Part shown: in pieces, positions 1 through 64,000 of the stretch | Layout of the letters: every line of letters begins with the position of its first letter | Numbering within the stretch: the first letter of the stretch is position 1 | Source: SAR202 cluster bacterium bin22 | GTDB taxonomy: Bacteria; Chloroflexota; Dehalococcoidia; Lucifugimonadales; UBA3495 | Direction of reading: 5' to 3' | Assembly (NCBI GenBank): GCA_002238505.1 | Contig: MPMM01000006.1 | Location: forward strand, 1-64,000 | DNA length: 64,000 nucleotides | Made by a program: the position numbers and the translations under genes | The notes under the pieces: generated by a model | Database searches by the model: none | What the model was told of the DNA's origin: nothing | Seen by the model: the letters and a program-made list of their open reading frames with translations, nothing else

Positions 1-40
1 CCCCCGGCCCCTCTCCCTGAGGGAAAGGGGGGGAGCAAAC
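1..40. repeat. GC-rich dispersed intergenic repeat (partial)
   Basis: The window opens inside a CCCCTCTCCCTGAGGGA-type palindromic sequence. Related copies, with CTGAGGGA or CATAGGGCGAGG centres, lie near 4056-4093, 11220-11256, 11568-11602, 11712-11748 and 31979-32014, all outside genes. Confidence 0.6.
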
Positions 41-103
41 CGAAAATTAAATTATCCACTCAAACCCTTGCATTTCCGGTCACTCCGTACTTACGAGCCG
101 GGG

Positions 104-134
104 GTCAGGGGCGGATTCATGGTCCGCCCCTGAC
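104..134 (-). terminator. Hairpin downstream of the TIG-domain surface protein
   Basis: A perfect 12-bp inverted repeat (GTCAGGGGCGGA, 7-nt loop, TCCGCCCCTGAC) starts 22 bases past the stop codon of the gene at 157-3444. There is no clear T-run on the minus strand, so its role as a terminator is inferred from position and stem strength. Confidence 0.45.
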
Positions 135-156
135 AGCGCCAATTCCTGGCCTTGTC

Positions 157-3100
157 TTACCAGACTATCTGGTTCCAGCAGTTGCCGCTTACGCAGGTCA
201 GGCTCCTGGTGTCGCGGTTGAGGATTACCTCGACCGAGGACAAGATATGGATCAGGTAGGTCTCACCGCTGATCAGGTGGGTCAGGGTGCTGCCTTCCTG
301 GCCGTCGTAGAAGCTCCATTCCTTGGTGTCGTTGTTGAAGTGCCAGATGACGTCCAGGTTGTCGCCAAGGTCCTCAACACCCTTGGCCACAGCTACGATA
401 TCGCCAGGGTTGACACCGGACTCTACAACCGTAAAGCCTGCGCTGGCAGTGGTCTGCCCCGCATCTACTTCGACGGTCTGAATTCCCACGTCCAAGCCAG
501 GAATCAGCACACTGAAGGAGAGCATGCCGTTGGCGTCGCTACTGGGCCTCGGCGCCGGCGTGATGTCAATCGAGCCAATCGTAACTTCCCTGACCGGAAC
601 GAAAGCCCTGAAGCCTTCGCCACTGATCGTAATGGTAGAACCAGCTCCCCCGCTGGTATCGGACAGCGTGATTATGCCTTCCGGTACTCGGTGACTCACA
701 TTCAGCGTGAAGGGTCCGCCAGAACCATCGGTGGCAGTCCCAAAGCTGACCGTTACGTCGTTGGTGGAGGGAATAGCCGACGTGGTGGGAATGCGCAGCT
801 GAACCTCAAAGCGGCCGCTGGCATCGGGAACCGCAGAAACGGTCGTGGAGCCGGTTCCACTGCCACCGTAAATAACCGTCACGTTGAAGCTGTTACCCTC
901 GTCGTTCTTGCTGGGGAAGTTCTCCCCCCGCACTACCGCCAGGGTGCCCACGCGGCCGCTGTCGGGAGTAATGGTTATTCTGCGCTCCGGCACAGTTACC
1001 TTCACTTCGCCGACCCGTCCAGAAGTATCAGTAACCTGGACGGCATGAATGCCCGCGGAGACGGTGCTCGTGTTCAGAGGCAGGTTCACCGAGGCGTTCC
1101 AGTTCCCGCCGTTATCTATCGGAACCGGGTTTCCACCGGCAATTCGACTGGTAAGAACTTCTTCGCCAGCGAAGGTGATCTTATGAATCCTGCCGCCGGC
1201 GGTGAATCCATTGCCCACCAGGCTCAACCGCTGGTTGGCCAGCACGGTGGACGGAGTGGACGTTATCAGCGGTCCCGTAATGACGATGCTGTCATTGTCA
1301 TCGCCGCCACTGGTCGTAACATTGATGTCCTGGACGCCCAAGGGAGCATCATTGGGAATCACTACCCTGAAGCTGGTGCCACTGGGCTGGAAGTTGGTGT
1401 ATCCCGCGCCGCACTTTGCCATCAGCGCCATTGGGCCACCGGCAGTGGGCACACACAGGTCCCGCCTTGCAATTTGTATGCTCGAAACTGTAATGCCGCC
1501 GCCGAAGTCGTACAGCTGGACCAGCAGGCTGTCACCCGGGCTTCCTTCCTTGGGGCTGACTGATATCGAAGGCTGCAGGTCAAAGGCTTTTGAAGCAGTT
1601 CCGGGGTTACTCCGGCCATCGATACCATTTATAAAGTTGTCACCCTTGACAAACAGCGGGGATGTGATCGTGAACTCGCAGGACGCTATTCCGTCGCTGG
1701 CCGTATCACTGCACAGAGACGTTGCAGCGGCAAAGTCCGACGTAGTAGTACCCGAACCAGGCATCCGCAGGAAGTGGACGCTGGTGCCGTTCTTGAAGCC
1801 CTTGCCGGTAACGGTTATGACATCGCCCCGGCCACCTTCGTCCTCATTGAGGGTAATCTTGCGGATGATGTCAAATTTATTGTTGGTAGGCATGCCGTCA
1901 CCCGGGAAACTGGTTATGGCAGTTCCCAAGGCGCTTATTTCGCCAAATCCACCACCTTCGACGGGGTTCTTGAGACCGGCCGAAGGCTTGAAAATGACGG
2001 TTACTACTTTACCCTGTTCGATCATGCCGAGAGTACCGTCATCGGGTGCGGTCAAGTCTCCCAGTTCGAGGGTAATTTCTTCACCATCGACCAGAACCGA
2101 TGCCGGATTGGTTACATTGCCTCCGCTGCCAACCTGTATGTTGACGGAAGACTCGTTGATGTTTCCCGGAACGGTAAAGTCTTCGTGAAACTCCACTACA
2201 AGGTTATCAACGCCGGGAATGTAGTTCTTGTCAGCGCTGAACTTGAAGGTGTACCGGGTCTGTTCACCCGGCTCGTAGGATCCAGCCTCAAGGCTGGTGG
2301 TAATCGCCGGTGGCACCACAACCGCCTCCGGTCTGGCTAAGACAGCTATGGATGCCATGCTGGAAGCATTCATCTGGTCAATGGCAGCAGGATTGGCGAC
2401 AACGGTAAAAGAATAGACAACGTCGTTGGTCAAGCCCGTAACCGTCGCCGAATTCGTACTAGCCATAACCACCACATCATTCCGACCTGCAGCCTCGGCG
2501 GTAACCGTATAACTTGCGGCGCTGGCAACAATGTCCCAAGTCAACTCTACCTGCTTGTCGCCGGGGGCAGCCATGACATTCAAGGGCATTGCCAACACAG
2601 TGGCAGCAGAAACAGCCGCAGAAGTTGCAACAGTAAGCGGCGTCGCCTGAATAGCGCCGGGCTGGTTTGCATTAACTGGGGCAGCAACCGGCTTGAGAGT
2701 CACTTCATATCCCGACGGATCTGCTACGAGGCCCGTTATGACGAAAGTGTGGGGGCCATTTCCGCTCAAACTTATCGGTTGGTCAGTGACGGTAGTGCCA
2801 CCACCCTGTTGTGTAGCGGTATAGAGCCAACTGTCAACAGGCGTCGAATTTGCAGCTGGCGTGTATTCCCATTTTACCTCAATGCGGCCGGCGCTATTAT
2901 TAGGTATATTCGCCGCGCTGCTGGTGGCCACCAAAGCACCGGACGGCGCAGCTTGCGGCGTGGCTAGAATGAGTGCGGACATGCCTGCACTATTGTTGAC
3001 AGTGTCGAAAGTCCGGACTTGGAACTCGTACTCCTGGTCGTTGTTAAGCGGACGGCTACTATCATGAGCGATTGTAATCATGACGTCAGTCGTGGTATTG

Positions 3101-3444
3101 CCAGGAGCAAAAGTGATTCCTGTCCCTGAACCATTAACCCAACTATTGAACGAGGTGTTAGCCGAGTTTTCCCTAAAACTGACCTCATAGTTAGCAGCTG
3201 CGGGAAAACCACTATCATAGTCCAGAGAAATCATTACGGTCTGGGAGCCAACAGATTCGACACTTAGCCCGGTAGGCGCGGCCGCCTGCTGCGGCGCAGA
3301 CGTCCGCTCACTCAACTCACCGTCGGCCGGTTGGCCAACGGCGGCCATCGCCGGGTTCGCCAGGCTCATACTGCCGAAGACGGCGGCGAGAGCCAGGGCC
3401 ATAACCACGGCCAGGCCTATTACAGGGGTAAAACTTTTCGCCAT
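157..3444 (-). CDS. Secreted Fn3 / IPT-TIG repeat surface protein
   Basis: The 1095-residue product has a signal peptide (about residues 1-35, ending near ANPAMAAVG) and is then all beta-type repeat sequence. Fibronectin type III-like modules lie at about 55-160, 165-280 and 285-370. A middle region (about 375-520) is followed by five IPT/TIG-like modules from about 535 to 1025; several contain GSTITISGEGF-like strands. The last about 65 residues form a distinct segment rich in Trp and aromatics with two Cys, ending in NCWNQIVW. ATG at 3444 is preceded by an AGGAGG site 7 nt away. Such proteins are exported and usually sit at the cell surface in adhesion or as envelope components; the ligand is unknown. 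No transmembrane anchor or LPXTG motif is visible, so attachment may use the C-terminal segment. Function is inferred from domains only. Confidence 0.8.
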   Translation of the reverse strand: MAKSFTPVIGLAVVMALALAAVFGSMSLANPAMAAVGQPADGELSERTSAPQQAAAPTGLSVESVGSQTVMISLDYDSGFPAAANYEVSFRENSANTSFNSWVNGSGTGITFAPGNTTTDVMITIAHDSSRPLNNDQEYEFQVRTFDTVNNSAGMSALILATPQAAPSGALVATSSAANIPNNSAGRIEVKWEYTPAANSTPVDSWLYTATQQGGGTTVTDQPISLSGNGPHTFVITGLVADPSGYEVTLKPVAAPVNANQPGAIQATPLTVATSAAVSAATVLAMPLNVMAAPGDKQVELTWDIVASAASYTVTAEAAGRNDVVVMASTNSATVTGLTNDVVYSFTVVANPAAIDQMNASSMASIAVLARPEAVVVPPAITTSLEAGSYEPGEQTRYTFKFSADKNYIPGVDNLVVEFHEDFTVPGNINESSVNIQVGSGGNVTNPASVLVDGEEITLELGDLTAPDDGTLGMIEQGKVVTVIFKPSAGLKNPVEGGGFGEISALGTAITSFPGDGMPTNNKFDIIRKITLNEDEGGRGDVITVTGKGFKNGTSVHFLRMPGSGTTTSDFAAATSLCSDTASDGIASCEFTITSPLFVKGDNFINGIDGRSNPGTASKAFDLQPSISVSPKEGSPGDSLLVQLYDFGGGITVSSIQIARRDLCVPTAGGPMALMAKCGAGYTNFQPSGTSFRVVIPNDAPLGVQDINVTTSGGDDNDSIVITGPLITSTPSTVLANQRLSLVGNGFTAGGRIHKITFAGEEVLTSRIAGGNPVPIDNGGNWNASVNLPLNTSTVSAGIHAVQVTDTSGRVGEVKVTVPERRITITPDSGRVGTLAVVRGENFPSKNDEGNSFNVTVIYGGSGTGSTTVSAVPDASGRFEVQLRIPTTSAIPSTNDVTVSFGTATDGSGGPFTLNVSHRVPEGIITLSDTSGGAGSTITISGEGFRAFVPVREVTIGSIDITPAPRPSSDANGMLSFSVLIPGLDVGIQTVEVDAGQTTASAGFTVVESGVNPGDIVAVAKGVEDLGDNLDVIWHFNNDTKEWSFYDGQEGSTLTHLISGETYLIHILSSVEVILNRDTRSLTCVSGNCWNQIVW

Positions 3445-3537
3445 GGATATCCTCCTATTTGTTTGATCTAACTCTTGCTAACCTTGATAAGGCCAGTGTT
3501 GGGGTATACTGTTCCGGAGCCCGCACCTATCGCCAGG

Positions 3538-3589
3538 CGATTTTTGCATCAATCGGCCCGACTTTTGCATCAGAACCGATTTTTGGTGC
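3538..3589 (-). promoter_or_regulatory. Three spaced direct repeats upstream of the surface-protein gene
   Basis: Read on the minus strand, GATGCAAAAATCG (3550-3538) and GATGCAAAAGTCG (3571-3559) are near-identical and 21 bp apart, about two helical turns. A third, weaker GCACCAAAAATCG lies at 3589-3577. They are 94-145 bp upstream of the ATG at 3444. This could be a binding array for a transcription factor; the regulator is unknown. Confidence 0.35.
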
Positions 3590-3659
3590 AACGCCCCTCT
3601 TGCCATAAAAACCTCTCCTTTTTATATGGGGTGAAGATAATCTAACCACCCCTGTATTA

Positions 3660-4120
3660 CGCCAGTGTTACCCCGCGTGGGGGGAAGTGGGGAGTTGGGA
3701 GTTAAAAGTTGGGAGTTGCAGGTCTGGAGTTGGGGGGTGGGAAACGGGGGTTCAACTTTTAACTGTCAACATTTCACTTCCAGCCGACGGCGGGGGGATG
3801 TCTTGGGATAACCGAGGGGTCCAAGCGGTGAGAATTAATGATGATTCCTGGCATCGCAGCACCACCCAACAACCAGACTGCCGTTGCTGTTGCCCGCGAA
3901 GGGAGGCGGGCGGAAAATAACACCAATAGATTAAACATTGGGGGTGGGAGGTTGTCAAGGAAGGGGGATGCGGGTTTTGGGGGGGTTGGGGTGGGGGCCT
4001 CACCCCCGGGGCCCGGGCTTGGGGGGGGGGGGGGATTGGTTGGCGGGGGGACGCCCTCACCCCCGGCCCCTCTCCCTGAGGGAGAGGGGGGATTTGGGTA
4101 CGGGTACGGGGGGGTGGGGG
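3660..4120. repeat. Low-complexity G-rich intergenic stretch with a dispersed repeat copy
   Basis: No credible gene is seen between 3445 and 4120. The first part holds repeated GGGAGTTGGGAGTT-like motifs (about 3685-3750). The rest is very G-rich, with a run of about ten G near 4021-4033, and ends in a copy of the CCCCTCTCCCTGAGGGAGAGG palindrome (4066-4092). Open frames here are by-products of the skewed composition. Confidence 0.6.
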
Positions 4121-4594
4121 TTAGGCGCAGGATTGGACGGCGGCTTTGACCTCGTCGTAGTCGGGTTCGTTGACGGGGGCGGGGGCGACCCAGCGGTACT
4201 GGACGGTGCCCTGGCCGTCGATGACGATGACGGCGCGGTTGCAGGCGACGTAGCCTTCCATACCGGCCAGGCCGGGGAGGGCGACATCGTAGGCGTTGGC
4301 GGCGTCGCGGGAGAAGTCGGACAGGAAGGGGTAGTTGACGCTGTTGGCGTCGGTCCAGGCCTTCTGGGCGAAGGGGCCGTCGACGGAGATGCCGAGGACC
4401 TGGGCGTTCATGCCATCGAAGTCGGGGACTGAGTCGCGAAGGGTGCAGGCCTCGGTGGTGCAGACGCCGGTGAAGGCGCCGGGGAAGAAGGCGAGGACGA
4501 CGGTTTTGCCGCGGAACTCCTGGAGAGTGCGGACGTTGCGGTCGGTATCGTAAAGGGAGAAATCGGGGGCCGGCTGGCCAACCTCTGCGGGCAT
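4121..4594 (-). CDS. Peroxiredoxin, AhpC/TSA (AhpE/BCP-like)
   Basis: This 157-residue thiol peroxidase reduces hydrogen peroxide and organic hydroperoxides in the cytoplasm. The N-terminal thioredoxin-fold start VGQPAPDFSL is typical. The active-site signature PGAFTGVC supplies Pro38, Thr42 and the peroxidatic Cys45. Cys50, five residues later, could be a resolving cysteine, and two further Cys lie later (EGYVACN and the C-terminal SCA). Length matches the AhpE/BCP group. ATG at 4594 has AGGAGG upstream. The gene stands alone, so the reductant (thioredoxin or mycoredoxin type) cannot be told from context. The AhpE-versus-BCP subtype is uncertain. Confidence 0.9.
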   Translation of the reverse strand: MPAEVGQPAPDFSLYDTDRNVRTLQEFRGKTVVLAFFPGAFTGVCTTEACTLRDSVPDFDGMNAQVLGISVDGPFAQKAWTDANSVNYPFLSDFSRDAANAYDVALPGLAGMEGYVACNRAVIVIDGQGTVQYRWVAPAPVNEPDYDEVKAAVQSCA

Positions 4595-4660
4595 AGGGGG
4601 AACCTCCTGAAAGATATTGATGGGGGGATTTTAGCACGATTGTCTATGAAGGGGGGCGGA

Positions 4661-4706
4661 GGGCAGACACGTGGGTCTGCCCCTACGGGGGCGGGTTTGA
4701 GGGTGG
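4661..4706. repeat. Dispersed repeat with GGGCAGACACGTGGGTCTGCCC hairpin
   Basis: An imperfect palindrome around GACACGTGGGTC is followed by a CCTACGGGGGCGGGTTTGAGG tail. The same unit occurs twice in tandem at 11903-12115. It lies just upstream of the peroxiredoxin gene. Confidence 0.6.
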
Positions 4707-4771
4707 GGGGCCAACGCATACTGCCCCGAACACTGCCATGTCACCCTGAACGGAAATTATGTCGCCCTGAG

Positions 4772-4999
4772 CTTGCCGAAGGGCCTAAATTCCTTCACTA
4801 CAGACCGTGACTCGGGTCCTGAACGGGTCTTTGGGGGATGGATTTGAGATTCTTCGACTTCGCTCAGAATGACAGGAATGGGGGGCTTGCCGAAGGGCCT
4901 AAACTCCTTCACTACAGACCGTGACTCGGATCCGGAACGTATCTTGCGGGATGGATTTGAGATTCTTCGACTTCGCTCAGAATGACAGGAATGGTGGGT
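4772..4999. repeat. Two tandem copies of a ~114-bp repeat
   Basis: The unit starts CTTGCCGAAGGGCCTAAA and ends near AATGACAGGAATGG; the second copy starts at about 4886. A third partial start (CTTGCCGAAGGGCCTAGA) lies at 5052. It contains the CTTCGCTCAGAATGACAGG motif common in this genome's spacers. No gene is seen in 4595-5064. Confidence 0.65.
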
Positions 5000-5064
5000 T
5001 TGCCCTGAACGGCAACTATATCGCCCTGAGGGCCAATTATGTCGCCCTGAGCTTGCCGAAGGGC

Positions 5065-5382
5065 CTAGACTCCTTCACTGTCGAACCACTCCAGGGACAA
5101 GTCAACCCACCTGGGGTTCTTTGTGGCAATGAGAGCATCCTTCTTGCGCCGTTTCCACCCTTTGAGTTGCTTCTCGCGAGCGATGGCGGAATTAACGTCG
5201 GACGTGGATTCATAGTAAACCAGCATCTGCATATTGTATTTGCTGGCATGGCCCTCGGTCAGCTTGTTCTTGTGCTGATAGACCCGCCGGACCAGGTTGC
5301 CGGTAACGCCGACGTAGATTTGATGCCTGCTATTGGCCATTATGTAGACGTAATACTGCCGTTCTCCATAGTCACCGGCCAT
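5065..5382 (-). CDS. Small GIY-YIG domain endonuclease-like protein
   Basis: The 105-residue product is a single GIY-YIG domain of the UPF0213/YhbQ-like type. The YYVYIMAN strand carries the GIY equivalent, and IYVGVTGNLVRRVYQHKN carries the YIG equivalent with the conserved Arg. A later EKQLKGWKRRKKDALI helix fits the family. Such proteins cut or bind nucleic acid; the cellular role of this stand-alone class is poorly known. The gene is flanked on both sides by repeat DNA. No strong ribosome site is visible before the ATG, so the start is less certain than the identity. Confidence 0.8.
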   Translation of the reverse strand: MAGDYGERQYYVYIMANSRHQIYVGVTGNLVRRVYQHKNKLTEGHASKYNMQMLVYYESTSDVNSAIAREKQLKGWKRRKKDALIATKNPRWVDLSLEWFDSEGV

Positions 5383-5430
5383 GTTGAACTCGACTTGCCC
5401 CCTTTAACCACCTCGATTGCCACCATTTTA

Positions 5431-5735
5431 GGCCCTTCGGCAAGCTCAGGGCGACATTGACTTGTGGCGAAGGCGCTTGCGCTTCCCATGCGAGCGGGGG
5501 CCTTGTTCGGGGGGCTCAGGGCGGCATGATTCCTTTGCGGAGAGGTTAACGATGGCGATGGTTGAGTTGTCCCGGCCTTCTACTGTGGCGGCGATTTGAG
5601 GCCCTTCGGCAAGCTCAGGGCGACATTGACTTGTGGCGAAGGCGCGTGCGCTTCCCACGCGGACAGGCGCAACCCTGGGGGGCTCAGGGCGACATTGACT
5701 GCTTTGAGTGCGCTTGCGTTTCCTGGTGGTAAAAT
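5431..5735. repeat. Direct repeats with GGCCCTTCGGCAAGCTCAGG core
   Basis: A segment of about 60 bp starting GGCCCTTCGGCAAGCTCAGG and running into CTTGTGGCGAAGGCGC occurs at 5431 and again at 5600. Shorter GGGGGGCTCAGGGCG echoes lie near 5515 and 5680. The stretch 5383-5786 shows no convincing gene. Confidence 0.6.
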
Positions 5736-5786
5736 GCACCAACCATAATCCTTCGTATCCTTGGTGGATTGCAGCAGGAGATAGAG

Positions 5787-7394
5787 ATGTTTTTTGATTC
5801 CAGGCGGTCGCCGGTATTGGCGTTGAACGGGATGGTGGCGACCAGCCAGCCACTGGCGGCGCAGGCGGGGGTGCAGACGCTGATGAAGGGGGGCAACGCG
5901 GTGGACGCGGCAGTGGCGGCGGCGGCGGCCCTCAACGTGGTGGAGCCCGAGTCCACCGGCGTGGGCGGGGACATGTTCGCCCTGGTCCGGCACCAGCACG
6001 ACGGCAAGGTACACGCCCTGAACGGCAGCGGACGGGCGCCGGGAGCGGCGTCGATTGACCAGCTGCGAGGGGCAGGACACCGGCAAATGCCCCAGGACGG
6101 CCCCTTTTCCGTATCCATCCCCGGCACGGTGCACGGGTGGGAGACGATACTGGCGGAGCATGGGACCATGCCGCTGGGGGAGGTGCTGGCGCCGGCCATC
6201 CGCTACGCCGAGGAGGGGTTTCCGGTCAGCGACTACATCGCGTACCAGTGGTCGGGTCAGGGGCCCCGGCTGTCGGCGCGGCCCGGGGGAGCGGAGATGC
6301 TGCTGAACGGCCGCCCGCCGGTGCAGGGAGAGGTTATGAAGCTGCCGACGCTGGCGAAGACGCTGCGGGCGGTGGCCGAGGGCGGGTCTGACGCCTTTTA
6401 CCGCGGGGAGATTGCGGAGAAGATTGCCGCGTTTGTGCAGGAGCAGGGGGGTTGGATTACCACCGAGGACCTGGCGGCGCATACGTCGGACTGGGACGAG
6501 GCCATCAGCACGGACTACCGGGGGGTGACCTGCTGGGAGTGCCCGCCCAACGGCCAGGGGATAGCGGCGCTGGAGGCATTGAACATCGTGGAGGGGTTTG
6601 ACATCAGGAGCATGGGGCCCCAGACGGTGAGCCGGTACCACCACCTGATAGAGGCCATGCGGCTGGCCTTCGCCGATGCCTACCGGTACGTGGCAGACCC
6701 CAGGATGGCCGATGTGCCCATTACGGAACTGACGGACAAGGCCTACGCGGCCAGGCGGCGGGAGATGATTGACCCGGAGCGGGCCATGCCCCACGCGCCC
6801 CACGGCGACATTACGGCCTTTGGCAACGGCAGCGGCGGCGACACGGTGTACGTCAGCGTGGTGGACGGTAAGGGCAACGCCTGTTCCTTTATTAACAGCG
6901 TTTACATTAACTTTGGCAGCGGGCTGGTGGTGCCCGGCACGGGGATTGTGCTGCAGAACCGGGCAGCCCTGTTCTCGCTGGAGGCGGACCACCCCAACGC
7001 GCTGACGCCGGGGAAGCGGCCCTACCACACTATTATTCCGGCCATGGCCACGAAGGACGATGAGCTGTACCTGTGCTACGGGGTTATGGGCGGGTTTATG
7101 CAGCCCCAGGGCCACATGCAGGTAATTACCAACATGGTGGACTTTGACATGGAGCCCCAGGCGGCCCTGAACGCCCTGCGCTTCCAGGTAATCGGGGACA
7201 CCACAATAATAGAGGAAGGGCTGGCGCCGGAGGTTATCGGCGGGCTGCAGGCCCTGGGCCACCGCCTGGAGATGATCCAGGGCCACGCGCGGGTAGGCAT
7301 GGGCGGCGGGCAGGTGATCCAGCGCAACCCGGAGACCGGCGTGCTGTGGGCAGGCTCGGAACCCCGGAAGGACGGCTGCGCCATCGGGTACTGA
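5787..7394 (+). CDS. Gamma-glutamyltransferase family Ntn-hydrolase
   Basis: The product (535 residues from ATG 5787, preceded by CAGGAG) is a gamma-glutamyltranspeptidase-like Ntn hydrolase that self-cleaves and then transfers or hydrolyses gamma-glutamyl groups. The N-terminal GMVATSQPLAAQAG and GGNAVDAAVAAA motifs are classic. The nucleophile is Thr353 in GGDTVYVSVVD, four residues before the conserved Ser as in E. coli Ggt. The oxyanion-type GKRPYHTIIPAM and MGGFMQPQGH motifs follow. There is no signal peptide, so it should be cytoplasmic, unlike classical periplasmic Ggt. It could act on a gamma-glutamyl or acyl compound other than glutathione. An upstream in-frame TTG (5769) is a poorer start. 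Family assignment is firm; substrate is not. Confidence 0.9.
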   Translation: MFFDSRRSPVLALNGMVATSQPLAAQAGVQTLMKGGNAVDAAVAAAAALNVVEPESTGVGGDMFALVRHQHDGKVHALNGSGRAPGAASIDQLRGAGHRQMPQDGPFSVSIPGTVHGWETILAEHGTMPLGEVLAPAIRYAEEGFPVSDYIAYQWSGQGPRLSARPGGAEMLLNGRPPVQGEVMKLPTLAKTLRAVAEGGSDAFYRGEIAEKIAAFVQEQGGWITTEDLAAHTSDWDEAISTDYRGVTCWECPPNGQGIAALEALNIVEGFDIRSMGPQTVSRYHHLIEAMRLAFADAYRYVADPRMADVPITELTDKAYAARRREMIDPERAMPHAPHGDITAFGNGSGGDTVYVSVVDGKGNACSFINSVYINFGSGLVVPGTGIVLQNRAALFSLEADHPNALTPGKRPYHTIIPAMATKDDELYLCYGVMGGFMQPQGHMQVITNMVDFDMEPQAALNALRFQVIGDTTIIEEGLAPEVIGGLQALGHRLEMIQGHARVGMGGGQVIQRNPETGVLWAGSEPRKDGCAIGY

Positions 7395-7435
7395 CCGGCA
7401 CAACTGGTTTACTTCAGAAACTCTCTGAACTACTC

Positions 7436-7463
7436 GCAGGGGCGCACGGCCGTGCGCCCCTGC
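7436..7463. terminator. Perfect 28-bp palindrome between convergent genes
   Basis: GCAGGGGCGCACGG is followed directly by its reverse complement. It lies between the stop codons of the converging genes at 5787-7394 and 7476-9238, so it probably ends transcription from both sides. T-tracts are weak. Confidence 0.6.
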
Positions 7464-7475
7464 AAGATAATATTT

Positions 7476-9238
7476 CTATTCAGGGAAGAAGGTAATTGCC
7501 AGACCAACGCGTATCAATTCTTCATTGACGCTGGAGACTATGGCAAGGGACCCGAGGCTTTCCTCCAGCGCCTCGAAGTCGTCATCAGTCATGTCCATGT
7601 CTTCGGCATCTAACTCAGCTACGATACGCTGCAGATCCAGCCAGACCAGAAGCTGACTGTCCCCAGGCAAAGCCCCCACCGCACGCTGATATTCGTCCAG
7701 CGAAGCCAAATTTTCTTCGTATCCAGCCTGTGCTGCTACGGCGTTCTCCAGCGCATCCTCGGTGGTGCCGAATACCAGATAGCCGTCATTCAGAACGTAC
7801 CCCGGAGCGTAATCGGTTTCAATTCCGAAGAGGTCCGCTCTGAAAATTTCCGCGTCATTGTCTGCTCCTACATCCTCTGAATCAACATCAATAGGAGCCT
7901 CGTCCTCCAGGAAGTCGGAAAAGTCCTCGAGCGTCTCCCCTAATTGTGCTTCTGCCTCCGGAAGGTAAGACAGCATGGCTACAGCATTCACCGTTTCTTC
8001 CAAAGGGTCTTCTTCGATGCTGGCAGCATCGAATTCTTCCACTGACATCAGGAACTTTCCATCCAAGTACTCCATGAAGTCTCTTTCCAGGTCAACGTCG
8101 GTATAAGCCTCCACCAACTCCAGGAGGAGATCCAGGACATCTGCCATATCCGGGTTAGCCTTTCGTCGAAGCGGATCTGTTCTATGCTGGTCCACTTCCC
8201 AGTACAACTCATCGTAGATATCGTTTACGAAGTACGAGCCTCCATCGGTATCATACTCTTCCAGTTGTTCAGATCCGGATCAAAGGTGGTAGCGAGAATT
8301 GCGACCGTTTCTACGGGAACCAGTTCCGCCGGGCCGTCTAGCACCTGTAAGTCGTCGCCAAAATCCTCCGTGTTCGGCAATATCGCTTCCAATACTAATC
8401 CTCGATCTATCCATTGAGCCGACAATGCGGCCCAGCGTGGCAAGTCGGCGGAGTCAGAGACAGCGGCAAAGTCGTAAACCTCCTCTGAAACCAAGTCCGA
8501 ATCTTCCAGCAGGTCCAACAATTCCTCGATATCCACGAAGGCAGAGGTGAACCGGCGATTGGAAAATTCCTGCCTTGCAGCCTTGAATTCTTCTGTTTCT
8601 GCAAGAGATCGGTCGGACCCGCCCATGACCAAGTCAAGCATATCCTCCTGAGGATCCTCGGGATCGTCCGCAACTACAACCAACAGTACTTCTTCAGTCA
8701 GGGCGAATGACAGGTCCCGGTTTTCATCGGTCCAGATCCAGGCACCGCCAGCGTTATCCAGATCAAAGCGGAACCCCTCTTCATCTTCCAAGTGGTCAGT
8801 CCAATCTTCCATGAAGACCAGAGCGTTGCCGAAGTCACGAACAGAAACCGTCATCACTCCAACCGGGTCATTATTCTCTTCCAGGAGCCCAACCGAGATG
8901 TCGGCGCCAATCCATTTCTCCAGTTCTTCCTCAAATTCAAAACCGGATTCGTCCTCGACATCGTCTTGCAGGTCATCCAACCTGTCTTGCATTTCAGGTA
9001 ATTCGTCAAACCGTTCAAACAGGTCAACCATCTGGTCAAGCTGTCCGTCTTCCGGGTAAAGGGTCAGCCAGCCGTAGGCGATCGTATCCCGGGGATAATA
9101 GCGCGCTGAATGTTCGGGGGGGTCCAGTAACAAGCCAATCAGAGGATTGGGCAGGATGCCTACAAACACCAAGGCTACGAGTGAAGCAATCAGGAGAATT
9201 ACGACGGCTATGGCAGAGCCAATTATCTTGAGGTTCAT
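7476..9238 (-). pseudogene. DUF3352-family protein split by a frameshift
   Basis: Two adjacent minus-strand frames read as one DUF3352 protein of about 585 residues. The first (8225-9238) begins with a membrane anchor (about residues 7-35). It continues with acidic sequence and repeated ALVFMEDW / FALTEEVLLVV elements, and stops after AILATTFDPDLNNWK. From about 8264 the next frame continues naturally with LEEYDTDGGSYFVND, DFMEYLDGKFLMSVEEFD and a C-terminal DSQLLVWLDLQRIV, ending at 7476. The switch lies between about 8225 and 8290. The separate downstream start (a TTG at 8207) is artificial. ATG at 9238 lacks a strong ribosome site. Function is unknown; the family is membrane-anchored and extracytoplasmic. 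A sequencing indel or a real mutation would look the same here. Confidence 0.75.
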
Positions 9239-9449
9239 GGTGAGGACTCTCAGGGAATTAGGGATTGGGAAAGAGTCTTATCCAGGCAGCTTCTTTCCTC
9301 TACGGGCGGGCTATGAAAAAGGTTGGTGAAAAAGGCGCGCCTACCTTGAATCATCAAGATCGACGCGCCTGCTTCCGGGTTTAACGTTTATTTCCTACTT
9401 ATTGCCCGGCCTCTTCCCATTGGCACGGGCAGAGTTGAAGCCCGCCCGC

Positions 9450-11105
9450 CTACCTTCCCACCCAGTCGCCGTAGACGGGGAACTGGCTGCAAAGGAACTC
9501 GATATAGGCGGGGCGGTTGGACTGGTTGACTTCCAGGGCGCGGCGCAGGGCCGGTACCACCTCGGAGGGTTCGGATACCCGCTCGGTGTGGTAGCCTAGC
9601 TCGCCAATTACCCGGGACATGTCCACTTCGTCGGGACCCAGCACCGAGTGGGTGAAGGGGTCGTGGCCAGGACCCCAGAAGCCGGGGCCGTAACCGGCGA
9701 AGCCGCCGTTGCTGATGTGGGCCACGGTGACGCCCAGGTTCTGCCGCAATGCCACTTCCAGGTTCCCCAGCATGTAGCCCAGGCCCGCCTCGCCGGTTAC
9801 CGTCACCGCCGGACGGTTGGGGTCGGCCAGCCGCGCGGCCACCGAACCGGCCCAGCCAAAGCCCAGGGTGGACACGTTGCCCCAGCCCAGGAAGCCGCGG
9901 GGCACCAGGGTGTCATAGACGGTGCTGAGCTGGTCGCGGGTGTTGCCCGACTCGTGGGTTACGAAGGAGTTGTAGGGGTCAAGCACTTCCATCAGCCCGG
10001 CGTACACGCGGTAGGGGTTGATGGGCTTGTCGTCGGAGGCCATGGCCTCAACGTACTGGGCCATGCCGGAGTCGCGTTCGTTCTTGACCTCCAGGGCCAC
10101 GTCCTCGAGGGAGCGGGCCGACTTCACCGGGCGGGTGGACAGTTCCTCGGTCAGGGCCAGGAGGGTGTAGCGGGCGTCGCCAATAACGACGCCGGCCGTA
10201 TTGTAAATCTTGTTGACGTGCAGGTCGTCCACGTCGCAGTGGACGATGGTCTTGCTGCCCGCGTTGGGGATGCGGTGGCTGAACCGGCCGGGGGAAAGGC
10301 TGGTGCCCACGGCGAAGACCATGTCGCAGTTTTCCAGGAAGTTGTTTACCTGGCCGCCCCGGACGCCCACGAACAGGGGGTGATTCTCGGGGAAGGCACC
10401 CTTGGCCTTGAGGGTGGTGACCACGGGAGCGTTGGCCATTTCGGCGAAGGCCACCAGTTCCTGGGAAGCCCCGGCATAGATGACACCCTCACCCGCATAG
10501 ATCAGGGGGTTCCGGGCCTCGGTCAGCAGGTTGATGGCGTGGGCCACGTCCTCACCCACGGGGCCGTGCTTCCAGCCCTTGACCGGCTGGTAGGGGTCGG
10601 CCGTCTCGTCATAGGTGCCGGTGGGGTCAGGGACGGCCAGGACTACCGGCCCGGGCCGCCCGCTGCGCAGCATGGTGAAGGCGCGGCGCATGAATTCAGG
10701 CACCCGCTCGGGGCGGTCTATGTATCCGTACCATTTGGATACGGTGGACAGGGCGTTAAAGACGTCGTACTGGCTGTTGTTGGACGAACCGACTGGTACC
10801 CCGTCGGTGATGCACAGCACCGGCGAGCCGTCCTCGAAGGCCTGGGCCATACCGGCGTAGGCGTACTGGGTTCCGGCGGCGTTTACGCCGCCCTGGAAGG
10901 TGCAGACGCCAATCTTCTGGCCGCCGGTAATGCGGGAGTAGGCGTCGGCTACGGCCACGGCGTAACGGTCGTCCCGCATCATAACTATGGGGACACCCTC
11001 GCGACCCAGGGCGTTGTTAACGCGGCAGACGGGGAAAGTGGAAACCCATTCCACCCCTTCCTGCTTCAGGATTCGGGCTATGCCGGTGGCGGCGTCAATA
11101 GTCAT
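9450..11105 (-). CDS. Thiamine-pyrophosphate enzyme, acetolactate-synthase-like
   Basis: The 551-residue product has the three-domain plan of the acetolactate synthase / benzoylformate decarboxylase superfamily. The N-terminal Pyr domain (about 1-170), central domain (about 190-325) and C-terminal PP domain (about 370-540) follow in order. Two cofactor motifs deviate. The activating glutamate of the Pyr domain is Asp46 (in MMRDDRYAVAVADAYSR). The GDG-NN cofactor motif reads GEAGLGYMLGNLEV ... ISNGGF. It may therefore not be an ordinary acetolactate synthase; no small regulatory subunit is nearby. ATG at 11105 follows AAGGGAGA. Likely role: decarboxylation or carboligation of a 2-oxo acid; substrate unknown. 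Confidence 0.8.
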   Translation of the reverse strand: MTIDAATGIARILKQEGVEWVSTFPVCRVNNALGREGVPIVMMRDDRYAVAVADAYSRITGGQKIGVCTFQGGVNAAGTQYAYAGMAQAFEDGSPVLCITDGVPVGSSNNSQYDVFNALSTVSKWYGYIDRPERVPEFMRRAFTMLRSGRPGPVVLAVPDPTGTYDETADPYQPVKGWKHGPVGEDVAHAINLLTEARNPLIYAGEGVIYAGASQELVAFAEMANAPVVTTLKAKGAFPENHPLFVGVRGGQVNNFLENCDMVFAVGTSLSPGRFSHRIPNAGSKTIVHCDVDDLHVNKIYNTAGVVIGDARYTLLALTEELSTRPVKSARSLEDVALEVKNERDSGMAQYVEAMASDDKPINPYRVYAGLMEVLDPYNSFVTHESGNTRDQLSTVYDTLVPRGFLGWGNVSTLGFGWAGSVAARLADPNRPAVTVTGEAGLGYMLGNLEVALRQNLGVTVAHISNGGFAGYGPGFWGPGHDPFTHSVLGPDEVDMSRVIGELGYHTERVSEPSEVVPALRRALEVNQSNRPAYIEFLCSQFPVYGDWVGR

Positions 11106-11218
11106 AGGTAAGTCTCCCTTTCTGTAGGTAGATTCGGATTTAGCGGGCTCAAGTTTTGCCTACTCTACCATTTAGCCTTGGGGCTGTCATCCGGCAACGG
11201 GCAGCGCGCGCGGGGGGT

Positions 11219-11830
11219 TCCCTCACCCCGGGCCCCTCTCCCTCTGGGCGAGGGGGGTGAGTTTGGGTTTCAGGGTTGATTGCGGTTCGTTCAGGTTTGT
11301 TTGTTGCCGGGGTCGAGGGCGGGTTTGAAACCCACCCCTACGGGAGAGGGGGTTTTTGTTTTTTTCTGTTATTTCCTTTCATTTCCTGTTGTTTCGTAGC
11401 TGAGGGTGGGGGTGGGTGACAGGCTTTTGACAGGGTGGTCCGCCGTTGCGCAGATTGGCTGGTGGAGGGGGCCCTCACCCCCATCCTAACCTTCCCCCGT
11501 CGAGGGGGAAGGGATTATTGGAATGGCCTCTGTCTTTCCCCTGCGCCTGGGGGAGGGGGGGACGGCCCTCACCCCCGGCCCCTCTCCCATAGGGCGAGGG
11601 GAGAACTTCGGGTTTGATGTTGGTTGCGGTTGGCGGGGCATGGCATGTGGCATGGATTTTGGATCCTTCGGCTTCGCTCAGGATGACATGGTTTGGTGGG
11701 TGACAGGGCTTGCCCTCACCCCCGGCCAATCTCCCATAGGGCGAGGGGGGGATGTTTGGTATTGTCTTTTGATGGTAGGGGTGGGTTATCCAGGGTGGGA
11801 AGGGGGTGGTGTAAGTGGGGGACATCCTTC
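11219..11830. repeat. Composite intergenic repeat block
   Basis: The 1.15-kb gap 11106-12252 has no credible gene. Three copies of the GGCCCCTCTCC palindrome lie at about 11227, 11574 and 11718. The stretch 11261-11480 (GGGCGGGTTTGAAACCCACC, then TTATTTCCTTTCATTTCCTG, then GGTGGTCCGCC) and 11755-11815 (GGTAGGGGTGGGTTATCCAG) reappear in the same order at 31780-32085, so both are diverged copies of one long spacer unit. Confidence 0.65.
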
Positions 11831-11902
11831 GACAAGCTCAGGACGAACGGGGGGCGGTGTCAACGAAGGGGGGCGCATTTTTGCGAATGGGGTTGGTTGA
11901 AT

Positions 11903-12115
11903 GGGTAGCAGCCAGGGCAGACACGTGGGTCTGCCCCTACGGGGGGCGGGTTCGAGGGTGGGGCGATACGGCAGGGGCAGGGGGAGGGGCGTATTTTGGG
12001 AGTGGGGGGTGGTGAAAGGGGTAGCAGCCAGGGGAGACACGGGGGTCTGCCCGTAGGGGGGGCGGGTTCGAGGGTGGGGCGATACGGCAGGGGCAGGGGC
12101 AGGGAAAGGTTTGAC
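11903..12115. repeat. Two tandem copies of a ~116-bp repeat
   Basis: The units start GGGTAGCAGCCAGGG at 11903 and 12019 and share GTCTGCCC, GGGCGGGTTCGAGGGTGGGG and CGATACGGCAGGGGCAGG. Part of this unit also occurs at 4661-4706. Two long copies without regular short spacers rule out a CRISPR array. Confidence 0.7.
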
Positions 12116-12252
12116 AGATGTCGTATTTGTTCGGGCGAAAGCTTGTCGAATTCCTTCGGGATGCGGGCCTTTGGGGATTGTATTATGATTGGGCAGAATA
12201 GCACGCCAACGGAAATAAGACGTAACAGCCTGGAACAGGAAGGGAGGCAAGC

Positions 12253-13800
12253 ATGAAGTATGACGTGATAGTGGTAGGAGGCGGCTCGGCGGGGGGCGCC
12301 ATCGCCGCCCGCCTGTCGGAAGACCCGGAGCGGTCGGTGCTGCTGCTGGAGGCGGGGCCCGACTATACCGACTTTGAGACCCTGCCCGAGGACCTGAAGC
12401 AGGGCAACAACGTGTGGCTTTCGGCCTATGGCCCCCACAACTGGGGCTATACCGCCCAGGTTACGGCGGAGCAGACGGAGCTGATCATTCCCCGGGGCAA
12501 GGCCACCGGCGGCTCCAGCGCGGTGAACGGCCAGGTGATGTACCGGGGCATTCCGGAGGACTACGACCGCTGGGCAGAGTGGGGCAACGACGAGTGGGGT
12601 TATACCAACGTCTTGCCCTACTTCAACAAGCTGGAAACGGACCTGGACTTCGGGGGCGATGATTTCCACGGCTCCAGCGGGCCGGTGCCGGTGCGCCGCT
12701 CGCCCCGCAGCGAGTGGATGCCCCACGCCCTTGCCTTCGAGCGGGCCTGCGTTGACCTGGGCTTCCCAATCAGCGAGGACCAGAACCACCCGGAGTCCAC
12801 GGGTGTTTCACCACGGGCGCGCAATACGATAGACGGGGTGCGCATGAGCATGGCCCTGACCTACCTGGAACAGGCCCGCCACAGGCTGAACCTGACCGTC
12901 CGGGGCGGCGTGACGGCCCGGCGCATTCTCTTCGAGGGCAAGCAGGCCGTGGGAGTGGAGGCGGAAAGCGGGGGCGAAGTCTTTACGGTGGAAGGCGAGC
13001 AGATAGTAGTCAGCAGCGGGGCCATCGGTTCGCCTCACCTGCTGCTCCTGTCGGGCGTGGGTCCGGCGGAACAGGTCAGCAACTTTGGCATCGACGTGGT
13101 CCAGGACCTGCCCGGCGTGGGGCAAAACCTGAGGGACCATCCCGCCGCCGCCGTCCTGTACATGGCGGCCGGGGAGAAGCCGGACGTGCAGGCGCCGGTA
13201 ATCCAGGTGGGCCTGCGCTACACCGTCGAGGGGTCCGGCCTCAGCAACGACATGCAGCTTAGCCCCATGCTGATGACCAGCGAGCACCGTCCGGCCCACG
13301 TGGAAATCGACGATGACCTCAACTACATCGGTATGAGCGCCAGCCTGCAACTGGCCCTGGGCAAGGGAGAGTTGACCCTGCAGTCCGCCGACCCCCACGT
13401 GCAGCCCCGGCTGAATTACAACTACTACCAGGAAGCGGAAGACCTGCGGCGGATGCGGGAGGCCATCCGGCTGGGGGTGCAGGTGGCCGAGCAGCCCGGT
13501 TTCGCCGGTATGCTGCTGGAACGCATAATGCCAACGGACGAGGAACTGGCGTCGGACGAACTGCTGGATAACTGGCTGCGACACAATTCCGGCACTTCCC
13601 ACCACGTATCCGGCACCTGCAAGATGGGACCGGACAGCGACCCCATGGCGGTGGTTGACCAGCGCCTGAGGGTAAAGGGTGTTGAGGGATTGCGGGTGGC
13701 CGACGCCTCGGTTATGCCCGACTGCATCAGGGCCAACACCAACGCCACGACCCTGATGATTGCCGAAAGGGTTTCAGACTACATCAAGGAAGGCCGGTAG
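12253..13800 (+). CDS. GMC-family FAD oxidoreductase
   Basis: The 515-residue flavoprotein belongs to the glucose-methanol-choline family, which oxidises alcohols to aldehydes or ketones using FAD. The N-terminal dinucleotide fold VVGGGSAGGAIAARL binds the ADP part, and RGKATGGSSAVNGQVMYRG is the GMC signature 1. Signature 2 is GAIGSPHLLLLSGVGP (about residues 256-271). The catalytic pair is in HHVSGTCKMG and the conserved Asn of NTNATT near the C-terminus. There is no signal peptide, so it is cytoplasmic. ATG 12253 has GGGAGG 9 nt upstream. It resembles choline or alcohol dehydrogenases, but substrate cannot be assigned. It stands alone, divergent from repeat DNA and convergent with the transporter at 13912-15651. 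Confidence 0.9.
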   Translation: MKYDVIVVGGGSAGGAIAARLSEDPERSVLLLEAGPDYTDFETLPEDLKQGNNVWLSAYGPHNWGYTAQVTAEQTELIIPRGKATGGSSAVNGQVMYRGIPEDYDRWAEWGNDEWGYTNVLPYFNKLETDLDFGGDDFHGSSGPVPVRRSPRSEWMPHALAFERACVDLGFPISEDQNHPESTGVSPRARNTIDGVRMSMALTYLEQARHRLNLTVRGGVTARRILFEGKQAVGVEAESGGEVFTVEGEQIVVSSGAIGSPHLLLLSGVGPAEQVSNFGIDVVQDLPGVGQNLRDHPAAAVLYMAAGEKPDVQAPVIQVGLRYTVEGSGLSNDMQLSPMLMTSEHRPAHVEIDDDLNYIGMSASLQLALGKGELTLQSADPHVQPRLNYNYYQEAEDLRRMREAIRLGVQVAEQPGFAGMLLERIMPTDEELASDELLDNWLRHNSGTSHHVSGTCKMGPDSDPMAVVDQRLRVKGVEGLRVADASVMPDCIRANTNATTLMIAERVSDYIKEGR

Positions 13801-13911
13801 CTGGAGAGGGAGGCAGTAAGTCCTGGCGGGGCCGCTTCAATTCTCAATTGAGCAGCGAAGCCAGCAGAAGACTCCAAAGGCGATTACTACTGGCGAAGTC
13901 AGGTGGCGAAA

Positions 13912-15651
13912 TCAGGCGCTGCCCTCGACTTGAACGGTAACAATATCAACGCCGTGGAACTTCTGGTGGCGCACGGCAGAGGCGTGATAGCGCAGCAGCC
14001 GGAGGGAAAGGTCGGCGTAGGAGGGCAGGGCAGCTTCATCGGACAGAAAGGCCAACTGGTCCTCGATATTCTCCTGGCTGGTTGTCGCAACGAATTCCAG
14101 GTCCACCGTTGTGGCCTGGGGTCGGGCTACGACTACTAATCGGGGCCTTTCGGAGCCATCGGTGGAGTCCCCCTCCAGCAGCAGGGTGGCCAGGGTTTCT
14201 TCTCCGGCGGAACGCAGCCGCGAGGTGGAAGCTTCGTTCCACCCCAGGCCGGTGGCGATCCTGACCAGGAACCCGTCGATGGCGGGCAGGGATGCCATGT
14301 CCAGCGACACCTCCAGGCGGGCGCGGCGCGGGCGCATGGCCTCGAAGAGGAGCGTCATTCCGATGGAGACCACGGCGCCAATAGTAACGCCATTGCTGAG
14401 CAGGACGCCCAGTTCAGACCCGAACAAGTGAAGCAAGGTGGGGTGACCGTGGAGCCCAAAGCCTAACGCCGTGGCCAGGGCAACCACCACCATCCGCTGG
14501 GGGTCGAGGCCATCGCGCACGATGGTCTGGCAGCCACCGACGAAGAGGATGCCCATGGCAAGGATCAGGTAGGCTCCCAGCACCGGCCCGGGAATGGTCA
14601 GCAGCACGGCAGTAAACTTGGCAAAAAAGGCCAGGACTATGACCACCACCGCCACGCCTATGCCAACCCGGCGGGCGGCTACCCCGGTGAGGTTGACCAG
14701 CGAAACACTGAGGGAGGAAATGGCCATGGTGGGCAGGGTGACGGTGAAGGCGGCAAGCAGCATCCCGATGCCGTTGACGCTGACCATGCCCTGGACCTGG
14801 CGAAAATCTATGGCCCGCGGCCTCCGGCGGGAACCCTGTTGAATTGCCACCCCGTCGCTGATTGTCTTGATGCCCAGCACCAGGGTAAGAATCGCGAAGG
14901 GGGGCAACAGGGCCCAGAACTCCTTGCCCGGCGTCAGGTCCACGCCCAGGTCCGGCACCGGCGGTATGCCAAACCAGGGGGCGCTGACAATCCGGTCTGC
15001 ATCAAGCACACCAAAAGGAGCAGCGACGGCGCATCCCGCCAGGATGCTGATGAACGGAGCTACCAGGCGCCAGCGCCCGCTGGCCCGCAGCATTACGATG
15101 ACCGATACCAGCAGCGTCACCCCGGCAATGGCAGGGCCGGCGACGGCCGGAGCGTCGGCTGGAAGGTCCAGAACGGCTTCAAAGGCGATGGGCAGAACGC
15201 TGATGGCGACCAGCATGGTGACCGTGCCGGCAACAGTCGGCGTGATGATGCGCCGCAGCGGTGCCAGCCACCAGGCCAGGGCGACCTGAATGACGCTGCA
15301 GACGATCATCAGGCTCGCGAAGGTGGCGGGACCGGCGGTGGTGATTACCGATACCATGATGGCGATGAACATCGCCGCGGGCCAGGACAGCACAACGTGG
15401 CCGGCCCCGAACCTGCCCAGTTGCATCCCCTGCAGCGCGGTGATCCCGCCGCAGATGAGCATTCCGGCGAAGACGCTCCACGCCAGGTAGGATTCATCCA
15501 GGCCCGACGCGCGAATGGCGATAGCCACATTCAGCACCATGGGGGCCAGTATGAGCAAGGCGCCCTGAAACCCGACAATCAGGGTTGCCGAGTGCGGACA
15601 GGCCTCCTCGGGCTCGAAGAGTATCGGTTGTTCTGCGTCGGTGGCACTCAA
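13912..15651 (-). CDS. NCS2-type purine/xanthine permease with C-terminal ATPase-like domain
   Basis: Residues about 20-435 of the 579-residue protein form the usual 12-14 hydrophobic segments of the nucleobase-ascorbate (NCS2/SLC23) transporter family, which imports xanthine, uracil or related bases. The remaining about 140 residues are soluble and not part of the normal permease. They start near PRRARLEVSLDMASLPAIDGF. They include FLVRIATGLGWNEASTSRLRSAGEETL, which resembles the N-box helix of GHKL/RsbW-type ATPase domains (Asn/Glu in LRSAGEE), and a following RPRLVVVARPQATTVDLEF sheet. The G-boxes are poorly conserved, so this tail may bind a ligand without ATPase activity. The start is a TTG without a strong ribosome site. 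Substrate is inferred from family only. Confidence 0.75.
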   Translation of the reverse strand: MSATDAEQPILFEPEEACPHSATLIVGFQGALLILAPMVLNVAIAIRASGLDESYLAWSVFAGMLICGGITALQGMQLGRFGAGHVVLSWPAAMFIAIMVSVITTAGPATFASLMIVCSVIQVALAWWLAPLRRIITPTVAGTVTMLVAISVLPIAFEAVLDLPADAPAVAGPAIAGVTLLVSVIVMLRASGRWRLVAPFISILAGCAVAAPFGVLDADRIVSAPWFGIPPVPDLGVDLTPGKEFWALLPPFAILTLVLGIKTISDGVAIQQGSRRRPRAIDFRQVQGMVSVNGIGMLLAAFTVTLPTMAISSLSVSLVNLTGVAARRVGIGVAVVVIVLAFFAKFTAVLLTIPGPVLGAYLILAMGILFVGGCQTIVRDGLDPQRMVVVALATALGFGLHGHPTLLHLFGSELGVLLSNGVTIGAVVSIGMTLLFEAMRPRRARLEVSLDMASLPAIDGFLVRIATGLGWNEASTSRLRSAGEETLATLLLEGDSTDGSERPRLVVVARPQATTVDLEFVATTSQENIEDQLAFLSDEAALPSYADLSLRLLRYHASAVRHQKFHGVDIVTVQVEGSA

Positions 15652-15743
15652 AAGTCAGTGTGCCTCGCAAGTGTTATGTCCCAGCGGTGTTGTATGGGTG
15701 GCCGCTGCAGGACGAAAGTCCCCCGTTGCCCTGTACTGTGCTT

Positions 15744-15923
15744 GCAGGTAAACAGGTTTGAAATGATAACTGCTACATCTGTATCGTCATTCGGGCCTTG
15801 AGCCGGAATCCGGGCAGGATACCAAAGGTCAACTGCATGGTACAGGATAGGCTCTGGATTCCGGCTTTCGCTGGAAAGACGGTTAAACCCCAACCCTTCA
15901 TTACAATGCTGTTGAACTACCAG
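15744..15923. repeat. ~180-bp inverted-repeat element, copy A
   Basis: It is about 75-80% identical to 53523-53702. The element starts with AACAGGTTTGAAA and contains TTGAGCCGGAATCC and its partner GGATTCCGGCTTTCGC, which can pair. It ends in GTTAAACCCCARCC and TGCTGTTGAA. It sits upstream of the permease gene. The rest of 15652-16183 shows no gene. Confidence 0.7.
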
Positions 15924-16183
15924 TCCTCCTGAGCAATCGGGCCCCCAGCCATTGGGCTTTGTCGTCGCTTCGCTTTCCAGAATAAAAGTGACACCGCCCT
16001 TACCGGTCAACCAAAGGATAGCAGACTGCTGGACAGTGTCATCATATGCCAGTTTTATTCATCCCGCTGTAGTTCGTGATCATATTCGATTGGCAGACAT
16101 TCGGCGCAAACTGCCTGGATTTCGGAGCAGGTCCGACATGACGGGGCAGTTTTAGCAGCAATCATTTGAATCCCGTTGGCCTG

Positions 16184-16513
16184 CTAGTACTTGAACTCCT
16201 CGCGTACCGGGCTGAACACATCCAGGGCTTTGCAGGGCTGGTCGAGGCCCTGGGCGTAGTGTTCCACGCCCCCGGGAATGATGTACATATCGCCCACCAT
16301 CAGAACCTTTACCTCGCCGTTTACGCCCATTTCCAATTCGCCTTCCACCACGATGCCGGCCTGCTCGTGGGGGTGGGTGTGCAGGGGCACCAGGGCGTTG
16401 GCGTCAATCTCCACCAGGGACAGGAGCATGTTCTCCCCCCAGAAGGTGTGGGTGCGGGCGCCGGGGGCAAGGTCCAGCGACTCCCGGTCTTCAGCGTGCT
16501 TAAAGTAGGACAT
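16184..16513 (-). CDS. Small cupin-domain protein
   Basis: This 109-residue single-domain cupin has the metal-site motif HTHPHEQAGIVVEGELEMG, giving two His and a Glu, and a second motif around PGGVEHYAQ with the third His. Such proteins bind a divalent metal and act as small dioxygenases, isomerases or ligand sensors. The ATG at 16513 is chosen because AAGGAG lies 8 nt upstream; a longer frame to 16609 has no such site and an unlikely composition. The gene is alone; its partner or substrate is unknown. Confidence 0.8.
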   Translation of the reverse strand: MSYFKHAEDRESLDLAPGARTHTFWGENMLLSLVEIDANALVPLHTHPHEQAGIVVEGELEMGVNGEVKVLMVGDMYIIPGGVEHYAQGLDQPCKALDVFSPVREEFKY

Positions 16514-16807
16514 GGTTCTCTCCTTGGTGATTGCTGGTTGGTGGCTGCTGTTCGGTGGTTGGTGGTCGCGTCTGAGTCGCCAGCGTCTCCTTTCTGGAGA
16601 CGCCCCCAAACCATAGCACCATACGGTTCAACAGACTATACGAAACGCACAAGTATTCACAGAAATGCCATCCGTTGTGGACCGCTTGCGCTTCGGGGGA
16701 TAGGCTTGACCAGGCTTCTGGCGGCGACTGGGGAAAGAAGATAGCTGCGAAATCAAGCGGGTTTTCCTGGGACGCAACGAATCCCTTAAATGCACCGATG
16801 TCCAAGA

Positions 16808-16836
16808 TTGATACTCGTAATGTTTTGGAATATAAT
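16808..16836 (+). promoter_or_regulatory. Sigma70-type promoter for the SBP lipoprotein gene
   Basis: TTGATA (16808-16813), a 17-bp spacer and TATAAT (16831-16836). It predicts a transcript start near 16843 and a leader of about 113 nt before the ATG at 16956. Confidence 0.65.
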
Positions 16837-16875
16837 TCACGAATAGCCTTAGCATTCACAGAAATATTATAAAAA

Positions 16876-16922
16876 AGGAGGATAATTTTACAATGTAAAT
16901 GTTTGCATTTCGCAAAGGTTGA
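16876..16922 (+). promoter_or_regulatory. Leader with ribosome site, start-stop and 7-codon ORF, and inverted repeat
   Basis: Inside the predicted 5' leader, AGGAGG (16876-16881) is followed 11 nt later by ATG TAA (16893-16898). A seven-codon ORF MFAFRKG then runs from 16899 to 16922. The ORF overlaps the inverted repeat TTTGC-N5-GCAAA (16902-16916). This could be a translational leader or simply chance in AT-rich sequence. Confidence 0.3.
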
Positions 16923-16955
16923 CTTCATCCCTGGTAAATACAAGGGAGGAGATGT

Positions 16956-18923
16956 ATGACCGATAAGATATCCGGAATACAAAGACCTTTGATCCGTACT
17001 GTAATGTCATTGATCGCCCTGTTGGCGATATTGGCCGTAGCCTGCGGAGCGTCAGCGCCGGAAGAGGCAGCCCCGGCCGCTGCGGAACCCGCCGCCGCCC
17101 CGCAACTGGCAGAGCCGGCGGCCCTGGCAATTCCGGCCACGACGGCTCCGGCGGCCCAGGAAACCATGGCCAAGCCCGCCGAGTCCATGGAAGCCAAGCC
17201 AGCGGACACCATGGCCAGGGCTGCCGAGTCCGATCCGGCACAACCGGCGCAGGCTGCCGCCTCCGCCGCATCCCCCACCGCAGCGCCCGCGCCTACTGCA
17301 GCGCCTCCGCCCCAGGTAGAGAGTGTGCGGGATACCCTCATCTTCGTGACCAACGAAGAGCCTACCACCATCGGCGCAGCCAGCCCCAACTGCGGCGGCA
17401 ACATCCAGAACACCATCTGCGACGACATGGTCAGCGACCCCCTGACCTGGATTGACGACCATAACAACTTCAAGGTGGTGGGGATGACCGGCATCGAAGG
17501 CTGGGAACAGATTGATGCCGACCGCTGGCGTTTCCAGCTGCGCCAGGGTGTAACCTTCCATAACGGCGCGCCCTGGAACGCGGAGCAGGCCGCCTTCTGG
17601 ATTGATTTCTTCGGCGACGAAGAGACCAGCGGCCACCATAACTCCAACGACTTCAGCTTCCACGGAGTTATCGGCGGCGAGGTGGTGGACGACTACACCC
17701 TGGACGTGGTCTGCGGCACCGCCTGTCCCATCCTGCCGCGTACCACCATCTTCACCAAGTTCCAGGACGTGGAGTGGTTCCTGGACGCGGTGGGAGCGAC
17801 CTCCGCAAACGACCTGCCCATTGAGTTCCCCGCGGAAATCCATCGCAACAGCGTGGGACTGGGACCCTACAAGATTGTTGAATGGCGCTCCGGAATTGAA
17901 ATAGAACTGGAAGCCAATGAAGACTATAACCCCAACCCGGCTACCAGTTTTTCCCAGGCCCCATCCATCAACACGGTGATCCAGCAGTGGCGCAACGAGC
18001 CCGCCGTCAGGGCTTCAATGCTCCAGGCAGGGGAGGCCGACTGGGCGGAAATCGCCATTGACGACCGGGACCGTGTCCCCAAGTGGGTCTCGGCCACCAA
18101 CAACGAGGTGTTCCGGTTCACCATCGACACCATATTCGACCCGGAACTCTCCAAGAAGGACGTCAGGGCAGCCCTGAACCACGCCGTGGACTGCCAAACC
18201 ATCCTGGAGCAGATTTACGGCGGCCTGGTAAGCTGCTACGGCAACATCGCCCAGGTTGGCACCGTGGGCATTACCGAGTACAACTCGGCGCCCCATGCCT
18301 ACGACCCTGACCTGGCCATGCAACTGCTCCAGCAGGCAAACTACGACCCGGAGCATGAGATTGTTCTCACCATGCGGTCTAACCGCATTCCCAAGGACGT
18401 GGAAGTTGGCGAGGCATACGTGACGTCCTGGAACGCGGTGGGAATCAAGGCCACCCTGAATGTGGTGGAATCCAGCGTTTACAGCCAGATCCACCGGTCC
18501 ACCTGCGGCCACCAGCGGACGCGGGAGGAAATAGCCAACGCGGCGGGGGCGGACCTGCACGCCAAGTGCGTCACCCTGGGCCCCGGGCCCCCACGGCACG
18601 CCTCCCTGTCCGTTGCCGCCGGTCCCACTTCAACGGAGTCCCTGGACTATTCCAGGCAGGCCGTGCTCAGGAATAGCTGCTACAGCCGCTCCAGCGGGGT
18701 GTGCTACCAGGACTTGCAGGACATGATCGAGGAGGCGGGGGCTACGCCTACGGGCGACCTGCGCGTCCAGCGCATGGAGACCATCGCCGACTATGTGCAC
18801 GACAACTTCCATTTCGTGCACGGCTTCCAGGTGGTGTCGGTCTATGCCCTTTCCGAGGGGCTGGAATGGACGCCTCACTACGCGCCGCGCGTTCGTGCCA
18901 ACACCATGTATTTCAGCAAGTAG
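16956..18923 (+). CDS. Family-5 ABC substrate-binding lipoprotein
   Basis: The 655-residue product is an extracytoplasmic solute-binding protein of the peptide/nickel (SBP_bac_5) family. A lipoprotein signal ends in LLAILAVAC (Cys30). An unusually long Ala/Pro-rich linker, about 31-115, precedes the binding domain. The domain starts with RDTLIFVTNEEPTTIGAA and contains WRFQLRQGVTFHNGAPWNAE and YDPDLAMQLLQQANYDPEHE, all typical. ATG 16956 has GGGAGGAG upstream. No permease or ATPase gene is within the window, so partner components must be encoded elsewhere. Likely ligands are oligopeptides or other organic solutes; not assignable. Confidence 0.88.
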   Translation: MTDKISGIQRPLIRTVMSLIALLAILAVACGASAPEEAAPAAAEPAAAPQLAEPAALAIPATTAPAAQETMAKPAESMEAKPADTMARAAESDPAQPAQAAASAASPTAAPAPTAAPPPQVESVRDTLIFVTNEEPTTIGAASPNCGGNIQNTICDDMVSDPLTWIDDHNNFKVVGMTGIEGWEQIDADRWRFQLRQGVTFHNGAPWNAEQAAFWIDFFGDEETSGHHNSNDFSFHGVIGGEVVDDYTLDVVCGTACPILPRTTIFTKFQDVEWFLDAVGATSANDLPIEFPAEIHRNSVGLGPYKIVEWRSGIEIELEANEDYNPNPATSFSQAPSINTVIQQWRNEPAVRASMLQAGEADWAEIAIDDRDRVPKWVSATNNEVFRFTIDTIFDPELSKKDVRAALNHAVDCQTILEQIYGGLVSCYGNIAQVGTVGITEYNSAPHAYDPDLAMQLLQQANYDPEHEIVLTMRSNRIPKDVEVGEAYVTSWNAVGIKATLNVVESSVYSQIHRSTCGHQRTREEIANAAGADLHAKCVTLGPGPPRHASLSVAAGPTSTESLDYSRQAVLRNSCYSRSSGVCYQDLQDMIEEAGATPTGDLRVQRMETIADYVHDNFHFVHGFQVVSVYALSEGLEWTPHYAPRVRANTMYFSK

Positions 18924-19212
18924 CATCTGTTTCAGAGAGTAGCATCCTGGCCAGCGGTCCTTGACCCCTGGCACAACCGCTTCAACTCCTGGCACAACCG
19001 AGGGTTGCCAAAGGAGAGTTCTAACCGGGGGTGACGGCGAAACTTCCCGCCGCCACCCTCCGATTTCCGAAACCGTACTGTATCCAGTTGAGTAACAGGA
19101 CGACAAGGACACCGGATGCGGGGCCCAAACTGGTTGCCGGTCAACGCTCTTGCGCGGCATAACGGACCCCTCTTTTTCTGCCCTCTGCATATGAACACAT
19201 ACCGGAAAAATC
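18924..19212. other. Spacer between SBP gene and tRNA cluster
   Basis: No gene is seen. The direct repeat CTGGCACAACCG occurs at 18969 and 18993; no terminator could be recognised with confidence. Confidence 0.5.
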
Positions 19213-19240
19213 TTGTTGCGCCGGGCAAATATGGTATAAT
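19213..19240 (+). promoter_or_regulatory. Promoter of the tRNA cluster
   Basis: TTGTTG (19213-19218), a 16-bp spacer and TATAAT (19235-19240), 18 bp before the first tRNA. Confidence 0.7.
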
Positions 19241-19257
19241 GCGGCTTGCGTCGACAG

Positions 19258-19344
19258 GCCGAGGTGGTGGAATTGGTAGACACGCGGTCTTGAGGGGGCC
19301 GTGGGCGTAAGCTCGTGTGGGTTCAAGTCCCGCCCTCGGCACCA
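19258..19344 (+). tRNA. tRNA-Leu (GAG)
   Basis: GCCGAGG pairs with CCTCGGC as acceptor stem, followed by A73 and an encoded CCA. The anticodon arm CGGTC-TTGAGGG-GGCCG gives anticodon GAG. A long variable arm (class II) and the GTTCAAGTC T-loop are present. Confidence 0.95.
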
Positions 19345-19387
19345 TGATCGGCCCGGGACCAGGCACCCAATTACCGGCGCAGTTTGA

Positions 19388-19464
19388 GGCGACGTAGCCA
19401 AGTGGACTAAGGCGGAGGTCTGCAAAACCTCTATTCGGCGGTTCGAATCCGCCCGTCGCCTCCA
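19388..19464 (+). tRNA. tRNA-Cys (GCA)
   Basis: The acceptor stem is GGCGACG/CGTCGCC. The anticodon loop CTGCAAA gives GCA. The discriminator base is U, as expected for tRNA-Cys, and CCA is encoded. Confidence 0.95.
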
Positions 19465-19565
19465 TTTTTATTTCCGCCGGAAATTGCACAGCCGCTTTGC
19501 CGACTGTCGGTTGCAGTTCTAACCCTCAAGCGTCGGGCGTACCGGCGCCGGGCCATCGCTGATTA

Positions 19566-19650
19566 GCCGGGGTGGCGGAATGGTAGACGCGGCGGACTTA
19601 AAATCCGCTATCTTTACGATGTGTGGGTTCGAATCCCTCCTCCGGCACCA
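19566..19650 (+). tRNA. tRNA-Leu (UAA)
   Basis: A class II tRNA with acceptor GCCGGGG/CTCCGGC. The anticodon loop CTTAAAA on a GCGGA/TCCGC stem gives UAA. The T-loop is GTTCGAATC and CCA is encoded. Confidence 0.95.
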
Positions 19651-19681
19651 ATTATTTACCTAGACAATCTGTAAAAAGTCC

Positions 19682-19709
19682 GGCCCCCGAAAATATCGGG
19701 GGCCTTTTT
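19682..19709 (+). terminator. Intrinsic terminator of the tRNA cluster
   Basis: GGCCCCCGA, loop AAATA, TCGGGGGCC, then TTTTT. It ends the Leu-Cys-Leu tRNA unit. Confidence 0.9.
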
Positions 19710-19896
19710 CTTGCCTTGCGGCAGAACGGGACCTGGCAGAGTGTGGTGGCGCGAGTTGCACCAGTGGCAAAGGTAGTTTCATCCGGGAAGCCGGACCGCC
19801 GCAAGGGCCGCCCCTGCGGTTGGCAGGGCTGGTCCTATGGAGCTGCAGGTTACGTGATGGGACGGCCGGTGGCAGGGGGGAGTTTGGCATGCAAAA

Positions 19897-19921
19897 GGGG
19901 CAGGTTTAAACCCGCCCCTGC
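19897..19921. terminator. Palindrome before the DUF1800 gene end
   Basis: AGGGGCAGGTTT faces AAACCCGCCCCT. It lies 58 bp beyond the stop codon of the minus-strand DUF1800 gene and may end its transcript; the same GGGCGGGTTTGAAACCC-type palindrome occurs in other spacers. Confidence 0.4.
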
Positions 19922-19978
19922 TGGTAATTGGCAACCAAAGGAATACGGAATCAAGGCCAACGAGCCTTGAAGCGGATG

Positions 19979-21382
19979 CTAGGTAAACTGGTACTCCTGG
20001 GTGGAGACGATCAGCTGAAGCACCTGCCCTACCTGCCGGGTGAAGTCCTCGTCCTGGGTGGATATTTCCTTGTCCGGACCCAGGTGTCCCAGGAACAGGT
20101 TGCGGGTGTCGTCCATTAGCTGGTAGCCGCCCAGCATTTCCAGGCAGCCGTCCACCAGTTCGTTGGCGGTAACCGAGGGTCCGGCTTCGTTGAACCGCCG
20201 CACCACCGCCTGAATGCCCGGGGCTTCCAGGCGGCCCATTTCGCTGGCGGCGTAGTTGACCCGTTCCACCAGGGTGCCGCTGTCAATCCACTCCTTGCCG
20301 GTGTGCCAGCCCTCCACCGTGGGCGGGTTCATCAGGTCCTGGCCCATATAGCGGATTTCCAGGGCCATGTCGTACATTCGGGGCATGGGCCTCTTGAAGT
20401 CGTCCATGAAGCGCAGGGTGCTGCACACCAGTTCCGCCGGACTCTTCACCTTGGAGAAGCGGGCTTCCTTGAAGAAGTCGGAGTTGAACAGGACCCGCAG
20501 CATGGACCGGACTTCATAGCCGGACCGGAAATACTCATCCTCCAGCAGCTTGATGGCCGCCATATCCCGGGGAGGGATGTCCTGCCAGGCGGGAACCTGG
20601 GGCTCATCGGCTACGAAGAAGTTGTACAGGTGGCGGGCAAGAAACCGGGCCGTGGCCGGCTGCTTGGCGATGATGCGGATGATGTCGTCGCCGTTGAAGT
20701 CGCCCGACTCGCCCAGGAAGGTCTTTTCGGCCTCGATGTGGTCCAGCCGATTGTAGAGGAACTGGTTGAAGTACCGGCCGTAAGGGTAGCGGGGCATGCC
20801 GTTGCCCACCGTCCAGCCGGTGAAGGCCTGGGCGCAGGCCTTGACATCCTCTTCGGTGTAATTGGGCTGGCCGTCCATGCCGACGCCCATGGAAAAGAGT
20901 TCAAGCAGTTCCCGGCCCCAGTTCTCGTTGACCGCTTCCTTGTGGCTTAGCTGGTTGTCCAGGTAGTAGAGCATGGCCGGATTGGTGGCCATCCTGAGCA
21001 GCAGTTCGTCAAAGCGGCCCATGCCGTGATGACGGAAGTGTTCCAGTTGCTCCAGGATGTTGTGGGGAGCCATGATCTTGGAGTCGCCAACGCAGAAGAT
21101 GCTGTGCCAGAACAGGCAGAGCTTTTCCTGCAACTGGCGCGGGGAGTTGACCATGCGGAAAGTCCAGTAGCCCTGGTTGGCGGCCAGATACCCCATGTCG
21201 CGCCAGCCCATGTAGCGCTGCATTACATCGGTTTCCAGGTCCGGCTGTTCTTCGGGGTTCAGGAGTTCTTCCACCGTGGCCTCATAGCCCCTGGCGGCCC
21301 GCTCTTGGAGTTCGCCGTAGGAAGCGCCGAAGCCAGCCCGACGCATCAGGTGAGCCATCAACAGCACATCGTTGTCTGCCAT
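19979..21382 (-). CDS. DUF1800 domain protein
   Basis: The 467-residue protein is a full DUF1800 family member. Markers are LLMRRAGFGAS at the N-terminus, FWHSIF (about residue 91-96), LDNQLSHKEAVNENWGRELLELFSMGVG and YTEEDVKACAQAFTGWTV. PPTVEGWHTGKEWI and ARFLARHLYNFFVADE follow the family pattern. No signal peptide is seen, although many family members are exported. DUF1800 genes often pair with a DUF1501 gene; none is next to it here. ATG 21382 has AAGGAGGAGG upstream. Molecular function is not established for the family. Confidence 0.88.
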   Translation of the reverse strand: MADNDVLLMAHLMRRAGFGASYGELQERAARGYEATVEELLNPEEQPDLETDVMQRYMGWRDMGYLAANQGYWTFRMVNSPRQLQEKLCLFWHSIFCVGDSKIMAPHNILEQLEHFRHHGMGRFDELLLRMATNPAMLYYLDNQLSHKEAVNENWGRELLELFSMGVGMDGQPNYTEEDVKACAQAFTGWTVGNGMPRYPYGRYFNQFLYNRLDHIEAEKTFLGESGDFNGDDIIRIIAKQPATARFLARHLYNFFVADEPQVPAWQDIPPRDMAAIKLLEDEYFRSGYEVRSMLRVLFNSDFFKEARFSKVKSPAELVCSTLRFMDDFKRPMPRMYDMALEIRYMGQDLMNPPTVEGWHTGKEWIDSGTLVERVNYAASEMGRLEAPGIQAVVRRFNEAGPSVTANELVDGCLEMLGGYQLMDDTRNLFLGHLGPDKEISTQDEDFTRQVGQVLQLIVSTQEYQFT

Positions 21383-21543
21383 AACTCTCCTCCTCCTTAT
21401 ATGCTTATCGTTGCTAGATTGCTGCTATTTTACTCGATTTACCGGCAAAAGTCTTAAGAATTCGTGAAGACGGCAAAAACAACAACGGCGCAAAGTGCAA
21501 CGATTTGGCCGCATCCGTCATAATTGGGGGGAGGGGCGTCGTC

Positions 21544-21549
21544 TATAAT
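21544..21549 (+). promoter_or_regulatory. Possible -10 element for the CYTH gene
   Basis: TATAAT 74 bp before the ATG at 21623; no convincing -35 sequence precedes it. Confidence 0.3.
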
Positions 21550-21622
21550 ATTGGGAAGGCGACGCCCATAATCTGAGGCCGGCTATATTCCTTCTCTTCG
21601 ACAGCCGGGGAGAAACTGAAGC

Positions 21623-22153
21623 ATGACCATGCAACGAAACCGGGAAATAAAGGCCTACTGCCCCGATTTTGAGCCGATTCGAAGTATCCTGTCCAGGCAT
21701 GGCGCCTCCCTTGTGGACAACACGGAACAGGTGGACTACTACTACAACCTGGCCAGCGACAAGGACAGCGAAACCCACCGGCGGCTGAAGATCCGGATAG
21801 ACGGCATCGGTCCGCCCCAGGTGATCTATTACGTGGAGGGCCAGGAGCAGGGAGCCAGGACCAGCAGCTTCCGCGTTTGGGGTATGAACGGCCTGGAAAC
21901 CAAAGACATGCTGGACGCCGTCCTGGGCATTCGGGCGGTGGTCCGCAAGCAGCGGGAACACTGGGAGAAGGACAACGTACAATTCCACCTGGACGAAGTA
22001 GAAGGAGTGGGCCGGGTGCTGGAAGTGGAAATCCAAAGCCAGGAGGGCAGAGACGCCGAGGAACAACTGGCCGAGTATCAACAACTCCTGGGGGACTACC
22101 TGGGCGAACGCATTATCGGTTCCAACGAAGACCTGGTCGTCTTGCCCCAATAG
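21623..22153 (+). CDS. CYTH-domain protein (CyaB/ThTPase-like)
   Basis: The 176-residue product is a stand-alone CYTH domain, the triphosphate-tunnel fold shared by class IV adenylate cyclases and thiamine/inorganic triphosphatases. The N-terminal ExExK-type motif is NREIK (residues 6-10), with its first Glu replaced by Asn. Later strands RRLKIRID, VVRKQREHW and VQFHLDEVEGVGRVLEVEI carry the alternating basic and acidic residues of the tunnel. CyaB-like members start the same way. The most likely activity is metal-dependent hydrolysis of a triphosphate; cyclase activity cannot be excluded. No helpful neighbours. Confidence 0.85.
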   Translation: MTMQRNREIKAYCPDFEPIRSILSRHGASLVDNTEQVDYYYNLASDKDSETHRRLKIRIDGIGPPQVIYYVEGQEQGARTSSFRVWGMNGLETKDMLDAVLGIRAVVRKQREHWEKDNVQFHLDEVEGVGRVLEVEIQSQEGRDAEEQLAEYQQLLGDYLGERIIGSNEDLVVLPQ

Positions 22154-23004
22154 TCCTTACCGCAGTCCTCACCGGGGCCTGGCCCTGCCGCGAGGCGCAC
22201 CCGCCAGGCCGCAGGACCAGTCCACTGGCTGCCAGGAAGGCGGCTGGATCCGGACCTGTACCGTGCTTGCCTCGACCCTCTAATCTCGGCCTTCCCGGCA
22301 CGGCGGAGTTTTTACGCACGGGCCAGAAAAACGCCGCCTCCGGCCGGGCCCCAAATCCAGGTTAATGACCGTACCCCCTGTACAGGCTGCATTACCCTTG
22401 CGTATCCTGAGGATGGAGTAAGAGAAACTCGGGAGAACCCTGGCAATCGCGCCCCGGTCAGGACTTATGCGCGGCAAACCCTTTCATTTGGAGCAACTAT
22501 CCCGTCATCTGGAAAAATCTCCAGATACAAAATAACAGGAAATGCCAGGAAACGACTGGGAAATTTGATTTTTGCCAGAACCGGCTTCGGGAAGCTGTTA
22601 GATGAAGCGACTAGGCTGGCAGGCTGACACAGAGCTAACCCATTATGGCGACATGTCATGCTGGGCCCTTCAGCAAGCTCAGGTTAGACTTTGTCGAAGC
22701 ATCTGAACCCCATCACAATAACCCGGTTTCGGTTCCCCTTTAACGGCTTTCGGCAAGGATTTCAGACCCTTCGGCTGCGCTCAGGGTGACGTTTATGTTT
22801 TGCTAAAGGGTCCTGTGAAATGTACGAACAAGTTGCAGCGCGTTGCCCTGGCCCGGCATCGCTTTCAAGTTGACATCCCATAGGGGCTTTGGTAGTATCA
22901 TCCCACTTTTCCGGCCCCGCTGAGGGACGGAATTTTTGTGCCGTTTGCGTTATAATTGTCCCGCCCCAGCGCATGGCTTAGCCGAAACAGGAGGTAACTG
23001 CAAA
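22154..23004. other. 850-bp spacer without a recognised gene
   Basis: No coding frame with gene-like composition was found on either strand. Short echoes of the GCCCTTCAGCAAGCTCAGG and CCCTTCGGCTGCGCTCAGGG repeat motif lie near 22668 and 22770. A TATAAT (22951-22956) precedes the next gene by about 50 bp without a clear -35. A structured RNA was considered; no family signature was recognised. Confidence 0.5.
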
Positions 23005-24297
23005 TTGGCTTTCGTAAGTGGCTTGAGGTGCCGCGAGTGCAGCCGGGAATACCCGGGCGAGGCCCTCAATGTTTGTGACTTCTGCTTCGGCCCCCTGGAG
23101 GTGGTGTACGACTACGCCACCATTTCCGAGGTCGTCAGCCGTGACCGTATTGCCGCCGGGCCCCTGAGCATCTGGCGCTACCATGACCTGCTCCCGGCCA
23201 GCGGGGAAGACCCGGTGGACATCATGGCCGGTTTCACCCCCCTGCTGAAGGCCCGCAACCTGGGCGAACGGCTGGGGCTCAAGAACCTCTACATCAAGAA
23301 CGACAGCGTAAACCCGTCCTTCTCTTTCAAGGACCGGGTGGTATCGGTGGCGGCCACCAAGGCCCGGGAGTTCGGGTTTGAGACCATCGCCTGCGCCTCC
23401 ACCGGCAACCTGGCCTGCAGCGTAGCGGCCCATGCCGCGCGGGCCGGACTGCGCTCGGTGGTGTTCATCCCGTCAGACCTGGAGCGGGGCAAGGTTATCG
23501 GCGCCGCCGTGTACGGGCCGACCATGGTCGCCGTGGAAGGCACCTACGACGAGGTCAACCGCCTCTGCAGCGAGGTGGGGGACAACTACCCCTGGGCCTT
23601 TGTCAACATCAACATGCGCCCCTACTACGCCGAGGGCAGCAAGACCCTGGGCTACGAGGTGGCGGAACAGCTGGGCTGGCGCATTCCTGACCACGTGGTC
23701 ATCCCGTCAGCCTCGGGAGCCATGTTCACCAAGATCTGGAAGGGCTTTAACGAACTGGCCTGCCTGGGACTACTGGATGGCGTGGATTCGATGACCTTCG
23801 GTCCGGACCAGAACACGGTCCACCACCCGGCCATTACCACAAAAATGCACATGGCCCAGGCGGAGGGTTGCTCTCCTATCGTCAACGCGTGGACCGAAGG
23901 CCAGACCCAGGTTCGTCCGGTTCGCCCCGACAGCATCGCCAAGTCCCTGGCCATCGGCAATCCCGCCGACGGAATCTATGCCCTGCGGGTCATCAAGGAG
24001 TCCGACGGCTCAGCCTACGCCGTGCCCGAACCCGAAGTGGTGGAGGGCATCAAGCTGCTGGCGGAGACCGAGGGCATCTTCACTGAAACCGCCGGAGGAG
24101 TCACCGTATCGGCCCTCAAGTACCTGGCCGAGAGCGGGGCCATCGGCGCCGACGAACTGACCGTGGCTTACATTACCGGCAACGGCCTGAAGACTCAGGA
24201 GGCGGTGGAAGGGGTGGTAGATCCCCTCTTCATACGGCCTACAATGGGATCGTTTGAGGAAGCCCTGGAGGGCAGGGCCGCCAAGGTAAGCAGTTAG
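23005..24297 (+). CDS. thrC: Threonine-synthase-like PLP enzyme (sulfur-carrier cluster)
   Basis: The 430-residue fold-type II PLP enzyme has a threonine-synthase N-terminal zinc ribbon (Cys9, Cys12, Cys24, Cys27). The PLP lysine is Lys109 in SFSFKDR, the phosphate loop STGNLACSVAAHAA follows, and the serine-type loop SASGAMFTKIW is present. It would normally convert phosphohomoserine to threonine. It is the first gene of a run with a NIL-domain gene and a MoaD/ThiS-like carrier, and a second threonine synthase gene exists at 52345-53523. This copy may therefore use the carrier thiocarboxylate as nucleophile to make homocysteine or cysteine. The TTG start is chosen because AGGAGG lies 10 nt before it; an upstream frame lacks family similarity. 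The symbol reflects family, not proven function. Confidence 0.82.
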   Translation: MAFVSGLRCRECSREYPGEALNVCDFCFGPLEVVYDYATISEVVSRDRIAAGPLSIWRYHDLLPASGEDPVDIMAGFTPLLKARNLGERLGLKNLYIKNDSVNPSFSFKDRVVSVAATKAREFGFETIACASTGNLACSVAAHAARAGLRSVVFIPSDLERGKVIGAAVYGPTMVAVEGTYDEVNRLCSEVGDNYPWAFVNINMRPYYAEGSKTLGYEVAEQLGWRIPDHVVIPSASGAMFTKIWKGFNELACLGLLDGVDSMTFGPDQNTVHHPAITTKMHMAQAEGCSPIVNAWTEGQTQVRPVRPDSIAKSLAIGNPADGIYALRVIKESDGSAYAVPEPEVVEGIKLLAETEGIFTETAGGVTVSALKYLAESGAIGADELTVAYITGNGLKTQEAVEGVVDPLFIRPTMGSFEEALEGRAAKVSS

Positions 24298-24424
24298 CAG
24301 GCAGGGCCACACCGGGTTCCGGTCAGCCCCTGCCCGGCCGGCAGCCGCCGGGCCAGCCAGTGAAATTTCGGAGTTCCGCGTTCTTGGTTAAGTCCGCATT
24401 CTTGGTTAAGTAAGGAAGGGTGAG

Positions 24425-24667
24425 ATGGGCAGGCAGAGGGTCAAGTTTACCTTTGATGGAGACTTGGTCAAGGAGCCAATTATCTACATGCTGGGCCGCG
24501 ACTTCCACCTGGTAACCAACATCCGCCGGGCCGACGTGGGCGACGCCCTGGGCTGGGTGGTGCTGGAGGTGGATGGCGAGAAAGAGGAGATTGAGCGAGG
24601 CCTGCAATGGGTAAGCTCCACCGGCGTGCGGGTGGACCCGATTAGCGGCGACGTGCTGCAGGGCTAG
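24425..24667 (+). CDS. NIL-domain protein
   Basis: This 80-residue protein is a single NIL domain, the ferredoxin-like module best known at the C-terminus of MetN methionine-importer ATPases and fused to ferredoxins in sulfur-assimilation proteins. The strands VKFTFDGDLVKEPIIYMLGRD, TNIRRADVG and GWVVLEVDGE are typical, as is the GVRVDPI end. It is 127 bp after the threonine-synthase-like gene and 179 bp before the MoaD-like gene, same strand. In that context it may sense or handle methionine or homocysteine, or help sulfur transfer. A ribosome site (GGAAGGGTGAG) precedes the ATG. Confidence 0.85.
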   Translation: MGRQRVKFTFDGDLVKEPIIYMLGRDFHLVTNIRRADVGDALGWVVLEVDGEKEEIERGLQWVSSTGVRVDPISGDVLQG

Positions 24668-24846
24668 AACTGGCAAGTCAATGCGGCAGGAAGTCCTGAA
24701 CAGTGACGAAGCCATTGACAATTGAACCCTTTGAATGACAACTGCACGGCGCCGACAAGTATGCCCCCTGCACCGGCGCCAGTCTTTGTAAACCGATTCG
24801 CAACCGCCGACTTTAGATACGCGATTGACTAGGAGGAATCCCCCAA

Positions 24847-25122
24847 ATGCCTGTTACGGTTCGTATCCCCACCCCCCTGCGCCGCATGACCAATGGCCAG
24901 GACAAGGTGGAAATGGAAGAGTCTAACCTGTCCGCCATGATCGAAAGCATGGAAGCATCATACCCCGGGATCAAGGAACGATTGATCGACGAGAACGGGG
25001 AACTGCGCTACTTCGTAAACATCTACCTCAACGGCGAGGACGTGCGCTTCCTGGACGGCCTCAACACCTCGGCCGCGGCAGGCGACGAGATCAGCATTGT
25101 CCCGGCGGTTGCCGGGGGTTAG
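24847..25122 (+). CDS. MoaD/ThiS-like sulfur-carrier protein
   Basis: The 91-residue beta-grasp protein ends in VAGG. The exposed Gly-Gly tail is what ubiquitin-like sulfur carriers (MoaD, ThiS, CysO, HcyS) need for adenylation and thiocarboxylate formation. The body (PVTVRIPTPLRRMTNG ... DEISIVPAVAGG) matches the CysO/MoaD group in length and strand order. An AGGAGG site lies 9 nt before the ATG. With the threonine-synthase-like and NIL genes immediately upstream, an amino-acid sulfur-transfer role is more likely than molybdopterin synthesis. No E1-like activator or JAMM protease is in the window. Confidence 0.87.
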   Translation: MPVTVRIPTPLRRMTNGQDKVEMEESNLSAMIESMEASYPGIKERLIDENGELRYFVNIYLNGEDVRFLDGLNTSAAAGDEISIVPAVAGG

Positions 25123-25432
25123 GGAACGACGTCCCTTCCAGCCCCTCATTAGTTCCTGAAAACGAATATTCCGCTCGTCCCGATACTGTCCAATCGTCCC
25201 GGCTATGGGGGATCAGACAGTTACAGGCTGGGCGGAATGTTTTGTGCCTTCAGCTTGGGCTGGCAATCAAGCTCGTTCGGGCAGGCCCAACCTTCCCCCG
25301 TTCGCCCTGAGCCGGTCAAAGGGCCGCCCGTCCAAAGTTCGACAAGCCCGCCACGAACGGCGGGGAGTTCTCCCGTGGATACGGCGCCGGTAGAAACACC
25401 CGTTAACCCATCGCTACATCATTGCCAGGCGA
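25123..25432. repeat. Spacer with GCCCTGAGCC / TTCGACAAGC repeat echoes
   Basis: Contains GTTCGCCCTGAGCCGGTCAA and GTTCGACAAGCCCGCCACGA (about 25301-25355), degenerate pieces of the element family also found at 31613, 32099, 34063 and 47349. No gene seen. Confidence 0.45.
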
Positions 25433-26254
25433 TCAGTTCCGTATCAGCATTCCCGGCTGGCAGCGGCGGCAGAAGTTGGTCAGGCGCTGGTTGGCGTTCA
25501 GCTGGGAGATGTTGCCCCCACAGACGGGACAGGGTTCACCGCCCTTGCCGTGCACCTTAAGGAAGTCGCGAATCTTGACGTGGATGTTGTCGCCCATGCG
25601 CTCCCTGAGGACACCGATGGCATCTTCCACCACCGCCCGGCATTGCAGGTGCAGGCGGGCCAGTTCATCCTCCTTCAGGGTTCCAACCTTGCGAAAAGGG
25701 GATATTCCGGCGGCAAATAGGATTTCATCAGAGTAGGCGTTCCCGATGCCCGAGATGAAACTCCCCCGGGTCAGCACCCCCTTAACTTCGCCCCGAAACT
25801 TCTTCAGACCAGCCTTGAACTCATCAAAGGTGAGGTCGGCCAGCACGTCCGTGCCCTGCTTTTCCAGTCGGTATATCCCCTCAAGCTGCTCGCTGTCCAC
25901 GTAATAGACCATGCCCATCTGCCGGTCGTCCAGGTACCGCAGTTCCATGCCGTCGTCCAGGCCCAGCGCGAAGGAGGTGCGCTTGTACACCCGCGCCTTT
26001 GGTTCGCAGTGCTGGATGGCGCCGGTCAGCATGGGGTTGATGGCCAGCCACCGGTCGCCCGACAACTGGCTGATCAGGAACTTGCCTTCTCTCCGGAACT
26101 CCCCCATTTGCCTTCCTGGAAGGTCGGCGGCGAAGTCTCCGGCCATGGGCCTCAGGACGGTGGGGCGCAGCACCTGGGCGGTAGCTACGTTACGGCCCTG
26201 CACGCGCTGGTTAAGGTAGTCCTTGATAACTTCCAGGTCCGGCGCTTCGGGCAT
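25433..26254 (-). CDS. mutM: Fpg/Nei-family DNA glycosylase
   Basis: The 273-residue bifunctional DNA glycosylase/AP lyase removes oxidised bases. After Met removal, Pro2 is the nucleophile and Glu3 the general acid in PEAPDLE. The helix-two-turn-helix region RGSFISGIGNAYSDEILFAAGISP is well conserved, and the C-terminal zinc finger has CPVCGGN ... FCRRCQ. ATG 26254 is preferred over an upstream start because it places Pro at position 2 and has AAGGAGG upstream. The choice between formamidopyrimidine glycosylase (MutM) and endonuclease VIII cannot be made with certainty; the symbol is tentative. Confidence 0.88.
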   Translation of the reverse strand: MPEAPDLEVIKDYLNQRVQGRNVATAQVLRPTVLRPMAGDFAADLPGRQMGEFRREGKFLISQLSGDRWLAINPMLTGAIQHCEPKARVYKRTSFALGLDDGMELRYLDDRQMGMVYYVDSEQLEGIYRLEKQGTDVLADLTFDEFKAGLKKFRGEVKGVLTRGSFISGIGNAYSDEILFAAGISPFRKVGTLKEDELARLHLQCRAVVEDAIGVLRERMGDNIHVKIRDFLKVHGKGGEPCPVCGGNISQLNANQRLTNFCRRCQPGMLIRN

Positions 26255-26484
26255 GGGGCGCCTCCTTTCGGTGCGCAGCATCAGCATACGGGGCAGGCAG
26301 ACCAATTGCTGAGGTTATGATAGTCAGCCCGGGCTGAACTGTCGAACCGGGGCTGGCCCGGAAGGATTGGGGCGCTGGCCACGGCAAAGGCGACTCGCGA
26401 ATCGCCCCTGCTGGCAACCGAACAACCAGCAATGGAACGCCGCCCAGCAGACGGGGCCACTGGTGAAACTGGGCCTGGCAGGTT

Positions 26485-26490
26485 TATAAT
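26485..26490 (+). promoter_or_regulatory. -10 element of tRNA-Gly
   Basis: TATAAT lies 33 bp before the tRNA; the -35 region (GGTGAA, 17 bp upstream) is weak. Confidence 0.45.
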
Positions 26491-26523
26491 GGGTGCTGTT
26501 CAGCGCAAACCTGTCTTCTGCCA

Positions 26524-26597
26524 GCGGGTGTAGCTCAGTGGTAGAGCTCTAGCCTTCCAAGCTAGCCACGTGGGTTCGATTCCCATCACCCGCTCCA
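26524..26597 (+). tRNA. tRNA-Gly (UCC)
   Basis: Acceptor GCGGGTG/CACCCGC, D-loop AGCTCAGTGGTAGAGC and anticodon loop CTTCCAA on a CTAGC/GCTAG-type stem. It has T-loop GTTCGATTC, discriminator U and an encoded CCA. Confidence 0.95.
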
Positions 26598-26620
26598 AGA
26601 CACCCTGGTTTGAAATATAA

Positions 26621-26655
26621 AACCGCCGTCGCTGGACGGCGGTTGCCATTTTCTT
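26621..26655 (+). terminator. Terminator after tRNA-Gly
   Basis: AACCGCCGTC, loop GCTG, GACGGCGGTT, then GCCATTTTCTT. It lies 23 bp past the tRNA. Confidence 0.75.
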
Positions 26656-26659
26656 ATCA

Positions 26660-26888
26660 CTATTGCTGAAATAGCAAAAGAGCTGCCTTCTCCGATATCC
26701 GGCCCGGCTCTAGGTCTCCCAAGGTTGAACCTCTTCTGAATCTCTTCTCAGTTTTGCCGGACGGCCACACAAGGGCGCGATTGACTGCGCCCGTTAGATC
26801 ACAGAAGTAGTCGCACAGTTCGGCCTGCCGGTGGTGGAACTGCACCAGCTCCCGAACCCATAACTGAGGACGACCTCGGAGTCGTTCG
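26660..26888 (-). pseudogene. Possible 3' gene fragment next to tRNA-Gly
   Basis: A minus-strand frame reads about 75 codons of protein-like sequence (ELVQFHHRQAELCDYFCDLT ... ISEKAALLLFQQ) with ordinary codon use, ending at 26660. Upstream the sequence loses gene-like character and no good start or ribosome site is visible. It may be the tail of a gene cut by the same event that brought in the neighbour at 26965. No family recognised. Confidence 0.3.
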
Positions 26889-26964
26889 CTACCGGGTGGT
26901 TGTGCCGTCGATAATCTAGTATGCCCGAAAGGAACCGTGAGACGAGCAAGTTGAGGAGGCACGA

Positions 26965-27831
26965 TTGAGCAGTAGAAAGCCCAGAGCCGAGCGACGACGA
27001 GAAGCTCGCCAGGCACGAAAGGCAAGACCACCCTGTGGGACCGCCGAGCTTCTGTATCCTTTGGATAATCTAAGCAAGGGCACCGCAGATTCGGCGAACT
27101 GGTTAGCTGAGCGGGAAAAGCGCGGCGCGACAAGGGTGGATCTGGGTTCAATGTTTAACGATGCAGTCGTCGTTTTCCCAGCTTCCACCAGCAGACCTTT
27201 CGCTGAGCCGTGCGTCGAGATGTACGAGTTCATCTCTGCCGCGTCACGATTCGCAGCCGCTGGGGTCGAAGTTCTCGACCGCCTAAACACCGAAGATGAT
27301 CCGCACCTCCTAGCCGCCCTAAAGAGATACGTTGAGGACACAGGACAAGCTCTGAAGGAAGTAGACAACCGGCTCAAGAAGCTTCACTCCGGGCTGAACG
27401 AGTTGTTCCCCGAGATTTCATCGTGGAAAGATCTGATTAGTCGCCGAGACGTGATCGCGCACAAAATACTCACTCTCGACGACGACAAGGTCCGTAAGGA
27501 AGCAGATCGGGACTTCAGGGCGCTTTGCCAACTCCTGTCTAACATTCACTTTGCCCCTACGGTCATCGATCTCGAACAAGGCATCGGTCCTGAGGTTGCT
27601 ATTCGCTCCAATCTGCTTCGCGAGTTGGCGCCGTCAGAAGCAGGCCAAGAGGCCTTCGTGCTAGGCAGTGTACTGGTGGTCGTGTGTTTGGACGCCCGTA
27701 AAGGTATAGTAGCTTTCAGGCTTGGTCGAAGTCCTGACAACAAGGCACTGCTGGCTGTCTCTCACACCGGCGAGTATACGTTCACCGTTTCGAATGTGAA
27801 TCCACCTGACATGAACCCGCAGACAGAGTGA
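26965..27831 (+). CDS. Hypothetical protein with HEPN-like motif, probably acquired
   Basis: The 288-residue product is not recognised by family. It has a very basic N-terminus (residues 1-22, mostly Arg/Lys) and then an alpha-helical middle. That part contains WKDLISRRDVIAHKIL, whose R161-x4-H166 resembles the catalytic Rx4-6H motif of HEPN ribonucleases. A beta-rich C-terminal third follows. Codon use and base composition are more AT-rich than the flanks. The TTG start has AGGAGG 5 nt upstream. It sits between tRNA-Gly and a truncated metallophosphoesterase, ending 7 bp before the latter's stop, as expected of inserted DNA. Defence or toxin roles are possible but only inferred. Confidence 0.6.
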   Translation: MSSRKPRAERRREARQARKARPPCGTAELLYPLDNLSKGTADSANWLAEREKRGATRVDLGSMFNDAVVVFPASTSRPFAEPCVEMYEFISAASRFAAAGVEVLDRLNTEDDPHLLAALKRYVEDTGQALKEVDNRLKKLHSGLNELFPEISSWKDLISRRDVIAHKILTLDDDKVRKEADRDFRALCQLLSNIHFAPTVIDLEQGIGPEVAIRSNLLRELAPSEAGQEAFVLGSVLVVVCLDARKGIVAFRLGRSPDNKALLAVSHTGEYTFTVSNVNPPDMNPQTE

Positions 27832-27837
27832 TTGCTG

Positions 27838-28152
27838 TCAAGGGCGGAGAAGAGATGTACCACTGGCCCGCAGCATTTCGTCGTGGTTGCCAACGATGTA
27901 GTGGACCTGGGTGCCATTGCCGGACCTTTCCAGCAGCCCCTCGATTATTGCGGAGTGAGCCTGGGGCCAATAGACCTTACGGCGCATGCGCCAGACGTCA
28001 ACGATGTCGCCCACGAGGTACAGGTGGTCGCTGTGGTGGCTGGCCAGGAAGTGGGCCAGGGCATCCACCCTGGCTCTCTCGAAGCCCAGGTGGGTATCGC
28101 TGATGAATACGGCCCGATAGTCGCGCTTCGCCGCGTTCAAAGGACTCTTCAC
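27838..28152 (-). pseudogene. Truncated metallophosphoesterase (LpxH/UDP-diacylglucosamine hydrolase-like)
   Basis: The 104 codons match only the N-terminal part of calcineurin-like phosphoesterases: ISDTHLG (Asp19, His21), LVGDIVDVW (Asp49) and VGNHDEM (Asn89, His90, Asp91). The family is normally 240-280 residues. The frame breaks after DEMLRAS and a stop follows at once, so the histidines of the second half are missing. The break adjoins the acquired-looking gene at 26965-27831. The start is a GTG 11 bp after the SCP2-like gene, implying an original operon. The stub should not be an active enzyme. Confidence 0.75.
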
Positions 28153-28163
28153 CCCGGGACAGG

Positions 28164-28613
28164 TTACTCGAACACGGTATTCAGCCTGGCGGAACTGTCG
28201 AAGAAGTGCTGAAGGCTCTGGTTAACCCGGAAGAAAATGTCGGCGCGCAGCTGGTCGCCCGTTGCGTTGTCGGAAATCCCCCCGTCAATCATCAGGTCCA
28301 GGGTGTTGAGGGTGTGGTTGAGGTCAGCGCCGTTGTTGTCCCTGGTATTGGTTACCAGGTCCTGCCATTGCTCCACCGTCATTTTCAGGAAGAAATCGGC
28401 GTCGATCAGGTCGTATTCGGTCCCTTCCCTGACCTCGGTGCATTCAAAGGCCTCGAAGGTGATCACGTAAACCTTTTCGCCGACCATTACCCCCATGACC
28501 GCGTCAATATTACCCAGCCGCCGGAACTCCTCGTCGTTATTGACCAGTTCCTGCAGGGCCTGGAACCATTCTACCGAGGGGAAGGTGAGGGCAGTGGAGT
28601 TGAGGTCTGTCAT
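28164..28613 (-). CDS. SCP2-like lipid-binding-domain protein
   Basis: The 149-residue protein looks like a single sterol-carrier-protein-2-like domain. It starts VEWFQALQELVNNDEEFRRLG, which is typical, and continues VMGVMVGEKVYVITFEAFEC with TEVREG. DADFFLKMTVEQWQDLV follows, matching the SCP2 pattern of a ligand sheet followed by an amphipathic helix. Such domains hold hydrophobic molecules. It lies in a row with the zinc-ribbon gene (58 bp upstream) and the ferritin-like gene, all minus strand, so it may bind the lipid substrate of those oxidases. ATG has AGGAGA upstream. Confidence 0.65.
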   Translation of the reverse strand: MTDLNSTALTFPSVEWFQALQELVNNDEEFRRLGNIDAVMGVMVGEKVYVITFEAFECTEVREGTEYDLIDADFFLKMTVEQWQDLVTNTRDNNGADLNHTLNTLDLMIDGGISDNATGDQLRADIFFRVNQSLQHFFDSSARLNTVFE

Positions 28614-28671
28614 CTAGAGTCTCCTGGAAAGGTGAAAGAGGATGATCAATGGACTATTCAAGGTGAGCGAT

Positions 28672-28980
28672 TTACTCCTTGAAGTAAGGCTCGCCCTTTT
28701 CCTTCGCCCGGCTGAAGGGCACCATGCGGTCCATGTGGTAGTCGGGGTCGGAGTTGGCGGGAGCTTTGCCAATGGCCTCGTCCACCATCTTGTGATATTT
28801 GGGGTCCAGCTGCTCCAGCTTGTCCATTTCCGACCGGATGTAGGCCACCCGGGAGATGATGCGGTGCAGGGACTCGGCGCCGCACAGGCTGCATTGGGTT
28901 GGGTCCGGGGCGCTGAAGGAGCGCAGGTAAACGCTGTTGACTCCGCCGCAGCCTTCGCACCGGTATTCGTAAATGGGCAC
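28672..28980 (-). CDS. FmdB-type zinc-ribbon protein
   Basis: The 102-residue protein starts with the FmdB/CxxC regulatory-protein signature PIYEYRCEGCGG. Zinc ligands are Cys8, Cys11, Cys30 and Cys33. The rest is charged and helical (LDPKYHKMVDEAIGKAP), unlike the shorter standard family. The GTG start is 2 nt after the TGA stop of the ferritin-like gene upstream, so translation is coupled. A longer frame to 29073 overlaps that gene and lacks similarity. Probably a small regulatory or structural zinc protein of the same operon. Confidence 0.8.
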   Translation of the reverse strand: MPIYEYRCEGCGGVNSVYLRSFSAPDPTQCSLCGAESLHRIISRVAYIRSEMDKLEQLDPKYHKMVDEAIGKAPANSDPDYHMDRMVPFSRAKEKGEPYFKE

Positions 28981-28982
28981 GG

Positions 28983-30107
28983 TCAGTCTCCCGTCGGGGC
29001 AGTCTCTTCGCGGCGCAGGAAGGCAGCCAGGTCGGGGGAAAGGTTGGCCTCGGTCTTGTTCACTCCGGCCCACTGCATGCGCTTCAGATAGTCTTCGATG
29101 TACTGGCGTTTGAGGTCATCCACCACGGCCATGCCCTGGGCGATGTTGGCGACACTGCCGCCAATGATTATAGCCAGGGCTTCCCACAGCACCGGATCCC
29201 TCAGGTCCTGGACCAGGTCCCGCTCCACGCCCCGCATCAGGTTGCCCAGGCCCTGGCCAAAGCCGGGGGGCTGGTTATCCACCGCGTATTTTACGTGGGC
29301 CATACCGTAGGCCATGTGGCGGGCCTTGTCTTCAATGCACTTGCGGAAGAGGAACTTGTCGGCGCGGTTGCGGGCGTAGGCCTCGCCGTAACGGTACAGC
29401 AGCAGTGTCAGGGGCCCGCGCACCAAGTACAGGAACATCCCAACTTCGGTCCAGCCCGGGCGGGTCTCCATCATGCGGCGGTTGAACTGGCCAGCGCTCT
29501 CCAGGCCCAGGCTGCCCTCGTTGTGGAGGGCGCGGTTGCGGAAAGTGGTGTAGTGGCGGCCCGTGTCGAATATCTCCGAGGCCAGGAAGGTCTTGACCTC
29601 GTGGTAGGCGTAGTTCATTTTGTGGAGCCATTGGCCGATGACGTCGGTTTCAATGGATGCCTGCTGGGCCAGTTCGGTGCAAAATTGGCGCATGGCCAGC
29701 TCAAACTCATAGGGCTGGGGGGTAATTTCGTCCCAGCCGATTTCCAGGTGGCCCATCCACCGGCGCTGGATGGCTTCTTCATAGAGGTCCACCGCATTGT
29801 CGGCCCACAGGTCAACCCTGGCGCTGAGGGCGTACAGGTCGGTGCGGGGAATGCCGGAAACGGGGAAGGCGCCCCGGGGACGGCGGCTCATGTCGGAACT
29901 GGACTCGGGCACTTCGCCGTAAATGCCGACGTTGAGGTCGCGCATGGTCAGGCCCTTCCTGCCCGGCTGGACTCGGACGCCCCACTGCAAGGTGTCGTTC
30001 ATCCAGGCCAGGGGCTCGGAGCTGACGGCAGGGGCAGTTTCCGATTCCTGGCTCTGGTCGCCTTCTTCAGTGCTGTCCGCAGGCTTCTGTTCCTCGTCGA
30101 GCGCCAA
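28983..30107 (-). CDS. Ferritin-like protein with degenerate diiron site
   Basis: The 374-residue protein is clearly related to the ferritin-like protein at 30340-31386, but most metal ligands are replaced. The first helix Glu is Ala150, the ExxH of helix two is TGRH (Thr182, His185), and the last ExxH is KARH (Lys261, His264). Only Glu242 and the two His remain. It has an acidic N-terminal extension of about 35 residues. The start is taken as TTG 30107, 6 nt after GAGG. The arrangement recalls the metal-free beta subunits of bacterial multicomponent monooxygenases, so it may be a structural partner. It heads an operon with zinc-ribbon and SCP2-like genes. Confidence 0.75.
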   Translation of the reverse strand: MALDEEQKPADSTEEGDQSQESETAPAVSSEPLAWMNDTLQWGVRVQPGRKGLTMRDLNVGIYGEVPESSSDMSRRPRGAFPVSGIPRTDLYALSARVDLWADNAVDLYEEAIQRRWMGHLEIGWDEITPQPYEFELAMRQFCTELAQQASIETDVIGQWLHKMNYAYHEVKTFLASEIFDTGRHYTTFRNRALHNEGSLGLESAGQFNRRMMETRPGWTEVGMFLYLVRGPLTLLLYRYGEAYARNRADKFLFRKCIEDKARHMAYGMAHVKYAVDNQPPGFGQGLGNLMRGVERDLVQDLRDPVLWEALAIIIGGSVANIAQGMAVVDDLKRQYIEDYLKRMQWAGVNKTEANLSPDLAAFLRREETAPTGD

Positions 30108-30287
30108 AACCAACCTCGCTTTCTGCTACTGTTGTTGACCTTATGCTACGGAAATCCGGGGAGATGGCGGGCTGGATCGCCGGATACCTGGCGGCATATT
30201 ATTCCCCACCCCATAGCCACCGAAACAGCGCCGGAAACTCGAACCAATCCGACCAGATAGGGAAGATCCACGGCTCATTCCAAAAGC

Positions 30288-30319
30288 AAGACCTCCCGCG
30301 AGTGTCCGTGGGAGGTCTT
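30288..30319 (-). terminator. Terminator of the ferritin-like oxidase gene
   Basis: AAGACCTCCC and GGGAGGTCTT form a 10-bp stem with a 12-nt loop, followed on the minus strand by GCTTTTGG. It lies just past the stop of 30340-31386 and separates it from the degenerate paralogue. Confidence 0.75.
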
Positions 30320-30339
30320 TCCGTTACTTGCCAGGTTGG

Positions 30340-31386
30340 TTACGCGGCCGCCTTGTACTGCTCCAGCAGGGCCGGATTAACCCGGCCGTTGTGAATGCGG
30401 TCGTCAAAGCCGGCAGACTTGAGCCGCTGGAAGTATTCCTTGGTCTGCCGCTGGCGAATGGCGCGCAGGATGTTCTGGCCTTCGTCCATCTTGTCCTTGC
30501 CGCCGCCCAGCAGCACCGCCAGGGCCTGGCTGGTAAGCTGGCTCTGGCCGGCAGGGTTCTCGCCGCCGGCGCCGGTAGCCTGGCGGGACTCGCCCTCGTC
30601 CAGGTAGCAGTGAATCTCCTCGCGGCGTTCGGGCGCAAATTCGTTCATATAGCGGAGATGCAGGACGCCGATGGCCACGTGTCGGGCCTCGTCCTGGGCG
30701 CACCGCCGGTAGATGGCCTTTTCGGCCTCGTTGTAGGCCATCATCTCGCCCAGCCGGAACAGGGTGAGCACGTTGCCTTCGCCAGTGATGTGAAGGCGGG
30801 AGGAAAACTCGGTGAACTCCCGCGCATTGTCAGTGCTGCCGCCAACCACGTCGCTGACGCTGTCAATCATACGCATCAGGCCGCCGCCGTTGGCCAGGGC
30901 CCGCTTGCGGAACACGTCCAGATGGCGAGACTCGTCCATAACCTGGGCCAGGAGAGCCAGCCTTACTTCCTGGTAGTCGGGAGACATGGTGGAGATGAAG
31001 CGCCCGGGCACGTCGGAGGCGACGAACTCCACCTGAGTGAAGAAGGTTGCCAGCTGGCACTGGGACGCCTCGATGTCATCGGAGAGGGGCTGAATGGTGT
31101 CCCAGGGGATGTCTGTGGCCGAACTCCACTGGCGGGTGATGAATTCTTCGTAGAGCTTGGTCAGATTGTAAGCCCACACCTCGCTCTTGGTGCGGAAGGT
31201 GTAGGCGCCGAATCTGGCCACATTCCCCCGGGGGATGGAGCCCTGTACCCGGCCGGTGTCGTTGGCGGAACGCTCTTCAACGCCCTCCCCGGCCACGTGC
31301 TCCTGCAACTGGCTCAGCCAGGAAAGATCGAATCCCTGTTCCTTTGCCCGCTCCCAGTACTCGGTCCTGCTTTCCACAGTGGCCAT
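30340..31386 (-). CDS. Ferritin-like (R2-type) diiron oxidase candidate
   Basis: The 348-residue protein has a complete carboxylate-bridged diiron set: Glu120 (in QVEFVASD), Glu152-x2-His155 (DESRH), Glu214 (LGEMMAYN) and Glu233-x2-His236 (DEARH). This places it in the ribonucleotide-reductase-R2 / AurF-like ferritin superfamily. Such proteins activate O2 for hydroxylation, desaturation or N-oxygenation. ATG 31386 has GGAGGT 6 nt upstream; a GTG at 31401 is less likely. A ligand-poor paralogue is immediately downstream and a Rieske ferredoxin is 1.2 kb away. Substrate unknown; it is too divergent to be assigned as a true R2. Confidence 0.78.
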   Translation of the reverse strand: MATVESRTEYWERAKEQGFDLSWLSQLQEHVAGEGVEERSANDTGRVQGSIPRGNVARFGAYTFRTKSEVWAYNLTKLYEEFITRQWSSATDIPWDTIQPLSDDIEASQCQLATFFTQVEFVASDVPGRFISTMSPDYQEVRLALLAQVMDESRHLDVFRKRALANGGGLMRMIDSVSDVVGGSTDNAREFTEFSSRLHITGEGNVLTLFRLGEMMAYNEAEKAIYRRCAQDEARHVAIGVLHLRYMNEFAPERREEIHCYLDEGESRQATGAGGENPAGQSQLTSQALAVLLGGGKDKMDEGQNILRAIRQRQTKEYFQRLKSAGFDDRIHNGRVNPALLEQYKAAA

Positions 31387-31612
31387 GCCAACCACCTCCA
31401 CTGGTTCCGTCGCGCTTTTGAATAGGCTGCGCCGATTATGGGTGATGGTAACTATGGGCAGGTGGGATTGTCAACTTAATTAAGGGCAATCGCGTTTTAG
31501 TCTGTTCGTAAATTGCCCAGCGCCCTTCAGCGAGAAATGAATATCACCTTGAGCTTGCCGAAGGGCTAAGGACGACATTTCTCCATAACGCGATTGCCCT
31601 GATTGCCTCCCC
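31387..31612. other. Spacer upstream of the ferritin-like oxidase
   Basis: No gene. Contains a CTTGAGCTTGCCGAAGGGCT repeat echo (31550-31570) and the pair GCAATCGCGTTTT / AACGCGATTGC (about 31487, 31588), an inverted repeat spanning about 110 bp. Confidence 0.4.
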
Positions 31613-31746
31613 CAGGGTCTTTCGATTGCCGGTTGCAACTCCTCGAGTCTGTTCGTGGTGAGCTTGGAGAACCATTCCAGGCGGCCCTTCGACAGGCTCA
31701 GGGCGAACGGTGGAAGAGACTCTACCAAGATAATCGAAATACCCGG
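31613..31746. mobile_element. 134-bp MITE-like element, copy 1 (degenerate)
   Basis: The left end CAGGGTCTTTCGATT is intact; the right end AATCGAAATACCCGG has two changes from the consensus AATCGAAAGACCCTG. The interior carries GTTCGTGGTGAGCTTGGAGA and GGCCCTTCGACAGGCTCAGG. No target duplication is evident. Confidence 0.75.
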
Positions 31747-31779
31747 TCACCTGGCCCTTGTCCGACTGGGCAAGGGGTG

Positions 31780-32085
31780 AGTTTGGGTTTCTTTGTTGGC
31801 AGGGTCAAGGGCGGGTTTGAAACCCGCCCCTACGTGGAAAAGGGGTGAATTTTGTTTTTTCCTGTTATTTCCTTTCATTTCCTGTTGTTTTGTAGCTGGG
31901 GATGGGGACAGATGACAGGCTGATGAAAGGGTGGTCCGCCATTGCCCAGATTGCCAGGCGGCGGGGGTGAAAGGGTGGCCCTCACCCCCTGCCCCTCTCC
32001 CATAGGGCGAGGGGGGATGCCTAGTATTGTCTCTTAATGGTAGGGGTGGGTTATCCAGGGTGGGAAGGGGGTGGTGTCAAGGGGA
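31780..32085. repeat. Second copy of the long composite spacer repeat
   Basis: It repeats, in order, GGGCGGGTTTGAAACCCGCC, TTATTTCCTTTCATTTCCTG, GTGGTCCGCC, the GCCCCTCTCCCATAGGGCGA palindrome and GGTAGGGGTGGGTTATCCAG from 11261-11815. It is shorter because one inner segment is absent. Confidence 0.65.
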
Positions 32086-32098
32086 GGTGGTTATCCAC

Positions 32099-32239
32099 CA
32101 GGGTCTTTCGATTGTCGGTGGCAACTCCTCGAGTCCGTTCGTGGTGAGCTTGGAGAACCATTCCGGGCGGCCCTTCGACAGGCTCGGGGCGAACGGTGGA
32201 AGAGACTCTACCAAAATACACAATAATCGGAAGACCGTG
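32099..32239. mobile_element. MITE-like element, copy 2
   Basis: A 141-bp copy with left end CAGGGTCTTTCGATT and right end AATCGGAAGACCGTG. A small insertion (ACACA) lies near the right end. Confidence 0.8.
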
Positions 32240-32247
32240 TTGCCTCC

Positions 32248-32438
32248 CAGGGTCTTTCGATTTTCCCTCTCCCCTGGCGGGAGAGGGTTCGGGAGAGGGT
32301 TAGGGTGAGGGGGGCGTTCTTCGGCCAGATGACTCGTTGCCTTGCACTTTCACCCCCATTCCTTCGGCAGGCTCAGGACAGGCTCTAACCTTCCCCCTTC
32401 GAGGGGGAAGGGACATCTTGGAAAATCGAAAGACCGTG
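32248..32438. mobile_element. Element with the same ends but a different interior
   Basis: The left end CAGGGTCTTTCGATT (32248-32262) and right end AATCGAAAGACCGTG (32424-32438) match the MITE. The inside is unrelated CCCTCTCCCCTGGCGGGAGA-type palindromic repeat plus CTTCCCCCTTCGAGGGGGAA. The flanks TTGCCTCC and TTGCCTCT are near-identical, though TTGCCTCCC also precedes copy 1. Confidence 0.55.
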
Positions 32439-32561
32439 TTGCCTCTCCTCCCCCGGTTCCCCCCAAAGCCCCGCTCATATATAATCACCCGCGAATAATC
32501 TGGCCCGGCCGGGTAGCCGGGCGTAATTGATGCCATTTGTTATGCAACGCAAGGAGGAGTT

Positions 32562-32891
32562 ATGCCCGACGATTTCGTTAAGGTTGCCGCGGTCAGCGAG
32601 GTTTCCCCGGGGGATATGAAGGTAGTGGACGTGGGCGACGACCAGATTCTCCTGGTCAACGTGGATGGCGAGGTCCACGCCTGCGACGACATCTGCAGCC
32701 ACGCCTACGCTTCCCTGTCCGAGGGCGACCTGGACGGCGCGGAAGTCCAGTGCCCGCTCCACGGCGCCATCTTCAACGTCAGGACCGGTAAGGTACTTAC
32801 CCCGCCGGCGGTGGACGCCCTGCGCATCTTCGAGGTGCGGGTGGAAGGCGACGATATACTCGTCGGCCCGGCCCGGGAGGGCCAGGAGTAA
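32562..32891 (+). CDS. Rieske-type [2Fe-2S] ferredoxin
   Basis: The 109-residue soluble Rieske protein binds a 2Fe-2S cluster through Cys45-x-His47 (CSHAYA) and Cys64-x2-His67 (CPLHG). These proteins carry electrons to oxygenases such as ring-hydroxylating and diiron enzymes. AAGGAGGAG lies 5 nt before the ATG. It is transcribed away from the ferritin-like genes 1.2 kb upstream; whether it serves them is open. No reductase gene is adjacent. Confidence 0.93.
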   Translation: MPDDFVKVAAVSEVSPGDMKVVDVGDDQILLVNVDGEVHACDDICSHAYASLSEGDLDGAEVQCPLHGAIFNVRTGKVLTPPAVDALRIFEVRVEGDDILVGPAREGQE

Positions 32892-32925
32892 GGGCCCCAC
32901 CTACCCAGGGAAACTGCCCGGAAAC

Positions 32926-32994
32926 AATTTATCCACGAAGGGACTCGTAAAGCGGCTCTGATTCCGCCGGCCTTCCTTCGTGGATAATTTTTTG
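32926..32994. terminator. Inverted repeat between Rieske and lepB genes
   Basis: AATTTATCCACGAAGG (32927-32942) pairs with CCTTCGTGGATAATTT (32975-32990), followed by TTT. It lies between converging genes. The right arm with its GCCCTGACAGCAG tail is repeated at 33034-33062. Confidence 0.5.
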
Positions 32995-33092
32995 CCCTGA
33001 CAGCAGGTGCGCCCCCCGCCGATGGCAGAACGAGCGTGGATAATTCTTTGCCCTGGCAACAGATGACACCCTGCGCAGCTGGTGGAACGAGG

Positions 33093-33668
33093 CTAACGGG
33101 GAGTGCCGAACTCGGGGAAGGGCCAGTAGATCAGCCACACCTTCCCCACCACGTTTTCCTCCGGCACCCCTCCCCAGTTGCGGGAGTCATTGCTGTGCGA
33201 CCGGTTGTCCCCCATCACAAAGTATTCGCCATCGCCCATCCGGCGCGCCGGCATGTTGTCGGTGAAGGGGTCGTTGAGGTAGGGCTCGTGGTGGACCACG
33301 TCGTTAACCAGCACCGTGCCGTCAACGATTTCCACCTTGTCCCCCGGCAGGCCGATAACCCTCTTTACGAAGTCCCGCCGCGGCTCACCCGGGAACTCGA
33401 AGACAATGATCTCGCCCAGCCTGGGCGGCCGGAATGGGCGACTGACGTCGGCCTTGTCCAATTCCCAGAAGGGTATAACCCGGGAGAAGCGTTCCACATC
33501 GAACTTGAAATAGACCAGCTTGTTGACCAGCAGATACTGCTGCCCCTCGAGAGTAGGGGCCATGCTGGAGCCTTCTACCCGAAAATTCTGCGCGCTGGCC
33601 TGGATGAGGATGAACACCACAACAGCCAGGGCCAGGGCTTCCAGAATTTCCCGCGTTACCGCCGACAT
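33093..33668 (-). CDS. lepB: Signal peptidase I
   Basis: The 191-residue membrane serine protease cleaves signal peptides of exported proteins. One N-terminal transmembrane segment (about 9-26) is followed by box B VEGSSMAPTL with the nucleophile Ser35. Box D RDFVKRVIGLPGD carries the general base Lys102, and box E GDNRSHSNDSRNWG follows. The size fits the short Gram-positive/Chloroflexi type. The ribosome site is weak. It probably processes proteins such as the TIG surface protein in this window. Confidence 0.95.
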   Translation of the reverse strand: MSAVTREILEALALAVVVFILIQASAQNFRVEGSSMAPTLEGQQYLLVNKLVYFKFDVERFSRVIPFWELDKADVSRPFRPPRLGEIIVFEFPGEPRRDFVKRVIGLPGDKVEIVDGTVLVNDVVHHEPYLNDPFTDNMPARRMGDGEYFVMGDNRSHSNDSRNWGGVPEENVVGKVWLIYWPFPEFGTPR

Positions 33669-34053
33669 TCCATCCGTTCGCTCGCGTCCCTGTTCACTCT
33701 TATCTTCACCAATTCGCCCCCGGAAAATGCCCGTTTAATTTAGACCACCGGAATGGCAATATCAATAGCGACATGTCATCGACTTGTCGGCAAAAGCGTT
33801 CCCCGGCAGGTGGCAGTAACATCGGCAGGGGCGGTCAGCGAACCACCCCCGGCGCTGGAACCGGCTGCAGTTCTGGATCCAATCCACCTGAATTGGAACG
33901 GCGCCCATGCAACCAGGCGGGGATTTGGGGTTGCCGGACCAGGGGCATTGTCCTCTTTCCCTGATTGTATTCCCACCCACAGGGAACGCCCTAGTGGTCC
34001 CCGGTATCACGACATACCAAACCCTGCCAGGCAGCCGCAACGCCAGCCCCGCT
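33669..34053. other. Spacer upstream of the MITE copy 3
   Basis: No credible gene. The open frames on the minus strand are shadows of the SMP-30 gene that run on by chance. No repeat was recognised here. Confidence 0.4.
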
Positions 34054-34062
34054 CCACACAGC

Positions 34063-34196
34063 CAGGGTCTTTCGATTGTCGGTGGCAACTCCTCAAGTCC
34101 GTTCGTGGTGAGCTTGGAGACCCATTCCGGGCGGCCCTTCGACGGGCTCAGGGCGAACGGTGAAAGAGACTCTACCAAAAGAATCGAAAGACCCTG
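34063..34196. mobile_element. MITE-like element, copy 3, with 9-bp target duplication
   Basis: Perfect 15-bp terminal inverted repeats (CAGGGTCTTTCGATT / AATCGAAAGACCCTG) enclose a 104-bp interior. The flanks at 34054-34062 and 34197-34205 are both CCACACAGC. It carries no gene, so it must depend on a transposase in trans. Confidence 0.9.
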
Positions 34197-34280
34197 CCAC
34201 ACAGCGTTCCTGGTGGACATACCCGCGCATTGGTGGCTAAACTGCCTTATTCCATCAGCCAGTTGAGGAGGCAAGACAGA

Positions 34281-35186
34281 ATGGCTTGGCAGTACCACTT
34301 CGAACTGCTCACCCGACCCTACGGCGGCGTCAGCGAGGGCCCCGTATGGGATGGTGAGGCAATCCTGTTCACCCACATTCCCTCCAGCCGGATTATGCGT
34401 TACGACCCCGACTCCGGCGCCATTACCGAGGCCCGGACGGGCACCAACCATACCAACGGTCTTGCCTTCAATGCCCGGGGCAATCTCTTCGGCTGCTGCT
34501 CCGGCGGCCGCGCCATTGTCCGTTTTGACGACAACGCCATCGTGACCGTGTCCGACCGCGTGGACGGGCAGAAGCTTAACACTCCCAACGACCTGGCCAT
34601 AGACCGCAGCGGGCGCATCTGGTTCACCAACCCCTGGAATGCAGGCAACATAGACCCCAGCGAGGTTGAGGAACTGGACAACCGCTCGGTGCTGCGGGCC
34701 GACCCCCAACCCGACGGCAGCTACACCACCACCCGGGTTACTTTCGACACCACCATGCCCAACGGCATCCTGGTTTCCCCGGACCAGCGCACCCTTTACG
34801 TGGTGGAAAGCAACAGCGAGCGTATCGACATCAACCGGGAACTGCGGGCCTATCCGATTAACGACGACGGCAGCCTGGGATCCTACCGTTCGCTGCACAG
34901 CTTTGGCCGGGATGCCAACGCTGTCCACCGGGGTATTGACGGCATGTGCTTCGACGCCGACGGCAACATCGTGGCCACGGCCGGCTGGGAACTGGGGGGC
35001 CCGGGGCCCATGATCTACATCTTCTCGCCCACCGGGAGGGTACTGGAAACCCATCCCATCGCCTGCAACCGTCCCACCAACGTCTGTTTCGGCGGCCCCG
35101 GCCTGTCCACCCTGTACGTTACCTCCACCGACGGTCACTTTTACCGCGCCGAAACCGACCGGGTAGGCTGGGCTATCTATCCATAG
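34281..35186 (+). CDS. SMP-30/gluconolactonase-like beta-propeller hydrolase
   Basis: The 301-residue protein has the six-bladed propeller motifs of the SMP-30/gluconolaconase/LRE family. Metal ligands expected are Glu19 (SEGPVWD), Asn in TPNDLAID, Asn in MPNGILVSPD and Asp in RGIDGMCFD. The family hydrolyses lactones of sugars or other compounds. ATG 34281 is chosen because GAGGAGG lies upstream; the frame extends further without similarity. No signal peptide. The next gene at 35287 follows in the same direction. Confidence 0.88.
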   Translation: MAWQYHFELLTRPYGGVSEGPVWDGEAILFTHIPSSRIMRYDPDSGAITEARTGTNHTNGLAFNARGNLFGCCSGGRAIVRFDDNAIVTVSDRVDGQKLNTPNDLAIDRSGRIWFTNPWNAGNIDPSEVEELDNRSVLRADPQPDGSYTTTRVTFDTTMPNGILVSPDQRTLYVVESNSERIDINRELRAYPINDDGSLGSYRSLHSFGRDANAVHRGIDGMCFDADGNIVATAGWELGGPGPMIYIFSPTGRVLETHPIACNRPTNVCFGGPGLSTLYVTSTDGHFYRAETDRVGWAIYP

Positions 35187-35286
35187 AGGAAAAGTCTAAA
35201 ATCGCAAGTCAAGAGTTGACAGGCCTGCCCGCCGAAAATCTCAACTCTTAACTCCTAACTTTTAACAAATCTTGCGGGGTTGGCTC

Positions 35287-35640
35287 ATGAGCATGAACCT
35301 TAGCGGACACGGCTTCACCAGGCAGCAGCTGCGGCAGGGCGGTGGACGCGGCACCGGCAACGACCACGTGGACGACCTTTACGGTTGCACCGAGCTGTAT
35401 GTCTATCAGACTCCCAACAAAAAGGTAACCGGGTACGAGTCTCTGAAGATGTTCATCGAGTCCGAGGGTTGCGAGGTTATCTTTACCGCCGACGCGCCGC
35501 CGGAACTGAACGGGTACGAGACCATGCGCATCACCCAGCGGCAGGGAGAGCCCATACCCCAAGCGGTGGTAAAGCGGACCCATTCCTGGGCTCACCAGCG
35601 CAACTTCCTGCACAGCTTCTTCAAACCCATGTACCGCTAG
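35287..35640 (+). CDS. Conserved-looking hypothetical protein
   Basis: A 117-residue product from ATG 35287 of unknown family. It reads as soluble with a DDLYGCTELYVYQTPN region, a YESLKMFIESEGCEVIFTAD strand-helix unit and a basic, aromatic C-terminus (RTHSWAHQRNFLHSFFKPMY). Codon use is like that of its neighbours, supporting a real gene. GGGG precedes the start. It is 100 bp downstream of the lactonase gene and may be co-transcribed with it. Confidence 0.6.
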   Translation: MSMNLSGHGFTRQQLRQGGGRGTGNDHVDDLYGCTELYVYQTPNKKVTGYESLKMFIESEGCEVIFTADAPPELNGYETMRITQRQGEPIPQAVVKRTHSWAHQRNFLHSFFKPMYR

Positions 35641-35762
35641 AACGGTAGTCCACGAATGGGCGCGAATGTTCACTGATTGCTTGAAGTCGGGTGGGCGCTC
35701 ATTTTCAGCCCATACCCTCCGTTCCCCGAACAGGTTCACCGGCGGCAGGATAGGGAGTTCCC

Positions 35763-36746
35763 ATGATTGCAGATACGCATACCTTCCAGGAACAGTTGCA
35801 GGAAATTGAAACCGCTGCGGTGTCACTGGCCTGGGGCGCCGGCAAGATTCTTTCGGAACAGTTCGGCAAGCAGCTTTCCATCGAATACAAAGACAAGAAC
35901 CATCTGGATCCCGTAACCTCCGCTGACAAGGCCACCCAGGAGTTTCTCGTAAGGGAAATCACCCGCCTCTTCCCGGACCACGGAATCCTGGGCGAGGAGG
36001 GTTCCGACGAGACCGACCCCGCCGGACCGGCGCCCGACTTCCTCTGGGTGCTGGACCCCCTGGACGGCACCACCAACTTTCTTAACGGCCTGCCCGTTTA
36101 CGCCTCGTCCATAGGAATTTTGCACCGGGGACGGCCCGTGGCTGGGGCCCTCTACATCCCCTGGCCATCCCCCGGCGGCGGCTTCGTACTCCACTGCTGC
36201 CAGGGCGGTGGCTCCAGATTCACTCTGTCTGAAGGCGGCCCCGACGAACCCGTTTCCGTTTTCGCATCGGAAAAGCCTGTGGGCAATCGCCTGATAGGAC
36301 TCCCCGGCTTTTTCGTCCAGACCACAAAGTTCGGCAAGCCCGTGGGCCGAAACCCCGGCGAACTGCGTACCACCGGCAGCATCGCCTACGAGCTGGCAAT
36401 GACGGCCTGCGGAGTTCTGCAGTACGCAATCATCGGCGCCCCTCGCATGTGGGACATGCTGGCTGGGGTTATAGCTGTCCAGGAAGCGGGCGGCACAGTG
36501 ATGACCAAGCTGAAGGGGGAGAAGCAGTGGCGCCCCATGGAATCGCTGGTACCCACCTGGGAGGATACCCCGCCTACGCTCAAGGAACTGCGCCAGTGGG
36601 CAGCCCCCCTGGTAGCCGGCAATCAGCAGGTGGCCCCCCTCATAGCCCACAACATGCAAGCCCGGTTCCGGCCGGTGGCCAAGGCCAGGCAGTGGGGCAG
36701 GAAGGTGAGCCAGAAGTTTAAGGGTTCGCAAAAGAGCCGGAGTTAG
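35763..36746 (+). CDS. Inositol monophosphatase family protein
   Basis: The 327-residue Mg-dependent phosphatase has the family metal motifs GEEGSDE (about residues 77-83), DPLDGTTNF (about 99-107) and APRMWDMLAG near 230. The family removes phosphate from inositol phosphates, sugar phosphates or PAP. It has a C-terminal extension of about 50 residues, basic at the end, beyond the usual about 265. ATG 35763 follows GGGAG. The next gene starts 10 bp after its stop, but its base composition differs, so the pairing may be recent. Confidence 0.88.
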   Translation: MIADTHTFQEQLQEIETAAVSLAWGAGKILSEQFGKQLSIEYKDKNHLDPVTSADKATQEFLVREITRLFPDHGILGEEGSDETDPAGPAPDFLWVLDPLDGTTNFLNGLPVYASSIGILHRGRPVAGALYIPWPSPGGGFVLHCCQGGGSRFTLSEGGPDEPVSVFASEKPVGNRLIGLPGFFVQTTKFGKPVGRNPGELRTTGSIAYELAMTACGVLQYAIIGAPRMWDMLAGVIAVQEAGGTVMTKLKGEKQWRPMESLVPTWEDTPPTLKELRQWAAPLVAGNQQVAPLIAHNMQARFRPVAKARQWGRKVSQKFKGSQKSRS

Positions 36747-36756
36747 GGGAAAGGAA

Positions 36757-37806
36757 ATGCCTCAGAAGATTCGTATGTGGGAAGTCACAGATGAACAGAC
36801 TCTTACTGAGATTCCCAGTGACAAAATCAGTTTGGAAGAACAACTGGAAGATTGGCTTGAAAGCGACATTTCCATGCTGGATGAAAACCTGCTGGTGATT
36901 GGGCGGCAAGTAAGTACCGATTTCGGTGGTCAGATAGACCTATTATGTCTAGACAGCTCCGGAGAAACCGTCGTCGTAGAATTAAAGAAAGGAAAAACAC
37001 CCCGCCAAGTGACCGCACAAGCGTTGGAATACGCATCGTGGGTAAAGGAGCTATCACCTGAACAAGTCATTGCTTTGGCTAACAGCTACGACAAGATAGG
37101 GGGATCTCTCAAGGAGTCTTTCGAGGAGAAATTTGGCGATCCTTTACCTGAAACGATTAACTTAAGACATCGTTCTTTAGTTGTAGCTGAATCTATGGAC
37201 GACAGCACCGAGCGCATCGTGCGGTACTTGTCAGATCTAAACGTACCTATCAACATAGCTACGGTACAGCATTTCAAGACCGCAGATGACCGAGAAATGT
37301 TGGCTCAAATATTCTTAGTTGAACCAGAAGTAGCGGAGGTCAAGGCCATTGGCAATTCTCGTGGGCGCACTCGTAAGAGTCTGCAGTTTCTTGAGTCGCT
37401 TGCGGAGAAGAATGGCATCGGTAAACTATACCGCGAACTTGCTAACGGAGTCAGCGAAACCTTTAAAGCTCGGGGCACTTCATCCACACTGAGTAACTAC
37501 GTCAGATATCAAGCCCAATTAAGCAACGGAAGCACCCGCGCGGTAATGTATGCTTATTCCGATACTGACGAAGACAATCCTGGGATGTACTTCGAAATTC
37601 AAGCCACTTGGCTTAGTTCACATTTGGGAGTTGATATCGGGACATTGAAAGGCTGGTTGCCTGACGACGTGGAAGAGCTGGATGCCTCCAATTGGGTCGG
37701 TAGTTCTGTAGCTGAGAGAGAAGGAGCTATTGGACTAGGAGGCTACTTCCACACCAAAGATGAGGTGGATAAATTCATCACCGGATTGCGGGCGAGTGTA
37801 GAATGA
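36757..37806 (+). CDS. NucS/EndoMS-like PD-(D/E)XK nuclease-domain protein
   Basis: The 349-residue protein has an N-terminal nuclease core like the C-terminal domain of NucS/EndoMS (DUF91). The segments are LEDWLESDISMLDENLLVIG, GGQIDLL (Asp61), VVVELKKGK (Glu75-x-Lys77) and QALEYASW. These are the Asp, ExK and Gln/Tyr of a PD-(D/E)XK active site. The about 230-residue C-terminal part (LNVPINIATVQHF onward) is not recognised. The gene is clearly AT-richer than both neighbours, indicating transfer. A role in mismatch or foreign-DNA cleavage is possible but not shown. GGAAAGGAA precedes the ATG. Confidence 0.78.
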   Translation: MPQKIRMWEVTDEQTLTEIPSDKISLEEQLEDWLESDISMLDENLLVIGRQVSTDFGGQIDLLCLDSSGETVVVELKKGKTPRQVTAQALEYASWVKELSPEQVIALANSYDKIGGSLKESFEEKFGDPLPETINLRHRSLVVAESMDDSTERIVRYLSDLNVPINIATVQHFKTADDREMLAQIFLVEPEVAEVKAIGNSRGRTRKSLQFLESLAEKNGIGKLYRELANGVSETFKARGTSSTLSNYVRYQAQLSNGSTRAVMYAYSDTDEDNPGMYFEIQATWLSSHLGVDIGTLKGWLPDDVEELDASNWVGSSVAEREGAIGLGGYFHTKDEVDKFITGLRASVE

Positions 37807-37818
37807 AACCCACTTGAG

Positions 37819-38005
37819 TTAATCTGAAAAGAACCTCCATGATTGCGCCTTCCAATCAAAAGGGCCCCATTTCCCACCTACTCGGAATTCAGTGGCATTA
37901 CGATTATCTCCAAATTCTACTGGCGACTGTCCGAACAAATATCGTTGCCCACTAAGTTGAGGCCTTTACTGGCGCCTCGTTCAATTTCTTTGATGATTCC
38001 GACAT
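37819..38005 (-). pseudogene. Small gene split by a +1 frameshift
   Basis: On the minus strand, ATG at 38005 opens MSESSKKLNEAPVKA before a stop at 37952. In the next frame, codons from about 37959 give protein-like sequence (QLSGQRYLFGQSPVEFGDN, then FRVGGKWGPFDWKAQSWRFF) ending at 37819. Joined, they make about 61 residues. Neither half has a recognised family. The AT-rich composition matches the adjoining nuclease gene. It may be an accessory gene of the same acquired block, now broken or mis-sequenced. Confidence 0.4.
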
Positions 38006-38191
38006 CTTATTGCTCGTGATTAGCAAAATCACTCTGCCTATACGTAGCACTGTCTCGCCTAGACATACCGTCTGTCAAAGTCATGGATTCTCAGGAAAGA
38101 ACCAACTTTAGTGAATGGTCGCTGAGAGTCACTTTCACTGCTTGTTCCTCTCGAATAATATTATTCGGCCTGAAGCAAGAAAAATTCTCTA
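38006..38191. other. AT-rich remainder of the acquired block
   Basis: Short frames exist on the plus strand (for example MDSQERTNFSEWSLRV from 38083), but they run into the antisense of the amidohydrolase gene and are not convincing. Confidence 0.35.
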
Positions 38192-39367
38192 CTACACGCT
38201 GTCCGGTTCCCACCCCCATGGCCTTGGGCCCCAGCCTGCCTCGTGCACCTCGCCCCGTTTTACCGTGAGCACCGGTACCACTGCCCTCTCTGTCCGGCGG
38301 GTGCCGCCTACCACGTCATAGACCACCCAGTCTCCTTCCGCCATGTCCAGCACCGATATGTCGGCCTGGTGGCCCACGGCCAGTGAACCGATGCGGTCCT
38401 CCTGGCCCAGCGCCCTGGCCGGATTGATGGTGCACATCTCCACCACCTGCTCCAGGGTGAACTCCATGGCCAGGAAGCGAGTCATCATCTCCGTCATGCT
38501 GTGGACGGTTAACTGGCGGCCGGGCAGGGTCAGGTCGGTGCTGATGCAGTGGGGCATTAACCCCTGGTCCAGCACCCGCTGGCCCACGTCAAAGCTGAAG
38601 TTCATGCGGCCGTGGGCCGTATCCAGCCACACGCCCCGCTCCTGCGCCTCTTTGGCTTCGGGGACCAGCTTGCCTTCGGAATCGATGACCCCGCCGGGGT
38701 TGGCGGTAAACAGGTGGGTGACAATGTCCCCCTCTTCCAGGATGGGCAGAAGCTGGTGGATAACCTTCTCGTCGTACCGCTTCTCCGTGTCGCCGATGTG
38801 GACCATCAGCTTGACGCCTGCCTCCACGGCCGCCCGTTTGGCCATGCGGGGCATCTCCATGCCCATAATCTCCAGGGCCGGAGACACCATGCGCGCCTTG
38901 ATGCCAAAGATAGTGTCCCGGTTCTCCTCCACCACCTGGATGGTCCGGTCCAGATCAATGCTGGCGGGACTGAAGATGTCCGGCGTGGTGGCCAGACCGG
39001 TCCGGCAGATGTGCAGGAATGGTATGATCTCCGTGGCGTTGTTTGGGATGATGTGCCTGGGGAATCCGCCGTAGGTGTCGCAGCCGGAACTGCCCGCGTC
39101 CACCATGGTGGTTACCCCGGCCCGCACGCCGCCCAGGTCGGCCTCCACCCCGTTGCCGTTAACGCCGTCATAGATGTGGGTGTGCAGGTCTATGAGGCCG
39201 GGCGTAACCAGCTTTCCCTTTACTTCTACTACCCTGGCGGCCTCGCTGGTCGGAATGTCCGGGGCCACCCGGGCTATCTTGCCGTCCTCCACTGCCACGT
39301 CGTTGGCGCCGTTGATGTTTTGAGACGGGTCCACTACCGTGCCACCCTTAATCAGCAGGTCGTACAT
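38192..39367 (-). CDS. Amidohydrolase-superfamily metal hydrolase (deacetylase/dihydroorotase-like)
   Basis: The 391-residue TIM-barrel enzyme has the HxH metal pair in LIDLHTHIYDG (His62, His64). A probable carboxylated Lys is in FGIKARMV, with His in MVHIGD and THLFTAN and the catalytic Asp in CISTDLTL. The C-terminal ADISVLD beta-sandwich end is typical. It resembles the amidohydrolase/deacetylase family related to dihydroorotases; true pyrimidine synthesis is unlikely without other pyr genes. ATG 39367 follows GGAGT. Confidence 0.88.
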   Translation of the reverse strand: MYDLLIKGGTVVDPSQNINGANDVAVEDGKIARVAPDIPTSEAARVVEVKGKLVTPGLIDLHTHIYDGVNGNGVEADLGGVRAGVTTMVDAGSSGCDTYGGFPRHIIPNNATEIIPFLHICRTGLATTPDIFSPASIDLDRTIQVVEENRDTIFGIKARMVSPALEIMGMEMPRMAKRAAVEAGVKLMVHIGDTEKRYDEKVIHQLLPILEEGDIVTHLFTANPGGVIDSEGKLVPEAKEAQERGVWLDTAHGRMNFSFDVGQRVLDQGLMPHCISTDLTLPGRQLTVHSMTEMMTRFLAMEFTLEQVVEMCTINPARALGQEDRIGSLAVGHQADISVLDMAEGDWVVYDVVGGTRRTERAVVPVLTVKRGEVHEAGWGPRPWGWEPDSV

Positions 39368-39494
39368 GGAAAGACTCCTTACATTAGAGTGTGCGATCCA
39401 TCAGGCCAGGCTACTTTTAGAGAAGCCTATACTGTGTGTTACCTTAGTGGAAACCGAACTGCAATGCCAGATATCCTGCTCCAGGTGAAGAAAA

Positions 39495-39749
39495 ATGCGC
39501 TACGAAGTAGTTCTATTCAAGTCTGAGGAAGGCTATGCGGTTACTTGCCCGGCACTACCGGGTTGCTGGTCTCAAGGAGCCACCAGGGACGATGCACTGG
39601 TTAACATAGGTGACGCCATAACTTTGTACCTGGAATTCACCCTGGAACAAACCAAGGAGCGAAGGAACTGTCTGGTTAGTGAAGCTACCGAGGAAGGCCT
39701 ACAAGTCGAACTTTGCGAAATATCGATTAGTCAAACTGCGATTGCTTAG
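39495..39749 (+). CDS. hicB: HicB-family antitoxin
   Basis: The 84-residue protein has the partial RNase H-like HicB fold: YEVVLFKSEEGYAVTCPALPGCWSQGATRDDALVNIGDAI is the family core, here followed by a short C-terminal part that may hold dimer or DNA contacts. It should neutralise the HicA toxin encoded directly after it. The hicA ATG begins at the base after the hicB stop. Order B-A differs from the second module at 59.7-60.2 kb. Confidence 0.85.
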   Translation: MRYEVVLFKSEEGYAVTCPALPGCWSQGATRDDALVNIGDAITLYLEFTLEQTKERRNCLVSEATEEGLQVELCEISISQTAIA

Positions 39750-39962
39750 ATGCCCCGTTGCCCAGGCGTTAATCACCAGAGACCAATTACAGCTTTTGCC
39801 AAGCTGGGATACAGAGTTATCCGCCAAAGCGGTCATGTTGCAATGTCAAATGGTGACATTCTTCTAATCATTCCCCGCCATAACCCGGTTCATTCGATTA
39901 CCATGGGCGGTCTGATTGCCAAGTCGGGTCTCAACATAGAGCAATTTCGCGAATCGCTTTAG
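39750..39962 (+). CDS. hicA: HicA-family mRNA interferase toxin
   Basis: The 70-residue double-stranded-RNA-binding-fold toxin cleaves mRNA. It starts MPRCPGVNHQRPITAFAKLG, with the active-site His in RQSGHVAM; one residue is missing compared with the usual GSH. PRHNPVHSITMGGLIAKSGL completes the domain. It is translationally adjacent to hicB. Because of the small deletion by the active site, toxicity is uncertain. Confidence 0.85.
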   Translation: MPRCPGVNHQRPITAFAKLGYRVIRQSGHVAMSNGDILLIIPRHNPVHSITMGGLIAKSGLNIEQFRESL

Positions 39963-40030
39963 CATTAAGGATTGGCGACGAACGCCAATTGGGAACGCCG
40001 CATATCCCGCTCAACCGAGGGAACCTGGTC

Positions 40031-41035
40031 CTAAACCGGGCGGTTGGGAAAGTCGGGGAAGCTGCGGGTGCTGAATAGTTCTCCCACCGACTGCCCCACG
40101 TGAATCCTGCTGATGGCTTCTCCCAGCAGAGAAGCTACCGACAAGACCCTGACCTTGTCCTGGGTTTTGTCCGGGTTCAGAGGCAGCGTATCCGTCACCA
40201 CCACCTCCTTGTAGTCACTTCGGTCGATGGCGTCGTAAGCGCGACTGGCAAAGACGGGGTGGGTGGCGCAGGCGTAAACCTGGGTAACACCGCACTCCAT
40301 CAGGGCTTCGCCGGCGTTGATTGTGGTGCCGCCCGTCAGAATCTCGTCGTCAAAGGTAAGGGCCACCTTGCCTTCCACGTCGCCGATGACATTCAGGGTT
40401 TCAGAATGGTCGGCGTTGTCAATGCGGCGCTTCTCAATGATGGCCAGGGGGCAGTCCAGGTACTCGGCCACATCCCGAGCCCGCTTGGAGATGCCGATGT
40501 CCACCGCCACTACTACCAAGTCCTCGATCTCCTTGGCCTTGAAGTAGTCGGCCATCAGGGTCATGGCGGTAAGTTCGTCCACAGGGATGTTGAAGAAACC
40601 CTGGATCTGGCCGGCGTGCAGGTCCACCGTCAGCAGGCGGTCGGCCCCCGCGGTGGTCAGCAGGTCGGCAACGAGGCGAGCGGTAATTGGTACCCGGGGC
40701 TGGTCCTTCTTGTCGGTGCGGCCGTAGCCGTAGTAGGGGATGACTGCGGTAATGCGTCCGGCCGAAGCCCGTTTGCAGGCGTCAATCATGATGAGCAGTT
40801 CCATCAGATTGTCGTTGACCGGCGCGCCCGTGGGCTGGATGATGAAAACGTCCCGCTGGCGGATGTTCTCCATGATGCGGACGAAGGAGTTGTCGTTGGC
40901 GAACTTGAACACCTCGGCCTGCCCCACCGGCATTCCCAGGTAGCTGCAAACGTTCTTTGCCAGGCTGGGATGAGAATTTCCGCTGAAAATTCGCAGGTCG
41001 TCGGTATCTACTAACGGGCTCTTGGTGAAGTTCAT
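40031..41035 (-). CDS. prs: Ribose-phosphate pyrophosphokinase
   Basis: The 334-residue class I PRPP synthetase makes phosphoribosyl pyrophosphate from ribose 5-phosphate and ATP for nucleotide, His and Trp synthesis. Conserved elements are FSGNSHPSLA, PYYGYGRTDKKDQPR (ATP loop), DLHAGQIQGFF and DDEILTGGTT (PRPP loop). The KRAR flexible-loop motif reads DIGISKRAR instead of the usual GGV form. The start lacks a clear ribosome site. Cytoplasmic housekeeping gene. Confidence 0.95.
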   Translation of the reverse strand: MNFTKSPLVDTDDLRIFSGNSHPSLAKNVCSYLGMPVGQAEVFKFANDNSFVRIMENIRQRDVFIIQPTGAPVNDNLMELLIMIDACKRASAGRITAVIPYYGYGRTDKKDQPRVPITARLVADLLTTAGADRLLTVDLHAGQIQGFFNIPVDELTAMTLMADYFKAKEIEDLVVVAVDIGISKRARDVAEYLDCPLAIIEKRRIDNADHSETLNVIGDVEGKVALTFDDEILTGGTTINAGEALMECGVTQVYACATHPVFASRAYDAIDRSDYKEVVVTDTLPLNPDKTQDKVRVLSVASLLGEAISRIHVGQSVGELFSTRSFPDFPNRPV

Positions 41036-41231
41036 ACTAGTGGGCTGCCTGGACCGGGTAACAGCAGCCTTACCCCCTTCCTGATATCAACCGGCCTCGA
41101 CTACCTACGCGGGTGAAACACTTTCCGTACCCGCAGTCTGCCGGAACAAATACCCGGAGCAAAGGCTACCACCCTTCTTCACCGTCCCGAGGCGTTCGCC
41201 GCACCGCCAGCCCCCGCCCGAAAGCGTTGCG

Positions 41232-41237
41232 ATTATA
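41232..41237 (-). promoter_or_regulatory. -10 element, probably of prs
   Basis: On the minus strand TATAAT follows GGGCTTGGCCCCTGTGC with TTTTTA upstream as a weak -35. It predicts a leader of about 190 nt before prs. Confidence 0.4.
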
Positions 41238-41339
41238 GCACAGGGGCCAAGCCCTAAAAAGTGAATTGGCCACCCAGAACAGGGCAATCGCATGAGCGCC
41301 AAATTGGCCAAACTTCCAGGGAACGGTCAACAGGATATT

Positions 41340-41400
41340 GTGGGGAACATAGGACGGGGGTCTGGATTCCCGCCTGCGCGGGAAAGACGGTAGGAGGGGT
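41340..41400. repeat. Partial palindromic repeat in the prs-MFS spacer
   Basis: GGATTCCCGCCTGCGCGGGAAAGACGG resembles the arms of the ~180-bp elements at 15744 and 53523. The rest of 41238-41666 shows no gene. Confidence 0.45.
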
Positions 41401-41666
41401 GATAGGAACGAATCAGAATTCATGAGATAGCCCCGCCACCCAGGAAGGACTCAATCCATCGCCTTAAACCTTGTCAGGCATTATGTTAAAGTATGCAACG
41501 GCTCAGGACTTGACACGTCACTCTTGAGGCCAACACGCCGGTTTACAGGAACGTCCGTTTAAACTGGGCCCTCAGGCAACTCCCCGGAGCAAGTTTTGAC
41601 TCGACCTGCACCTGAAGGTATCGGCCAGACTCCGTTCAGCGTGACCCCACGCAGGGCCTGGATGCC

Positions 41667-42989
41667 ATGAACACATCCCTGCAGAGCCTGTCCAACCGCC
41701 TTCCCTTCTTCTACGGGTGGATCGTGCTGGCCTCCGCCAGCAGCACCCAGGTGGTGCGCAACGCCTCCGCCAGCCTTACCCTGGCCGTGTTTATCTATCC
41801 CATTGCCGCCGACCCGGAACTGGGCTGGAGCCGCACCCTGATTTCCGGCGCGGCCAGCGTTGGCGGCCTGGCGGCATCGGCCCTGTCTCCACTGGTGGGC
41901 TGGCTGATTGACCGATACGGCGCGCGCTTTGTGCTGGCCTCCAGCGTATTCATTATGGGCCTGGCCACGATATCCCTGGCCTGGGCCACCATTCCCATCT
42001 TCTTTTACATCTTTTACGGCATAAGCCGGGTTATCTTCGCCAGCCCCATACCCATCGGGGCATCGGTGGTAGTCTCGCGGTGGTTCGTTCGAATGAGAGG
42101 ACGGACCAATGGAATCCTCTTCGCCTCCCACTCCATCGGCCTTGTCGCCTTCCCGCTGATAGCCTCTGGAGTCATCATTACCCACGGCTGGCCCATGGCG
42201 TGGATTGTCCTGGGAGCGCTGGTGTGGATTATCGCCCTGGCGCCGGTGACGTTCCTCATAGTGCAGCAACCGGAAGATCTGGGCCTCCGCCCTGACGGAG
42301 ATCCGGCTCCCGACATCGATTCCACTTTGACCGACAAACCGGAAGCTGCGGCTGAGGCTTCTGCTACCGCATCCGTTCCGGAAGAGCCCGCCTGGACCTT
42401 GAAGGAGGCCATGAAAACCCCGGCCCTCTGGATCCTGGCGGCCGGAGTAGGCACCCTCTTCCTGGTACAGGCCGGCATCAACACCCACCTGGCGGCCCTG
42501 CTGCGCGACGAAGGACTGAGCGTCTTCCAGTCGGGCCTGGGCCTGAGCCTCTCCGCCGCCTTCATGGGCGCCGGCAGCCTGGCCTGGGGTTGGATTGCCG
42601 AGCGCTTCCCGGTACGCTACGTACTGATGGCAGTGGCCGTCGCCGTCGCAATACCGGCCCTCCTCTTCCTGACGGCCGACACGCCCCTGGAGGGACTGGC
42701 CTTCTCGTCCCTGTTCGGATTTGGCGTGGGCGGGATGCTGTCGGTGCCCCCGGTGGCCTACGCCGACTACTACGGTCGCCGGTCTTTGGGGGCCATCCGT
42801 GGCGTAACCGAGCCCTTCACCAGCCTGGAGCAGGCCATCGGCACCGTGGCGGCGGGCCTCGTCTTCGACCTGACCGGCAGCTACGATATCGCCCTGACCA
42901 TCTTCGCGTCCCTGGGAGGGTTGACGGCGGTGGCCCTGCTGTTTGCCCGACCTCCCCTGCGTCCCGCCTCCGCTACCGCCAGCGTCTGA
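41667..42989 (+). CDS. MFS transporter (oxalate/monocarboxylate-like)
   Basis: The 440-residue protein has 12 predicted membrane segments in two halves joined by a soluble loop (about 212-255, rich in Ala/Pro/Glu). The family loop 2-3 motif GWLIDRYGARFVL and the start FYGWIVLASASSTQVVRNA are typical of the MCT/OFA group of the major facilitator superfamily. It should carry small organic anions across the inner membrane; substrate unknown. It has only a weak ribosome site. The next gene starts 43 bp downstream. Confidence 0.88.
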   Translation: MNTSLQSLSNRLPFFYGWIVLASASSTQVVRNASASLTLAVFIYPIAADPELGWSRTLISGAASVGGLAASALSPLVGWLIDRYGARFVLASSVFIMGLATISLAWATIPIFFYIFYGISRVIFASPIPIGASVVVSRWFVRMRGRTNGILFASHSIGLVAFPLIASGVIITHGWPMAWIVLGALVWIIALAPVTFLIVQQPEDLGLRPDGDPAPDIDSTLTDKPEAAAEASATASVPEEPAWTLKEAMKTPALWILAAGVGTLFLVQAGINTHLAALLRDEGLSVFQSGLGLSLSAAFMGAGSLAWGWIAERFPVRYVLMAVAVAVAIPALLFLTADTPLEGLAFSSLFGFGVGGMLSVPPVAYADYYGRRSLGAIRGVTEPFTSLEQAIGTVAAGLVFDLTGSYDIALTIFASLGGLTAVALLFARPPLRPASATASV

Positions 42990-43032
42990 CGCGCCGGACG
43001 ACCCGGAAAAGTAGGCGAATACCGGAGCAGCA

Positions 43033-43830
43033 ATGAACACCACCTTTTACAACGAACTGCAATTCGGGAGCGTCATAACGAGCTTCAACGAACTGAGGGC
43101 CATATTCCCCGCAGGGGGATACTTCAATCTGCTGATGCTGCCCCACGGAGCAGTACCTGGCAATGACTGGCCGTTCCCACAAAGCGAATTATGGCAACCA
43201 CCTTGCAGTTGGGATGACATCCATCCCCTCTTGGAAGACATGATTCAAGAGAACGATTGGCAGGCATTCGAGACCGGTCAGAAAAAAGACCTCCTGCGGG
43301 ACCACTGCTTGGTACATCATTTCCACCTAGAGGCGAAACGCAGCAAGGGGCCGCGGTCAGCTTACAGGTGGTTCGCCTTCCGAGATCCTAAGAGATTCGG
43401 CAACGTATGGTTCAACCTGGGAGGAACATATCTATCCCCATCCCCGGAGAAACTCGGTCAGATGTGGACATCTCCAACGTGGATGTCCAGAATCATTGAA
43501 CTATACCCGCTAGTAGCCCGAACGTACCTCATCAGAGGAACACCGATTCCAATACCCGAACCAACACGCCGTGGCGTGATACATATCTGGGAAAATGAGA
43601 AGGATTGTTACCCAGTCGTCAAAGTAGGAAACTATATTTACCTGTGTGCCGGTGGCAGGGCCGCAGAGATCGACCTAACGGGACCCGCTAGACGGGACAG
43701 ATGAAGTGTATTTGGAACAGTCGACGGCTTATTTGCCAAATACCTAGAATCGGGACCCGAGAATATGTTGGAACAAATTAAAGGGGCTTCGGAAATAGCC
43801 GATAGACTGACCGGATATGAAGCCCCGTAG
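43033..43830 (+). pseudogene. Hypothetical SUKH-like ORF interrupted by an in-frame TGA
   Basis: From ATG 43033 (GGAGCAGCA upstream) 223 codons run to TGA at 43702. The same frame then continues without a stop for 41 codons (SVFGTVDGLFAKYLESGPEN, then LEQIKGASEIADRLTGYEAP) to TAG at 43828. The reading after the TGA has protein-like composition, so the stop is probably a nonsense change. No family is certain; the layout (aromatic N-terminal half, YPVVKVGNYIYLCAGG, then FAKYLESG) loosely recalls SMI1/KNR4-SUKH immunity proteins. The sequence is AT-richer than flanking genes. If the stop is real, a 223-residue product would be made. Confidence 0.55.
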
Positions 43831-43874
43831 TTCAAAGCCGGGCTTCGCCAGTAGTTCAAAGCCGGGCTTCGCCA
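43827..43874. repeat. Two tandem 24-bp units
   Basis: GTAGTTCAAAGCCGGGCTTC GCCA occurs twice without gap (43827-43850, 43851-43874). Upstream GGGGCTTC (43783) and GAAGCCCC (43819) can pair. The rest of the spacer to 44129 shows no gene. Confidence 0.7.
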
Positions 43875-44129
43875 ACGGCGTGCGACCTCCCACTAATTGA
43901 CCCGGGTCTGCGCCTGATCCAGATTCCCTTTGGCGCCGGCGCCCTCGCAGTCCCGGTCGGCGCCGGTCAGGGCCTGGTCATCAACCAAGGAAGGCCCAAT
44001 TTCCGAGAATCAAGAATCGGCGGAAATCGTCACGTCTAAGACGGCACCGCCCTGACACAATCCGACATCGTGTGAGACAACATTCGTTGCTGCCAGGAGT
44101 AGCGGAATTTTCTCACCGGAATAAACTCA

Positions 44130-44159
44130 TTGCGCCACTAATCCGCCCCGTGCTATAAT
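44130..44159 (+). promoter_or_regulatory. Promoter of rpsO-pnp
   Basis: TTGCGC (44130-44135), 18-bp spacer, TATAAT (44154-44159), 45 bp before the rpsO start. Confidence 0.7.
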
Positions 44160-44203
44160 CTCGCGGTGTTAGAGAAGATGAGATAGAAGGTACTGCATTA
44201 GTA

Positions 44204-44470
44204 ATGCTGGATGCTGACGTACGAGAACGAATAACGCGGGAATACCGGACCCACAACAACGATACCGGGTCCACTGAGCTTCAGGTCGCCGTCCTGACCG
44301 AGCGAATTCGGCAGGTAACCGACCACCTCCGCACCCACAAGAAAGACTTCCACTCCCGCCGTGGACTGGTCAGCATGGTGTCAAAACGCCGCAGGCTACT
44401 CAATTACCTCAGTAACGAAGACGTTAACCGCTATCAAACCCTTATCAGCCGGCTGGGACTTCGCCGATAG
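44204..44470 (+). CDS. rpsO: 30S ribosomal protein S15
   Basis: The 88-residue primary rRNA-binding protein of the small subunit. It contains the S15 signature [25 protein letters not shown] and [21 protein letters not shown]. It precedes pnp, the classic conserved pair; in other bacteria S15 represses its own translation. Confidence 0.97.
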
Positions 44471-44615
44471 TCCCGACAGTGCCGGCCTGGCGCACGGCCA
44501 GATCCCCGCGCGCCGTCTTCTTGCCCCGGTAATAGCCGCCCTCTGCTCAACGTGCTAGCTTCGCGTTTGTCTCCTCTCCATTTATCTTTAATGTGCGAGG
44601 TTATGTAATATCCCC

Positions 44616-46973
44616 ATGCCTGAAGCTACAGTAGTAGAACGAGTTATCGGCAACGAGAAACTGGTAATCGAGTCGGGCAAGCTGGCCTTTCAGGCCCACG
44701 GTTCCGCGGTTCTCACCTACGGAGATACGGTGGTGCTGGCCACTGCGGTGATGGCCGACAAGCCCCGAGCCGACATAGATTTTCTGCCCCTGACGGTGGA
44801 GTTCGAAGAGCGGTTATATTCCGCGGGCAAGATTCCGGGCAGCTTCTTCCGCAGGGAGGGACGCCCCGGCCAGGAAGCAATCCTTTCCGCCCGTCTCACC
44901 GACCGCTCCATCCGCCCCCTCTTCCCCAAGGGTCTGCACAACGAAATCCAGGTAATCCTCACCGTCCTTTCCGCCGACCAGAAGAACCCCCCGGAAATAC
45001 TGGGCATGATCGGCGCATCGACAGCCCTGTCCATTTCCCACCTGCCCTTCTCCGGTCCCATCGGCGCCTGCCGCGTTTCCTACAACGACGGCGGGTTCAT
45101 TGTGAACCCCACCTACGCCGAGATTGCCGAGGGCCAGTTGAACATGGTGGTGGCCAGCACCCGCGACGCCATAATGATGGTGGAGGCCGGGTCCTACGAG
45201 GTATCGGAGGAGGTCATCCTGGAGGGAATTCAGAAGGCCTTTAGCGCCAACCTGATTACCATTGACCTGATTGACGAACTGGTAGGCAAGGTAGGCCAGC
45301 CCAAGCTCGAAGTTTCGGAGGACACCGAGGCGGCAGAGAGCCTGGACTCCCAGATCAAGGCCATCGTCAACGGCCGAGTAACCGAAATCCTGGAGCAGAA
45401 CTCCTTCAAGGCGGAACGGGACGAGGGCCTGGACCGGATTGAGGAAGAGGTCGCCGAGCAACTAACCGAGGAATTCGGCAAGAACAAGGTTGCCGAAGGG
45501 TTCAAGAACGTGGTCAAGGGCGAGGTCCGCCGCCGCATCCTGGACCTGGGCGTAAGGCCCGACGGCCGCAGCCTGTCGGAAATCCGGCCCATTTCCTGCG
45601 AGGTAGGCGTACTGCCCCGTACCCACGGTTCGGGTCTTTTCACCCGGGGGCAGACCCAGGTGCTGTCCGCAGCCACCCTGGGGCCCGTGAGCATGAAACA
45701 GACCCTGGACACCCTGTCTCCTGACGATACCAAGCAGTTCATGCACCACTACAACTTCCCGCCCTATTCGGTGGGCGAGGCCCGACGGGTAGGTTCACCG
45801 GGTCGGCGGGAGATCGGCCACGGCGCGCTGGCAGAGCGGGCAATCCTGTCCTCACTGCCCTCCGATATCGAGTTCCCCTACACCATTCGGGTGGTTTCCG
45901 AGGTGCTCAGCTCAAACGGCAGCACTTCCATGGGCAGCGTGTGCGGCACCAGCATGGCCCTGATGGACGCCGGTGTGCCCTTGAAGGGCCCGGTGGCCGG
46001 CATCGCCATGGGCCTGGTGACCGACAACGATGGCCGCTATGCCGTGTTGAGCGACATTCAGGGCATTGAGGACTTCCTGGGCGACATGGACTTCAAGGTG
46101 GCCGGCACGGCCTCCGGCATCAACGCCCTGCAAATGGACATCAAGCTGAAGGGGCTGGACGAGGACATCCTCCGGCAGGCCCTGGAACAGGCCCGGCTGG
46201 GCCGGCTGCACATCCTGGACAAGATGTCCGAGGCCATCACCGAGGCCCGTACCGAGATGAGCCCCTACGCCCCCAAGACCATCCGGGTACAGATTCCGGT
46301 GGAGAAGATTGGCGCGGTCATCGGCCCAGGCGGCCGGGTAATTCGCGGCATCATCGAGGAATCGGGCGCTTCAATTGACGTGGCCGACGACGGCGGCGTG
46401 ACCATCAGTTCTTCGGACCAGACGTCCCTCGAACTGGCGCGCAGCCGGATTGAAGGTCTGACCCGCGAACTGGTGGTGGGCGACATACTCACCGGCAAGG
46501 TCAACCGCCTGACCAGCTTCGGCGCCTTCGTGGAACTGATCCCCGGCAAGGACGGCCTGGTACGCAACGAGGACCTGGGCGACATGGAAGAGGAACTCAA
46601 GGTTGGCCAGGAACTCACGGTAATGGTCCAGGAGATTGACTCCATGGGACGGGTCAACGTTTCCCGCCGCGCCCTCTTTGGCGACGACGGCGGAGAGCGG
46701 CCACCGCGTCCTTCCCGCCCGCCCCAGGACCGGGGCGGCGACCGACCCCGTGGCGGCGGCTTCGGCAACCGCGGCGGTGGCGGTGGTGGACCCCGTGGCG
46801 GTGGCGGCGGTGGCCCCAGGGGAGGCCAGGGCGGTGGCGGCAACCGCGGCGGTGGCGGCGGTGGCCCCAGGGGAGGCCAGGGCGGTGGCGGCAACCGTGG
46901 CGGCAGTGGCGGCGGCGGTGGCAGCATTTCCGACCGGCGCTTCCTGGGCAACAGCGGCGGCAGGCCTCGGTAA
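44616..46973 (+). CDS. pnp: Polyribonucleotide nucleotidyltransferase with RGG-like tail
   Basis: The 785-residue PNPase degrades RNA 3'-5' phosphorolytically. Two RNase PH domains, with [20 protein letters not shown] and [18 protein letters not shown] around the second active site, are followed by a KH domain ([15 protein letters not shown]) and an S1 domain ([19 protein letters not shown]). The last about 95 residues (from about 690) are an unusual Gly/Arg/Pro-rich disordered tail with RGG and GGGGPRGG repeats, partly a 51-bp DNA tandem repeat. Such tails bind RNA or form condensates in other proteins. The operon with rpsO is ended by the terminator at 47013-47077. Confidence 0.96.
46810..46911. 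repeat. 51-bp tandem repeat inside pnp
   Basis: Two near-identical in-frame units of 51 bp starting GTGGCCCCAGGGGAGGCCAG encode the Gly/Arg tail; unit edges are at 46810 and 46861. Confidence 0.85.
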
Positions 46974-47012
46974 GACCCGCCGTACCACCAGCAATTCAGG
47001 ATAACTGGAATT

Positions 47013-47077
47013 CCGCCCATCTCGGGTTTGTTGAGGGGGTTTCCCTTCGGCAAAGGCTGAGATGGGCGGGACTTTTT
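47013..47077 (+). terminator. Terminator of rpsO-pnp
   Basis: CCGCCCATCTC pairs with GAGATGGGCGG over a 35-nt loop, followed by GACTTTTTGC. Confidence 0.75.
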
Positions 47078-47348
47078 GCTGGCCGAAAGGCGCGCGGCAT
47101 GCCCATACGGACCAGGCAGTTTGACTGCTGACGGCTACCCTTCAAGGTATTGTCAGGATCCAATACCGTATTAAACCCGAGAGATATCAGGCCCTTCGGC
47201 TGCGTCCAGGGCGACACGATTGCGGGCTGTGGTTGTGCTTCGCGAACAGGACAGCCATGCCCTGATACAGGTGGTTCCAAGAGCGCAATGGCACCCACGA
47301 GGGCTGCCCATACGACCTTCAGCGCCGAATGCGAACCCGGCAGGTATC

Positions 47349-47482
47349 CAGGGTCTTTCGATTGTCGGTGGCAACTCCTCAAGTCCGATCGTGGTGAGCT
47401 TGGAGAACCATTCCGGGCGGCCCTTCGACGGACTCAGGGCGAACGGAGGAAGCGACTCTACCAGAATAATCGAAAGACCCTG
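47349..47482. mobile_element. MITE-like element, copy 4, with 9-bp target duplication
   Basis: Perfect 15-bp terminal inverted repeats, 134 bp long. GCAGGTATC flanks it at 47340-47348 and 47484-47492, with one extra C on the right. The rest of 47078-47684 shows only short repeat echoes (CCCTTCGGCTGCGTCCAGGG at 47190, TTTCGCCGGAATGACGGG at 47607). Confidence 0.9.
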
Positions 47483-47684
47483 CGCAGGTATCGCCCTCAG
47501 GTTGACACCCCCATACCCCCTCCATACACTGCTGACTTACCGACCCTATGCGTTCAGGACTTCCCTGTTGAAAATCCTGGCCGTATGGCGGTGGAGTTGC
47601 TTCCGGATTTCGCCGGAATGACGGGTCAGTCGGACGGCGTTTTGAACCCATTCAGGAATTTCTCGAGCAGGTGCCAAAGAGAGA

Positions 47685-48764
47685 ATGTGGCAGGCCCCTG
47701 AGGATGTGCTGGAGGCGGTTGCCATTGGCGCCGGTATATTGGGTACCGGAGGCGGCGGCAACCCATACATCGGGCAGTTGCGGGCGCGGCAGGCTTTGCG
47801 CCGGTGGGGTCCGGTAACCGTCCTGGCGCCGGAAGAGGTCCCTGAAGACGCCCGGGTAATCTGCGTGGGCGGCATCGGGGCGCCGACGGTGGGTATTGAG
47901 AAGGTGCGAGACCTCCAGTCGTACCATGCCCTGCGCGCCATCGAGGAGTTCACGGGAGAGCAGGCCACCGCCCTCATCTCCAACGAAATTGGCGGCAGCA
48001 ACTCGGTGGAAGTGATGATCGCCGCCGCCAAGGCCGGCCTTCCCATCGTGGATGCCGATGGCATGGGCCGCGCTTTCCCCGAGTTCCAGATGAAAACCTT
48101 CTTCGTGTACGGCGTGCCCTGCTGCCCCATGGCCATTGCCGACGAGAAGGGGAACTCCATCATCATCCGGGAGACCATCACCCCGGCCTGGGCCGAAAGG
48201 CTGGCCCGGGCGGCCACCATACAGATGGGCTGCGTGGCCTGCTACGCCGTGGCGCCCATGTCCGCCGAGCAGGTGAGAAACACCGCCGTTCCCAACACCC
48301 TTTCCCTGGCCCGCGACCTGGGCAACGCCGTCCAGCAGGCCCATGACACCGGCAGAGACCCGATGGAAGCCATCCTGAACACCTGCCCGGGAAGGATTCT
48401 ATTCTCCGGAAAGGTAGCGGACCTGGACCGGCGCACCACGGGCGGCTTCGCCCGGGGCACGCTGGCAATTGAAGGGCTGGACGATTTCACCAGCCACAGG
48501 ATGGTAATAGACTTCCAGAATGAGAACCTCATTGCCCGGGTGGACAGGGAGATTGTTTGTACTGTCCCCGACCTAATCTGTGCCGTGACCACCGACGGGG
48601 GCGAACCAGTAACCACGGAACTGATGCGTTACGGCCTGAGGGTGACCATCCTGGGCTTCCCGGCTCCTGCGCTGTGGACGACACCCCAGGGCCTGCACGA
48701 GTCCGGGCCCCAGCACTTCGGCTACGACACCGAATACATACCCCTGCAGGTCGCGGCAGACTGA
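47685..48764 (+). CDS. DUF917 family protein
   Basis: The 359-residue protein is a DUF917 member: the Gly-rich loop ILGTGGGGNPYIGQL, NEIGGSNSVEVM and DGMGRAFPEFQMKTF are its motifs. DUF917 genes normally occur beside hydantoinase/oxoprolinase genes, as here: the next gene begins 1 bp after its stop, implying a complex or joint pathway in ring-amide (hydantoin, oxoproline) or ketone/acyl-carboxylation chemistry. AGAGAGA precedes the ATG. Precise function unknown. Confidence 0.88.
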   Translation: MWQAPEDVLEAVAIGAGILGTGGGGNPYIGQLRARQALRRWGPVTVLAPEEVPEDARVICVGGIGAPTVGIEKVRDLQSYHALRAIEEFTGEQATALISNEIGGSNSVEVMIAAAKAGLPIVDADGMGRAFPEFQMKTFFVYGVPCCPMAIADEKGNSIIIRETITPAWAERLARAATIQMGCVACYAVAPMSAEQVRNTAVPNTLSLARDLGNAVQQAHDTGRDPMEAILNTCPGRILFSGKVADLDRRTTGGFARGTLAIEGLDDFTSHRMVIDFQNENLIARVDREIVCTVPDLICAVTTDGGEPVTTELMRYGLRVTILGFPAPALWTTPQGLHESGPQHFGYDTEYIPLQVAAD

Positions 48765-48765
48765 A

Positions 48766-50307
48766 ATGTTTGTGGGAGTAGATGTAGGGGGCACCAATAC
48801 CGACGCCGTCCTGATGGACGGCAATCAACTGGTTGGCGCAGCCAAGGTGCCTACTACCGGCGACGTAACCTCAGGAATCGTTGATTCGGTAACCGAACTG
48901 CTCCGGCAGCACCCTGACCACACCATCGACGCAGTGATGGTTGGCACCACCCACTTCACCAACGCCCTGCTGGAACGCAGGGAACTGTCGCCCACCGCAG
49001 TGCTGAGGCTGTGCCTGCCGGCCACCCGGTTGCTGCCACCCCTGGTGGACTGGCCCGAGGAGTTGAAGGACGCCATCGGGGGCTTCACCTATATGGTCGG
49101 CGGCGGCAACGAGTTCGACGGCAGAGAGATTTCCTCCCTGGACCGGGACGGCCTGCGACAGGCGGTAGGGGATATGGTGCGCCAGGGAGTGCGGGCCGTT
49201 GCCGTCTGCGGTGTCTTCTCTCCCGTTGACCCGGCCCACGAGAACGAGGCGGCCGCCCTTATTAGCGAGGAAGCGCCGGAGTTACGGGTATGCCTCTCCC
49301 ACGACAATGGGCGCATGGGTCTGCTGGAGCGGGAGAACGCCGCCGCCCTGAACGCCTGCCTTGGCGAGGTGGCTAACCGGACCGTCCAGGGCATAGCCGA
49401 GGCCCTGAAGAGGCTGGGCATTGACGCGCCCCTGTTCATGAGCCAGAACGACGGTACCCTGATGGACACGGACTTTGCCGCCCGCTTTCCCGTGCTGACC
49501 ATCTCCTCGGGTCCCACCAACAGCATGCGGGGCGCGGCGTACCTGTCGGGCATCACCGACGGCATTGTGGTGGACGTGGGCGGGACTTCCACCGATGTGG
49601 GGGCGCTGGTGAAGGGATTTCCCCGTGAGTCGGCGGTGGCCGTGCACCTGGCCGGCGTCCGGACCAACTTCCGCATTCCCGACATGGTTTCCATCGCCCT
49701 GGGCGGGGGCACCGTGGTAACACCCGACCCGTGGCGCATGGGTCCGGAGAGCGTGGGCTACCGTCTTACCGAAGCGGCGCGGGTCTTTGGCGGAGACGCC
49801 CTGACCACCACGGACCTGGCAGTCGCCGACGGACGGGCCAGCATCGGATACCCCCAGCGGGTGGCGGGACTGGACCCGTCACTGGTCGAACGGGCCATGG
49901 CCGAAATTCAGGCCCGGGTTGAGACCGCCGTGGACCGGGTGAAACTCAGCGGAGAAGACGTGCCGGTGGTTCTGGTAGGCGGGGGCAGCATTCTGCTGGG
50001 AGATGCGCTGGCCGGGGCTTCCCGGGTGTTGCGGCCCGAACATGCTGGCGTGGCCAATGCAATTGGGGCCGCCATAGCCCAGGTGGGCGGTCAGATGGAG
50101 CGGGTCTATTCGCTGGAGTCGGGAGGCCGTGCCGAGGCAATTGCCGATTGCTCGGCAGGGGCCGTGCAAAGGGCTGCTGCCGCCGGCGCTGACCCGTCAA
50201 CCATAGAAGTGGTGGACGTGGAGGAGGTTCCCCTTACCTACATCCCCAGCAACGCCACCCTGGTGCGGGTGCGGGCCGTGGGAGACCTGGCGCTTTTTGG
50301 CGCCTGA
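48766..50307 (+). CDS. Hydantoinase/oxoprolinase N-terminal type (HyuA-like)
   Basis: The 513-residue ATP-dependent hydrolase belongs to the HyuA family of the ASKHA fold. Phosphate loops are FVGVDVGGTNTDAVL at the N-terminus and GIVVDVGGTSTDVGAL in the middle, with adenosine-site GGGSILLG later. The family opens cyclic amides or carboxylates ketones at ATP cost. Compared with full HyuA (about 680 residues) it is shorter, and no HyuB is adjacent; DUF917 takes that position. It is translationally coupled to DUF917. Confidence 0.88.
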   Translation: MFVGVDVGGTNTDAVLMDGNQLVGAAKVPTTGDVTSGIVDSVTELLRQHPDHTIDAVMVGTTHFTNALLERRELSPTAVLRLCLPATRLLPPLVDWPEELKDAIGGFTYMVGGGNEFDGREISSLDRDGLRQAVGDMVRQGVRAVAVCGVFSPVDPAHENEAAALISEEAPELRVCLSHDNGRMGLLERENAAALNACLGEVANRTVQGIAEALKRLGIDAPLFMSQNDGTLMDTDFAARFPVLTISSGPTNSMRGAAYLSGITDGIVVDVGGTSTDVGALVKGFPRESAVAVHLAGVRTNFRIPDMVSIALGGGTVVTPDPWRMGPESVGYRLTEAARVFGGDALTTTDLAVADGRASIGYPQRVAGLDPSLVERAMAEIQARVETAVDRVKLSGEDVPVVLVGGGSILLGDALAGASRVLRPEHAGVANAIGAAIAQVGGQMERVYSLESGGRAEAIADCSAGAVQRAAAAGADPSTIEVVDVEEVPLTYIPSNATLVRVRAVGDLALFGA

Positions 50308-50469
50308 CCCCAGGGTTTCGGGAGTGCAGACTGGCCGAGGGCCTGTATTGCTTACGGAGGATAGCCCCCATAAGGCATGCCACTAATATTTTCGCCCGTA
50401 ACGGGCCCGTGTTGGCGGACGTCGGGAAGCCAGGGCATAAGCGAGACCGTTCAGCCGCAAATTGTCGTA

Positions 50470-50492
50470 CAGGCGGGTTACAGACCCGCCTG
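50470..50492. terminator. Hairpin between HyuA-like and amt genes
   Basis: CAGGCGGGT, loop TACAG, ACCCGCCTG between converging stop codons. T-run weak. Otherwise no feature in 50308-50591. Confidence 0.55.
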
Positions 50493-50591
50493 TCAATACA
50501 AAGCCCGGTTATTCACAAAATCCCCGTATCGCCTCCTTGAGCAAGAACGCCTTCATTTGTGAACATTCGTGCCCGTTTGTGGGCAAAATCC

Positions 50592-51983
50592 CTAGTCCTC
50601 GTCCATATCTGGCATCAGGACGAACTCGGGGTAGGACTCCATGTGGAGTTCGCCAGCGTCCTGACCCAGGCGTTCCACGTCGTAGGAGACCCGCGCCTTG
50701 ATGGTCAGGTCCATCAGCTTCCAGATGCCCCAGGAAACAGCGAACACAAACGCGCCTATGGACACGATACCCAGAGCCTGGATGTGGATGGGCGCGCCCC
50801 CGGTAATGCTCACCGCCAGGGTGCCCCAGATGCCGGCGAACAGGTGAGCCGGCACTGCCCCTACCACATCATCCAGCTTTAACTTTTCCAGCAGTTTCAA
50901 TCCCAGGACAACAACGAGGCCGCCTACGGCTCCTATTATCACCGCCCAATAGTGTTCGGTTATGTCGGGACGGGCGGTGATGGACACCAGGCCGGCAATG
51001 GCCCCGTTCAGGATGGCGAACAGGTCAATCCGGCCCAGCAGGGGTCGCGAAACCGCCAGGGCCACTATAACTCCGGCCGCGGCCGCCAGGTTGGTATTGA
51101 CGATGACTATGCTCATGGCCACGGCGTCCTTGACGCTGGCCAGGCCCAGCTGGGAGCCACCGTTGAACCCGACCCAGCCAAACCACAGTATGAATACCCC
51201 CAGGGTAACCAGCAGTATATTGGACGGAGGGGTGGACCGAACCGTGCCGTCGGCGCGGAACTTGCCCAGCCGGGGGCCTACTACCAGTATGCCCGCCAGG
51301 GCCGCCCACCCCCCGGTGCTGTGAACTATGGTGGAGCCGGCGAAGTCGGAGAACCCCAACTCGCTGAGCCAGCCGCCGCCCCAGGTCCAAGCGCCGACTA
51401 CGGGATAGATTATGCCCGTCAGCAGCAGGGTAAAGAGCAGGAAAGACCACATCTTGACCCGTTCGGCCAAAGCGCCGGAGACAATGGACGCCGCCGTGGC
51501 CACGAAGACCATCTGGAAGAACCAGTCGGACATTGAGGAGTAACCGGGCCCGTTGGCCAGCACTTTCGCTGCGGCCCCGTCGTCGCCACCCAGCAGCGCC
51601 ACCTCATCGCCGGTGGGCCCGTACATGAACCCGGGCATCCCGATGACCTGCATAACGTCGGTGTACATAAGGTTGTACCCGATGAAGAAGTAGGCCAGGG
51701 CGGCGATGGAGTAGAGGCCGATGTTCTTGAGACAGATCATGGCGGCGTTCTTGGTACGCACCGAACCGGACTCCAGCATCGTAAAGCCGGCGCACATCCA
51801 CATTACCAGCGCGCCCCAGATGAGGAAGGAGAAGGTGTTGAACACGAAGGCGGCTTCCTCGTCCACGCCGGCGGCGTAAGCCACCGACGGCCTGACAAGC
51901 AGAAGAGCCACCGTGGCAATACCAGTGGCAGCGGCTATGACGGCGAGACGCGGCGTGGGAAGGGAATTAAGCAGTCTGAACAT
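50592..51983 (-). CDS. amt: Ammonium transporter
   Basis: The 463-residue Amt/Rh channel has about 11-12 membrane segments after an N-terminal signal-like segment. The twin channel histidines are in STIVHSTGGWAALAG and GAVPAHLFAGIWG. ESGSVRTKNAAMICLKN is the conserved Amt motif after TM1. It takes up ammonium at the inner membrane. No glnK/glnB gene is adjacent, so regulation by a PII protein would come from elsewhere. Its ATG has GGAGAGAACC upstream. Confidence 0.95.
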   Translation of the reverse strand: MFRLLNSLPTPRLAVIAAATGIATVALLLVRPSVAYAAGVDEEAAFVFNTFSFLIWGALVMWMCAGFTMLESGSVRTKNAAMICLKNIGLYSIAALAYFFIGYNLMYTDVMQVIGMPGFMYGPTGDEVALLGGDDGAAAKVLANGPGYSSMSDWFFQMVFVATAASIVSGALAERVKMWSFLLFTLLLTGIIYPVVGAWTWGGGWLSELGFSDFAGSTIVHSTGGWAALAGILVVGPRLGKFRADGTVRSTPPSNILLVTLGVFILWFGWVGFNGGSQLGLASVKDAVAMSIVIVNTNLAAAAGVIVALAVSRPLLGRIDLFAILNGAIAGLVSITARPDITEHYWAVIIGAVGGLVVVLGLKLLEKLKLDDVVGAVPAHLFAGIWGTLAVSITGGAPIHIQALGIVSIGAFVFAVSWGIWKLMDLTIKARVSYDVERLGQDAGELHMESYPEFVLMPDMDED

Positions 51984-52344
51984 GGTTCTCTCCTTTACTG
52001 GCTGGACAGATTGCGCGGACGCTTCAGGTTGAGGCAGGAGTCCGGGACGCTACGGTCGGGACCAGGTTCTCAGTACCATGCCGACGAGCCGGAAAGGTTA
52101 AGAGGGAGGCTCAAGGGAAGGCCCGTCCGGCATCTGGAAAGCGCCGATGGGTGATGCCATTACCGGCAGGGTACGCCCGCTGGAGACTCTTACGATGTCG
52201 TCTCAATTATATTGGCAAACAGGATGGTTAACCATAACCAGGCCGTTACTCCCAGCTTCATCAACCTGATTTTGGGTATGCGGGCGTGGGAACAGGCGTG
52301 TTAATATAGGTCATCAACCCAGACTCGGGGAGGTTATCCGGCCC
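51984..52344. other. Divergent spacer between amt and the second threonine synthase
   Basis: Both genes read outward, so two promoters should lie here. The AT-rich CAATTATATTGG near 52204-52215 is the best candidate for a -10 region, but no full promoter can be assigned. Confidence 0.4.
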
Positions 52345-53523
52345 ATGTTCAGCTATATCGACCACCTGGAGTGTACCCAATGCGGCAATACGTATCCCCA
52401 CGACCAGGTAAGCAAGATCAGCGCCTGCTGCGGGAAGGTACTGTTTGCCCGCTATGACCTGCCCCGCCTGCGCCGCGAGGTGAGCCGGGACGTTTTTGCC
52501 GGCCGAGACTCCAACATGTGGCGTTTTTCTGAACTGATGCCGGTGACCGAGCACGACAATGTGGTCACCCTGGGCGAGGGGGGCACGCCGCTGCTGGCGG
52601 CCACCAACCTGCAGAAAAAGCTGGGCCTGAAGAGCCTGTTCATCAAGGAAGAAGGCCTGAACCCCACCGGAACCTTCAAGGCGCGGGGGATCTCCGCCGC
52701 AGTTTCCAAGGCGGTGGAACTGGGCATAGGCGGGTTCACCATGCCCTCGGCCGGCAACGCCGCCGGCGCCGCAGCGGCCTACGGGGCCCGGGCCGACCGG
52801 CCCATGAAGGTATTCATGCCCCAGGACGCCCCTTCGGCCAACAAGAAGGAATCGGTAATGGCCGGTTCGGAGCTTAACCTGGTGGACGGTCTGATCAGCG
52901 ATGCAGGCCGCATTGCCGTGGCAGTTGCCGAGGAACAGGACCTGTTCGACCTTTCGACGCTTAAGGAGCCTTATCGCGCCGAGGGCAAGAAGACCATGGG
53001 CCTGGAAATCGCCATGCAACTGGGCTGGAAGATGCCCGACGCCATCATCTACCCTACCGGGGGAGGCACCGGCATCATCGGGATGTACAAGGGATTCCAG
53101 GAATTGCTGGAACTGGGATGGATTGAGGGAACGCCACCCAAATTCATCGCCGTCCAGCCCACCGGTTGCCAGCCCATCGTCAAGGCCTTCAACGACGGCG
53201 CGGACACGGCCCAGATGTGGGAGAACGCCGCCACGGTGGCCGACGGTCTGCGGGTGCCCGGCCCCTTCGCCGATTACCTGATCCTGAAGGCCATCCGGGA
53301 GACGGGCGGCACTGCCCTGGCCATTGAGGACGGCGACATGGTGGAAGCCATGTACGAAATCGCCACCGAAGAGGGCATCATCGCCTGTCCCGAGGGCGCG
53401 GCCACCCTGGTGGGTCTCAAGAAGCTGCTGGAGCAGGGGTTCCTGGGCGCCGACGAGTCCATAGTCCTGCTGAATACGGGTTCCGGCTACAAGTACCTGG
53501 ACCTGATTCGCGACAGCAACTAG
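52345..53523 (+). CDS. thrC: Threonine synthase (second copy)
   Basis: The 392-residue PLP enzyme makes threonine from O-phosphohomoserine. The N-terminal zinc ribbon CTQCG ... CCG (Cys10, Cys13, Cys28, Cys29), the PLP Lys112 in GTFKARG and the phosphate loop PSAGNAAGAAAAYG are present. YPTGGGTGIIGMYKG and CPEGAATLVGLKKL are conserved. It resembles class II synthases of plants and bacteria and is stand-alone. As the other copy lies in a sulfur-carrier cluster, this one is the better candidate for true threonine synthesis. GGGGAGG precedes the ATG. Confidence 0.88.
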   Translation: MFSYIDHLECTQCGNTYPHDQVSKISACCGKVLFARYDLPRLRREVSRDVFAGRDSNMWRFSELMPVTEHDNVVTLGEGGTPLLAATNLQKKLGLKSLFIKEEGLNPTGTFKARGISAAVSKAVELGIGGFTMPSAGNAAGAAAAYGARADRPMKVFMPQDAPSANKKESVMAGSELNLVDGLISDAGRIAVAVAEEQDLFDLSTLKEPYRAEGKKTMGLEIAMQLGWKMPDAIIYPTGGGTGIIGMYKGFQELLELGWIEGTPPKFIAVQPTGCQPIVKAFNDGADTAQMWENAATVADGLRVPGPFADYLILKAIRETGGTALAIEDGDMVEAMYEIATEEGIIACPEGAATLVGLKKLLEQGFLGADESIVLLNTGSGYKYLDLIRDSN

Positions 53524-53702
53524 CAGGCCAACAGGTTTGAAAGGAATACAGCTAAAACTGTGTCGTCATTCCGGCCTTGAGCCGGAATCCAGAAAGGTTG
53601 CTGATGGTCAACTGCATGGTACAAGAGGGGCTCTGGATTCCGGCTTTCGCCGGAATGACGGTTAAACCCCAGCCCATAATTGCAGTGCTGTTGAAATACT
53701 AG
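53523..53702. repeat. ~180-bp inverted-repeat element, copy B
   Basis: It begins at the stop codon of the threonine synthase gene. TTCCGGCCTTGAGCCGGAAT and ATTCCGGCTTTCGCCGGAAT are each palindromic and mutually similar. It matches copy A at 15744-15923. Between it and ispH no other feature is seen. Confidence 0.75.
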
Positions 53703-53838
53703 TGGTTCGGCATCTTTGTATTGATTGTTAGGGTGAGTCCGCTTTTGGTGAGCCCCTCGGCGGGCCCTGGGCGGACGGGATATGGGGCACCGACGGGACA
53801 ATCCGGTGCCCCGGGAGACGAAAGGAGTTGAGGGATAG

Positions 53839-54744
53839 ATGGTCATGGAAGTGATACTGTGCTCCCCTCGTGGTTTTTGCGCAGGTGTAGTTCGGGCCAT
53901 CCAGGTGGTTGAGGAGTGCCTGGATCGGTTCGGTCCCCCCATCTATGTCAAGCACCAGATTGTCCACAACCCCTACGTTGTTGGAGAACTGGAGGCCAAG
54001 GGGGCAATTACCGTGGAAACGGTGGAGGAAATTCCCGAAGGTTCCCGGGTTGTCTTTTCAGCCCACGGCTCTCCCCCCGAGGACTTTGAACAAGCAAAAG
54101 ACCGCAACCTGCAGGTAATTGACGCGGTCTGCCCGCTGGTCACCCGGGTACACAACGAAGCCATAAAGTATCATCGTGAGGGCCGCCGAATCATCCTGGT
54201 GGGTCACGATGGGCACCAGGAAGTGAAGGGAACCATGGGCCAGGCCCCCATGGAACTGGTGGACGAGAATTCAGACAACGGTGTACCCGACTGGGACGAG
54301 CAAACCCCGGTGGCCGTGCTGACCCAGACCACCCTTTCCACCAGCGACACGGCGGCGGCCATTGACCATATTCGAGAACGGTTTCCCCAGGCCGAGATAC
54401 GCAACGACATATGCTACGCCACCACCAACCGCCAGGCTGCGGTAAGCAGGATGGCAACCATGGTGGACATGGCCCTGGTGATCGGGTCCCAGAGCAGTTC
54501 CAACTGCAACCGGCTGCTGGAACTGGCCCTTTCCCTGGGAATCCCCGCCTACCTCATCAACGGGCCCGAAGAGCTTGATCCGGAATGGACTGCGGGAGTT
54601 TCCCGGGTGGGAATTGCCTCCGGCGCATCCACCCCGGAAGCACTGGTAGAAGCCGTTATCAGGGCCCTGGACCCCGGGAAGGTGACCCACCTGGAGGTAG
54701 TGGATGAAGATATCAGCTTCACCATGCCCCGGGAACTGCGGTAG
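53839..54744 (+). CDS. ispH: 4-hydroxy-3-methylbut-2-enyl diphosphate reductase
   Basis: The 301-residue iron-sulfur enzyme performs the last step of the MEP isoprenoid pathway, giving IPP and DMAPP. The three cluster cysteines are Cys14 (PRGFCAGV), Cys98 (DAVCPLV) and Cys192 (ICYATTNRQ). Substrate contacts are in KHQIVHN, SAHGSPP, TQTTLS and GSQSSSNCNRL. AGGAGTTGAGGGA precedes the ATG. Housekeeping gene. Confidence 0.96.
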   Translation: MVMEVILCSPRGFCAGVVRAIQVVEECLDRFGPPIYVKHQIVHNPYVVGELEAKGAITVETVEEIPEGSRVVFSAHGSPPEDFEQAKDRNLQVIDAVCPLVTRVHNEAIKYHREGRRIILVGHDGHQEVKGTMGQAPMELVDENSDNGVPDWDEQTPVAVLTQTTLSTSDTAAAIDHIRERFPQAEIRNDICYATTNRQAAVSRMATMVDMALVIGSQSSSNCNRLLELALSLGIPAYLINGPEELDPEWTAGVSRVGIASGASTPEALVEAVIRALDPGKVTHLEVVDEDISFTMPRELR

Positions 54745-54856
54745 CTCCAATCACCCGCTACCCGCGTTAAGGGACCGCAAGCGGCACGCGCACCTGCCGG
54801 CATTTTCGTGAACATGTTCAGTCAACGTCCCCTTCCAGAAAGTTCGCGCCGGTCTC

Positions 54857-55975
54857 TTGAAGATCGTCAACGGCGATTCTACGCCTTCCTTCGGGGCTGA
54901 CTTGAGCCTCTCCCAGGAACGGGGCGCTCCCCCATCGTTAGTCCGCCGTGTCTTTTCCCTGCCCACCCTGGTGGCGCTGGCGCTGGCGGGGGCCTTCCTG
55001 GCTTTCGTTGCCACCCGCCTGGAGGTTGACTTCAGCGCAACCTGGCAGCATGTGCGTTCGGCCAACCCCTGGTATCTGGCACTGGCAGTGGCGATTCACT
55101 ACACCACTTTCCTGTTCCGGGGACTCCGGTGGAGGCTGCTCCTGAACAACACGCGGGACGCGGGCGAGGAAACCGCCGGGGTATGGCAGTGCAGCCAACT
55201 GGTGCTTCTGGGCTGGTTTGCCAACTCGGTGGCCTGGTTGCGGCTGGGGGACGCCTACCGCGCCTACCTGTACCACGAGGAAGGCCGCGCGCCTTTCGTC
55301 CGTACCGTCGGCACCATCCTGTCCGAACGACTGCTGGACATCACCACTGTGGTCGTATTGCTGGCGGTTTGCCTTCCCTTCGTGGCGGGCTCGGGAGGGG
55401 GAGGGGCCTGGACTGTGGCGGCCACCGCCGCATCCCTGCTGGGGTTGCTGGCGCTGGCTCTACTGGTCATTGCCGCCACCCGGGACAGCGGCGGCGGCCT
55501 GCTTCAGCGCTTTTCTGCCTGGCTGCCGGACCGCCTGGCAGGGTGGATACTGGAACGCTACGGTCAGTTCCGCGACGGGGCCCTGCTCAGCCTGAGGCGA
55601 ATACCATTGGCCGGGGTTTTCGGGCTGCTGGGATGGCTGGCAGAGATTGCCCGTCTCTACCTGGTCACCCAGGCGCTGGACATTCACCTGTCCCCGGCCC
55701 TGATAGTATTCGCCACCCTGGCCAATTCTCTGCTGACTTTGGTGCCCACCCCGGGAGGTGTTGGGGCAGTGGAAGCGGGCCTGACCGGCTTGCTGAAGCA
55801 ACTTTCCACCCTTTCCACGCCGGCGGTTGCGGCCCTGGTGTTGGTTGACCGGTCCATCAGTTATCTGAGCGTAATTGCGGTGGGTGCCGTCCTGTTCCTG
55901 GCCAGATGGGCGGTTCGTCAAATGCGGAAAACCGCGACTTCTCACGCCGGCGTAGATAACCTCAGGGAAGAGTGA
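54857..55975 (+). CDS. Lysylphosphatidylglycerol synthase TM-region (UPF0104) family protein
   Basis: The 372-residue integral membrane protein with about eight hydrophobic segments matches the flippase-like transmembrane region of MprF/AglD-type proteins. Motifs include FLFRGLRWRLLL, RLGDAYRAYLY and PTPGGVGAVEAGLTGLL, with SERLLDITTVV in between. It lacks the catalytic domain of MprF, so it probably moves or binds lipids. The start is a TTG; the next gene begins 6 bp after its stop. Confidence 0.82.
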   Translation: MKIVNGDSTPSFGADLSLSQERGAPPSLVRRVFSLPTLVALALAGAFLAFVATRLEVDFSATWQHVRSANPWYLALAVAIHYTTFLFRGLRWRLLLNNTRDAGEETAGVWQCSQLVLLGWFANSVAWLRLGDAYRAYLYHEEGRAPFVRTVGTILSERLLDITTVVVLLAVCLPFVAGSGGGGAWTVAATAASLLGLLALALLVIAATRDSGGGLLQRFSAWLPDRLAGWILERYGQFRDGALLSLRRIPLAGVFGLLGWLAEIARLYLVTQALDIHLSPALIVFATLANSLLTLVPTPGGVGAVEAGLTGLLKQLSTLSTPAVAALVLVDRSISYLSVIAVGAVLFLARWAVRQMRKTATSHAGVDNLREE

Positions 55976-55981
55976 ACGCAA

Positions 55982-56353
55982 ATGATCTATACGGCCAGCT
56001 ACTATGACCCCGCGGACTGGGTTGGACAAGCCTGCCGGGTTTCCCGCGCCCATCCCAGGGGCCGCAAAACCCAGTGGGAGACACTGCCCTTTCTCTATCC
56101 GCCCCTGGAGTTGTTACGCGCCTACCGGCAGGGGGAACTGGATTTTGAGGGGCTGAGCCGGGAGTATCGCCGGGACCTGGACCAGAAGCTGCTGGTAGAT
56201 TTCCGGATGCGGAGGTGGCTCACGCAACTGCCAAGTATGGGAGACGTAACCCTGCTCTGCTTCGAGCGGGGCGAGGACCCTTGCCACCGGCGCGTAGCAG
56301 CCCAATGGCTCCATGAACACGTGGCAGGGCTGGAGTTGGGAGAGTTGAAGTAG
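55982..56353 (+). CDS. DUF488-family protein
   Basis: The 123-residue protein carries the C-terminal DUF488 signature LLCFERGEDPCHRRVAAQWL. Full members are usually longer and start YTIGHS; here the N-terminus (MIYTASYYDPADWVGQACRVS) is a short version. Function is unknown for the family. It is translated right after the membrane protein gene. Confidence 0.85.
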   Translation: MIYTASYYDPADWVGQACRVSRAHPRGRKTQWETLPFLYPPLELLRAYRQGELDFEGLSREYRRDLDQKLLVDFRMRRWLTQLPSMGDVTLLCFERGEDPCHRRVAAQWLHEHVAGLELGELK

Positions 56354-56636
56354 TTTCCCGTGAACGCACGGGTGGTGGTGGAAGGGGCAGACTCCAAAAC
56401 GCTGGACCTCTCCATGGAGAGAGTCGGCGGAGGGACAGGTTGCCGGAACCGCTCGCGCTGGGAACCGGAACCGCTCGACGCCCTGTTGGCTGGCGCCGGA
56501 AATGCCAGGGGAGACTCGTAATTCAGTCACCATTCCCTTGAGACAGGGATGTCTTGTATAATCTCTGGACAGGTAAGGCTAATGGTCGTACAGCTTGCGG
56601 TAATTGACCTAATCTGCAGCATGTGGCGGGGTAGTA

Positions 56637-57059
56637 ATGCCTGACAAGTATCAGGATGAAATAGAAGAGATTCTCAAGGGCATTGAGGAAGAAGAGCCTC
56701 CCCGGCCGGCACGCCGAACCCAGCCGATAATCGATGACATGCCCCGCGAAGCCCGGCAGGACGCCCCGTTGTACAGCGACCAGTCCCGCGAGGGCAGTGG
56801 CTCAACATCGCGGTGGAAGCACATCACCCCCGGCAGGGTGGCCCTGGCCGGATTTGCACTGTTGATCCTTGGCCTGGCGCTGAACTCGGTGGGATTTGGG
56901 TGGCTGGTGTGGCTGGGTTTGCTCGGCCTTGCCGGAGCCTACCTGCTGTTCTTCGTCCGCCCCCGTCCGATTAACCGGGACAAGGTGTGGCGGGGCAGGT
57001 CGGTAGAGTCCCAGGGACCATCACCGTGGCAGAGATTCAAGCGGTGGATGAGCGAATAA
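56637..57059 (+). CDS. Small two-segment membrane protein
   Basis: The 140-residue protein starts with an acidic region (DEIEEILKGIEEEEPPRP), a flexible stretch, then two membrane segments (about 72-92 and 95-112) and a basic cytoplasmic end. Function unknown. The gene is alone; a TGTATAATCTC element 86 bp upstream may be its -10 region. Confidence 0.7.
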   Translation: MPDKYQDEIEEILKGIEEEEPPRPARRTQPIIDDMPREARQDAPLYSDQSREGSGSTSRWKHITPGRVALAGFALLILGLALNSVGFGWLVWLGLLGLAGAYLLFFVRPRPINRDKVWRGRSVESQGPSPWQRFKRWMSE

Positions 57060-57087
57060 CCGCTATGGTCAGTTAGTCTGCAATAAC

Positions 57088-57555
57088 TTACTCCCGAAGC
57101 TCAAAGCTTTGGGAGTTTTGCTTTGCATCCACCGCCCAGACACCGTGCCTTCCCGCTTCGGCATTCAGATTTAGCCTCTTTCGCGTGTCGGGAAGCCCAG
57201 CTACGTCATTCAGGCGCAACAGGTGGGTGGAACAGCGGCAGTCTGAAGAACCGAATCCCCGGGCAATAGTCTCTCCTCCCAGGCCTGCAATCGCTTCGGC
57301 CCAACGACACTCCCACCGCTCCTCGCTGGCCAGCCACCACACTTCGGTTACCCTGGCCGAGGCAGTCAGGTAGTCAATGTGCCAGTGGAGCTTCTTGTCC
57401 TGGCGGAGGTGGCGGCGGATTCGGCCCTCCAGGCCGTTCGTGGCGCTGCCGCAGTAGAGATAACGGCCGGCGGGAAACTCGCAGGTCCCCAGCCGGCCGA
57501 CTTCCAGGCTCGCGCTCTCCGCCAGGTCAATGACCAGTATGTAGCTGCCTTTCAT
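57088..57555 (-). CDS. DUF123 / Uri-type GIY-YIG endonuclease-like protein
   Basis: The 155-residue protein matches the DUF123 GIY-YIG group (COG1833). It has GSYILVIDLAE, VGRLGTCEFPAGRYLYCGSA with the GIY/YIG pair, LEGRIRRHLRQDKKLHWHIDYL, and RGFGSSDCRCSTHLL with a Cys/His pair. Such proteins are DNA-cutting or binding modules of unclear role. GAAAGG precedes the ATG. Confidence 0.85.
   Translation of the reverse strand: MKGSYILVIDLAESASLEVGRLGTCEFPAGRYLYCGSATNGLEGRIRRHLRQDKKLHWHIDYLTASARVTEVWWLASEERWECRWAEAIAGLGGETIARGFGSSDCRCSTHLLRLNDVAGLPDTRKRLNLNAEAGRHGVWAVDAKQNSQSFELRE
57090..57119. terminator. Bidirectional terminator between converging genes
   Basis: ACTCCCGAAGC, short loop, GCTTTGGGAGT, then TTTT. 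It overlaps the last codons of the DUF123 gene. Confidence 0.8.
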
Positions 57556-57587
57556 GACCGGCCGAACCCGAGAGAGCCAGGGCCCTG

Positions 57588-58451
57588 TTAACCCGACACC
57601 GCCTGCTTGAATTCTTCAATGGCCTTGATGTGGGCGTCGGGGTTGGGCAGCCCGGCCCGCATGGTGTTGATGGACAGGTGGGTGGCCCCACACTCGGCCC
57701 AGGCCTCGGCGGCGCGGTTCCAGGCGTCGGCGCCGTCGGCGTAGTTGAGTCGGCCCTCGATTCCGATATTATCCGGATCCCGGCCGGCCTTGGTAGCCAG
57801 TTCCCGCATCTGGCCGATGCGTTCCTGGCCGGCGCTGTCGGGCTGGAACTGGGGGAACCAGCCGTCGCCCAGCCGTCCGATGCGCTCCACCACCTGGTCG
57901 GCCCCGCCGCCGAACCAGACGGGGATGGGCTGCTGCACCGGCAGGGGGTTGATGCCGGCGTGGGTAACCTTGTGATAGCGGCCCTCGAAGTTAACGATGT
58001 TCTGGGTCCACAGGGCGCGCATCAACTCGATCTGTTCCTCGCAGCGGCGCCCCCGATTGCGGAAGCTTTCGCCCAGGGCCTCGTACTCCACGTCGTTCCA
58101 GCCGACACCTATGCCCAGGCGCAGCCGCCCGCCGGTCAGGACGTCCACTGCGGCGGCCTGCTTGGCCACCAGGGCCGCCTGGCGCTGGGGCAGGATGAGA
58201 ATGCCGGTGGTCATCTGCAGATTTTCGGTAATGCCGGCCAGGTAGCCAAAGAGGACGAAGGGCTCGTGGAAAGTGTCCACGTGGCTGTAGGGCCGGTTCC
58301 ATTCCTCGCGCTTGCTGGCATCGGCGCCAAGGACGTGATCGAAAACCAGCAGATGCTCATATCCCAGGGCTTCGGCGGCCTGGGCATAATCGCGAACAGC
58401 CCCGGGGTCGGACCCGATTTCAGTCTGGGGAAAAACAACGCCTAGTTGCAT
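57588..58451 (-). CDS. LLM-class (probably F420-dependent) oxidoreductase
   Basis: The 287-residue TIM-barrel enzyme of the bacterial luciferase-like superfamily has GVVFPQTEIGSDP, GYEHLLVFDHVLG, TGILILPQRQAALVAKQAA and GRLRLGIGVGWNDVEYEALG. It fits the F420-dependent group in Actinobacteria and Chloroflexota; FMN use is not excluded. AGGAGG lies 8 nt before the ATG. Substrate unknown. Confidence 0.9.
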   Translation of the reverse strand: MQLGVVFPQTEIGSDPGAVRDYAQAAEALGYEHLLVFDHVLGADASKREEWNRPYSHVDTFHEPFVLFGYLAGITENLQMTTGILILPQRQAALVAKQAAAVDVLTGGRLRLGIGVGWNDVEYEALGESFRNRGRRCEEQIELMRALWTQNIVNFEGRYHKVTHAGINPLPVQQPIPVWFGGGADQVVERIGRLGDGWFPQFQPDSAGQERIGQMRELATKAGRDPDNIGIEGRLNYADGADAWNRAAEAWAECGATHLSINTMRAGLPNPDAHIKAIEEFKQAVSG

Positions 58452-59102
58452 ATGGGGCGCCTCCTAAATTGAAAGGTGAAGATTGATGGGCAACAGCATT
58501 TGTGCAGAGTGTATCTGCGGTCAGTAGCGTTGACAACCTGGTCAGGCCGCCGACCAGGTCAAACCACTCTTCGGAACGGCGTACTAACGTTCACCTGGAA
58601 AAATTCGATTTTCCCCACCATTTCCGCTCATTTTTGTCCATTTCGTATCTGGACATTTTTCAGGCTGGCAGCAAATGGCACGACGATGAAAGGATCTGCC
58701 AGCATTATGTAGTAGTGGACCGAGCGACAAGCGCCTGGTCTGCGGGCGGTTGCATGGGTTGGCGAGCCTCCATTTCATTCTTATGGTAGTCCATTCTCAT
58801 GGTAGGGAAGGGTCATGCAGGAAAGCCAGGGGAGAGTGTCAGCAATCTGGAATTGGGGCGAGACCGGCAAGGGCGCCTGGAGCAAGCACGAATCTCAAAT
58901 GGCGGGGGACTGAATACCGACGGCCCCAGGAATGATGGGGCAGGCTGCAGGCGTATCCGGTATGCCGGAGGGATTTCACAAAGCGGGGCAGGATAACGGC
59001 TGGGCCGAGACGGGCAGAACGTGGGGCGCGGTTTGGGTTGACCGCTATCTGCCGCCAACGTAGGCTAGAGGCAAACTCAGGGAAACCGGAAGGGAAAAGT
59101 CA
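58452..59102. other. 650-bp spacer without a recognised gene
   Basis: Holds an inverted repeat ACCTGGTC-N8-GACCAGGT (58536-58559) overlapping a TTGACA (58530-58535), which may be an operator. No -10 element is correctly spaced. No coding frame is convincing. Confidence 0.4.
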
Positions 59103-59540
59103 ATGGAACTGGAAACCGTCGCATTAGAATTCCTGATGCTTGCAGACCGCGCAGAGGTACTGAATGGCAAACTGTACGTTATGGGCGGAGGTTATGACAG
59201 ACGGACAATCGACAACATGGACGTCCCTCTGACACTTTCGATGGTGGTAGGCGTGCTTGTTCCCTGGAACCTGACAAACCAGCCCCATACCATTCGGCTA
59301 ACTCTGCAAACCGAGGATGGGACCACGGTGGGTCAACAGGTTCAAGGCCAGCTTACAGTTGGACGCAGCGCTCAGGCCATCTCCGGTCAAATGTTCAGGG
59401 TAATGACGGTAGTCAATGTCACAACTCCACTGCCCCGGCTGGGGGCCTACCGTGTCATTGCCACTTTGGACAACGGAGACAGCAAGGCCGCCACATTCTA
59501 CGCGGTAAGTTCGGAAACGCCGGCAAAGCAGGCGGGGTAA
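59103..59540 (+). CDS. DUF6941-like small beta protein
   Basis: The 145-residue protein resembles the DUF6941 group: FLMLADRAEVLNGKLYVMGGG at the N-terminus and VGVLVPWNLTNQPHTIRLTLQ and GQMFRVM strands after it. It has no signal peptide and an Ala-rich end. Function unknown. GAAGGGAAAAG precedes the ATG. Confidence 0.7.
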   Translation: MELETVALEFLMLADRAEVLNGKLYVMGGGYDRRTIDNMDVPLTLSMVVGVLVPWNLTNQPHTIRLTLQTEDGTTVGQQVQGQLTVGRSAQAISGQMFRVMTVVNVTTPLPRLGAYRVIATLDNGDSKAATFYAVSSETPAKQAG

Positions 59541-59554
59541 CGTAAAGCTGGCCA

Positions 59555-59639
59555 AGAAATGGCTGGGGATGGAGGGTTCGAACCTCCGCTTCCTGATCCA
59601 GAGTCAGGCGTCCTACCACTGGACTAATCCCCAGCGAAG
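59555..59639. repeat. 85-bp direct repeat, left copy (contains tRNA-Gln)
   Basis: Identical to 60521-60605. It spans the whole tRNA plus 5-6 bp on each side. Confidence 0.95.
59560..59633 (-). tRNA. tRNA-Gln (CUG), copy 2
   Basis: Acceptor TGGGGAT/ATCCCCA, G73 and an encoded CCA. The anticodon loop CTCTGGA on CCTGA/TCAGG gives CUG. It follows hicB with no promoter of its own recognised. Confidence 0.95.
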
Positions 59640-59689
59640 CGAGGGGTCCTGTCCAGGTCGTTCTTGTTGATGGTGGCCATGGCAGATCG

Positions 59690-59902
59690 CTATGCCAGCA
59701 TCAGGCGCTCACCCTTGGGTTCGGGGATCGGATCGCCGAACTCCCGCGCCGTTTCAAGCCAGAGTTCTACGGCGTCATGGACTTGCCGGAGCGCTGCCTC
59801 GTGGGTGTCTCCGTGGGCCGCACACCCCGGGAGCTCGGGCGCTTCCGCAACAAACGCCCCATCTTCGCTACTCCAGTAGATGATGATTTCGTACTTGTGC
59901 AT
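59690..59902 (-). CDS. hicB: HicB-family antitoxin (second module)
   Basis: The 70-residue protein shows the HicB core YEIIIYWSSEDGAFVAEAPEL with PGCAAHGDTHEAALRQVHDAVELWLE. Its ATG overlaps the hicA stop by 4 nt (ATGA), so the two are translationally coupled. It lies between the two tRNA-Gln genes. A very short C-terminus suggests no DNA-binding domain. Confidence 0.87.
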   Translation of the reverse strand: MHKYEIIIYWSSEDGAFVAEAPELPGCAAHGDTHEAALRQVHDAVELWLETAREFGDPIPEPKGERLMLA

Positions 59903-60156
59903 CAGTCCCCCATTTCCAGATGATATCTCAGGATTACCTGCCGCACCTGCCGTACTTGGTAAGGCTTGGCATGGTTCCCATCACGCTGGATATTTATCAG
60001 TTCACGTACCCCATTCTTCCTGAAAATATGATGGCTCCCTCGTGTCCGTTCAGCAAAGCCCAAGCGCAACAGCAAAGACCGTAGATCATCGAAGTGGATA
60101 TTGGCGTCAGACCGCCCGCTCAGTACCCTCTGTTGTAGTTCATCGTTTCGGCTCAT
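59902..60156 (-). CDS. hicA: HicA-family toxin (second module)
   Basis: The 84-residue protein has a HicA core: IHFDDLRSLLLRLGFAERTR, the catalytic His pair in GSHHIF, then NIQRDGNHAKPYQVRQVRQV. An N-terminal extension of about 18 residues is longer than in classic HicA. It precedes hicB, the usual order, opposite to the module at 39.5 kb. Confidence 0.85.
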   Translation of the reverse strand: MSRNDELQQRVLSGRSDANIHFDDLRSLLLRLGFAERTRGSHHIFRKNGVRELINIQRDGNHAKPYQVRQVRQVILRYHLEMGD

Positions 60157-60256
60157 GGCGAATGCTTCTTTAGACTTGAGAGACCCCCGATGTAGAGCTG
60201 TAGTGCGACCTGCCAGGTAAGGGCGGCAGCCTTAGGGTCGGCTTTGAGTATGGTGA

Positions 60257-60502
60257 TCATGGATTAACCGCACTTGTTGGCGCCCAAGGTACAGACTCGA
60301 CCACCTGTTTAGCTCGGTTCCAATAGGAACCATCATAGCCAAACTGCTTAAGGAGCATTAGTTCTACATAATGCAAACCCAACTCCCGCGCTTGCATATA
60401 AATATCCGGTTGAAGGACGTCATAGCGCATTTCTTGGTGAATCAGATCATCACGAATTTTAACAAGGGTGTAAAGAGCAGCCGAAGGGGCCCACCGCCAC
60501 CT
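60257..60502 (-). pseudogene. 3' gene fragment cut off near tRNA-Gln
   Basis: An open frame with no start codon near its beginning encodes about 81 residues of protein-like sequence: ALYTLVKIRDDLIHQEMRYD, DIYMQARELGLHYVELMLLK and FGYDGSYWNRAKQVVESVPW. A TGA precedes it at 60503-60505. The neighbouring frame reads FQDYYEGGGGPLRLL into the same place, so a frameshift at the GGGGCCCC is also possible. It is more AT-rich than the chromosome. No family recognised; probably the remains of a gene carried with the hicAB segment. Confidence 0.5.
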
Positions 60503-60520
60503 TCATAGTAATCCTGGAAT

Positions 60521-60605
60521 AGAAATGGCTGGGGATGGAGGGTTCGAACCTCCGCTTCCTGATCCAGAGTCAGGCGTCCTACCACTGGACTAATCCCCAG
60601 CGAAG
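60521..60605. repeat. 85-bp direct repeat, right copy (contains tRNA-Gln)
   Basis: Identical to 59555-59639. The two copies bracket 881 bp with hicA, hicB and the gene fragment. Confidence 0.95.
60526..60599 (-). tRNA. tRNA-Gln (CUG), copy 1
   Basis: Same sequence as the other copy. It has a plausible promoter 77 bp upstream (60676-60704), so it is probably the original locus. Confidence 0.95.
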
Positions 60606-60675
60606 AAGAGCGGCTATCCGTCGCCAGTCCAGAGACACTCGGACTGGTCAGGCGGGTTGCCTGAGGGTATATTCC

Positions 60676-60704
60676 ATACTATTAACCGCCAAGCTGACTG
60701 TCAA
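60676..60704 (-). promoter_or_regulatory. Promoter of tRNA-Gln copy 1
   Basis: On the minus strand TTGACA (60704-60699), a 17-bp spacer and TAGTAT (60681-60676). Confidence 0.5.
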
Positions 60705-60805
60705 GTGAATCTATCGGCGGCAACACCCACTCCGGCGGCTTGGCGGCGGCGAGAGAACCGGAACAACCGGCTTAAAATCGGCTGCACCAGCACACGGGGA
60801 GGAGA

Positions 60806-61582
60806 ATGCCCATGGCGCGATTTGAAGAGTACGCAGACCGCTTCCAGTTCGCCAGGCTGGAACGGGAGGACGGCATCCTGCAGATGACCCTGCACAGCGA
60901 CGGCAACACCCTCCAGTGGGGAGCGGGTCCGCACACAGAACTGGTAGAGGTTTTCCACGCCGTGGGAACAGACCCGGATGCCAAAGTGGTCATAATGACC
61001 GGAGTCGGCGACGGCTTTACCGGCCCGGCCGGATCCAGCGACACGGTGCCTCGACGCACCCCCGCCCAGTGGGACGCCACCTACTGGGAGGGCAAGCATC
61101 TGCTGGGCAACCTGCTGGACATCGAAGTGCCAGTCATTGCCGCGGTAAACGGGCCGGCCCTGCGCCACTCGGAACTGCCACTGCTGAGCGACATTGTGCT
61201 GGCGGCGCCCCACACCACCTTCCAGGATTCGGGCCACTTTATGAGCGGCCTCACCCCGGGCGACGGGATGCACATCATCTATCCCCTGCTGCTGGGAATT
61301 AACCGGGGACGCTATTTCCTGCTGACGGGGCAGCAGCTTGACGCCGCCAAAGCGCAGGAACTGGGGCTGGTGGCGGAGGTACTGCCGCAGGAGGACCTGC
61401 TGCCCCGGGCGTGGGAACTGGCCCGACAGCTGGCACGTCAACCACGCCTGGTTCTGCGCTACTCGCGGACGCTGCTGACCCACAAGCTGAAACAGGAGCT
61501 GCACGACCTGCTGGGCTATGGCCTGGCCCTGGAGGGCCTGGGTTCGGCGCAAGACTACCTGGACCGGGGCCAGGGCAGGTAG
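60806..61582 (+). CDS. 6-oxocamphor-hydrolase-like crotonase-superfamily enzyme
   Basis: The 258-residue protein is a crotonase-fold enzyme, but the enoyl-CoA hydratase glutamates are not both present. Instead it has His121 (NGPALRHSELP), His144 (FQDSGHF) and Asp153 (TPGDGMH). They correspond, one residue earlier, to the His-His-Asp set of 6-oxocamphor hydrolase, as does the following NRGRYFLLTGQQLDA and LPRAWELARQLA. Those enzymes cleave carbon-carbon bonds of cyclic beta-diketones. It is therefore likely to be a beta-diketone hydrolase with an unknown natural substrate. GGGGAGGAGA precedes the ATG. Confidence 0.8.
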   Translation: MPMARFEEYADRFQFARLEREDGILQMTLHSDGNTLQWGAGPHTELVEVFHAVGTDPDAKVVIMTGVGDGFTGPAGSSDTVPRRTPAQWDATYWEGKHLLGNLLDIEVPVIAAVNGPALRHSELPLLSDIVLAAPHTTFQDSGHFMSGLTPGDGMHIIYPLLLGINRGRYFLLTGQQLDAAKAQELGLVAEVLPQEDLLPRAWELARQLARQPRLVLRYSRTLLTHKLKQELHDLLGYGLALEGLGSAQDYLDRGQGR

Positions 61583-61738
61583 GGAGAGCTTGGAAAGAAG
61601 AGCCAATTGGCACGTTAACGGCGCGGCTTTTCCGGGTATGGACACTGTGCCTGCCGTGCAGTACGCAGTCCAACCGCTATAACCGGCGACACAGAACCTC
61701 AAGGCAGCAAGAATGCTCTGCGATACGAGGTATTCCTG

Positions 61739-61768
61739 TTGACTGGGCATTGAGCAGGATGATAGAAT
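61739..61768 (+). promoter_or_regulatory. Promoter of the amino-acid ABC transporter operon
   Basis: TTGACT (61739-61744), an 18-bp spacer and TAGAAT (61763-61768), about 60 bp before the gene at 61830. Confidence 0.6.
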
Positions 61769-61829
61769 TCGTAACCAGTATTGACGAATCCGATAATGTG
61801 GTTGAATTTAGGGAGGATACGAAAGGCTC

Positions 61830-63032
61830 ATGAAAAGAACACTGCTTTTGTTTGTAGCGTTGAGCGCTCTCGTGCTGGTACTGGTCGGGTGTGGTGACAC
61901 ATCCGCCCTTGAGACCGAGAATGCCAATCTAAAGGCTGAGAACGAGGCCATGCAGGCCGAGAACGAAGCCATGCAGGCCCAAAACGAAGCCATGCAGGCA
62001 CAGATTGAAGAGGGCATGGCCATGCTGGCCGCCGGCACCCTGCCTACGGGAGGCGAAGGCAGCCGGTTGAATACCGTCAAGGAACGGGGCAGAGTTATCT
62101 GCGCCAGCCGCGACGACGTGCCCGGTTACGGCGGAATTGATGCCGATGGTAACAACGTAGGCTTTGATATCGACCTGTGCCGCGCCCTTGCTACCGCAGT
62201 GGTGGGCGACCCCAACGCCATCGAGATCCGGCTGATCAGCGCCGCCGAGCGCGGTCCCACGATCCAGTCCGGTGAAGTTGACATGTTGGTACGGACGGTA
62301 ACCTGGACCGCTTCTCGTGACGCAGGCTGGGGCAACTACGCCCAGACCATGTTCTATGACGGCCAGGGCTTCATGGTCCGCGCGGACTCGGGCGTCACCA
62401 ACGCGCTGGAACTGGAAGGCGCGACCGTTTGCGTAACCCTGGGCACCACGACCGAACTGAACCTGCAGGACTTCAGCGACCAGAACGGGCTGGGCATTAC
62501 CGTGGCCACCTTTGAAGACACCGACGCGGTGGTGGCTGCCTACGACGCGGGTCAGTGCGACTCTTTCACCAACGACAACTCCCAGCTGGCGGCTCTGAGG
62601 ACTGCCCTGAGCAACCCGGCTGACCACGTGATTCTGCCCAATACCATCTCCGAAGAGCCTCTCGGCCCCGTGGTCCCCCACGGCGACGACCAGTGGTTCG
62701 ACGTCGTAAAGACGGTTATGGCCATCCTCATCTACGGTGAGGCCTACGGGGTAAGCCAGGACAACGTACCCAGCGCAGAAACGGGCAACACCAAGGTTGA
62801 CCGGCTGCTGGGACTGAGCGGCGCCTTTGGCCAGGAAGAACTGGGACTCAGCCAGACCGTAGCCCAGGACGTGCTGAACGCCGTCGGCAACTATGGCGAC
62901 ATTTACGACCGCAACCTGGGACCCAGCGGCATTAACCTCCCACGGGAAGGTGGCCGCAACGCTTTGTGGGCTAACGCTCCCTGTACCGATTGCCCCAAGG
63001 GTGGTCAGATTTACGCCGCGCCTCTTCGCTAG
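61830..63032 (+). CDS. General amino-acid ABC transporter substrate-binding lipoprotein
   Basis: The 400-residue protein is an AapJ/BztA-like binding protein. The lipobox VLVGC gives lipid Cys21. A heptad-repeat segment follows (about 27-62, ENEAMQA-type units), predicted to be a coiled coil. The family-3 domain starts LNTVKERGRVICASRDDVPG and contains GFDIDLCRALATAVVGD, PTIQSGEVDMLVRTVTWT and CDSFTNDNSQLAALR. It ends near FDVVKTVMAILIYGEAYGVS and DRNLGPSG. GGAGGATACG precedes the ATG. The permease gene follows, so both form a transport unit. Confidence 0.9.
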   Translation: MKRTLLLFVALSALVLVLVGCGDTSALETENANLKAENEAMQAENEAMQAQNEAMQAQIEEGMAMLAAGTLPTGGEGSRLNTVKERGRVICASRDDVPGYGGIDADGNNVGFDIDLCRALATAVVGDPNAIEIRLISAAERGPTIQSGEVDMLVRTVTWTASRDAGWGNYAQTMFYDGQGFMVRADSGVTNALELEGATVCVTLGTTTELNLQDFSDQNGLGITVATFEDTDAVVAAYDAGQCDSFTNDNSQLAALRTALSNPADHVILPNTISEEPLGPVVPHGDDQWFDVVKTVMAILIYGEAYGVSQDNVPSAETGNTKVDRLLGLSGAFGQEELGLSQTVAQDVLNAVGNYGDIYDRNLGPSGINLPREGGRNALWANAPCTDCPKGGQIYAAPLR

Positions 63033-63071
63033 GAATGCCCTGAAGGCGGCATTGAAGGCTTAGATATTTCG

Positions 63072-63106
63072 GGGGCGGGCCAAAGTGGCCCGCCCCTCTT
63101 CTTTTT
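63072..63106 (+). terminator. Terminator after the substrate-binding protein gene
   Basis: GGGGCGGGCC, loop AAAGT, GGCCCGCCCC, then TCTTCTTTTT. It lies between this gene and the permease, so expression of the binding protein may exceed that of the membrane parts. Confidence 0.88.
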
Positions 63107-63193
63107 GCGTGGGCAATCTCTCCGCAAATGCGATACAATCTAAGCTGATTGGTGGAGACCAAACTTCTCACGATTTAGGTTTGGCCTGGAGAT

Positions 63194-64000
63194 ATGGTCA
63201 GCGCCCCACGAATACTAACCTACCAGGGTATCCCGGTCTGGCGACACGTCCAGATTATTCAATGGGCCGTCCAGATAATGTCGGGTATCGTGGTGGTGGC
63301 GCTGGTGGTCTGGTTCTTCTCCAACATGGTCGGCGCCATCCAGGACCGAGACATCCCCTCCGGCTTCAGCTTCCTATCCCGCGAGTACCAGACCCCCATC
63401 GGCGAGCATTTCCTTCCCTACGACTCCTCGGATACCTTCCTTTACGCCCTCATGGTAGGCATCACCAATACTGCCATCGTGGCCGTTGCCGGGGTTTTCC
63501 TGGCTACCGCCCTGGGCATCTTCATCGGCGTTTCCCGCCTGTCCACCAACTGGATCGTATCCAAGCTGGCCATGGTGTATATCGAGTTCTTCCGAAACGT
63601 ACCTTTGCTGGTGCAGTTGTTCTTCTGGTTTTACATCGTGCTGGAACTGCCGGGAATACGGGAAAGTGTCGTGGTGGCCGACGCCTTCTACCTCAGCAAC
63701 CGGGGCTTTTCCATGCCCTGGCCTACGCCCACAGACTACACTGTCGCCCTGATATGGCTGGGGCTGGCGGCAATCGCCATCGTGGCCGGAGCGCTGGTGT
63801 ACCGGAGACAAGCCCGAATGGAGGAACAGACCGGCCGCTCCGGATACCCGCTGATCTATTCCTTCGCAACCGCCATCGTCATCGGCGCGATTACCTGGCT
63901 GGTATTGAGCTTTGCCACCGGCAATTCTCCCTTCGACATTTCGGTACCCGAACCCCAGGGGCGTTTCGGTAACATAGTCGGAGGATTTACGGCGCGGGCC
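63194..64000 (+). CDS. General amino-acid ABC transporter permease (partial, runs off the end)
   Basis: 269 codons from ATG 63194 continue to the end of the window without a stop. The sequence is AapQ/BztB-like: an N-terminal segment QWAVQIMSGIVVVALVVWFF, SGFSFLSREYQTPIGE, the ABC-permease start TFLYALMVGITNTAIVA and IEFFRNVPLLVQLFFWFYIV, matching the EAA-loop region. A further membrane pair follows (VALIWLGLAAIAIVAG, LIYSFATAIVIGAITWLVL). The remainder should lie beyond 64000. The longer open frame in another phase (from 63085) is a shadow of this gene. Confidence 0.88.
   Translation, partial: MVSAPRILTYQGIPVWRHVQIIQWAVQIMSGIVVVALVVWFFSNMVGAIQDRDIPSGFSFLSREYQTPIGEHFLPYDSSDTFLYALMVGITNTAIVAVAGVFLATALGIFIGVSRLSTNWIVSKLAMVYIEFFRNVPLLVQLFFWFYIVLELPGIRESVVVADAFYLSNRGFSMPWPTPTDYTVALIWLGLAAIAIVAGALVYRRQARMEEQTGRSGYPLIYSFATAIVIGAITWLVLSFATGNSPFDISVPEPQGRFGNIVGGFTARA

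Follow-up and report, generated by a model that had tools for sequence, protein, structure and literature searches.

The window (the whole 64,000-nucleotide stretch analysed here) derives from a SAR202-like Dehalococcoidia genome and carries, on its reverse strand, a cassette of four genes, referred to as A, B, ZR, and SCP, together with a hairpin and a promoter-like element, listed in the direction of transcription:

31445..31474, reverse strand: promoter-like element TTGACA-18-TACCAT, matched by consensus only and lying 59 nt upstream of A
30340..31386, reverse strand: A, predicted catalytic ferritin-like (R2/AurF/VlmB-type) diiron subunit, 348 aa
30290..30317, reverse strand: hairpin core GACCTCCC/GGGAGGTC in the A-B gap, immediately past the stop of A
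28983..30107, reverse strand: B, degenerate paralogue of A (pseudo-subunit), 374 aa
28672..28980, reverse strand: ZR, FmdB-family zinc ribbon, with a GTG start 2 nt past the stop of B
28164..28613, reverse strand: SCP, SCP2-fold protein, 149 aa; putative hydrophobic-ligand or acyl carrier

An earlier note on this DNA had located A and B at these coordinates and read residues at numbered positions in both proteins; the genes are indeed there and the residues were read correctly. A begins with ATG at 31386 and B with TTG at 30107, a start that is ATG in relatives of B. The proposal that the genes share one operon fits B, ZR, and SCP, which are tightly spaced (gaps of 2 and 58 nt), but is less secure for A, which is separated from B by 232 nt containing a conserved hairpin. 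The position of this hairpin is kept in relatives and its pattern is single-copy in the genome. For the promoter-like consensus, one match was found compared to 0.9 expected by chance.

Comparison of a model of A, itself of only moderate quality (pLDDT 69, pTM 0.72, built on 21 sequences), to solved structures identified VlmB as nearest (Z 23.2), followed by R2lox (Z 21.8) and ADO (Z 20.7). As modeled, A is an R2/AurF-type diiron fold and groups with oxygenases and oxidases of the R2/AurF/VlmB type. The diiron ligands assigned to A are E120, E152, H155, E203, E233, and H236. Five of these (E120, E152/H155, and E233/H236) had been named previously, but the helix-3 ligand is Glu203 rather than the proposed Glu214; Glu203 sits in an invariant G-E-G, matches the ligand Glu in alignments with AurF-like proteins and the VlmB homologue, and lies 30 residues from the last Glu, the same spacing as in AurF-like proteins. 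The same alignments rule out Glu214/Glu242 as a ligand pair. All six ligands (E-ExxH-E-ExxH) are kept in 64/64 A proteins from two classes.

Based on sequence profiles, A is placed in the AurF superfamily (profile comparison with AurF-like relatives, probability 98.3) and outside of its curated family, with no match to the AurF N-oxygenase PF11583 up to E 1. At the position of the extra His ligand of AurF, four residues ahead of the last Glu, A has Cys229. There was no Pfam match to the class I RNR R2 family (PF00268), and the position of the radical Tyr, four residues past the first ligand His, is occupied by Phe159 in A and Phe189 in B. Further, A scored 16.7 bits against the R2-like ligand-binding oxidase NF006200 (cut-off, 194 bits), and a Pfam/NCBIfam scan of A and B returned no family above cut-off. 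A plasmid search for relatives outside of the phylum yielded a single weak match, to a Xenorhabdus ferritin-like protein (E 1e-4).

As the earlier note had proposed, A and B are paralogues (29% identity, E 4.7e-37; profile-profile probability, 100), and the genome encodes no A-like protein besides these two. The residues of B at its former metal site are A150, T182, H185, R230-G231, K261, and H264. Three of the four Glu had been described as lost, and A150, T182, and K261 do replace them, but the loss is total as R230-G231 stands where A has Glu203. Glu242 of B, described as kept, is irrelevant to the ligand set and is missing from one B subclade. None of the four Glu ligands is present in any B protein (0/59, from two classes). 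The retention of both His, likewise claimed, applies to the window's family and to certain others, whereas distant lineages have lost the pair.

The A family was found in 116/393 genomes of the class, often in multiple copies per genome. Nearly all family-level relatives have the order A-B-ZR-SCP, which also occurs in further families of the class and in a second class of the phylum. B-(ZR)-SCP forms the tightest unit, while A can be encoded apart. (Gene clustering on stop-to-stop frames, cluttered by opposite-strand shadow frames, served solely to select neighbours for the family scans.) The presence of both proteins in relatives, set out beforehand as a possible refutation, was confirmed, with an unlinked A accompanied by a B elsewhere wherever checked: B was present in all 12 genomes examined, in which most of the A genes looked unpaired, and the unlinked B typically sat on another contig within B-SCP or B-ZR-SCP. 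A and B form separate groups in the tree with mirrored topology, and their distances are correlated (r 0.94, compared to at most 0.37 in 2000 permutations), a comparison that took in several different pairs from single genomes. The ligand dichotomy, the mirrored trees, and the co-occurrence even of unlinked genes strongly support the earlier suggestion that B is a structural or regulatory subunit. We infer with good support that A and B form a heteromer in which B, given that no B has the Glu ligands and that B co-evolves and co-occurs with A, would be the obligate non-metal partner.

The description of SCP as SCP2-like holds for the predicted fold but not for sequence-family membership. The SCP model (pLDDT 85.8) superimposes on the SCP2 structure 2cx7 (Z 13.0, rmsd 2.2, 119 residues), while 0/18 SCP members reached the cut-off of SCP2 PF02036 and sequence searches of PDB and Pfam gave no match, such that only the fold comparison worked. 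SCP shares its predicted fold with T. thermophilus SCP2, UbiJ, and SCP-x and is a small stand-alone protein, though it differs from known SCP2 proteins in forming a family of its own, linked to A-B. UbiJ also functions in the hydroxylation of a lipid. The zinc ribbon was confirmed to be of the FmdB type (TIGR02605, 43.1 bits, cut-off 31.3; PF09723, 38.2 bits, cut-off 34.4), with a CxxC...CxxC arrangement that is possibly rubredoxin-like, but with a conserved C-terminal tail of ~50 residues, ending in GEPYFKE, that is found in this cassette. ZR is absent from several lineages and is therefore dispensable in some.

The neighbouring genes offered fewer candidates. A Rieske ferredoxin, previously put forward as a partner, is encoded at 32562-32891 on the opposite strand; it is missing from the syntenic loci of relatives, same genus included, and was dropped as a member of the system, being near the cassette in no relative examined. 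A signal peptidase, an SMP-30-like protein, an inositol monophosphatase, and a metallophosphoesterase were also rejected as partners, as they are not near the cassette in relatives; the exceptions among flanking genes were isolated, distant or fragmentary matches at one same-genus locus. Among the neighbours scanned, no reductase gene was consistently found next to the cassette. In some lineages CoA-transferase III and enoyl-CoA hydratase neighbour the cassette, in some a thiolase and a ChsH2-type DUF35 protein directly follow A-B-SCP, and an acyl-CoA synthetase gene adjoins one A. In the window's own family, such acyl-CoA genes are not a conserved feature of the neighbourhood. The f33 genomes contain 45–106 copies each of CoA-transferase genes, and with a gene so numerous the adjacency of CoA-transferase III was downgraded from proof of a CoA substrate to merely suggestive.

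Overall, it is on balance probable that the locus encodes a heteromeric, O2-activating diiron oxygenase in which one subunit is a pseudo-subunit, together with a carrier of lipids or acyl-CoA. An alternative, which we hold unlikely though with an appreciable chance, is that B is solely a cofactor-assembly or stability partner of A, with SCP and ZR as unrelated operon cargo. The nearest precedent within the R2 fold is yeast Rnr4, which has lost three iron ligands, is nonetheless required for the activation of Rnr2, and has a presumed role in stabilising or assembling the diiron centre of Rnr2 (PMC2704937). Like A-B, Rnr2-Rnr4 pairs a diiron paralogue of the R2-type fold with a ligand-poor one, and B has diverged faster than A (distance ratio, ~1.75), its old metal site being remodelled differently from lineage to lineage. 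Unlike Rnr4, B lacks all four Glu, and the A-B pair is bacterial, belongs to another family, has no radical Tyr in A, and is accompanied by SCP2-fold and zinc-ribbon proteins. Against their being cargo, SCP, and in several lineages ZR, stays with B even when A is elsewhere, and the SCP family was found in 5/201 genomes of the phylum, all five of which have A-B, which argues that they act with B. One SCP copy lies away from any A or B.

That A and B are co-inherited paralogues acting separately, B being a soluble relic that binds ligand and has a role of its own, is improbable. The occurrence of A and B on different contigs and the hairpin between them in the window's family are compatible with separate action, but unlinked A and B co-occurred in every case tested and the trees are mirrored even among several pairs of one genome. 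It is slightly more doubtful that A is a rubrerythrin-type scavenger of peroxide or O2 with ZR as a rubredoxin-like partner and no organic substrate; though a diiron ferritin-like fold and a four-Cys ribbon are the recipe of such systems, the grouping of A with oxygenases and oxidases argues otherwise, as do the SCP2-fold partner and the acyl-CoA genes near several copies, which lack a detoxification role. Scarcely credible is a B that is redox-active without metal in the manner of class Ie R2, in which three Glu are replaced, one by Lys (PMC11846895), for while K261 is invariant in the window's family and several other groups, Phe189 occupies the DOPA-Tyr position (four residues past the first His) and other lineages have R, S, L, I or T in place of K261 and have lost the His pair.

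The proposed heteromeric oxygenase may be compared to known systems. In PaaA/PaaC, PaaC is a structural twin of the catalytic PaaA, with small extra subunits and a CoA-thioester substrate (PMC4498308), and the likeness to bacterial multicomponent monooxygenases drawn by the earlier note stands as an analogy. It does not extend to kinship: membership in PaaA_PaaC (PF05138) was rejected (hhalign probability, 2.4 for A and 0.9 for B), a PF05138 search of the genome itself gave no match, the relatives of A are AurF, VlmB, R2lox, and R2, and the cassette has no conserved PaaB- or PaaE-like gene. The degeneration of B and that of PaaC appear to be independent. The VlmB azoxy synthase/6d9f oxidase, AurF, R2lox, and aldehyde-deformylating oxygenase share the fold and the six-ligand pattern with A at ~15–20% identity, under family cut-offs, and to our knowledge none has a degenerate twin subunit. 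Among the papers listed in a literature search, none combined a diiron oxygenase with a sterol carrier.

In the mechanism proposed for the heteromeric oxygenase, A would bind the diiron centre, as suggested by its fold and invariant E-ExxH-E-ExxH set, and B would stabilise A or aid in its iron loading and offer the surface on which the small proteins of its gene cluster dock. SCP would hold the substrate, a hydrophobic compound and probably an acyl chain or acyl-CoA, and present it to A-B; the SCP fold and its linkage point to such a substrate for A-B, and the SCP2 fold together with the acyl-CoA neighbours in some lineages suggests O2-dependent lipid modification. ZR may donate electrons in the manner of a rubredoxin or may help in assembly, the weakest step, with reducing power presumably drawn from a reductase encoded elsewhere. 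A more speculative extension, to which we give a small chance, is that Chloroflexota possess a family of split oxygenases peculiar to them, in which a B-ZR-SCP substrate-delivery half may be encoded apart from the catalytic half A and is common to several A paralogues per genome; a single carrier module would then supply a set of oxygenases that act on resistant lipid-like or alicyclic acyl-CoA compounds in the ocean.

The cassette is an ancient gene set of marine and sponge-associated Chloroflexota, probably for an uncharacterised machine oxidising hydrophobic molecules. Expanded families of flavin monooxygenases, enolase-superfamily enzymes, and Rieske dioxygenases are thought to let SAR202-type Chloroflexota oxidise resistant dissolved organic matter (PMC6946804), and a further route of oxidation, missed by present annotation, would come from an unnamed and likewise expanded family of diiron oxygenases. 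The A-B pair would also be a natural experiment in how a second ferritin-like subunit drops its metal and turns obligate.

The cassette lies in a genome of 4.39 Mb (58 contigs) and is laid out as follows.

30340–31386, minus strand: A, the putative catalytic ferritin-like diiron subunit
30290–30317: hairpin between A and B, stem GACCTCCC/GGGAGGTC, directly after the stop of A
28983–30107, minus strand: B, the degenerate paralogue of A; start TTG (ATG in relatives)
28672–28980, minus strand: ZR, the zinc-ribbon gene; start GTG, 2 bases past the stop of B
28164–28613, minus strand: SCP, the SCP2-fold protein gene

ZR passes the FmdB cut-offs, in agreement with the zinc-ribbon gene that the earlier note had placed in the operon. 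The single operon proposed there can be relied on for B-ZR-SCP but is uncertain for A because of the hairpin. The GACCTCCC...GGGAGGTC pattern is single copy in the genome, and a hairpin is present at the same position in relatives from several genera of the window's family, some with stems altered yet still paired. Its T-run is short and it is absent from the terminator scan output; transcription may be ended or weakened there. Elsewhere in the window, a 139-nt dispersed repeat occurs in three copies (31612–31750, 32098–32236 and 34062–34200; 86–91% identity) that create false reading frames, together with an inverted partial copy of 37–39 nt (25292–25330), and two tRNA-Gln genes, both with anticodon ctg, lie on the minus strand, separated by ~1 kb (59560–59633 and 60526–60599).

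A and B are paralogues, as had been proposed (29% identity, E = 4.7e-37; profile comparison probability 100, 331 columns), and the genome has no A-like protein besides these two. The residues listed earlier all occur at their positions, with one ligand wrongly assigned: aligned by profile with 6d9f, the VlmB homologue, and with AurF-like proteins of related genomes, A has its helix-3 ligand not at Glu214 but at Glu203, within an invariant Gly-Glu-Gly, and the spacing from there to the last ligand Glu is 30 in both A and the AurF-like proteins. At this place B has R230-G231, so it has lost every one of the four carboxylates (A150, T182, R230-G231, K261), not three of four as first described, while H185 and H264 are indeed retained. 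The model of A (pLDDT 69, pTM 0.72) matched VlmB azoxy synthase (Z 23.2), the 6d9f oxidase (Z 23.0), R2lox (Z 21.8) and ADO (Z 20.7), with the ligand-bearing helices among its better-predicted parts and low confidence confined to residues 1–67 and two loops.

Pairs were extracted from many metagenome-assembled genomes of the family, order and class, plus one other class of the phylum; beyond the phylum the survey was thin and covered plasmids only. With A and B told apart by profile scores that had been trained on both groups, the E-E-H-E-E-H set was found in every A (64/64; 63 plus one more), and no Glu at the four carboxylate sites in any of 59 B proteins (48 plus 11 more). Asp occupied the third site of B in some lineages and the second in two, and A-x-H-G-K-H was common to about half of the set of 48. 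Distant lineages have also lost one or both His of B, so the 'selective loss' of the earlier note is one local state within a wider metal-site decay. Every B of the window's family nevertheless has K261, R230 and the two His, and its former metal site therefore persists there as a remodelled pocket of positive charge.

A and B are an ancient, co-evolving pair. A maximum-likelihood tree of 100 sequences resolved them as two groups, the sole exception being the long-branched pair at locus L123, whose placement is unreliable, and the internal branching of the A group is mirrored in the B group. Distance matrices for 39 pairs had a correlation of 0.94 (at most 0.37 in 2000 permutations), some of which is expected from species history alone. 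Where a genome carries two or three highly dissimilar pairs, as several do, the A and B of each pair still correspond. B evolves faster than A, by a factor of about 1.75.

In its way of working the pair may be likened to PaaA/PaaC (PMC4498308), in which membership is ruled out by failed profile tests, and, within its own fold superfamily, to yeast Rnr2/Rnr4, whose Rnr4 subunit is required for the Rnr2 cofactor despite the loss of three iron ligands (PMC2704937). Membership of R2 itself is ruled out, as A lacks the radical Tyr present in R2. Class Ie R2, in which a ligand Glu is replaced by Lys (PMC11846895), shares this replacement with B, but the Tyr that it needs is missing from B. A literature search found no published report of the A-B-ZR-SCP gene set, and the SAR202 pangenome paper (PMC6946804) makes no mention of diiron enzymes ('diiron', zero occurrences).

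Nearly all family-level relatives retain the order A-B-ZR-SCP, as do groups f33 and f56 within the class and, in a second class of the phylum, the loci L114 and L115. Variants include A-B alone (g2, f64), A-A-B-SCP (L105) and A-B-SCP-SCP-ZR (L043, L067), the last with an SCP tandem duplicate between B and ZR (L043:7102–7970, L067:12055–12974), hinting that some lineages have an SCP pair. Co-occurrence in relatives was upheld, with B found in 12/12 genomes chosen mostly for an apparently unpaired A; in most of these B adjoins SCP or ZR and SCP, with A on another contig. The SCP family was found in 5/201 genomes of the phylum, all five with A-B. As B stays with SCP apart from A, and SCP genomes all hold A-B, B-(ZR)-SCP is the most tightly linked unit. 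ZR is missing from the B-SCP loci L105, L116, L117 and L159–L165, where A adjoins B-SCP in L105 only and otherwise lies on other contigs. The catalytic half (A) and the carrier half (B-SCP) are genetically separable.

The SCP2 likeness of SCP, claimed earlier, was missed by all sequence searches and emerged from the predicted fold (pLDDT 85.8; Thermus SCP2 2cx7, Z 13.0, rmsd 2.2 over 119 residues; among the leading Foldseek hits UbiJ-SCP2 and AF1534, probability 0.98–0.99). For the system as a whole, the fold, the ligand set, the decay of B and the linkage are established, whereas an A-B complex, the part that B plays in it, the roles of SCP and ZR and the substrate are inferred. Within the window's family the cassette has no conserved neighbours. 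CoA-transferase III genes show a striking expansion in f33 (45–106 genes per genome; G283, G316 and others), and because of these numbers the adjacency there of the cassette to CoA-transferase III genes and an enoyl-CoA hydratase is only suggestive. In f94 an acyl-CoA synthetase adjoins A, and at L115:5111–6241 a luciferase-like flavin monooxygenase frame starts ~10 bases past SCP on the same strand. At L123:6276–10845 a very divergent A-B-SCP has a thiolase and a ChsH2-type DUF35 protein encoded after it in the same orientation, both known as partners in steroid side-chain degradation; this arrangement gives the clearest hint of acyl-CoA chemistry, more telling than the f33 neighbours. From the acyl-CoA neighbours and the SCP2 fold, the best guess, tentatively held, is that the substrate would be a hydrophobic acyl-CoA or lipid.

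Follow-up and report, generated by a model that had tools for sequence, protein, structure and literature searches.

ISAs1-family insertion sequences (ISs; NF033564, with PF13808 and PF01609) and the MITEs derived from them are the closest described relatives of the elements analysed here. The likeness lies in CAGGG ends, target-site duplications (TSDs) of 9–10 bp and an exact match of the 15 bp at each end. Beyond the terminal 15–19 bp, however, the interiors of the MITEs described below share nothing obvious with an ISAs1 IS, and consist instead of interchangeable palindromic repeats.

Miniature elements with terminal inverted repeats (TIRs) of a known family, pairs of which mobilise the intervening DNA, have been described as TIMEs and composite transposons (Szuplewska 2014, PMC4133298). 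The part of that account considered here concerns Tn3-derived elements with 38-bp inverted repeats and duplications of 5–6 bp, and mentions no REP cargo. A bacterial MITE enclosing repetitive DNA is also known from P. gingivalis (PMC4596501), where, in the part of the account considered, the enclosed DNA is a minisatellite rather than a varied REP cargo.

The REPs of the GTAG and CGTC superfamilies have been described as free units (Di Nocera 2013, PMC3733652), the former tied to RAYTs and the latter to no known transposase. REP dimers within longer palindromes, noted in A. variabilis and H. neapolitanus in the same work, are a possible precedent. Here, by contrast, REPs lie between ISAs1 ends; one kind of cargo is GTAG-tagged and another fits CGTC-1. 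The parts are known, and we did not find the arrangement, ISAs1 ends around an interchangeable REP cargo, described in the literature. Literature searches on the core sequence, bacterial Pack-MITEs and MITEs of sponge Chloroflexi found nothing relevant.

Copies of the element in the window

The window analysed here is a stretch of 64,000 nucleotides from SAR202 cluster bacterium bin22. A first-pass annotation described in it four copies of a 134-bp element with perfect 15-bp TIRs, two of them, copies 3 and 4, with clear 9-bp target duplications. All four copies lie where they were annotated (Table 1). The 9-bp duplication of copy 3, CCACACAGC, is exact. The TIRs are perfect in copies 3 and 4, whereas copies 1 and 2 each have two mismatches in the right TIR; copy 2 departs from the common length; and the duplication of copy 4 is displaced by an extra base at the right. 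Copies 1 and 2, which had been listed as separate copies, are not independent insertions but the two ends of one composite. The 134-bp element contains no ORF and therefore needs a transposase in trans, as had been proposed.

Table 1. Positions in the window of the TIR-bounded elements, their parts and their target duplications, and sequences of the cargo types.
Feature	Start	End	Strand	Description
MITE, second TIR type	31482	31601	+	120 bp; ISAs1 TIRs AAGGGCAATCGCGTTTT ... ATAACGCGATTGCCCTG; A-type REP inside
Composite, left target duplication	31603	31611	.	TTGCCTCCC
Composite	31613	32239	+	627 bp, non-autonomous; bounded by copies 1 and 2, with TTGCCTCCC on each side
MITE copy 1	31613	31746	+	Left end of composite; two mismatches in right TIR
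MITE copy 2	32099	32239	+	141 bp; right end of composite
Composite, right target duplication	32240	32248	.	TTGCCTCCC; final C shared with the start of the next TIR
MITE, B-type	32248	32438	+	191 bp; TIRs as in the 134-bp family; B-type cargo with inserted 24-bp REP
Copy 3, left TSD	34054	34062	.	CCACACAGC
MITE copy 3	34063	34196	+	134 bp; perfect 15-bp TIRs; REP-type (A) cargo
Copy 3, cargo core	34098	34160	+	Two inverted REP-like palindromes, CCGTTCGTGGTGAGC ... CTTCGACGGGCTCAGGGCGAACGG
Copy 3, right TSD	34197	34205	.	CCACACAGC
Copy 4, left TSD	47340	47348	.	GCAGGTATC
MITE copy 4	47349	47482	+	134 bp; perfect TIRs
Copy 4, right TSD	47484	47492	.	GCAGGTATC, preceded by one extra base
Cargo A				CCGTTCGCCCTGAGC...GCGAACGG pair
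Cargo A'				GTCCACTCGTCCTTCGACAAGCTCAGGATGAGTGGAC
Cargo B				CCCTCACCCTAACCCTCTCCC; in G026 fused to a AATCCTGAAAATCCTG repeat
Cargo C				GTCATTGCGAGG...CAATGACA
Cargo D				GTAG-tagged; GTAGGGGCGCACC...GTCTGCCCCTAC in L170

Copy 3 directly precedes an SMP-30/gluconolactonase-like gene (34230-35186), and its core (about positions 36–98 of the element) is the part that matches stand-alone repeats of relatives. Copy 4 lies between the genes for polynucleotide phosphorylase (44616-46973) and an S-Me-THD-like protein (47685-48764), and a small Rieske gene (32562-32891) lies downstream of the composite. Scanned against Rfam, the window returned tRNAs and no other matches; three tRNA genes (Leu, Cys, Leu) are clustered at 19258-19650, and a pair of tRNA-Gln(CTG) genes spaced by roughly 1 kb is found at 59560-60599.

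The region 31482-32438 consists of three consecutive ISAs1-type elements, namely the MITE with the second type of TIR, whose flanks show no clear TSD, the composite and the B-type MITE. One target sequence has been used twice, by the composite and by the 191-bp MITE, and a near-copy of it, TTGCCTCTCC, starts at 32439, immediately after the latter. A similar arrangement occurs at C53:499258-499534, where two tandem MITEs have a common TSD. In all there are at least seven composite units of 556–863 bp, starting with the MITE and ending with AATCGAAAGACCGTG or a near-match, and four of them have a perfect 10-bp TSD. They take up ordinary intergenic DNA, including several kinds of repeat. When two MITEs lie close together, the intervening stretch can move with them as a single composite unit.

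Genome-wide distribution and target duplications

The host genome (4.39 Mb in 58 contigs, about 97% complete) gave 44 blast matches to the element, and 92 TIR sites at up to one mismatch, as against none for the reversed pattern; genome-wide counts such as these rest on searches together with sampled stretches. The sampled loci contain 46 distinct TIR-bounded elements, 30 of which are 134 bp long. The flanks match at nine or more positions in 19 of the 46 and at eight or more in 30, compared with 0.5% and 0.9%, respectively, when flanks were paired across different elements. The TSD is usually 10 bp and at times 9 bp long, and several of the elements that lack one are inner ends of composites.

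Related empty sites were found for two insertions, C40:216954-217131 and C55:46006-46139. Both sit within other dispersed repeats, unbroken copies of which align over the junction with a single copy of the target. Two stretches of the window, 15780-15902 and 53564-53681, are copies of a dispersed repeat with a CGTC-like palindrome, and are empty-site relatives of C55:46006. Movement by transposition with target duplication, proposed originally from copies in the window, is thus borne out by flanks that match well above the null and by the empty sites. The 134-bp element is short, bounded by TIRs and free of a transposase ORF, and it is present in many copies with TSDs and empty sites: it is a true MITE family. 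The DDE-type TIRs and the TSDs rule out that the whole element is a REP or REPIN mobilised by a RAYT; the cargo alone is REP-like.

Among 50 genomes from the taxonomic family, the TIR at up to one mismatch was found in 30, with sites most numerous in the host, followed by G026 (38) and G001 (29). Relatives with exact TIR pairs are the Chloroflexi/Dehalococcoidia MAGs VXOI, VXOH, Baikal and CATOSI, which would place the host in Dehalococcoidia (Chloroflexota); shared identical sequence equates G026 with VXOI (SB0662_bin_29) and G001 with VXOH (SB0662_bin_28).

The transposase family

CAGGG ends combined with duplications of 9–10 bp are features that we take to point to ISAs1. The first-pass annotation recommended looking for an IS with the same ends, and there is one at G026:C226:14723-15947, 1225 bp long, with exact CAGGGTCTTTCGATT (15 bp) at both ends. 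Its transposase is broken by a frameshift, with both halves scoring above the NF033564 (ISAs1) cut-off, and there is no TSD at its flanks. Its closest relatives end in, for example, CAGGGTCTTTTCATT or CAGGGCCTTTTCATT, and three of them have 10-bp TSDs, some shifted by one base. Across the taxonomic family, related ISAs1 elements have CAGGG ends and TSDs mostly of 10 bp, in agreement with the 9–10 bp of the MITEs, and a PF13808 match occurs in 22 of the 50 genomes. MITEs in four genomes have TIRs of another ISAs1 type, CAGGGCAATCGC (the second TIR type), and ISs with ends of this type are present in G062 and G034. Judged by the identity of the ends, the transposase kind that fits the MITE is a known one, the ISAs1 family, and an ISAs1 transposase acting in trans would then mobilise the element and carry out the catalysis.

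The host assembly lacks an ISAs1 transposase: searches with PF13808 and, by tblastn, with the G026 partner gave no match. A relic that depends on a transposase in trans can outlast it, so this absence concerns present activity and not origin; in the host, the MITE family is probably dormant, or served by an IS that has been lost or was not assembled. Two other candidates were rejected. The host has 17 DDE_Tnp_1 (PF01609) transposases, none of which has ends matching the MITE, and a TIR pair 2.27 kb apart in G002, considered as an autonomous IS, encloses unrelated genes.

Cargo of the elements

Unrelated interiors, here called A, A', B, C and D, occur within the same TIRs, in many cases with a 10-bp TSD at the flanks, and nearly all of them contain dispersed palindromes. 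By eye, from their sequences and motifs, we distinguish a small number of independent cargo classes, about 6–8; the copies in any one class are related by descent. In G060, five MITEs with the second TIR type and perfect 10-bp TSDs carry pairs of CGTC REPs. This cargo has the CGTC-1 layout, CGTC ATTCCCGC GAAA GCGGGAAT CCA, in which a tag is followed by an 8-bp stem starting AT, a loop of four bases and a tail. A few TIR-bounded elements have no obvious palindrome (L263, L266 and L127).

It could be argued that these are ordinary ISAs1 MITEs, with palindromes inside them because intergenic DNA is full of such repeats. Noncoding DNA does hold them, and the composites capture ordinary intergenic DNA with several repeat kinds. 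Nevertheless, with the TIR elements masked, nearly all cargos in four genome samples have at least five further occurrences in the sampled genome, the exceptions being the cargo of the 191-bp element, with three repeats, and two cargos of G060, with two and none. Among random noncoding 104-mers (noncoding as defined by a simple ORF rule), the fraction repeated at least five times is only 1.5% in the host's own genome and 9.8%, 10.5% and 11.5% in the other samples. The insertion sites are not enriched in repeats, two of 36 being repeated three or more times, and an insertion preference for repeats, considered as the source of the cargo, was not seen. We therefore regard capture by chance as unlikely, and prefer the reading in which the MITEs act as carriers of the repeats.

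Loading of the REPs

The B-type MITEs occur in loaded and unloaded forms. A 24-bp REP following GGTTAG is absent from those at C39, C12 and C53, and present at C35, at C55 and in the window. The loaded copy at C55:20685-20862 has a perfect 10-bp TSD, GCCCAACGAC, which implies that it transposed in the loaded state. Longer A copies, of 158 and 178 bp, hold additional REP units, and the 178-bp copy at C40:216954 is one of those with an empty site. More generally, some B-type repeats, 7 of 19 in the host's own loci and 6 of 39 in G026, have taken varied hairpins, always at the same point, immediately behind GGTTAG (the sites include window 32248-32438, L088 and L091, and the G026 samples L290-L309). 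In sequence, these fixed-point inserts look like the result of site-specific insertion.

A refinement of the carrier reading would have two systems nested, a RAYT (an HUH transposase) loading the REPs and the ISAs1 transposase spreading the loaded MITEs. RAYT-like HUH ORFs were found at L258:1456-2025, L259:1414-2106 and L260:1441-1998. Those of G003 and G033 have GTAG-type palindromes, the kind found in D cargo, in and around them, and another such palindrome adjoins the 3' end of the host's ORF; this would explain the D-type units, and the inserts after GGTTAG also fit. The host's ORF lies around C12:134394-134675. Against this reading, matches to RAYT are rare, with 4 of the 59 relatives passing the threshold applied, and that of the host falls below the NCBIfam cut-off. 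Moreover, none of the A, B and CGTC-type cargos was found beside the RAYT genes of G003, G033 or the host, and no mover was found for them. Such nesting is possible, and we rate it as doubtful.

Cargo or ancestor

The first-pass annotation also suggested that many of the CTTCGACAGGCTCAGG copies in the spacers descend from the MITE. This is not supported, as the stand-alone copies match the core alone and have no TIR remnants: over 464 kb of the genome, no A core standing by itself has a TIR remnant nearby, even at up to four mismatches. In addition, relatives with zero or one TIR site (G017, G018, G027, G010 and G023) have many copies of the core, and loss of TIRs therefore does not explain the stand-alone copies. 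Although MITE and spacer repeats have the core motif in common, derivation of the latter by TIR loss is highly improbable given these observations and the similar core within a different TIR type at 31482-31601. The comparison indicates that the core is cargo, and not the ancestor of the spacer repeats.

Discussion

On the basis of the varied interiors, the two TIR types and the transposition of a loaded copy, we regard the ISAs1-type MITEs as interchangeable REP carriers. The likely overall explanation is that they are MITEs moved in trans by an ISAs1-family transposase, serving as modular carriers of dispersed palindromic repeats. In this mechanism, the DDE transposase would recognise the 15-bp ends and duplicate 9–10 bp of target. 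The ends alone seem to be required for movement, and the interior holds palindromes of several unrelated kinds. Palindrome units can be gained within an existing MITE, as the loaded and unloaded copies show, with fixed-point insertion as a conceivable route of entry. A loaded MITE can then transpose, as is seen for the one copy with a perfect TSD, and in this way spread the palindromes. The hairpin may possibly bring some benefit to the MITE.

A wider proposal is that ISAs1-type MITEs are a general vehicle for multiplying and moving bacterial palindromic repeats, CGTC REPs included, in which REPs would load at favoured positions before the MITE, with its load, transposes. We put this forward as speculation, and rather improbable as it stands.

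The two ISAs1 TIR types bear different kinds of REP, with clear target duplications. Mini-transposons with ISAs1 ends carry exchangeable intergenic palindromes, and may therefore be one way in which such repeats spread. This offers a concrete and testable route for the spread of REPs, in which a pair of DDE-type ends would move loaded palindromes, and neighbouring DNA in the form of composites.
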